A stretch of 20,290 nt of DNA, taken from positions 1 through 20,290 of IMG/VR virus record IMGVR_UViG_3300025276_003456. One strand, given 5' to 3'. Below the pieces are notes generated by a model. The model did not search any database and had not been told where the DNA came from. It saw nothing but the letters and a program-made list of their open reading frames with translations. Position 1 is the stretch's first letter, and the number at the start of each line of letters is the position of its first letter. Source of the stretch: a virus. The position numbers were made by a program, and so were the translations under genes. Shown here piece after piece: positions 1 to 20,290 of the stretch.

Positions 1-309
1 TTCGTATAGTGTACTCATTGAGTCTTGATACAAATCACTATAACCTACTTGATCGCCTAAGCCAACAAGTGCTATACTTTTATTGCTCCAGTTTACAGTT
101 TGCAAATTATCCCATGCTTCTATATAATCTTCTTGTAAATCACCATAGTCCCAAGTAGGCGAAACTATGATAACGTTTTCATACTGTTCCAAAACCTCTA
201 CACCATCTTTAATATCGTGTAGTTCAGTTTCTTGCATAGTATTCCAAATAGTTTCCGCAGTACGTTCACTATTTGAAGTTGTTGATCCAAACATAAGACC
301 TATTCTCAT
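1..309 (-). CDS. Flavodoxin (carboxyl end outside window)
   Basis: Reading down from the ATG at 309 gives an open frame to the window edge (103 codons). It begins MRIGLMFGSTTSNSERTAE, the FMN phosphate-binding loop typical of flavodoxins (G-S/T-T-T-x-N-T/S-E). Further on are SPTWDYGDLQEDY (about residues 57-69), the isoalloxazine-contacting loop, and LVGLGDQVGYSDLYQD, the GLGDQ.GY signature of long-chain flavodoxins. Flavodoxins are small soluble FMN electron carriers; known partners include radical SAM enzymes. A GAGGAG Shine-Dalgarno lies about 11 bases before the ATG. The ATG overlaps the stop of the upstream QueE-like stub (ATGA), so the two are translationally coupled. That position suggests this flavodoxin once reduced a phage QueE, or still serves another radical SAM or reductase step. 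The carboxyl end is not visible. Confidence 0.93.
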   Translation of the reverse strand, partial: MRIGLMFGSTTSNSERTAETIWNTMQETELHDIKDGVEVLEQYENVIIVSPTWDYGDLQEDYIEAWDNLQTVNWSNKSIALVGLGDQVGYSDLYQDSMSTLYE

Positions 310-377
310 CTTTTTAACAACTCCTCATTAGATTCGCCTTGTACTGAATAGAATGCTTCGCTATAACGCAACTTCAT
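306..377 (-). pseudogene. QueE amino-terminal remnant (23 codons)
   Basis: A 23-codon ORF starts at 377 and ends with a TGA that overlaps the flavodoxin ATG. Its first half includes YSEAFYSVQGE, closely matching the amino-terminal strand of QueE (7-carboxy-7-deazaguanine synthase: YSE.F.S.QGEG), where this segment precedes the radical SAM cysteine motif. Here the frame turns after QGES into NEELLKR and stops. The whole CxxxCxxC region and barrel are missing, so it cannot be an active enzyme. The ends remain perfectly coupled: TGATG with the 59-aa gene upstream and ATGA with flavodoxin downstream. This looks like an in-frame internal deletion of queE that kept the first 15 or so codons and perhaps the last few. 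It may also be translated as a coupling peptide. A chance resemblance is possible because the match covers only about 11 residues. Confidence 0.62.
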
Positions 378-556
378 CAGCGTACTACCAATGGCTGAAA
401 ATTTTGTGAGTCATGATAGTCGCCACTGTCGTAATAGTCTCGGCTTGCTGACTCTTTGATCATAGTGCCGTTACGCATACGATATGTTACAATCTCTCTA
501 CGCACAACACCAGTAGTATCAGCTTCAAACGCTGACTTAAAAGGACCTTCGGTCAT
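377..556 (-). CDS. Small conserved phage protein, 59 aa
   Basis: An ORF of 59 codons starts with ATG at 556, whose bases overlap the TGA of folE (ATGA), and ends with TGA at 377, immediately overlapping the ATG of the QueE stub. A Shine-Dalgarno AGGAG lies 8 bases upstream, inside folE. The product is polar with a central VVRREIVTYRMRNGTM segment and a Tyr/Asp-rich tail (RDYYDSGDYHDS). No catalytic motif, signal peptide or membrane segment is visible. It resembles small uncharacterised proteins of marine T4-like phages, but that is recalled family resemblance and not a search. Its place between folE and the queE remnant makes it part of the same operon. Function unknown. Confidence 0.82.
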   Translation of the reverse strand: MTEGPFKSAFEADTTGVVRREIVTYRMRNGTMIKESASRDYYDSGDYHDSQNFQPLVVR

Positions 557-1236
557 TTTGCAAACTCCTGCTGTAGTTTAATATTATCAAAGAATTCTTT
601 CTTTGTACCTGCATCATCTTTAAAAGCACCTTTAAGTACTGTTGTCTGTGTAAGACTGCTAGTTGCCATAATGCCTCTGTTCTCACAACAACCGTGTGTT
701 GCTTGAATATAAACACCTAGGTGTTCTGTATCTGTGGCTAATTGTATTTCTCTGGCAATATCATTTGCAAGTTCTTCTTGTAGTGTTCCGCGCCTAGCAC
801 ACCATTGTGCAATACGTGTGTACTTACTTAGACCAATAAGTTTGTCTGCTGCAATAATACCAATGTATGCTACACCTGCTACTGGCTGGTGATGATGCGA
901 ACACATACTTTTAAGTTCACTACGTACTACTAGCATACCTGCATAGCGATCTGCGCTATCATTAGGAAATGCTGTTGCTGCTGGTGCAGGATCATAACGT
1001 CCTGCCATAATCTCATTGTAGTACATTTTAGCAAGACGCTTTGCAGTACCTTTAGAGTTAGGATCGTTAACACGATCAATTAATAGTGTGTCTAACACAC
1101 TTTCAAATGCTACAGTAGCTTCGTTAATAAGTTTTTCTTTATCGCCTTGTTCTAATACTGCGCTAATGTTGTCACCCGCCCAATAACGCATATCTGCTTT
1201 AATCAGGCGAGCTTTAATTTCGTTTGTTTTAATCAT
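553..1236 (-). CDS. folE: GTP cyclohydrolase I (FolE)
   Basis: A 227-aa protein that converts GTP to 7,8-dihydroneopterin triphosphate, the first step of both folate and 7-deazaguanine (preQ0) synthesis. The family signatures are intact: RSELKSMCSHHHQPVAG (residues 105-121), then GLSKYTRIAQWCARR (135-149) followed by TLQEELA, and HGCCENRGI (181-189). The zinc ligands of the E. coli enzyme (Cys110, His113, Cys181) correspond to Cys112, His115 and Cys183. Length matches the bacterial enzyme. The start at 1236 has a GGAG Shine-Dalgarno about 6 bases upstream. A consensus sigma-70 promoter, a late-type box and a small hairpin precede it. With QueD and the DpdA-like enzyme in the same window, it most likely feeds deazaguanine synthesis for DNA modification and not folate synthesis. 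Confidence 0.97.
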   Translation of the reverse strand: MIKTNEIKARLIKADMRYWAGDNISAVLEQGDKEKLINEATVAFESVLDTLLIDRVNDPNSKGTAKRLAKMYYNEIMAGRYDPAPAATAFPNDSADRYAGMLVVRSELKSMCSHHHQPVAGVAYIGIIAADKLIGLSKYTRIAQWCARRGTLQEELANDIAREIQLATDTEHLGVYIQATHGCCENRGIMATSSLTQTTVLKGAFKDDAGTKKEFFDNIKLQQEFAK

Positions 1237-1251
1237 TTATTTCTCCGAGTT

Positions 1252-1269
1252 ATAGACGAGGATGTCTAT
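1252..1269 (-). other. Hairpin in folE 5' leader
   Basis: On the minus strand ATAGAC-ATCCTC-GTCTAT forms a perfect 6-bp stem with a 6-base loop. It lies just downstream of the predicted transcription start and just upstream of the folE Shine-Dalgarno. There is no U tract, so it is not an intrinsic terminator. It could be a 5' stabiliser or a translational control element, and is too small for a known preQ1 riboswitch. Confidence 0.45.
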
Positions 1270-1272
1270 CTA

Positions 1273-1280
1273 TATTTATA
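1273..1280 (-). promoter_or_regulatory. T4-type late promoter box before folE
   Basis: The minus strand reads exactly TATAAATA, the T4 late-promoter -10 box recognised through gp55 and the clamp. It starts at the last base of the sigma-70 -10 hexamer. Transcription from it would begin about 7 bases further and include the hairpin and folE Shine-Dalgarno. The region is AT-rich, so chance occurrence is possible. Confidence 0.5.
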
Positions 1281-1308
1281 TAATAACATTACTTAAACAG
1301 TATGTCAA
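1280..1308 (-). promoter_or_regulatory. Sigma-70 promoter for folE
   Basis: Minus-strand TTGACA (1308-1303), a 17-base spacer and TATTAT (1285-1280) form a near-perfect early promoter. It lies in the only gap between the 66-aa gene and folE, with a predicted start near 1273. It should drive folE, the 59-aa gene, the QueE stub and flavodoxin. Confidence 0.85.
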
Positions 1309-1312
1309 GTAA

Positions 1313-1513
1313 TTATGTAAAATGTGTATCAAGCATTTCAATACGATCACTTGCTGCTGCCATAGTGTCGAGCTCGCATTGTATAGCTTCAACAATATCG
1401 CTATGCTCGCCTATGCCTACACTTTGATGCATATACACCATGATGTTGGTTTTTGCACGTTCTAGTTCACCTTCGGCGTGCATTCTAGCTGCTTTGACTA
1501 ATTGTTCTTTCAT
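1313..1513 (-). CDS. Small conserved phage protein, 66 aa
   Basis: The start chosen is the ATG at 1513, which has a strong AGGAG Shine-Dalgarno 7 bases upstream; the same frame stays open further but runs into the gene before it. The product begins MKEQLVKAARMHAEGEL, followed by a helical region with VYMHQSVGIGEHSDI and a tail rich in Asp, Glu and Ala. It is soluble and probably all-helical. No catalytic motif is recognised. Related small proteins occur in marine T4-like phages, from recalled resemblance only. It follows the small membrane-protein gene after 11 bases and is followed by the folE promoter, so it is probably the last gene of the upstream transcript. Confidence 0.8.
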   Translation of the reverse strand: MKEQLVKAARMHAEGELERAKTNIMVYMHQSVGIGEHSDIVEAIQCELDTMAAASDRIEMLDTHFT

Positions 1514-1524
1514 TACTTTCTCCT

Positions 1525-1794
1525 TTAGTTTGTAATTAGTTGTATTAGTGCCCATATATTCATTAAGGTAAACCAACAGCACATTAGAAAGGCACTACTT
1601 CCTCTACGCCAGGTACTAAACATTCCTAAACAACTACCAATCAAATACAATGGTACAAAGATTTGAGTAGCAGGATTAAGAATGGTAAAACTTAATACTG
1701 CACTAGCTACAACTAGTAATACAGTTTCAGTTATTTCTGCATAAAATGCTGTTCGGTCAGTATTGTAGCTTTTTTTAAAAAAATTAATAAGCAT
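1525..1794 (-). CDS. Small membrane protein, 89 aa
   Basis: The ATG at 1794 shares its last base with the TAA of the phosphoribosyltransferase gene (TAATG), so translation is coupled; longer upstream starts would overlap that gene. The first 22 residues are polar and basic (MLINFFKKSYNTDR). They are followed by two or three hydrophobic segments: about residues 23-43 (ETVLLVVASAVLSFTIL), 46-59 (IFVPLYLIGSCLGMF) and 66-86 (SAFLMCCWFTLMNIWALIQLI), with a basic loop WRR between the last two. It is predicted to be an inner-membrane protein. No holin or superinfection-exclusion family could be assigned from sequence alone. Confidence 0.78.
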   Translation of the reverse strand: MLINFFKKSYNTDRTAFYAEITETVLLVVASAVLSFTILNPATQIFVPLYLIGSCLGMFSTWRRGSSAFLMCCWFTLMNIWALIQLITN

Positions 1795-2312
1795 TATAGA
1801 TACTGACCTACACATTCCCAAGGATACACTAGCCATACATCCTCTTCGGTTTTGTTAATCTCGTGACACGTATATGCACAATGCTCAGTAAAATCACTTG
1901 CTAAATTATCTGTTAGTGTTGCAAAACGCACATTGTTATTCCATACGGCATCCCAACGATTATCACTAGGTAAACAACCTGATCGCCAGTCTTGCATAAT
2001 CCAATTAAATGTAGCACCTGTGTCATTGATATCGTCTATAATAAGAATGTTCATTGGTTCTTTATTGTGACCAAATGCATCTTCGGCCATCCATAAGTTG
2101 CTTTCGTTTTCGCTAGTATCATCACGCAGACTTACTTTTAGTGCCTCACAACGAATGCCGGTCATGTTACTAATAATAGTAGCAGGTACATTGCCGCCGC
2201 GTGTAAGCCCTATGATATAGTCTGGACGCCAGTTGTCAGCATACATTTGATGAACAATGCTTGTACACATTGTTTCAATATCAGACCAACTATAATAATG
2301 TTTCTTAATCAT
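1794..2312 (-). CDS. PRPP-dependent phosphoribosyltransferase
   Basis: A 172-aa type I phosphoribosyltransferase. The PRPP-binding loop is ILIIDDINDTGAT (residues 89-101), preceded by a YIIGLTRGGNVPA strand and turn (33-44) matching the PPi-binding loop of Gpt/xanthine-hypoxanthine transferases. Family members join a nucleobase to PRPP, giving a nucleoside monophosphate and pyrophosphate. The length and order of loops fit purine-type enzymes; the substrate is not readable. The gene overlaps the upstream 74-aa gene by ATGA and the downstream membrane-protein gene by one base. In a phage with FolE, QueD and DpdA homologues, a role in salvaging a purine or deazapurine base is an attractive guess, but ordinary purine salvage is equally possible. 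Confidence 0.85.
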   Translation of the reverse strand: MIKKHYYSWSDIETMCTSIVHQMYADNWRPDYIIGLTRGGNVPATIISNMTGIRCEALKVSLRDDTSENESNLWMAEDAFGHNKEPMNILIIDDINDTGATFNWIMQDWRSGCLPSDNRWDAVWNNNVRFATLTDNLASDFTEHCAYTCHEINKTEEDVWLVYPWECVGQYL

Positions 2313-2533
2313 AGTTTTTTATACTCCATTTCAGTTTTAATTTCATCGCCTTGTTTGTCAACGGCAATACTTACCGCTAGTGTTTGTATATCGTCTATTA
2401 ATCGTTTACAAGTTTCGTGATCGTAATCTTTACCAGATATCTCTGCAAATTCATTTCTTAATCGATGTACTAGTATAGCTTTGTCTTTCATAACTTCAAT
2501 TCTTCGTATAAGGTCTTCAACTGTATGAAGCAT
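2309..2533 (-). CDS. Hypothetical protein, 74 aa
   Basis: A 74-aa, charged, probably helical protein beginning MLHTVEDLIRRIEVMKDKA. It starts one base after the stop of the 120-aa gene and ends by ATGA overlap with the phosphoribosyltransferase gene. The Shine-Dalgarno AAGAGA lies inside the end of the preceding gene. Heptad-like spacing of Leu, Ile and Val suggests a short coiled coil or helical hairpin. No motif links it to a known family. Tight coupling suggests co-expression with the phosphoribosyltransferase. Confidence 0.72.
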   Translation of the reverse strand: MLHTVEDLIRRIEVMKDKAILVHRLRNEFAEISGKDYDHETCKRLIDDIQTLAVSIAVDKQGDEIKTEMEYKKL

Positions 2534-2534
2534 A

Positions 2535-2897
2535 TTAATTATCTCTTTCTTTTAATTTTCCATTCCAGTCTTGTTTAACCATTTTATATATCATTTGAAA
2601 ATTTTCATATGACTTTTCTAAGGCAGGATATTCCTTTTTCATTTCTAATACATCATCTAAGAATGGAAATCTATCAATCCACTCAGTGCCTAAACTATCA
2701 ATAGTTATATTATAGTCAGGCAATACTGTAGTCGACGTATCACTTGTAATTGTTATAGTATTATCGTGATCAATTAATGAATTTGCATAATCAATAGACA
2801 CTGTTACGTCATCTTTAACACTATCAAAAAATTCAACATCAATAGTATTATTAGTAAGTGTGTGCGTATCGATAATAAAATTGTCTTTAGAACGCAT
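2535..2897 (-). CDS. Hypothetical protein, 120 aa
   Basis: The start is set at ATG 2897 because GGAAAGG lies 7 bases upstream and this gives only an 11-base overlap with the epimerase gene; an in-frame ATG at 2942 would overlap it by 56 bases. The amino half is acidic, Thr- and Ile-rich and probably beta-stranded (DTHTLTNNTIDVEFFD, then TITITSDTSTTVLPDYNI). The carboxyl half is helical and Lys/Glu-rich. The centre has LGTEWIDRFPFLDDVLEMKK. No signal peptide or catalytic motif is seen. Function unknown. Confidence 0.7.
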   Translation of the reverse strand: MRSKDNFIIDTHTLTNNTIDVEFFDSVKDDVTVSIDYANSLIDHDNTITITSDTSTTVLPDYNITIDSLGTEWIDRFPFLDDVLEMKKEYPALEKSYENFQMIYKMVKQDWNGKLKERDN

Positions 2898-3756
2898 TTT
2901 TATACCTTTCCAGTTTGTATTGATCAAGGCACATGTCTTCAATAGTTTTAGTTAGTGTAATGTGCTTTGATAAGTTATCAACTATACTTATAACTGCATC
3001 TCCTTTGCGTCTAGATGTTTCGATTATTTTAAATTCTTTGCCTGTAACAATCTGCATTGTATCAAGCACTTCTTTAACACTGTATCCTACATTACTTCCT
3101 AAGCATTCATACGGAGTATTAACTGGTCCATTGTTAACAGCATTTAATATTGCATTTGCTAAATCAACTATATGAACATAGTCTCTTATACATGTTCCGT
3201 CACGAGTCTCATAGTCAGTTCCGTAAATTTCTACATAGTCTCTTTTTCGTGCAGCACATTCGGCAGCAATACGTATAAGATGGGTTGGACTTCCAAGTTG
3301 TCTATTAACTCCGTCTGTACCGCTAACATTAAAGAATCTAAAAATAGTATAACCTTTGGCTTTTTCTTTAATTACATCTTCGGCGCCTACTTTACTAATT
3401 GCATATGGTGAGGCCATTTCCCATGCACTGCTTGTACTTGCAAATAGCACATGATCAGTATCGACATGATCTATAAGATTTGCTGTACCCATTATATTAA
3501 CACGATAGTATTCTGTAGGATTTAACAAACTATATGGAACAATACTCATTCCTGCAAGATGAATAATAGCATCATATGATCCCCAGCAATACTCGGTTAC
3601 ATCAGCTTTATAGAATTCATCACAGTATGCATTTATATTATTGTATTCTCCATGAATGTTAATATCCCAGCCAGTAACATAATGACCATATTCTTTTAGT
3701 AGCCTGCATACATGACTACCAATATAACCTGTTGCTCCTGTAACTAATACTTTCAT
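2887..3756 (-). CDS. GalE-like NAD-dependent sugar epimerase
   Basis: A 289-aa extended short-chain dehydrogenase. It shows the NAD-binding TGATGYIG (residues 6-13), a catalytic STSS run (107-110), the catalytic YAISK (YxxxK, 118-122) and TCIRDYVHIVDLA (about 188-200), a hallmark of UDP-glucose 4-epimerases. It would interconvert UDP-glucose/UDP-galactose or a related sugar. It is about 50 residues shorter than bacterial GalE (about 338), with the shortening spread through the middle and end. A GGAG Shine-Dalgarno precedes the ATG at 3756 by 7 bases. A glycosyltransferase gene lies upstream beyond one gene, so the two may make and transfer a sugar for DNA or a virion surface. Other nucleotide-sugar epimerases or dehydratases of the same fold are possible. 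Confidence 0.88.
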   Translation of the reverse strand: MKVLVTGATGYIGSHVCRLLKEYGHYVTGWDINIHGEYNNINAYCDEFYKADVTEYCWGSYDAIIHLAGMSIVPYSLLNPTEYYRVNIMGTANLIDHVDTDHVLFASTSSAWEMASPYAISKVGAEDVIKEKAKGYTIFRFFNVSGTDGVNRQLGSPTHLIRIAAECAARKRDYVEIYGTDYETRDGTCIRDYVHIVDLANAILNAVNNGPVNTPYECLGSNVGYSVKEVLDTMQIVTGKEFKIIETSRRKGDAVISIVDNLSKHITLTKTIEDMCLDQYKLERYKNAF

Positions 3757-3789
3757 TTTAACTCCAATATAGCAGGTTAAGTTGACTAC

Positions 3790-4305
3790 TTATGTGTCAT
3801 CTACTTCAAATAATGATGAATACGATTTCATATGTCCTCTGTTTCTTAATGACTGGATATTTCCAGGCGGCAACGATTTATATTTCTTTTCATACTTTTG
3901 TAATAAATCAAGTTCTTCAGATTCAAGTATCAACTTCCTTGTTGTAGCATCGTTCTTTAAGAACTGCGGAGTAGCTACATCAAATATAGAAACTATAATA
4001 TCGTTCTTGGTTATATTTGGAAAATGTATTTCCAAAAGGTTAGCAAACTCTTTTGCACTAGAATCACCGTTGCAGTTTCTATTAGGCCATCCAGGTGCTC
4101 CTAGTGCTTGTTTATATATCCTATTACCAAAAGTACCATATCTCCATTCTCTGTCAGATGATATTCCGTACTTTATTGTTTCGCCAAATGTAGTGCTAAA
4201 CATATAAACATAGTGTGTTGTATTCTTAGCTTTAAAGTTGTGGGTTATATCAATGGCTCTATTGAACCCTGCTAACCCGAATGAAAACTGATCGATATGA
4301 TTCAT
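3790..4305 (-). CDS. GIY-YIG-like protein, 171 aa
   Basis: A 171-aa protein whose early part reads HYVYMF (about residues 31-36) and then IKYGIS (44-49), followed by GNRIYKQA about 10 residues later. This arrangement resembles the GIY-YIG nuclease core, in which two short strands carry G-I/V-Y and Y-I/V-G, and an Arg-containing helix follows. The first motif lacks its glycine and the second is YGIS in place of YIG, so the assignment is weak. A conserved Glu follows in the carboxyl half (LESEELDLLQKYEKKY). It has a GAGG Shine-Dalgarno and begins right after the glycosyltransferase gene, one base apart. It might be a degenerate homing-type or repair endonuclease, or an unrelated phage protein. 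Confidence 0.5.
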   Translation of the reverse strand: MNHIDQFSFGLAGFNRAIDITHNFKAKNTTHYVYMFSTTFGETIKYGISSDREWRYGTFGNRIYKQALGAPGWPNRNCNGDSSAKEFANLLEIHFPNITKNDIIVSIFDVATPQFLKNDATTRKLILESEELDLLQKYEKKYKSLPPGNIQSLRNRGHMKSYSSLFEVDDT

Positions 4306-4306
4306 C

Positions 4307-5470
4307 TCAATACTTTTCCTCTGCTACCTTATCTCTATAACGATTGCTATCACGATTCCATTCTTCGCCGTTGCCTTGCATAATATCTATATAACGATCG
4401 ATAGTAGAACTAGTCCAATTACTAATTTTGCCCATATCTTTATGTGGTGCATCTAGTAACGGACCTAGTTTATTAATTGCATCTTCTTTACTCCAAGGAA
4501 CATACATACGTGTATAATCGTTTGCAAAGATTTCTGGAAAACTTCTGTATGCCGGAAACAACACATTAGCACCTAATGCATCTGCTTCACTTACAGTATT
4601 ACTAGTCCAGTCTTGTAACGCACAATTAAATAGTACTCTGCTATCATTTACAATGTTGTAATATTCATTCTTTTTAAGATTTTCGTAAATCTTAAGAACA
4701 CCTTGGGCTTCTAGATCTCTTGCACGTTTGATATACTTTGGGTTATTACTACGTAACGGCCCGCCTTGCAATATAGCAAACTCTACGCCTTTTGATTTGC
4801 TTAACTGTTCTGCAATATCCATATAGAAGTCGGGTTGTTTTTCTTGATCAAACCTTGCAGTAAATACAACACGCCTTTTACGACTAGCAAATGTCATTCT
4901 ACTTACACGCTCTTGCACTTCTTGTTTGTCAAATGCAAGTCCGCTAATATTATAGATTGGTGCTTTCCAGTTTGCAATTTTCATGTTAGCAACCATTTCT
5001 TCGTTGCTTGCTAATACACCAGTAACAAACTCGTTACACATTTCTTCATATAAGCTCATCCATTTACTCATACCCCAAACATGTACAAAGTCATCTGGAT
5101 CAACAGTTTGTGCTAAACAACGTATCCATACTTGTGGACGATCGCCAATTGGAATTTGGTCCATAATATAAGGAAGGCTTTCCATTCCGGGTTGAAACAT
5201 ATCTTCAAAGAAAATAACATCGTTGCCAGTTACTTTGCCGTTACGCATCATTTGTACTAGGTTCATCATTTGCGACATTGCAAAGTACGAACGACCATGT
5301 GCATCTAGTACCTGTCCTACTTGTATACTTTTAGTATTATCTATAGTAGTACCGGGTACTATAACGTAATCAATATTACGTTTTTTAAAAGCACGTTCGC
5401 TCCATTCTTGTAATTGTAATGTATATCTACCTTCATAAGGTTCTAGACCCATGTAAAATAGTTTTTTCAT
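4307..5470 (-). CDS. GT-B fold glycosyltransferase (GT4-like)
   Basis: A 387-aa glycosyltransferase. The carboxyl half shows the GT4 Rossmann domain: RRVVFTARFDQEKQPDFYMD (about residues 200-218; the 'R..eKq' strand and helix that bind the nucleotide sugar), FAILQGGP (about 231-238) and NTVSEADALGANVLFP (about 296-311), equivalent to the E-x7-E/G region of family 4 enzymes. The amino half is the acceptor domain and is specific to phage relatives. The gene overlaps the upstream 62-aa gene by one base (TAATG). The acceptor is unknown: DNA, a deazaguanine base, lipopolysaccharide or a virion protein. A GalE-like epimerase two genes downstream could supply the sugar nucleotide. No signal peptide, so it acts in the cytoplasm. 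Confidence 0.82.
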   Translation of the reverse strand: MKKLFYMGLEPYEGRYTLQLQEWSERAFKKRNIDYVIVPGTTIDNTKSIQVGQVLDAHGRSYFAMSQMMNLVQMMRNGKVTGNDVIFFEDMFQPGMESLPYIMDQIPIGDRPQVWIRCLAQTVDPDDFVHVWGMSKWMSLYEEMCNEFVTGVLASNEEMVANMKIANWKAPIYNISGLAFDKQEVQERVSRMTFASRKRRVVFTARFDQEKQPDFYMDIAEQLSKSKGVEFAILQGGPLRSNNPKYIKRARDLEAQGVLKIYENLKKNEYYNIVNDSRVLFNCALQDWTSNTVSEADALGANVLFPAYRSFPEIFANDYTRMYVPWSKEDAINKLGPLLDAPHKDMGKISNWTSSTIDRYIDIMQGNGEEWNRDSNRYRDKVAEEKY

Positions 5471-5658
5471 TATCTTTTGCCTTTGTTACGATTCTTAGCT
5501 CGTACCCAATTTTTATATTTTTGATACGCTTGCCACACACGAGCATCGCTTTTATAAAGGTCTGCTTCATTAAACGGATAACCTTCAGTTCGACAAAAAT
5601 TATGAAGATCTTCGAGATCATTAAAAACTTTATTTACTACCGGATTGGTGATAGTCAT
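5470..5658 (-). CDS. Small basic hypothetical protein, 62 aa
   Basis: A 62-aa protein beginning MTITNPVVNKVFNDLEDL, with a central FNEADLYKSDARVWQAYQKY and a strongly basic end (NWVRAKNRNKGKR). The ATG at 5658 has an AAGGAA Shine-Dalgarno about 10 bases upstream. It lies 18 bases after queD and overlaps the glycosyltransferase start by one base. The basic tail suggests nucleic-acid contact. No family recognised. Confidence 0.72.
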   Translation of the reverse strand: MTITNPVVNKVFNDLEDLHNFCRTEGYPFNEADLYKSDARVWQAYQKYKNWVRAKNRNKGKR

Positions 5659-5676
5659 TGTAACTTATTCCTTGTA

Positions 5677-6066
5677 TTATTGGTATTCAATATGACAGCC
5701 GTTTTCATTGTCTTCAGCGACATTAATAACAACAAATCGGCCAGGATATTTGTTGTTAATCTGTAAGTACAAGTCGTCAGCAATCATTTCGCATGACTTG
5801 TAATCAAGTTGTAATAGGTCTTCTTTGTATAAATTTTCTAACCAACGTTTAAATTGAATAAATTCAATATCACGATCGTTGTGTGTTACTTGTATTTGCA
5901 CTTTAAAATAAAATGTATGTCTATGCGGATATCCTAAGAAACTTACATCATACTCGTCACCTGTTGCTAGTTCAGGATCATCAAGTGCTGCTGGATATTT
6001 GTGTATACCTTCTTTGGTAAAGGTAACCCAAATACTACGTTTTGCATTATCGAGTGCATTTGTCAT
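5677..6066 (-). CDS. queD: 6-carboxytetrahydropterin synthase (QueD/PTPS family)
   Basis: Converts dihydroneopterin triphosphate (the FolE product) to 6-carboxy-5,6,7,8-tetrahydropterin, the second step to preQ0. The start is set at ATG 6066: an AGAGGA Shine-Dalgarno lies about 10 bases upstream and a sigma-70 promoter immediately before that, giving 129 aa, close to the usual 120. A longer reading from GTG 6150 would be transcribed only from upstream. Family features: a His in HKYPAA, the zinc motif PHRHTFYFKV (HxHxF/Y), EFIQFKRWL (the 'DFxxLK' helix), SCEMIADDLY and a closing EDNENGCHIEY. The catalytic Cys usually found between the first His and HxH is not evident, so a PTPS variant is possible. 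It is transcribed with the glycosyltransferase genes downstream. Confidence 0.85.
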   Translation of the reverse strand: MTNALDNAKRSIWVTFTKEGIHKYPAALDDPELATGDEYDVSFLGYPHRHTFYFKVQIQVTHNDRDIEFIQFKRWLENLYKEDLLQLDYKSCEMIADDLYLQINNKYPGRFVVINVAEDNENGCHIEYQ

Positions 6067-6105
6067 TTTAGCGTTTTCCTCTCTAGTACGCCGCTTCATA
6101 TAGTT

Positions 6106-6134
6106 ATAATACGATTCTTGTGTCATTTTGTCAA
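6106..6134 (-). promoter_or_regulatory. Sigma-70 promoter for queD
   Basis: Minus-strand TTGACA (6134-6129), a 17-base spacer and TATTAT (6111-6106). The predicted start is near 6099, about 33 bases before the chosen queD ATG and just before its Shine-Dalgarno. The -35 box contains the TGA stop (6133-6131) of the 180-aa gene. Confidence 0.82.
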
Positions 6135-6673
6135 GTAATAATTGTATCACTAGTGTATTTAGACCAATCTGTAAAAACAGCTTTTTCTTTTAGGTCGTGC
6201 ATTCTATGCACCCATACACCAGGATTGCTTGCATCAAAGTCTTTGTCGTCAATTTTAACACATGCATTGTATCCAAGTTGACTTGCATATGGTATTTTAA
6301 CACTAATCATAGGAATAAACCGATTGTGTTCTGTTAGTCCACTTTCAAGAAGACCTTCAACTTGAGCTACATCAACATCAAGTGTAACCCAATATTTTTT
6401 ATTAAGTAATGGAAATGCCATTTCTTCCCAAGGTTTCCATTGTTCCTGAGTATTATCTATAACATTAAAACTCATGTTAGCACCTAAATATATATGCTTA
6501 CATCCTTGGTCTTCTGCTGTAGATATTATTTCATCTGTGTCTTTAATACCTACTACAAATAATGTACGTTTTCCAAATTGTGGAGTATGTTCTACTTCGT
6601 TGCCAACAAAGTATTGTACATCTTTTTGTAAGCCTTGATCATATATTCGTTCCATACTACTAGTGATATCCAT
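6131..6673 (-). CDS. Conserved hypothetical protein, 180 aa
   Basis: A 180-aa soluble protein. After an amino-terminal beta-like part (QYFVGNEVEHTPQFGKRTLF) comes VVGIKDTDEIISTAEDQGC, then HIYLGANMSFNV, a Trp-rich stretch WKPWEEM, YWVTLDVDVAQVEGLL and FIPMISVKIPY followed by KIDDKDFDASNPGVW. The alternation of short strands and helices suggests an alpha/beta fold. Only two Cys are present (near residues 58 and 136), so it is not a radical SAM enzyme and cannot replace QueE. The start at 6673 overlaps the end of the DUF465-like gene by 14 bases; a weak GGA lies upstream. It sits between dpdA and queD, so a link to the base-modification pathway is worth testing. Related proteins seem common in marine T4-like phages, by recollection. 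Confidence 0.8.
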   Translation of the reverse strand: MDITSSMERIYDQGLQKDVQYFVGNEVEHTPQFGKRTLFVVGIKDTDEIISTAEDQGCKHIYLGANMSFNVIDNTQEQWKPWEEMAFPLLNKKYWVTLDVDVAQVEGLLESGLTEHNRFIPMISVKIPYASQLGYNACVKIDDKDFDASNPGVWVHRMHDLKEKAVFTDWSKYTSDTIIT

Positions 6674-6866
6674 TAACTTTCATTCCATCATTAATTAATT
6701 GTTTTTCAATTCTGTAAATTTCATCTTTAAGCCATAGTTTTTCAGTTTTTAATCTTCTAACTTCTTCGGTAATACTAGTTAATTCAATATTTTTTATTTC
6801 ATTATCTAGTATTCTATGTTTTTTACGCAGTTCCTCTAAATGAGCTAATAGTTTTTTTTGGTCCAA
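6660..6866 (-). CDS. DUF465/YdcH-like coiled-coil protein, TTG start
   Basis: A 68-aa, highly charged, two-helix protein. It begins with a TTG at 6866 set 8 bases after an AGGAG Shine-Dalgarno; no in-frame ATG exists near it. The sequence LAHLEELRKKHRILDNEI followed by RRLKTEKLWLKDEIYRIEKQ matches the pattern of the small DUF465/YdcH family: LxxxHxxLDxxI, then a spacer and LKxxKLxLKDEIxxxE. The bacterial family's function is unknown. It lies 11 bases after dpdA and overlaps the 180-aa gene, so it is co-expressed with them. Confidence 0.78.
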   Translation of the reverse strand: MDQKKLLAHLEELRKKHRILDNEIKNIELTSITEEVRRLKTEKLWLKDEIYRIEKQLINDGMKVNGYH

Positions 6867-6877
6867 ACTGGTGTCTC

Positions 6878-8434
6878 CTAATCAAATAGTTCATCAAATT
6901 TTGCTTCAGCGTTAATTGTTTTCTTGCCAATTTTTAATCTAGTTCCGATAATATGTGTCCAAATACTGTTTGATTGCGTATCAGTTCCGTACTTATTAAT
7001 GACATCAAGACTTTTTTGTCTATCATTTTGTGCAAAAATTTCATCAGCTATGTCTCTGAACTTGTGTTGAGCAAGTGGAGTATCGTAAACCATCATATAA
7101 GGATATTCACCTTTGTCGTATAATTCGTTAGCACGTTGAGTACTTTCAATGTGCATCCATACATTATGGCCCATTTGTAGTGCATAGCTAAATGAATCCC
7201 AACTTGTAGAATCTTTCTTGCGTACAACAGGATTACCTCTGTTATCTAGTATTTGATTGCCGTGTTTATCAATATCAATATCGCCAGCCTTAACTTTAGG
7301 ATGACCAATTTTATTTTTATCACCTTCAGCATAGAAACAAATATCATTCATTTTACAATGTTGACTAATTGGCGATTCTTCAAATGCTGCAAGTATACCT
7401 TCTTGTACAATAGCATTACCAAATTGTCTTGTGTCTGAAGAATATTTTAATGCATCAGCACCTGGTGCCATCATATAACTCCATTTACCTTTATGTTCTG
7501 CCCGAATAGTATGATAAATTTGTCCATTAGCAGTTGCTAAGAAAGGACTAGCACAATCGTATGTAATCATAAAATTCTTATTATGATATTTACGTACTGC
7601 ACGTTGTATATCAGTAAGCAAAGTAGCCCACTCAAGTTTACTTGTACCTAAGAAGTGCATTACATCATGTAATCCTTCTTCAAGTAATCCATCGTGTATC
7701 ATGTGTACAAGTCGTTTTAAAATAAGATGAACATCACACATATTTTGTCCGCCCATTGCCCATCCATCAAAATGCGTATCAGGATATACCTTAGGATCAC
7801 AATAGTCTTTAAACTCTTGATACCAACTTTCTGCATTAGTATGATTACTACCTTGCAGTACATTTAACACTTTAAAGTTGCCACGTCTATTATCCATGTA
7901 ATATCTTGCATTAATATGAGTTGCTGTAACAGCATCGTCATAACTCTTAATATTACTTGCTTCTGAAGCTTTAGGATCTTGGAATGTCCAAGTTGGAATA
8001 TCCAACATCATTCCATAATCCATATATTCTTCCATCCAATTAACAACTAGTTCACGCTTCTTCATTGCCTTCGGGCATGTTTCGCTGGTCCAGTCGCCTT
8101 CCCAAAGTCCTTTAGCAATTTGGAAACCACCTGAGTCGCCCAGCAACCAAGTGTTTTCTCTATCACGATTTCGAACCATATCTTCTTTTTCGCTAAACTT
8201 ATTTGTATCTAATTCAGCATGACCTGCTGAATAGAGCGCCCACTTATAGTGGAACGCTCCTTCTTTAGAATTTAGGAAGTTCATTCCTTCCATTCCGTTT
8301 AATCCGCTAGGAATACGTATAGGATCAACATAATCACTAAATCGTTGCTTGCCTATAAATGTAGCATAAAATCCACTTATACTAGGTAAGAATACAGCAT
8401 AATCGTTTTGTGTTTGTGTTAAGTTTGTTTTCAT
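6878..8434 (-). CDS. dpdA: DpdA-like DNA 7-deazaguanine transglycosylase
   Basis: A 518-aa paralogue of tRNA-guanine transglycosylase. Seen in sequence, with Zymomonas Tgt equivalents: DSGGFQ (residues 100-105; Asp102 region), LDIP (Asp145; Asp156), LQGSN (192-196; VQG with Gln203), AMGGQ (227-230; GGLA), FLGTS (261-265) and TYDCASP (291-297), where Asp293 aligns with the catalytic nucleophile Asp280. The usual zinc motif CxCxxC...H is replaced by Cys360 and Cys366 with a possible ligand in GHN (422-424). Tgt is about 380 aa, so this is longer, as expected for DpdA enzymes that place preQ0 or derivatives in DNA instead of tRNA; DpdA-type is inferred from length, phage context and the co-located folE and queD. 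The start overlaps the clamp stop by one base and has no clear Shine-Dalgarno, so translation is probably coupled to the clamp. Confidence 0.85.
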   Translation of the reverse strand: MKTNLTQTQNDYAVFLPSISGFYATFIGKQRFSDYVDPIRIPSGLNGMEGMNFLNSKEGAFHYKWALYSAGHAELDTNKFSEKEDMVRNRDRENTWLLGDSGGFQIAKGLWEGDWTSETCPKAMKKRELVVNWMEEYMDYGMMLDIPTWTFQDPKASEASNIKSYDDAVTATHINARYYMDNRRGNFKVLNVLQGSNHTNAESWYQEFKDYCDPKVYPDTHFDGWAMGGQNMCDVHLILKRLVHMIHDGLLEEGLHDVMHFLGTSKLEWATLLTDIQRAVRKYHNKNFMITYDCASPFLATANGQIYHTIRAEHKGKWSYMMAPGADALKYSSDTRQFGNAIVQEGILAAFEESPISQHCKMNDICFYAEGDKNKIGHPKVKAGDIDIDKHGNQILDNRGNPVVRKKDSTSWDSFSYALQMGHNVWMHIESTQRANELYDKGEYPYMMVYDTPLAQHKFRDIADEIFAQNDRQKSLDVINKYGTDTQSNSIWTHIIGTRLKIGKKTINAEAKFDELFD

Positions 8435-9162
8435 TATTTTTGTTGCGCCGGCAAAATATAATCGTACTTTGCCATACCGCTATCAACACTAATAGTCATA
8501 GCACCTTGATCAGTAATACTTAACTTTTTATTACCATCTAGATTAAGAATAGCTAGTGTTTGCGATACAGGCCAAGACCATGTGTGTGTTAATTTACCTT
8601 TAATATCATGTTGGAACGTAAATGTACCTGCATGTGTGTTTAAGTCACCAAAGTAAAAATTTAGATTGTTATCTTCTGTTTTTACTTGAAATACGGTTTC
8701 TTCAGCATGTGCGCCGGCCATTAGTTTCATTCTAGCAATAGAACTTACACTTGGCTCAATTTCAACATCGTATGTGTTTACTTTAAATTTAACACTTTTA
8801 AGTTTTTCGTCAATTACAGTTTTACTCATAAATCTATAATCATTTTGAAAGTCGCCACTTTTGTTTTCAAAGTGGATGTGTGTTGGAATAACTTCTCCAT
8901 TGCGAGAGTCTTCAACTACTTCAATATTAGAATCTGTTTCGTATTCAGGATTCTTTAGATGATATGATAGCTTTCCTAAGTCAGGCATTCCAAATGTGCC
9001 ACTAAACTCGGCTACATTATTATGTGCAATTGCAGATAAAATTACACTTCTATCATCTGCCATTGATTCAATATTAGTATCTTTGTCAGTAGTTACTTTT
9101 AAAGTTGTAATAAATCCTAAAGAATGCGTATGTGCTACAATATCTTTTAGTATGTCGATCAT
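8434..9162 (-). CDS. DNA polymerase sliding clamp (gp45-like)
   Basis: A 242-aa homologue of the T4 gp45 clamp, a trimeric ring that tethers the polymerase to DNA and also activates late transcription. Recognised from length (T4 gp45 is 228 aa), the FGMPDLGKLSYHLKN segment near residues 57-71 and the two-domain clamp pattern of beta strands with acidic loops; the carboxyl part TWSWPVSQTLAIL and ITDQGAMTISVDSG is typical. There is no catalytic motif in this family. The AGGAG Shine-Dalgarno lies 7 bases before ATG 9162, preceded by its own sigma-70 promoter. It is followed directly by dpdA, so the DNA-modifying enzyme is expressed with the replication clamp. Confidence 0.9.
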   Translation of the reverse strand: MIDILKDIVAHTHSLGFITTLKVTTDKDTNIESMADDRSVILSAIAHNNVAEFSGTFGMPDLGKLSYHLKNPEYETDSNIEVVEDSRNGEVIPTHIHFENKSGDFQNDYRFMSKTVIDEKLKSVKFKVNTYDVEIEPSVSSIARMKLMAGAHAEETVFQVKTEDNNLNFYFGDLNTHAGTFTFQHDIKGKLTHTWSWPVSQTLAILNLDGNKKLSITDQGAMTISVDSGMAKYDYILPAQQK

Positions 9163-9184
9163 GTTGTTCTCCTATATCTCTTTT

Positions 9185-9213
9185 ATTATATTATACATTT
9201 TATGTAAAGTCAA
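9185..9213 (-). promoter_or_regulatory. Sigma-70 promoter for clamp and dpdA
   Basis: Minus-strand TTGACT (9213-9208), a 17-base spacer and a perfect TATAAT (9190-9185). Predicted start is near 9178, just before the clamp Shine-Dalgarno. The -35 box overlaps the TGA stop (9212-9210) of the nucleotidyltransferase gene. Confidence 0.83.
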
Positions 9214-9623
9214 GTGTTTTTCTTACAAACTCGGTCTCTTAAATCAGTTGACGAAAATCGATGATTACGATGATTAAAATACAATTCTATTCCTAATTTT
9301 TGACAAGCATCTTTACCAGTAAAATCTTTATTTTTATATTCATCACCAAGAATACGAATATTAATTGGATACATTTGTAAAATATCAATTAAGTCTGATT
9401 CTGTAGCATAGCATATAATTTCATCAACGTATCTTACAGCAGCAAGTTGGGTGTAGCGTTCTACTACAGTTTGTATAGGTGCATTTTTTTCTTTTCTGTC
9501 AACGGATGGATCTATTTGTAATCCGCATATCAAGTGTTCACATTGTGCTTTAGCTTCACGTAACATACTAATATGTCCAGCGTGAAGTAAATCAAATGTC
9601 GAGGCTGTAAATCCTACCTTCAT
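9210..9623 (-). CDS. Cytidylyltransferase-like nucleotidyltransferase
   Basis: A 137-aa HIGH-superfamily nucleotidyltransferase, similar in size to glycerol-3-phosphate cytidylyltransferase (TagD) and the RfaE/HldE carboxyl domain. Start ATG 9623 has GGAG 8 bases upstream. Features: GFTASTFDLLHAGHISML (about 4-21) with HxGH at 14-17 for the nucleotide triphosphates, VERYTQLAAVRYVDEII (about 61-77), ILGDEYKNKDFTGKD (about 93-107), and FSSTDLRDRV near the end, the 'SST.lR' motif. It would activate a phosphorylated sugar or alcohol with CTP or ATP. The polymerase gene ends one base before the start. Substrate not readable; a link to sugar transfer, lipid precursor or NAD metabolism is possible. 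Confidence 0.87.
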   Translation of the reverse strand: MKVGFTASTFDLLHAGHISMLREAKAQCEHLICGLQIDPSVDRKEKNAPIQTVVERYTQLAAVRYVDEIICYATESDLIDILQMYPINIRILGDEYKNKDFTGKDACQKLGIELYFNHRNHRFSSTDLRDRVCKKNT

Positions 9624-9624
9624 T

Positions 9625-12294
9625 TTAATCTCCAAAATCAAATAAGCTTGAAAAAGTATTATGTCTTTTAGTATCTTCTAGAGGATAATTAAGCACTCCA
9701 ATTAAATTATCTAGTTTATTATCGATAATTACTTCAGCCATTGCTGAATCATCAAATGGAAGTTCTTTAAACCATTCTGGCATACGTAATTCATCTGTTG
9801 GATATGCAACACTTGTATAACCTAGTGGATTAGCTTTTAGTTTACAAACAATAACTTTCATACCGTCAACAATCTCTTGTGAGTACTTGTCTCCGTTCAT
9901 ACGCTTGAGTGTATTCCAGTTAATACTTGCTCGAACGTGTCCGGGCATGTTAGCTCTGCCTTGCTTTTCTTCTAAGCGTCGGTAGTGACCGACTTTGTTT
10001 GCACGTTTAGGCGATCCTTTCTCCCAACCTGGTCTTTCGTTAAACTCCAATCGAAACTGAGTAATTCTTTCAAGAACATTAGCTTGTTCGGCATCAGTAA
10101 GTACCATAAGTAATAGTTCGCTTAAAAATTCTTGCATAAACACAGGCGTGTCTGATCTACGCAAGTCTAACCCCATTGCTTTTACTTTGCCTTGTTTTCC
10201 GTCTGTATCGCTGCGAAATCCTTCAATGTCGTATACTAATGCTGCATAACGTTTCTTAGTAATATACAATCCACTTTGTGCAACAATTTCTCTAGCTGCT
10301 GCAATAACATCGCTACGACTTTTTGGACAGTGAAATGCTTGTAGCATAAAACTTGGAAAAGTAGTATTAGCAGCTTCGCATACTTGATCATATAATGTAA
10401 TTACATTGTCTTTAGACCAAGGAATCTTTCCAGCATCAATATCATCTTTGAGTGTAGGGTATGCACTAAAGTAACAAGAGTCAGTATCGCCATATATCAT
10501 TGCTTTACCTACATGGTCATATTCACCTGTAATAGTCTTATTAACTTCTGCACTCATATGCTTAACAATAGTACGACCAGTTAGTGTTGTACTTTGTCCA
10601 ATACGTTTGTCAAAGAATCTACAACCTGGATTAAGGATAGCACCATACAAACTGTTTAAATTAATCTTCTTAACTAGTTGTCGTTTGTCCCAATACTCGG
10701 TCTCTGCTTCATTACCTGCATCTTTTGCTTTTTTTAGCATCTTCTGCAAGTCTTTACGTTCGCTATACCAACGTTTTAGTAGTCCTGGAATAACACCTTC
10801 GAACTCTGTTGTAAATATTGTTCCATTTGCACTTAGCATCCACGGTCGGTTGCTGTCAAATATTGCATTATATATTTCTGCACCACTTAATACTTCAGTA
10901 TTACCATTTTCAAACTCAACAGTAAGTGCAATGTCCTTACGCTTTTCCATAACTGCTTCGTATTCCTCAGTAGCAAAGCGTCCTTCCCAACTACCTGCAA
11001 ACGATTTTTTCTTAAGAGTCATGTCTTCGTGTACGCGAGCATTACTTATTTCTGGACGTATTTGTCCTATAACTGTTTCGGGCGCCATATTTAATGCACG
11101 AATTACACTAGGATATAGTGAGTTCAAATCCATAGACGCGACCCATTTGTGCAAGCCCTTCTTTGGAAATGCAACATATGCGCCCGCTGCCTGAGTAGCT
11201 TCATCGTCACGTTTCTTACGATTAGGAACTTGCAATCCACGATAATGCGACTCATTAACAATAGCCTGTTCTGTAACAGCCACCGCACCCATAGTTGTTT
11301 GCAGCAACACAGTATTTGCATGAGCAAGTTCATTACTTAAATCAATAAAACGTAGCTTCTTATCTAGTTTGTCAAGTAATGCAGTATCTTGGATGTTATA
11401 TTCAATAAACTTTCTAAAGTCATTGTTGTATAATGAATCTAACGTACCTTCGTATGGTACTTTATTTTCGCCAACTTCAACTTCGCCAATAGCATCAAGT
11501 CTATATGTATGACGCTCTTCGTATGTGTATTTACGATACAAGTTCAAACTGTCTAAGTGTACACGCCCAACTAAATCAAATGTTTGACTGGTCTTACCGT
11601 ATTTTTCGTATTCTCTTTTTCTAGGCAATTGTCCCCATAGACAAAATCGTCTTGTATCATCTTTACTAAGTACACGACTAGTTCTATTTACAGTGTACGG
11701 AATATCGTAACCTTCGCTGTTCCAACCTGATAAAATGTCGGCATCTTCAATTAATGTTAAAAAAGTGTCAATCATTTCACTTTCTTTTTCAAACAACATT
11801 ACATTATCAATGCCTTCAAGTTCGTCTTTAGCTTGATCCATTGTAAGGGTCTTTGGCGGCACAGCCAAGCATATCATTGTTTCTAACCATTGTAGATAAA
11901 CTGATATTGATGTAATTGGCATAAACGGATCACTAGGATCAGCAAAGCCTCGCTCTGGATCAAAATCAGTTTCAATATCAAAAAAACAAATATTTAATTT
12001 TGGTGCATCTTGATTAAGATAGTTTTCACTTAAACATTGAAATATAGGATTAATATCGCTTTCAAATAATTCTTTATCTCTATTAATTGCAACTTCTTTA
12101 CGAAAGTCTTTAGTGTTCTTACACACTATCCGTGTTAGAGGATCGCCATAGATACTCTTATACTTTCCTTTAACATCTTTATAGTAAAATGTATATTTAG
12201 ATTGATATTCTCGGTACAATCTCTTACCGTCTTTACGTTCAACTACTCTAATAATATCAGAGTCTCTGTCGAAATAACCATCGACGTATGCCAT
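9625..12294 (-). CDS. Family B DNA polymerase (T4 gp43-like)
   Basis: The replicative polymerase with 3'-5' proofreading, 889 aa (T4 gp43 is 898). Exonuclease motifs: FFDIET (104-109; Asp106, Glu108), SGWNSEGYDIPY (189-200; Asp197) and YNIQDTALL (299-307; Asp303). Polymerase motifs: A, DLNSLYP (389-395); B, KKINLNSLYG (542-551); C, YGDTDS (601-606; Asp603 and Asp605). The extreme carboxyl end SSLFDFGD resembles the clamp-binding tail of gp43 (SLFDMFDF), which fits the clamp gene downstream. All catalytic residues are present with no intein or intron. ATG 12294 has a GGAGAG Shine-Dalgarno. It is transcribed with the DsbA-like gene from the promoter at 12610-12638. Confidence 0.97.
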   Translation of the reverse strand: MAYVDGYFDRDSDIIRVVERKDGKRLYREYQSKYTFYYKDVKGKYKSIYGDPLTRIVCKNTKDFRKEVAINRDKELFESDINPIFQCLSENYLNQDAPKLNICFFDIETDFDPERGFADPSDPFMPITSISVYLQWLETMICLAVPPKTLTMDQAKDELEGIDNVMLFEKESEMIDTFLTLIEDADILSGWNSEGYDIPYTVNRTSRVLSKDDTRRFCLWGQLPRKREYEKYGKTSQTFDLVGRVHLDSLNLYRKYTYEERHTYRLDAIGEVEVGENKVPYEGTLDSLYNNDFRKFIEYNIQDTALLDKLDKKLRFIDLSNELAHANTVLLQTTMGAVAVTEQAIVNESHYRGLQVPNRKKRDDEATQAAGAYVAFPKKGLHKWVASMDLNSLYPSVIRALNMAPETVIGQIRPEISNARVHEDMTLKKKSFAGSWEGRFATEEYEAVMEKRKDIALTVEFENGNTEVLSGAEIYNAIFDSNRPWMLSANGTIFTTEFEGVIPGLLKRWYSERKDLQKMLKKAKDAGNEAETEYWDKRQLVKKINLNSLYGAILNPGCRFFDKRIGQSTTLTGRTIVKHMSAEVNKTITGEYDHVGKAMIYGDTDSCYFSAYPTLKDDIDAGKIPWSKDNVITLYDQVCEAANTTFPSFMLQAFHCPKSRSDVIAAAREIVAQSGLYITKKRYAALVYDIEGFRSDTDGKQGKVKAMGLDLRRSDTPVFMQEFLSELLLMVLTDAEQANVLERITQFRLEFNERPGWEKGSPKRANKVGHYRRLEEKQGRANMPGHVRASINWNTLKRMNGDKYSQEIVDGMKVIVCKLKANPLGYTSVAYPTDELRMPEWFKELPFDDSAMAEVIIDNKLDNLIGVLNYPLEDTKRHNTFSSLFDFGD

Positions 12295-12317
12295 TTACTC
12301 TCCTAAATACTTATTAA

Positions 12318-12584
12318 TTATGCGTCAGAATCGTAACCGACTGTTGCAACAATAGTTTCAAGATCGTCAAATTCGTCTTTTACTCTATTCCAGTCACGTT
12401 TTTGTGCAACTTTAATTGCTTTGTTGATCAAACTAGGTTTAATATTTAGTTCTTCGGCTACAGCCTTAACAGTATCTTTTAAAGAAGATTGTAAATCTTC
12501 TACTTCTTGCATCACGCTAACTGCTTCGCTTACAAGTCTTTCAAGTTTTGCCTTTTCGTCGACGCCATATACACGGTCGCTCAT
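12318..12584 (-). CDS. DsbA-like late-transcription modulator
   Basis: An 88-aa helical protein close to the size of T4 DsbA (89 aa), a small double-stranded DNA-binding protein that works at late promoters. The pattern LSSLKDTVKAVAEEL-like helix followed by NIKPSLINKAIKVAQKRD and an acidic end (DEFDDLE) parallels DsbA's 'KDELGVDGKMFNRLLALYHKDN' arrangement. It begins with SDRVYGVDEKAKLERLV and is charged throughout. GGAGG Shine-Dalgarno upstream of ATG 12584. It is the first gene after a consensus promoter and precedes the polymerase. The match is by layout and recall of the family, so a different helical DNA-binding protein is possible. Confidence 0.58.
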   Translation of the reverse strand: MSDRVYGVDEKAKLERLVSEAVSVMQEVEDLQSSLKDTVKAVAEELNIKPSLINKAIKVAQKRDWNRVKDEFDDLETIVATVGYDSDA

Positions 12585-12609
12585 ATAGTTCCTCCATTAG
12601 TTTAAATTA

Positions 12610-12638
12610 ATTATATAACATAGTTTATTAAATGTCAA
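12610..12638 (-). promoter_or_regulatory. Sigma-70 promoter for DsbA-like gene and polymerase
   Basis: Minus-strand TTGACA (12638-12633), a 17-base spacer and TATAAT (12615-12610): both hexamers match consensus exactly. Predicted start is near 12603, upstream of the GGAGG of the DsbA-like gene. Confidence 0.9.
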
Positions 12639-12643
12639 TGTTT

Positions 12644-13240
12644 TTATTTAACAAACGCACCAATACGTCCGTGTATGTCTGGATAATCTCTATATGTATA
12701 TCCGGAAGGAGGAATTATACATTCTCCTTCCCATACTGGTATAAATTCATCAATGTTGCCATCAAAGTCTTCATTATGTCTAAAGTGAATTTCTATTACT
12801 TTGTTATCTATGTATTCAACATTAATCCATTTATGATGTGCAAATGTACGCAGTTCAAATGGTAATGGAATATCGTCATTGGTGCGTACCCATTTATCCC
12901 AATGAATAAATGTATCTGATTCTTTGTGGCCTTCGACACACAACTGCTGTACGCCGTAACGATAATCAACACTTAGGTGTATTCCTTCAAACCATTCACA
13001 CCAAAAATGTCCAATAGGCAGATGCATTGTTTCTTTATCTAGCCATACCTGCTGTGCGCCTAGACCTAATCCTAGCATGTTAACACACGGTCGTACAATA
13101 TAAACACCAGCTACTGGAACATCTAACCCAGTAGGTCCACAATTGTATCCTAATTTACGAGACAGTATTAGTTTGTCTAACGCCCACAATTCGTTAGCAT
13201 TAATATTACGCCATACATAATCTTCAGCACTATCGTCCAT
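12644..13240 (-). CDS. ATP-grasp-like hypothetical protein, 198 aa
   Basis: A 198-aa soluble protein with GVYIVRPCVNMLGLGLGA (about residues 46-63), GHFWCEWFEGIHLSVDYRYG (about 77-96), WINVEYIDNKVIEIHFRHN (about 138-156) and a closing YRDYPDIHGRIGAFVK. The order resembles the carboxyl part of ATP-grasp folds, where a glycine-rich nucleotide loop and an E-x-H/N metal-binding strand follow each other, but no canonical ATP-grasp motif is certain. It begins with ATG 13240, 12 bases after the 71-aa gene. A TATAAATA box ends four bases before the ATG, so a transcript from it would be almost leaderless. A strong Shine-Dalgarno is not visible. Function unknown; possibly an amide- or peptide-bond ligase-like protein. 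Confidence 0.75.
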   Translation of the reverse strand: MDDSAEDYVWRNINANELWALDKLILSRKLGYNCGPTGLDVPVAGVYIVRPCVNMLGLGLGAQQVWLDKETMHLPIGHFWCEWFEGIHLSVDYRYGVQQLCVEGHKESDTFIHWDKWVRTNDDIPLPFELRTFAHHKWINVEYIDNKVIEIHFRHNEDFDGNIDEFIPVWEGECIIPPSGYTYRDYPDIHGRIGAFVK

Positions 13241-13244
13241 GCAT

Positions 13245-13252
13245 TATTTATA
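13245..13252 (-). promoter_or_regulatory. Late-type promoter box before 198-aa gene
   Basis: The minus strand reads TATAAATA, matching the T4 late -10 box, directly between the stop of the 71-aa gene and the ATG at 13240. The expected start, about 6-7 bases beyond the box, would fall on the ATG itself, which argues either for leaderless mRNA or for chance. Confidence 0.35.
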
Positions 13253-13468
13253 CTACCATTTTTCGGTTGCAGTTATTACAGATCGTTTTTGACTGTCGAC
13301 TGCATCTTTTATGCGTCTTAATTGATTAAGTTTTGCATGTCTTGGTGACTTTACTGACTTAACACTATTAAATGTTGAACTATTATATTCTTGGTTAAAC
13401 GCTGCAACAATTAATTTATCTAATACTGACAAATCATGCAGACTCAAATCACTTATCTTACTTACCAT
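13253..13468 (-). CDS. Hypothetical protein, 71 aa
   Basis: A 71-aa protein beginning MVSKISDLSLHDLSVLDKLI, with a Ser-rich middle (NSSTFNSVKSVKSPRHAK) and a basic helical end (LNQLRRIKDAVDSQKR). AGGAG lies 7 bases before ATG 13468. No family recognised. It is separated from the 350-aa gene by 64 bases that hold a hairpin and a possible late promoter. Confidence 0.68.
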   Translation of the reverse strand: MVSKISDLSLHDLSVLDKLIVAAFNQEYNSSTFNSVKSVKSPRHAKLNQLRRIKDAVDSQKRSVITATEKW

Positions 13469-13491
13469 TATATGCTCCTTAATACTTGACG

Positions 13492-13499
13492 TATTTACA
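13492..13499 (-). promoter_or_regulatory. Possible late promoter, one mismatch
   Basis: The minus strand reads TGTAAATA, one change from TATAAATA, about 24 bases before the 71-aa ATG and upstream of its AGGAG. The spacing suits a late promoter with a short leader. Weak on its own because of the AT-rich context. Confidence 0.3.
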
Positions 13500-13509
13500 T
13501 AATAGTTAC

Positions 13510-13526
13510 ATGTTAGGCGCTAACAT
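13510..13526 (-). other. Hairpin after the 350-aa gene
   Basis: ATGTTAG-CGC-CTAACAT is a perfect 7-bp stem with a 3-base loop, starting 7 bases after the stop of the 350-aa gene. No T run follows on either strand, so it is not a standard intrinsic terminator. It may protect the 3' end, weakly terminate, or be a protein-binding palindrome. Confidence 0.5.
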
Positions 13527-13532
13527 TGACAG

Positions 13533-14585
13533 TTATTGCAGTTTTTTTAATTTTTTAGATAACTTGGTTTTATATGCAGTTATAGCCGATTCACTCATAG
13601 TAACCATTGGCACATCAGCCTCGGACATACTAGACTGATCATAATCTATGCTATGATAAACTGAACTAATATAATCAGCTGATTTGGTAATTTTAGCCTG
13701 TTGCCAGCCTTCAATGCCTTCGGCTTCACTTACATGCTTCAACATTTCGTGCAGCTTAATAGCATATTTTGCAAGTTTGTACAAGTCGGCTCTTGCCATT
13801 TGTACTTCATGATCACGTTCCACAATATCAGCCATACTACCAAGGCCTTCGTTTGTTAGTTCTGTTTCTGTAAATGATTTACTTTTATCTAACATTACAA
13901 GTGTTGGGCCAAATTTTTGTGTGCTGCTTTCACTTTCTACCCAGTTACGGAACTTGCGATATAAGTCAGGTTCCATAACAAATTGTTTTAGCGCAGGACG
14001 ATATGCTTGTAACATTTTTTTAGCAAGTTTGTTTCTTGGTGCCGTGTCATTTAAAAAATTCATTATATTTCGATTATCAACTGAAAAGTACTTTATAGTT
14101 TTTTCAGGATCTTGACGACCTTTGCCTGTTAACGCACTTGCAGCATGTCCTGCCGGAAGACGTTTTTTACCCGGGCCGTCGCTATCAAATGGATTTTCAG
14201 GCTTTTCGTCTTCGGGTCTATATTTTACTTCAACTTTTTCAGCATATGCTTTGCTACTTAAAGTATCTAGAGCTTTGTCAAGATGGGGAAATACTTTCTC
14301 GGCAATTCTAGGATTTTCAATATATAAAACTAATTTTTTAGGTATTCTAGTACCTTTAAATAATGATCGAACAGCATCTACAATAGCTTTATCAGTATTC
14401 AAATTCATAAATCTTACAGTTTCTTTGTCACCATCTTTTACATCCATTGGATTTTGTCTAAATCCTGCATAGGCCATTAGTTTGCCTTTGCCTTTGTCCA
14501 TAGTCTGTATTTTTTTAGCCTTGAATCGCATGTACATTATGCTATCGTTGTCTTCATCTAAGGTTGTGTGTATTTCGCTGCTCAT
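13533..14585 (-). CDS. Probable virion-associated protein, 350 aa
   Basis: The start is the ATG at 14585, 8 bases after GGAG; an ATG two codons earlier lies too close to that site. The amino part has YMRFKAKKIQTMDKGKGKLM, then NLNTDKAIVDAVRSLFKGTR and KKLVLYIENPRIAEKVFPHL, an alpha/beta region. A Pro/Gly/Lys-rich linker (DSDGPGKKRLPAGH) leads to a helical carboxyl half with a GWQQAKITKSADYISSVYHS motif that I recall from virion and prohead proteins of marine T4-like phages. No enzyme motif is evident. A late-type box (14604-14611) precedes it, which suits a structural role. Its position downstream of the leader-bearing genes suggests a head or internal protein; exact function unknown. Confidence 0.72.
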   Translation of the reverse strand: MSSEIHTTLDEDNDSIMYMRFKAKKIQTMDKGKGKLMAYAGFRQNPMDVKDGDKETVRFMNLNTDKAIVDAVRSLFKGTRIPKKLVLYIENPRIAEKVFPHLDKALDTLSSKAYAEKVEVKYRPEDEKPENPFDSDGPGKKRLPAGHAASALTGKGRQDPEKTIKYFSVDNRNIMNFLNDTAPRNKLAKKMLQAYRPALKQFVMEPDLYRKFRNWVESESSTQKFGPTLVMLDKSKSFTETELTNEGLGSMADIVERDHEVQMARADLYKLAKYAIKLHEMLKHVSEAEGIEGWQQAKITKSADYISSVYHSIDYDQSSMSEADVPMVTMSESAITAYKTKLSKKLKKLQ

Positions 14586-14603
14586 AATCATTACTCCTAC
14601 AGT

Positions 14604-14611
14604 TATTTATC
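14604..14611 (-). promoter_or_regulatory. Late-type promoter box before 350-aa gene
   Basis: The minus strand reads GATAAATA (one mismatch to TATAAATA), overlapping the TAA stop of the 60-aa gene and about 19 bases before the chosen ATG. The GGAG of the 350-aa gene lies just beyond, consistent with a short late leader. Confidence 0.4.
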
Positions 14612-14789
14612 TTTTTAGAGTTGCACCAGTGAATAAATTTGTATTCTTATTTAATGCATTATCAGTTGGTTTTTGCATTTTAGGTTTCTTTTTACTCCTT
14701 GCTACTATAGGATTAGCAACACTAGCAACAGCACCTGCTGAAGTTCCGCCTGATGTAGCAGTTTCGTTTGTAATTTCGTGTATCTTCAT
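14607..14789 (-). CDS. Small leader-bearing protein, 60 aa
   Basis: A 60-aa protein that begins MKIHEITNETATSGGTSAG and continues with a low-complexity Ala/Val/Lys/Pro region (AGAVASVANPIVARSKKKPK). The first 10 residues match the leader pattern (MKIxEI.xE) of the neighbouring proteins, like the capsid-targeting sequence of T4 internal proteins. The basic remainder would suit a DNA-associated protein packed in the head. It starts 4 bases after the ADP-ribosyltransferase-like gene with a weak AAAGG Shine-Dalgarno. No conserved domain. Confidence 0.68.
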   Translation of the reverse strand: MKIHEITNETATSGGTSAGAVASVANPIVARSKKKPKMQKPTDNALNKNTNLFTGATLKR

Positions 14790-14793
14790 TAGA

Positions 14794-15678
14794 TTAACCT
14801 TTGTTTTGCTTAGGATAGTATATTTCGCCTGTGTTTATATTTTCAATCTTAGTTATTCTTGTTTTACCTTTGAATTTAACATCTCGATTAATTCTTCTTG
14901 CTGCTGAACCTGATTCTTTTCGTGAATCGGTTGTATCAGGACTAACCTGTGGCATCAACTTAGCTAGTAAGTCTTCCATAGTTTCTCTAAATGTATGATA
15001 TGCATCAAAACTAACTGCATTCCAACGGTCCCTAGCATCTTTGTACGTACTAGCATTTTGTAATAACTTTAGTGCCATTTGTTTTATTAACGGGCCTGCA
15101 GCTTTTCTAGGCTGCGCATTATTACGTAATATTTTTATAGTTTGATTCATAATCATATCTGCAGATTTGTCAGCATTTTTAATCATCCAATCAGTAGCCC
15201 ACCCTTGATTAGGATAACTTAGATCTGAATATTGATCTTTTTCTTCAGGTTCTAACGGATCGTCGGTTGCCCAACTAATAGGAGGGTCTTGTGGCCTAGT
15301 TGGTGCTTTTAATGATATTTTACTCATAACCTGTTGTGCAGCATCACTAATACTAGAAACTATTTCGTCTTCGTCGAGATCTGACGAACCTTTTGCATAT
15401 TGTAGTGTAACTAGTGCTTTTTCGCCGCCGTGTGATCCAACTGCTTCGTCGGCAATAGTTTCTGCAAACTCTCTATTATGAGCAACATATACTCCGCCCA
15501 TACTAGCTGTACTTGCACCATATGTATCTGCACTATATGTTTTCTTAGGAGGAGTTGCTAATAATCCATTTTTTAGTATACTGCGCACTAGGTTGGTACT
15601 AGTACCGTGATACATTATTTCTGTACGCTGCTGTTGACGTTCATTTAAATGTACAAATACTATTTCTGAAAATCGCAT
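14794..15678 (-). CDS. ADP-ribosyltransferase-like protein with head leader
   Basis: A 294-aa protein. Residues 1-12 (MRFSEIVFVHLN) look like a capsid-targeting leader ending in LNE, similar to the L/I-x-E cleavage sites of T4 prohead protease. From residue 22 comes MYHGTS followed by LVRSILKNGLL, then GGVYVAHNREFAETIAD (61-77). This is the first strand and helix (H-G-T-S) and second strand (G-V-Y-V-A...F-A) of ADP-ribosyltransferase folds of the H-Y-E type; candidate residues are His24, Tyr64 and perhaps Glu285 in TGEIYYP near the end. The family moves ADP-ribose from NAD to a protein or nucleic acid; T4 Alt does this to host RNA polymerase after injection. The start overlaps the previous stop by one base (TAATG). 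An alternative start at Met22 (15615) would lack the leader. The catalytic Glu is uncertain. Confidence 0.6.
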   Translation of the reverse strand: MRFSEIVFVHLNERQQQRTEIMYHGTSTNLVRSILKNGLLATPPKKTYSADTYGASTASMGGVYVAHNREFAETIADEAVGSHGGEKALVTLQYAKGSSDLDEDEIVSSISDAAQQVMSKISLKAPTRPQDPPISWATDDPLEPEEKDQYSDLSYPNQGWATDWMIKNADKSADMIMNQTIKILRNNAQPRKAAGPLIKQMALKLLQNASTYKDARDRWNAVSFDAYHTFRETMEDLLAKLMPQVSPDTTDSRKESGSAARRINRDVKFKGKTRITKIENINTGEIYYPKQNKG

Positions 15679-16202
15679 TAGGAAGCGCCTACTAATTTAC
15701 CACGTAGAGGATGTTTGGTTTCGCCACTTCTACTAACCTTTGATTTCTTAGGCATAGGATCAGATCCTTTTGCATGATCGGCATGTTTATATTCACTTTC
15801 GGCGTGCATAGCTGCCATATGCTTTTTGTATTTTGCAGTACCTTTTTTATGCGGACTTTTACCTTCGTCGACTTTGTTCCACATTCTATCGCCAACTTTT
15901 TCAAAGTATCTTTTTATTACAACTCCGCCAAGAATGAGGGCAACTGCCATTCCAATTTCAAATTTATTTTCAATTAACATCTGAGCCATTTCTTCACCAA
16001 TTTGGCCTTTAACCCATTCCCACCCTTGATCAATTGCTGCAAGTGCAGCAGCACCTGTTGCTAGTTTTGTACCAAATTTACGCAATACCCATTTAAGAAA
16101 CGGCCACGCTCCTTTTGCAATTACCCACCGTAATACCCAAATAGCTGCCACAACTGGTAATGCTTCGTCAACTCGTTGTTCGGTAATTTCTTTAATTTTC
16201 AT
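15678..16202 (-). CDS. Leader-bearing membrane-active protein, 174 aa
   Basis: A 174-aa protein starting MKIKEITEQRVDEALP, a leader like its neighbours, possibly cut after VDE. Then a hydrophobic/amphipathic segment (AAIWVLRWVIAKGAWPFLKW, about 19-38), an Ala-rich helix, and a second hydrophobic segment (GMAVALILGGVVIKRYF, about 84-100). The carboxyl third is polar and rich in Lys, His and Ser (GTAKYKKHMAAMHAESEYKH). Two membrane-capable segments after a packaging leader suggest a protein carried in the virion and inserted in the host envelope during entry. No recognised family. ATGA overlap with the 63-aa gene upstream. Confidence 0.7.
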   Translation of the reverse strand: MKIKEITEQRVDEALPVVAAIWVLRWVIAKGAWPFLKWVLRKFGTKLATGAAALAAIDQGWEWVKGQIGEEMAQMLIENKFEIGMAVALILGGVVIKRYFEKVGDRMWNKVDEGKSPHKKGTAKYKKHMAAMHAESEYKHADHAKGSDPMPKKSKVSRSGETKHPLRGKLVGAS

Positions 16203-16390
16203 CTTTGCCTCCGCAAGCCAGTGATAACAGTTGATCTTCCGTATTGTGCTATTAGTATTGCTCTTGCTGATTGTATTGTTCTTGCACTAACTTGTACAGG
16301 AATTGTTTGAGAATAAAACTTCTGTTTAACCTTTACATATGCTGTAAAGATATCAAACCCACTATTAACTTTAATTTCTCTTAATAACAT
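16199..16390 (-). CDS. Small leader-like basic protein, 63 aa
   Basis: A 63-aa basic protein beginning MLLREIKVNSGFDIFTAY, a weaker match to the leader pattern. The rest includes VQVSARTIQSARAILIAQYG followed by RSTVITGLRRQR, an alpha/beta arrangement with an Arg-rich end. It directly abuts the stop of the 89-aa gene (TAG then ATG) and overlaps the next gene by ATGA. Likely conserved in related phages, function unknown. Confidence 0.68.
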   Translation of the reverse strand: MLLREIKVNSGFDIFTAYVKVKQKFYSQTIPVQVSARTIQSARAILIAQYGRSTVITGLRRQR

Positions 16391-16660
16391 CTAGTATTTA
16401 TTCCAATCAAAGAGTTTATGTTTTTCTTTTGCAACTTCGTCTAATGTGTGACCACCTTCGATTATTGCCCATTCGCTAGCAGTATAACGTGCTTCTTTTA
16501 CTTTACCGTTTGTGCGTAGGAAAGGAGGAACTCCGTTTTTTGTTACTTTATGTCCAAGTTTGTTTGCTTCAATTGAAGTTTGATTAACACCTACGTCAAC
16601 TGTAGTATTAACACCCTTTACAATACGTCCAACAGCTTCATCTAAGTCGTTTATTTTCAT
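16391..16660 (-). CDS. Leader-like hypothetical protein, 89 aa
   Basis: An 89-aa protein beginning MKINDLDEAVGRIVKGVNTT, in which the first residues (MKINDLDEA) resemble the leader family with a possible L-D-E/A cleavage site. It has a polar middle (SIEANKLGHKVTKNGVPPFL) and an end with SEWAIIEGGHTLDEVAKEKH. ATGA overlap with the 66-aa gene. No catalytic motif seen. Confidence 0.68.
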   Translation of the reverse strand: MKINDLDEAVGRIVKGVNTTVDVGVNQTSIEANKLGHKVTKNGVPPFLRTNGKVKEARYTASEWAIIEGGHTLDEVAKEKHKLFDWNKY

Positions 16661-16857
16661 ATCGGTTTTTCACCTGTTAAATGAGGCTGACTAAACCAAA
16701 GCTTAAACCATTCGTTAGTGCCGGGTTTGATATTTTTTTTACGTTGTATCTGTGCCTTTTCAGTGCCAGTAACACTCATGTTTTCAGGAACATAAGTTGT
16801 GAACCCTGTAAACTTATTTTTAATACCAGCAAGGTGTTGTAAGTCTTCTATATTCAT
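16657..16857 (-). CDS. Small conserved phage protein, 66 aa
   Basis: A 66-aa protein beginning MNIEDLQHLAGIKNKFTGF and ending NIKPGTNEWFKLWFSQPHL followed by TGEKPI. The PGTxEWFKLWFS-P-LTGEKP ending is a compact aromatic motif I recall from small proteins of marine T4-like phages. Both ends overlap neighbours by ATGA, so it is translated with them. Function unknown. Confidence 0.7.
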   Translation of the reverse strand: MNIEDLQHLAGIKNKFTGFTTYVPENMSVTGTEKAQIQRKKNIKPGTNEWFKLWFSQPHLTGEKPI

Positions 16858-18008
16858 TTTATTCTAGGTTCTACTGGACGCGGATGTTTTGATATCATTG
16901 GTCTTGGACGAAGATCCAAATTTGGCTTTAGTTTGTTAGCTTGTCTTATTTTTCCCGGAGTAGGCTTACCAGCAATAGGACCAGGCTCAACAGGAGGTTT
17001 TTCTTTAGTCATCGGCGGTTCAGGTCGTTTTGCATTTGGATCAATGCCTTTGAATTTTCTATAAGCCTTTTTAAATACATTATATGTTAGTTTTGCACCT
17101 TTAAGACCAGCTAATGTCATAAGACCGTTTGCAGCATCGGCACCTAGTTTGTCTATAAGTTGGTCTTTGGTAATTTCTTTTTTCTCAAACTTTTTAAGAG
17201 CTTTGTACATTTGATAAGCTGTGTAAGTTACATTTGCTACTTCAAATACTCCTATTATCATAGGAATAATTGCTGGACCTACTTCATTAAGTTTTGCTTC
17301 ATTAATTTTATAACATTCACAATGTTTACAATCTTTACCACATGTACATTCTGTAACAGGTTCGCCGCAACATTTCTTGCTGCACATTTCAACACCATCT
17401 TTTGTCCATGTTTTTTTATCTTCTGCAATAATTTCAAATATTTTCATGTTATTATGCACCCCAGTGATACTTTCGTAAAATGGGTTCTTAGGATCTGCGT
17501 CATTTGATTCATCGCTCCACCAATCTAATTCATATCGTTTGCCGTCTTCAAACTGTTTCTTCATTGCAAGTATGCGGCGTTCGTATTCTTCTTTAACTGG
17601 TTCTACTCTACCTGCTACAACATCCATAACAAAATTTAGTGTAGTTGCATTAGCTGTTAAACTTCCACATCTTGCGCCTACTTCATTCTTTAAGTGGTCA
17701 ATTAATATACTGCCACTACATTTCGCTAGTTCGTCACTTAGCTCTTCAGGAACTTCTAAGTCAACATAACAATAAACAAAGTCATAGTGCGGCGCCGGCG
17801 ATCCGTGTAGTATGTACTCGTCTCTCACAACTACTCTTTTAAATCCATCAATATTTTGCCATACAGTTTGCTCATTTGTAAACTGTTCAGGTTTACCAAA
17901 TGTTTTTTCCAGGTACTGACTGTACTCAACTGGATATTCATGATCCCAATTATCATAACTTACTTCTTGTTCTTCTTTAATTGACTGTTTAAATTCTACG
18001 AATCTCAT
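16854..18008 (-). CDS. Two-part protein with two leaders and Cys-rich region
   Basis: A 384-aa protein. Part 1 (1-187) begins MRFVEFKQSIKEEQEVSYDN, a capsid-leader-like start, followed by an unrecognised domain with Asp/Tyr-rich segments and DELAKCSGSILIDHLKNEVG (about 92-111). At Met188 a second leader starts, MKIFEIIAEDKK, strikingly close to the T4 internal-protein leader MKTYQEFIAEA. It is followed by eight Cys in residues 209-232 (MCSKKCCGEP..., CTCGKDCKHCEC), a likely metal-binding knuckle, then KINEAKLNE with two IxE/LxE sites and a hydrophobic stretch GPAIIPMIIGVFEVANVTYT (244-263). The end is basic and Pro-rich. GGGGTG lies 9 bases before the Met188 codon (17447), so the second part could also be made separately or the gene may be a fusion. 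The ATG overlaps the small ORF upstream (ATGA). Confidence 0.72.
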   Translation of the reverse strand: MRFVEFKQSIKEEQEVSYDNWDHEYPVEYSQYLEKTFGKPEQFTNEQTVWQNIDGFKRVVVRDEYILHGSPAPHYDFVYCYVDLEVPEELSDELAKCSGSILIDHLKNEVGARCGSLTANATTLNFVMDVVAGRVEPVKEEYERRILAMKKQFEDGKRYELDWWSDESNDADPKNPFYESITGVHNNMKIFEIIAEDKKTWTKDGVEMCSKKCCGEPVTECTCGKDCKHCECYKINEAKLNEVGPAIIPMIIGVFEVANVTYTAYQMYKALKKFEKKEITKDQLIDKLGADAANGLMTLAGLKGAKLTYNVFKKAYRKFKGIDPNAKRPEPPMTKEKPPVEPGPIAGKPTPGKIRQANKLKPNLDLRPRPMISKHPRPVEPRIK

Positions 18009-18172
18009 TTTTTACTCCAGTAAGCTAAACGTTCATTAGTACTTAGTCTAGCTTTTTCGTGTTCTTTGTGTTTTTCAACATATTTTTTCATCTCAGCATT
18101 TCGCCATTGCCGGCTGTATCCGTCAGGATATTCTTTGATTATTTCTTTCCACTTTTCATGTTCGCACACCAA
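18005..18172 (-). CDS. Small overlapping ORF, 54-55 aa, non-ATG start
   Basis: A short frame, 2 bases off that of the preceding large gene, ends with a TGA that overlaps the ATG of the 384-aa gene (ATGA). It fills the otherwise empty 130 bases between the two genes. The carboxyl 48 residues are charged and helical (KEIIKEYPDGYSRQWRN, then EMKKYVEKHKEHEKARL and a YWSKK end). An in-frame TAA about 13 codons upstream of the putative start limits the frame. TTG at 18172 or GTG at 18169 lies 7-10 bases after a GAGGA Shine-Dalgarno; the first ATG (18091) would give only 28 aa and no good Shine-Dalgarno. Coupling at both ends supports a real gene. Its amino part overlaps the end of the CCA-type protein. 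No homologue recognised. Confidence 0.55.
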   Translation of the reverse strand: MVCEHEKWKEIIKEYPDGYSRQWRNAEMKKYVEKHKEHEKARLSTNERLAYWSKK

Positions 18173-20290
18173 TGATACATCCTCGCTTTCTCGCCACTTG
18201 CATTTTTAGCACGTTTGCGTAGTGCTGTAACACTACCATTGCAACTAGCACCTGAACGTTTTACACGTCCTGGTCTGCTTTTGCCTTTTTTCTTACCGTC
18301 GGCAAAGTTTTCAGGTACTGGTTCATATCCAGGCTCGGCTTTTTCCTTTGGATTAACAAGTAAAAAGTTTGTAGTACTTCCGGCATGTATAGATTTCTTT
18401 GTAAGTCTAAATCCTATTGCTGCTGCAAACTGTTTTCCAAATCTCTGATATAGTCGTTCTCGTCCTCCAGCATTTTCTTTACTTGCTGAAAACTCTATAG
18501 ACTTTACAGGGTAATAAGTGAAATTATGGCTCATTTCTTTCCACCAGTCTTTAATAATTGCAATTACTGTAGCAAATATCTGATGTGCTCGTCCACCACC
18601 TGTTGTAATCATTTCACCGTCTACTCTAAATTCAATCTCCCAATCACCATCTTCGTGAAAATCATTAATGGAGACTAGAAGTGTAGGTGCACCACGCACT
18701 GCGCTTTTGCCTTCAAAATTAAATTCACTAGAATGAGTGATAGTATAAGGAAGTACACTATCCAATGACTCAGTAACATCGTCTCTTAATTTTTTCCTAC
18801 GCCTGCGGCCTGAAGCTTTTGCTGCTTTATAACTTTTTTTATATTTTTTAGACTTTAATTTTTCGTCAATCTTTTGAGTACTTTCGCCAAGCAGTTGATC
18901 TTTTGTAGCTTTATATCCACTTTGTTTCCATTTTTGTTTTAATAAATTTAATTTTTTACCTAAGTCTGGCCCTTTTTTAAATCCAGCTTGTATAAGATCA
19001 TTTCCATTAACTGGAAATACTGGTGCTTCAAAACTTTTAATATGGTTAGCAAAAATTTCGTACTTGCCTAACATTTGAGCCCATCTATATAGTAGTATTT
19101 TTGGAGTGCCATCAACTATCATATCTGACAGTATTTTTTTGTCTATAGGTGAATTCGCATGTTCAACTAAAAATTTAAGTATATTGTTGTCAACATTACT
19201 AAGTTTCCAACGTTTGCCGATACTAGCATCGCCCAGTCTTGCAAGATTTACTAATTCGTAGTCTCCGTCAACCATTGCACTAATATTTTTATTAGATAAT
19301 CCTATTGTTTTTAAAATTCCTGTACTAGACATTGCTGTTAGTATTTTTGCAATATTATTTCCAGATAAAATTTTACCCATTTCCATCCACACACGTTCAA
19401 CACTTACTTTTGTAAGTCCTGTGGCGTTAGCTTTTATTGCTTGTAGCGTTTCTTTTTCAAATTTAGGATTATCAAGCCTACCTTGGAATCTAAAGTAGCG
19501 TAGTATACGCAAGTAATCTTCTTGTATACGCCCAGCAGGATCGCCAACAAAACGACTTACTTTATTTTGCAAGTCATCCATGCCGTTGTGGTAATCAAAT
19601 AAGTTTCCGTCAAAGTCCATGCTCATAGCATTGTATGTTAGGTCTCTGCGTAGTGCATCTTGTTCCCATGAACGCACAAATTCTACTGTAGCATGTCTGC
19701 CATCTGTTTCGGCATCAGAACGTAACGTAGTTATTTCAAATTCTTCGCCGTTGATTATAGCAGTAATAGTACCATGTTCAATTCCTGAGGGTATGTGCTT
19801 AATACCAGCACTATCAAACATTTTCTGCATTTCTACAGGAGTTGCATCAGTAGCAAGATCGATATCCTTTGGTGCTTTGTTTAGTACAACATCTCTAACA
19901 GCACCGCCTACAATTCTTATTTCAAATTTATTCTTAGTAAACAATTTGTTTAGCTGTTGCATTTCAGAAGTAATAGGTATTTTATACTCTTCGCTTTCGT
20001 TAATGCTTTCTTTAACTTGATTAGGTCTACGTAACATAAATTTATGCATTCTTGCAATAGCTTGGTCTGCATACTCAAAATTGTTTGCAGTAGCAAATTT
20101 TTTTACTAATTTTTTATATAACTCAATTCTGCTGTCTTTAATATCTTTGCTAGTACGTGCTTCGCCTTCGCGGTGTGCATCAAATTGTATACTTTCAACT
20201 TCACGATGTTCGTCCATAAATTGTTTTATAGCTGATATAACACTCGAAAATACTCTGTATTCGTCTCCCATTCCTGTACGCTTTACTTCA
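18139..20290 (-). CDS. CCA-adding/poly(A) polymerase-type phage protein, start outside window
   Basis: An open frame of more than 710 codons that runs past the right edge; residue numbers count from the first in-window ATG (20271), which is probably not the true start. Residues about 1-65 match a second copy near 565-635 (see findings). Residues about 100-330 are an intact class II CCA-adding enzyme/poly(A) polymerase head and neck: GGAVRD (122-127), DIDLAT (136-141; catalytic Asp136, Asp138), RRDLTYNAMSMD (208-219) and EDYLRILRYFRF (251-262). It adds nucleotides to RNA 3' ends in known members. VKESINESEE (86-95) and DDVTES (about 496-501) resemble linker/cleavage sites. A Lys/Arg-rich stretch (about 473-498) separates the domains. 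The end carries a paired-Cys motif (Cys677, and MYHWCANMKSGKK with Cys702). Substrate could be tRNA or a phage RNA. Confidence 0.85.
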   Translation of the reverse strand, partial: EVKRTGMGDEYRVFSSVISAIKQFMDEHREVESIQFDAHREGEARTSKDIKDSRIELYKKLVKKFATANNFEYADQAIARMHKFMLRRPNQVKESINESEEYKIPITSEMQQLNKLFTKNKFEIRIVGGAVRDVVLNKAPKDIDLATDATPVEMQKMFDSAGIKHIPSGIEHGTITAIINGEEFEITTLRSDAETDGRHATVEFVRSWEQDALRRDLTYNAMSMDFDGNLFDYHNGMDDLQNKVSRFVGDPAGRIQEDYLRILRYFRFQGRLDNPKFEKETLQAIKANATGLTKVSVERVWMEMGKILSGNNIAKILTAMSSTGILKTIGLSNKNISAMVDGDYELVNLARLGDASIGKRWKLSNVDNNILKFLVEHANSPIDKKILSDMIVDGTPKILLYRWAQMLGKYEIFANHIKSFEAPVFPVNGNDLIQAGFKKGPDLGKKLNLLKQKWKQSGYKATKDQLLGESTQKIDEKLKSKKYKKSYKAAKASGRRRRKKLRDDVTESLDSVLPYTITHSSEFNFEGKSAVRGAPTLLVSINDFHEDGDWEIEFRVDGEMITTGGGRAHQIFATVIAIIKDWWKEMSHNFTYYPVKSIEFSASKENAGGRERLYQRFGKQFAAAIGFRLTKKSIHAGSTTNFLLVNPKEKAEPGYEPVPENFADGKKKGKSRPGRVKRSGASCNGSVTALRKRAKNASGEKARMYHWCANMKSGKK

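What the first reader, a model, noticed from the sequence alone, without database searches (positions are those of the whole stretch)
14607..18008. A cluster of proteins sharing a capsid-targeting leader
At least four consecutive genes start with near-identical short leaders (MKIHEI, MRFSEI, MKIKEI, MRFVEF; also internal MKIFEIIAE and the weaker MLLREI, MKINDL). These resemble T4 internal-protein leaders (MKTYQEFIAE). Several are followed by I/L-x-E sites such as KINEAKLNE and HLNE that fit the prohead protease. The operon would encode a set of injected effectors with diverse cargo.
Basis: partly seen in the sequence, partly recalled or inferred. Interest (0 to 1): 0.78.

Follow-up and report, generated by a model that had tools for sequence, protein, structure and literature searches.

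The report
Capsid-tagged protein cassette in marine phages
A run of neighbouring genes in an uncultured marine giant-phage relative all begin with the same short tag, which very probably sends their different proteins into the growing virus head and is then cut off, so that the virus can carry ready-made proteins into the next cell.

Summary
All seven genes in 14607-18008 (minus strand) start M-x-[FIL]-x-[ED]-[FIL]; none of 21 other window genes does. In relatives, this leader occurs at 65 of 1202 gene starts but 18 of 6448 internal Met, and a [IL]xE site follows within residues 8-20 in 42 of 65, against 164 of 1094 other genes.

Three lines tie the leader to the head. (1) The 60-aa protein (14607-14789) continues, right after its leader's Glu, with a copy of the mature N-terminal arm of the major capsid protein (TNE|TATSGGTSAGAVASV vs MCP LSE|SATAGATSAGNVATL); three relatives carry both on one contig. 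(2) The gene at T4 gene-67 position, next to portal and prohead protease, starts with the same leader. (3) In cyanophage S-CREM2, T4-type leaders mark virion-detected non-structural proteins (4/15) and no undetected protein (0/126), including a cytidylyltransferase, a cargo type that carries the leader here.

So this is a T4 IP/CTS-like packaging cassette: a new variant of a known kind. Cleavage, packaging and injection are inferred; not every product need be an effector (the 60-aa protein looks capsid-related, the 294-aa one is a probable ADP-ribosyltransferase).

The parts
14607..14789 (-). 60-aa protein: leader MKIHEITNE, predicted cut after E9, then an MCP-arm copy TATSGGTSAGAVASVANP, basic linker, tail NALNKNTNLFTGATLKR
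   Evidence: 28.3 bits to the MCP-arm PSSM; 0/5000 shuffles; family in 10 contigs
14794..15678 (-). 294-aa probable ADP-ribosyltransferase (PARP-like, YHGTS motif); leader MRFSEIVFVHLNE, predicted cut NE|R just before RQQQRTEIMYHGTS
   Evidence: PF00644 sub-threshold in five relatives; leader varies in sequence and length, E-R-x-QQRT-x-IMYHGTS kept
15678..16202 (-). 174-aa protein: leader MKIKEITEQRVDE, hydrophobic segments, basic KSPHKKGTAKYKKHMAAMHAE module, C-terminal KHPLRGKLVG
   Evidence: modules recur on other leader proteins in G008 and G031
16199..16390 (-). 63-aa protein, weak leader MLLREI; homologue MLIRELQ... in G031
16391..16660 (-). 89-aa protein, leader MKINDLDE, GRIVKGVNTTVDV module
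   Evidence: module follows MKFKELAE, MKIYEILKE, MRFSEIRE in relatives
16657..16857 (-). 66-aa protein, weak leader MNIEDL; KKNIKPGTNEWFKLWF module
   Evidence: (same module after MKINEIFE in G003)
16854..18008 (-). 384-aa protein, leader MRFVEFKQSIKEE; contains a second in-frame leader
17430..17447 (-). internal leader MKIFEI(IAE) inside the 384-aa ORF, followed by a Cys-rich segment and KINEAKLNE sites; a separate gene in G003
18139..20290 (-). CCA-adding-enzyme ORF cut by the contig end; in relative G011 the full 878-aa protein starts MKINDVTLQEG (leader-like)

Best explanation
The cluster is a capsid-cargo cassette working like the T4 internal-protein system. Each product carries an N-terminal capsid-targeting leader (consensus M-[KR]-[ILF]-x-E-[IFL], then h-x-E at residue 8-13). 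The leader docks the protein in the prohead core through the i/i+3 hydrophobic pair around the Glu, which matches T4 Tyr4/Phe7. The gp21-type prohead protease cuts after [IL]-x-E, leaving mature cargo in the head, which then enters the next cell with the DNA. Shown here: leader enrichment, modularity (same cargo with different leaders, same leader on unrelated cargo), site enrichment, the leader on a head-operon gene, and the MCP-arm copy after the leader. Supported by a published virion proteome of a distant T4-like isolate: leader-tagged non-structural proteins are in virions. Inferred: docking, cleavage, packaging and ejection in this virus, and cargo functions (probable ADP-ribosyltransferase acting on host macromolecules; small basic proteins that may line or condense the head contents; possibly a CCA-adding enzyme for tRNA repair).
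For:: enrichment of leader and of [IL]xE; among 78 non-redundant leaders E5 occurs in 61 (background 10%), E8 in 22 and E9 in 18 (7%); contigs G014, G015 and G031 carry polB, MCP, gp21 and the array together; the MCP cut site L[SA]E|[STQ]ATAGATSAGN recurs after the leader in the small array protein (46.7 bits in G015, 37.5 in G014, 28.3 in the window lineage; shuffled G015 proteome maximum 12.9; second only to the MCP itself in G014 and G015); the ~70-90-aa gene at T4 gene-67 position starts with the leader in 56/57 distinct sequences (loose pattern; all-gene background 119/1577). ART orthologues have different leaders but keep E|R-x-QQRT; in S-CREM2 a pattern derived from T4 alone hits 4/15 virion-detected non-structural proteins, 0/11 structural and 0/126 undetected (p 9e-5), including cytidylyltransferase MKNFSSFLTE|A...FGRYNPPHKGH; this cargo type also bears the leader here (G011 MKLRQLFESTNSVGLIFGRFNPPHKGH); a cytidylyltransferase was found in S-SM1 virions (PMC3037559). 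(PMC9026906): ten CTS residues suffice for packaging in T4; residues 4 and 7 target, 8 and 10 affect processing.
Against: No proteomics for this uncultured lineage. Two window leaders (MNIEDL, MLLREI) lack a clear hxE by residue 20, and 20 of 78 leaders overall lack one within residues 7-21. The leader is one residue shorter than in T4, and only one window leader (the internal MKIFEIIAE) scores high against the T4 CTS. Head genes of the window's own genome are not known; linkage comes from relatives (polB 62-67% identical in G014/G015, ART 54% in G031). Some leader-type starts lie outside the arrays, consistent with chance.
Confidence: 0.83

Rival explanations
1. The leader targets proteins to the head, but the products are mainly structural or scaffolding head proteins (lining, DNA-condensing, core) rather than injected effectors.
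For: The gene-67-position protein and the 60-aa MCP-arm protein carry the leader; several products are small and basic.
Against: Leader genes in relatives carry enzyme domains (probable ART; cytidylyltransferase/NT5C; AAA_33/Zeta-type kinase; CCA enzyme in G011). Published virion proteomes list enzymes of this kind.
Confidence: 0.3
2. The leader is a docking tag for another phage structure or intracellular complex (tail, replication complex, membrane), not the head.
For: The array lies beside replication genes (polB) rather than the head operon; no virion data for this lineage.
Against: Same leader on a conserved head-operon gene; MCP-arm copy right behind the leader; [IL]xE sites like the MCP cut site; S-CREM2 structural proteins lack the T4-spaced leader (0/11).
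Confidence: 0.08
3. The similarity reflects translation-initiation preferences (AT-rich codons after ATG) or recent gene duplication, with no targeting role.
For: Genome is 35% GC; AAA/ATT codons are common; array genes are tightly overlapping.
Against: Column-shuffled starts give 7.3 expected against 65; E at position 5 is not explained by initiation; synonymous codons differ; cargos are unrelated; orthologous cargo bears different leaders.
Confidence: 0.03

Closest known systems
T4 internal proteins IPI, IPII, IPIII with the capsid-targeting sequence (CTS)
   Same: Short N-terminal leader with K at residue 2, hydrophobic-x-x-hydrophobic spaced i/i+3 around a Glu, then h-x-E; clustered non-homologous cargo genes; small basic products.
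   Different: Leader one residue shorter and mostly I/F rather than T-Y/F; array is larger (about a dozen genes in G011), placed next to polB; relatives include enzyme cargo and there is an MCP-arm protein; cleavage not shown.
T4 Alt and phage head-packaged ADP-ribosyltransferases (PMC9503650)
   Same: A probable ART among capsid-tagged products.
   Different: Sequence resembles the PARP/KptA-like H-Y class rather than Alt; no MuF or portal fusion, only a leader. ART assignment is sub-threshold.
Virion-associated enzymes of cyanomyoviruses (S-CREM2, S-SM1: cytidylyltransferase, SAM hydrolase, APH-like kinase)
   Same: Leader with [FL]LTE/LEE site, cytidylyltransferase cargo (FGR-x-NPP-x-x-GH), T4-superfamily virion.
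   Different: Leader has T4 spacing there; in the passages read the authors name no leader and leave contamination open.
Gene at T4 gene-67 position (PHROG 13986, unknown function)
   Same: Begins with the same leader (MILRELF, MKLVELFE, MRYNEF).
   Different: Conserved single gene of the head operon, no cargo.

Membership tests
T4-type internal proteins / CTS cargo | Shared ~10-residue N-terminal leader on non-homologous proteins | tested here: met
T4-type internal proteins / CTS cargo | [LI]-x-E prohead-protease site ending the leader | tested here: met
   Enriched 42/65 vs 164/1094; absent in some members
T4-type internal proteins / CTS cargo | Virus encodes a gp21-type prohead protease and an MCP with the same cut-site type | tested here: met
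   In relatives G014, G015, G031, beside the MCP; not in the window fragment
T4-type internal proteins / CTS cargo | Same residue spacing as the T4 CTS (M-K-T-[YF]-x-E-F-h-x-E) | tested here: not met
   Leader is one residue shorter; so a variant, not filed as an IP family member by sequence
T4-type internal proteins / CTS cargo | Presence in the virion with leader removed | not testable with these tools
   No proteome of this lineage; only indirect support from S-CREM2
T4-type internal proteins / CTS cargo | Ejection into the host | not testable with these tools
   needs experiment
ADP-ribosyltransferase (PARP-like) for 14794-15678 | Match to the catalytic-domain profile above cut-off | tested here: not met
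   PF00644 E 1.7e-5 to 6e-3, 16.6-24.9 bits against a 26.7 cut-off in the window protein and relatives
ADP-ribosyltransferase (PARP-like) for 14794-15678 | Conserved H and Y in the expected motifs (YHGTS; GGVYVA) | tested here: met
   H24 and Y64 invariant in six aligned sequences
ADP-ribosyltransferase (PARP-like) for 14794-15678 | ART fold | tested here: inconclusive
   AF2 mean pLDDT 59.6; no significant Foldseek match; DarT1, PARP13 and PARP1 only among low-Z rows

The most novel reading that the evidence does not exclude
The 60-aa protein family is a capsid-arm mimic: the leader brings it into the prohead, the protease exposes an N-terminus that copies the freshly cut N-terminal arm of the major capsid protein, and this arm docks into the same site of the shell, pinning a basic tail (and perhaps DNA or cargo) to the inner capsid wall. 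Related leader proteins with the arm copy behind a Cys-rich segment (G006, G008) would be variants of the same anchor.
Probability: 0.3. Interest if true: 0.78.

Novelty: new variant of a known kind. Interest (0 to 1): 0.63.

Why it matters
It gives a sequence rule for finding head-packaged proteins in an abundant, uncultured group of T4-superfamily phages (552 polB-bearing stretches in one scan), where most genes have no annotation. It links the leader to the prohead itself (gene-67-position protein, MCP-arm copy), which makes the docking question testable, and it flags unannotated genes, including a probable ADP-ribosyltransferase, as candidates for first-minute host takeover or counter-defence.

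Tried and rejected
Exact window-type leader in T4, S-PM2, P-SSM2, Atu_ph07, Phosso: at or near control level, so the precise motif is lineage-specific; T4-like isolates use their own spacing. Pfam Gp23 and Peptidase_S77 searches in the first relatives found nothing, control silent too, so protein queries were used instead. tblastn of the ART, 174-aa and 384-aa proteins in isolated phages: no useful hit. ART structure: low confidence and no clear PDB match, which does not exclude the fold. PDB profile search: nothing. Window-type pattern in S-CREM2: no enrichment (1/15 vs 2/126); only the T4-spaced form marks virion proteins there. Papers on capsid targeting in cyanophages: only a T4 review. 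Considered and rejected: signal peptides for secretion (leaders are short, acidic at position 5, without a hydrophobic core); translation bias (column shuffles).
Full report
Setting. The window is a 20.3-kb IMG/VR fragment. Its family-B DNA polymerase is closest among isolates to the jumbo phages Phosso and Atu_ph07 (49 and 45% identity), and 552 stretches in viral contigs encode relatives. It is thus part of a large, uncultured T4-superfamily group. Genes 14607-18008 run on the minus strand, overlap by 1-4 bases or are separated by a few bases, and mostly lack the GGAG-type ribosome sites found before many other window genes.

The observation. All seven array genes begin M-x-[FIL]-x-[ED]-[FIL]; none of 21 other genes does. 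That pattern was chosen after seeing the genes, so the test on relatives matters more: in 11 related contigs with gene calls made here, M[KR]hx[EDQ]h occurs at 65/1202 first-ATG starts and at 18/6448 internal Met; column shuffling predicts 7.3. Position 5 is E in 61/78 distinct leaders (the pattern requires E, D or Q there). A site [IL]xE with E at residue 8-20 occurs in 42/65 leader proteins against 164/1094 others. The contigs are related, so p-values overstate independence.

Place. In G011, G012, G001, G006, G031 and others the leader genes lie between clpA/dnaJ and polB; G003/G004 have the array elsewhere in part, and G031 has a second cluster at 230-249 kb.

Modularity. The same module follows different leaders: GRIVKGVNTTVDV after MKINDLDEAV (window), MKFKELAED (G001), MKIYEILKED (G006), MRFSEIRED (G008); KKxIxPGTxEWFxxWF after MNIEDLQHLAG (window) and MKINEIFEN (G003). 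The ART orthologues read MRFSEIVFVHLNE|RQQQRTEIMYHGTS (window), MKAFEIINE|RVQQRTQIMYHGTS (G003), MRYSEIAE|RKQQRTEIMYHGTS (G031), and in G032 the same ERQQQRT joint follows a long unrelated domain. Leader sequence and length change; the E-R joint does not. The window has one nucleotidyltransferase-like gene without leader (9210-9641, MKVGFTASTFDLLHAGH), and the near-identical G011 has another with leader (MKLRQLFESTNSVGLIFGRFNPPHKGH). The CCA enzyme stands alone in G003 and follows a leader-bearing N-terminus in G011. The internal MKIFEIIAE of the 384-aa ORF is a gene start in G003.

Link to the head. G014, G015 and G031 carry polB, array, MCP and gp21 homologue on one contig. Their MCPs have the propeptide end KYL[SA]E| followed by [SQ]ATAGATSAGN[VI]ATLN. 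A PSSM of this arm, built from MCPs only, was run over all predicted proteins: in G014 and G015 the best hit is the MCP (57, 55 bits) and the second is the small array protein, directly behind its leader (37.5, 46.7 bits); in G011 and G012 the top hit is the 60-aa protein of the window family (28.3 bits). The shuffled G015 proteome reaches at most 12.9. In G031 (not in that scan) the pair reads SE|SATAGATSAGNIATLN and IE|SASAGATGASGIATVV. In G006 and G008 a Cys-rich leader protein carries the arm copy further in, after VTE or TNE. G003, G007, G009 and G010 have only remote or no arm similarity in the positional homologue. The cut site in these MCPs is inferred from homology with T4-type processing, not measured.

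The gene between portal and prohead core/protease, at the place of T4 gene 67 and of similar size (about 70-90 aa), starts with the leader in 56/57 distinct sequences (MILRELF in the marine group, MKLVELFE in Vibrio phage 2.275, MRYNEF in Phosso, MKLTEL in Atu_ph07), against 119/1577 of all gene starts for the same loose pattern. These are orthologues, so the count is not of independent events, but conservation of the leader across such distance argues for function. The family is PHROG 13986, unknown function.

Outside evidence. T4 leaders were read from the reference genome: IPII and IPIII MKTYQEFIAE|A, gp24 MAKINELLRES. In T4 the first ten residues of IPIII suffice for packaging, residues 4 and 7 matter for targeting and 8 and 10 for processing (PMC9026906). 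Shifted by one residue, window I3/I6 fall on T4 Y4/F7 and E9 on E10. For S-CREM2, whose virion proteome is published (PMC10665884), the T4-derived pattern .[KR].[FYLI]..[FLI]..E hits SAM hydrolase, ORF13, APH-like kinase and cytidylyltransferase, all virion-detected, and none of 126 undetected proteins in the 100 kb examined. Sullivan et al. (PMC3037559) also found a cytidylyltransferase in S-SM1 virions. Thus cargo of a type that bears the leader in this group is virion-associated in cyanophages. The S-CREM2 authors leave open that such enzymes are contaminants; the leader association argues against that. T-even internal proteins share nothing but the leader and block type IV restriction enzymes after injection (PMC12373910).

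Cargo. The 294-aa protein has sub-threshold PARP matches in all relatives scanned (16.6-24.9 bits) and invariant H24 and Y64; the fold model is weak and searches inconclusive. 'Probable ADP-ribosyltransferase' is as far as this goes. In G021, a 543-kb relative, leader genes include two more proteins with a YHFTS- or YHGSS-like motif (by eye only). Elsewhere in the group, leader proteins carry CTP_transf_like plus NT5C, DUF6267 and AAA_33/Zeta-type kinase domains.

Verdict. Capsid targeting with protease removal of the leader is the best explanation (0.83). Ejection and effector roles follow from T4 precedent and are inferred. By spacing the leader is not the T4 CTS, so the system is filed as a new variant of the known kind, not as a member of the IP families. 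The least expected part is the MCP-arm copy.

Noticed in passing
window 13533-14591; G011 11824-12883: The 352-aa ORF is split into two frames in the nearly identical relative G011: a frameshift mutation or an assembly error.
   Followed up: no
window 18139-20290: The CCA-adding enzyme ORF also seems to hold two copies of an unknown domain (near its start and near its C-terminus) and a basic C-terminal module (GKSRPGRVKRSGASCNGSVTALRKRAKNASGEKARMYHWCANMKSG) that in G014 sits right after a leader.
   Followed up: partly
window 553-1236, 1794-2312, 6878-8434: A GTP cyclohydrolase I-like, a phosphoribosyltransferase-like and a large TGT/DpdA-like gene suggest 7-deazaguanine metabolism or DNA modification (by eye; related jumbo phages have annotated queuosine-pathway genes).
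   Followed up: no
window 14607-18008: Array genes mostly lack the GGAG Shine-Dalgarno motif seen upstream of many other window genes and overlap by 1-4 nt, suggesting translational coupling.
   Followed up: partly
G031 contig 230026-248860 and 302593-303324: A second leader-gene cluster, far from polB, holds the ART in this 330-kb relative, plus a lone leader-bearing P-loop kinase.
   Followed up: partly
G021 contig 7-58 kb: A 543-kb relative has a strand-mixed set of leader genes including two further ART-like sequences (40185-40808, 57101-58048).
   Followed up: no
MCP N-termini, loci L175-L236: The MCP propeptide itself often begins M-S-[EQ]-L-[LF]-E-S, resembling the core of the leader; it may dock to the same core site.
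   Followed up: no
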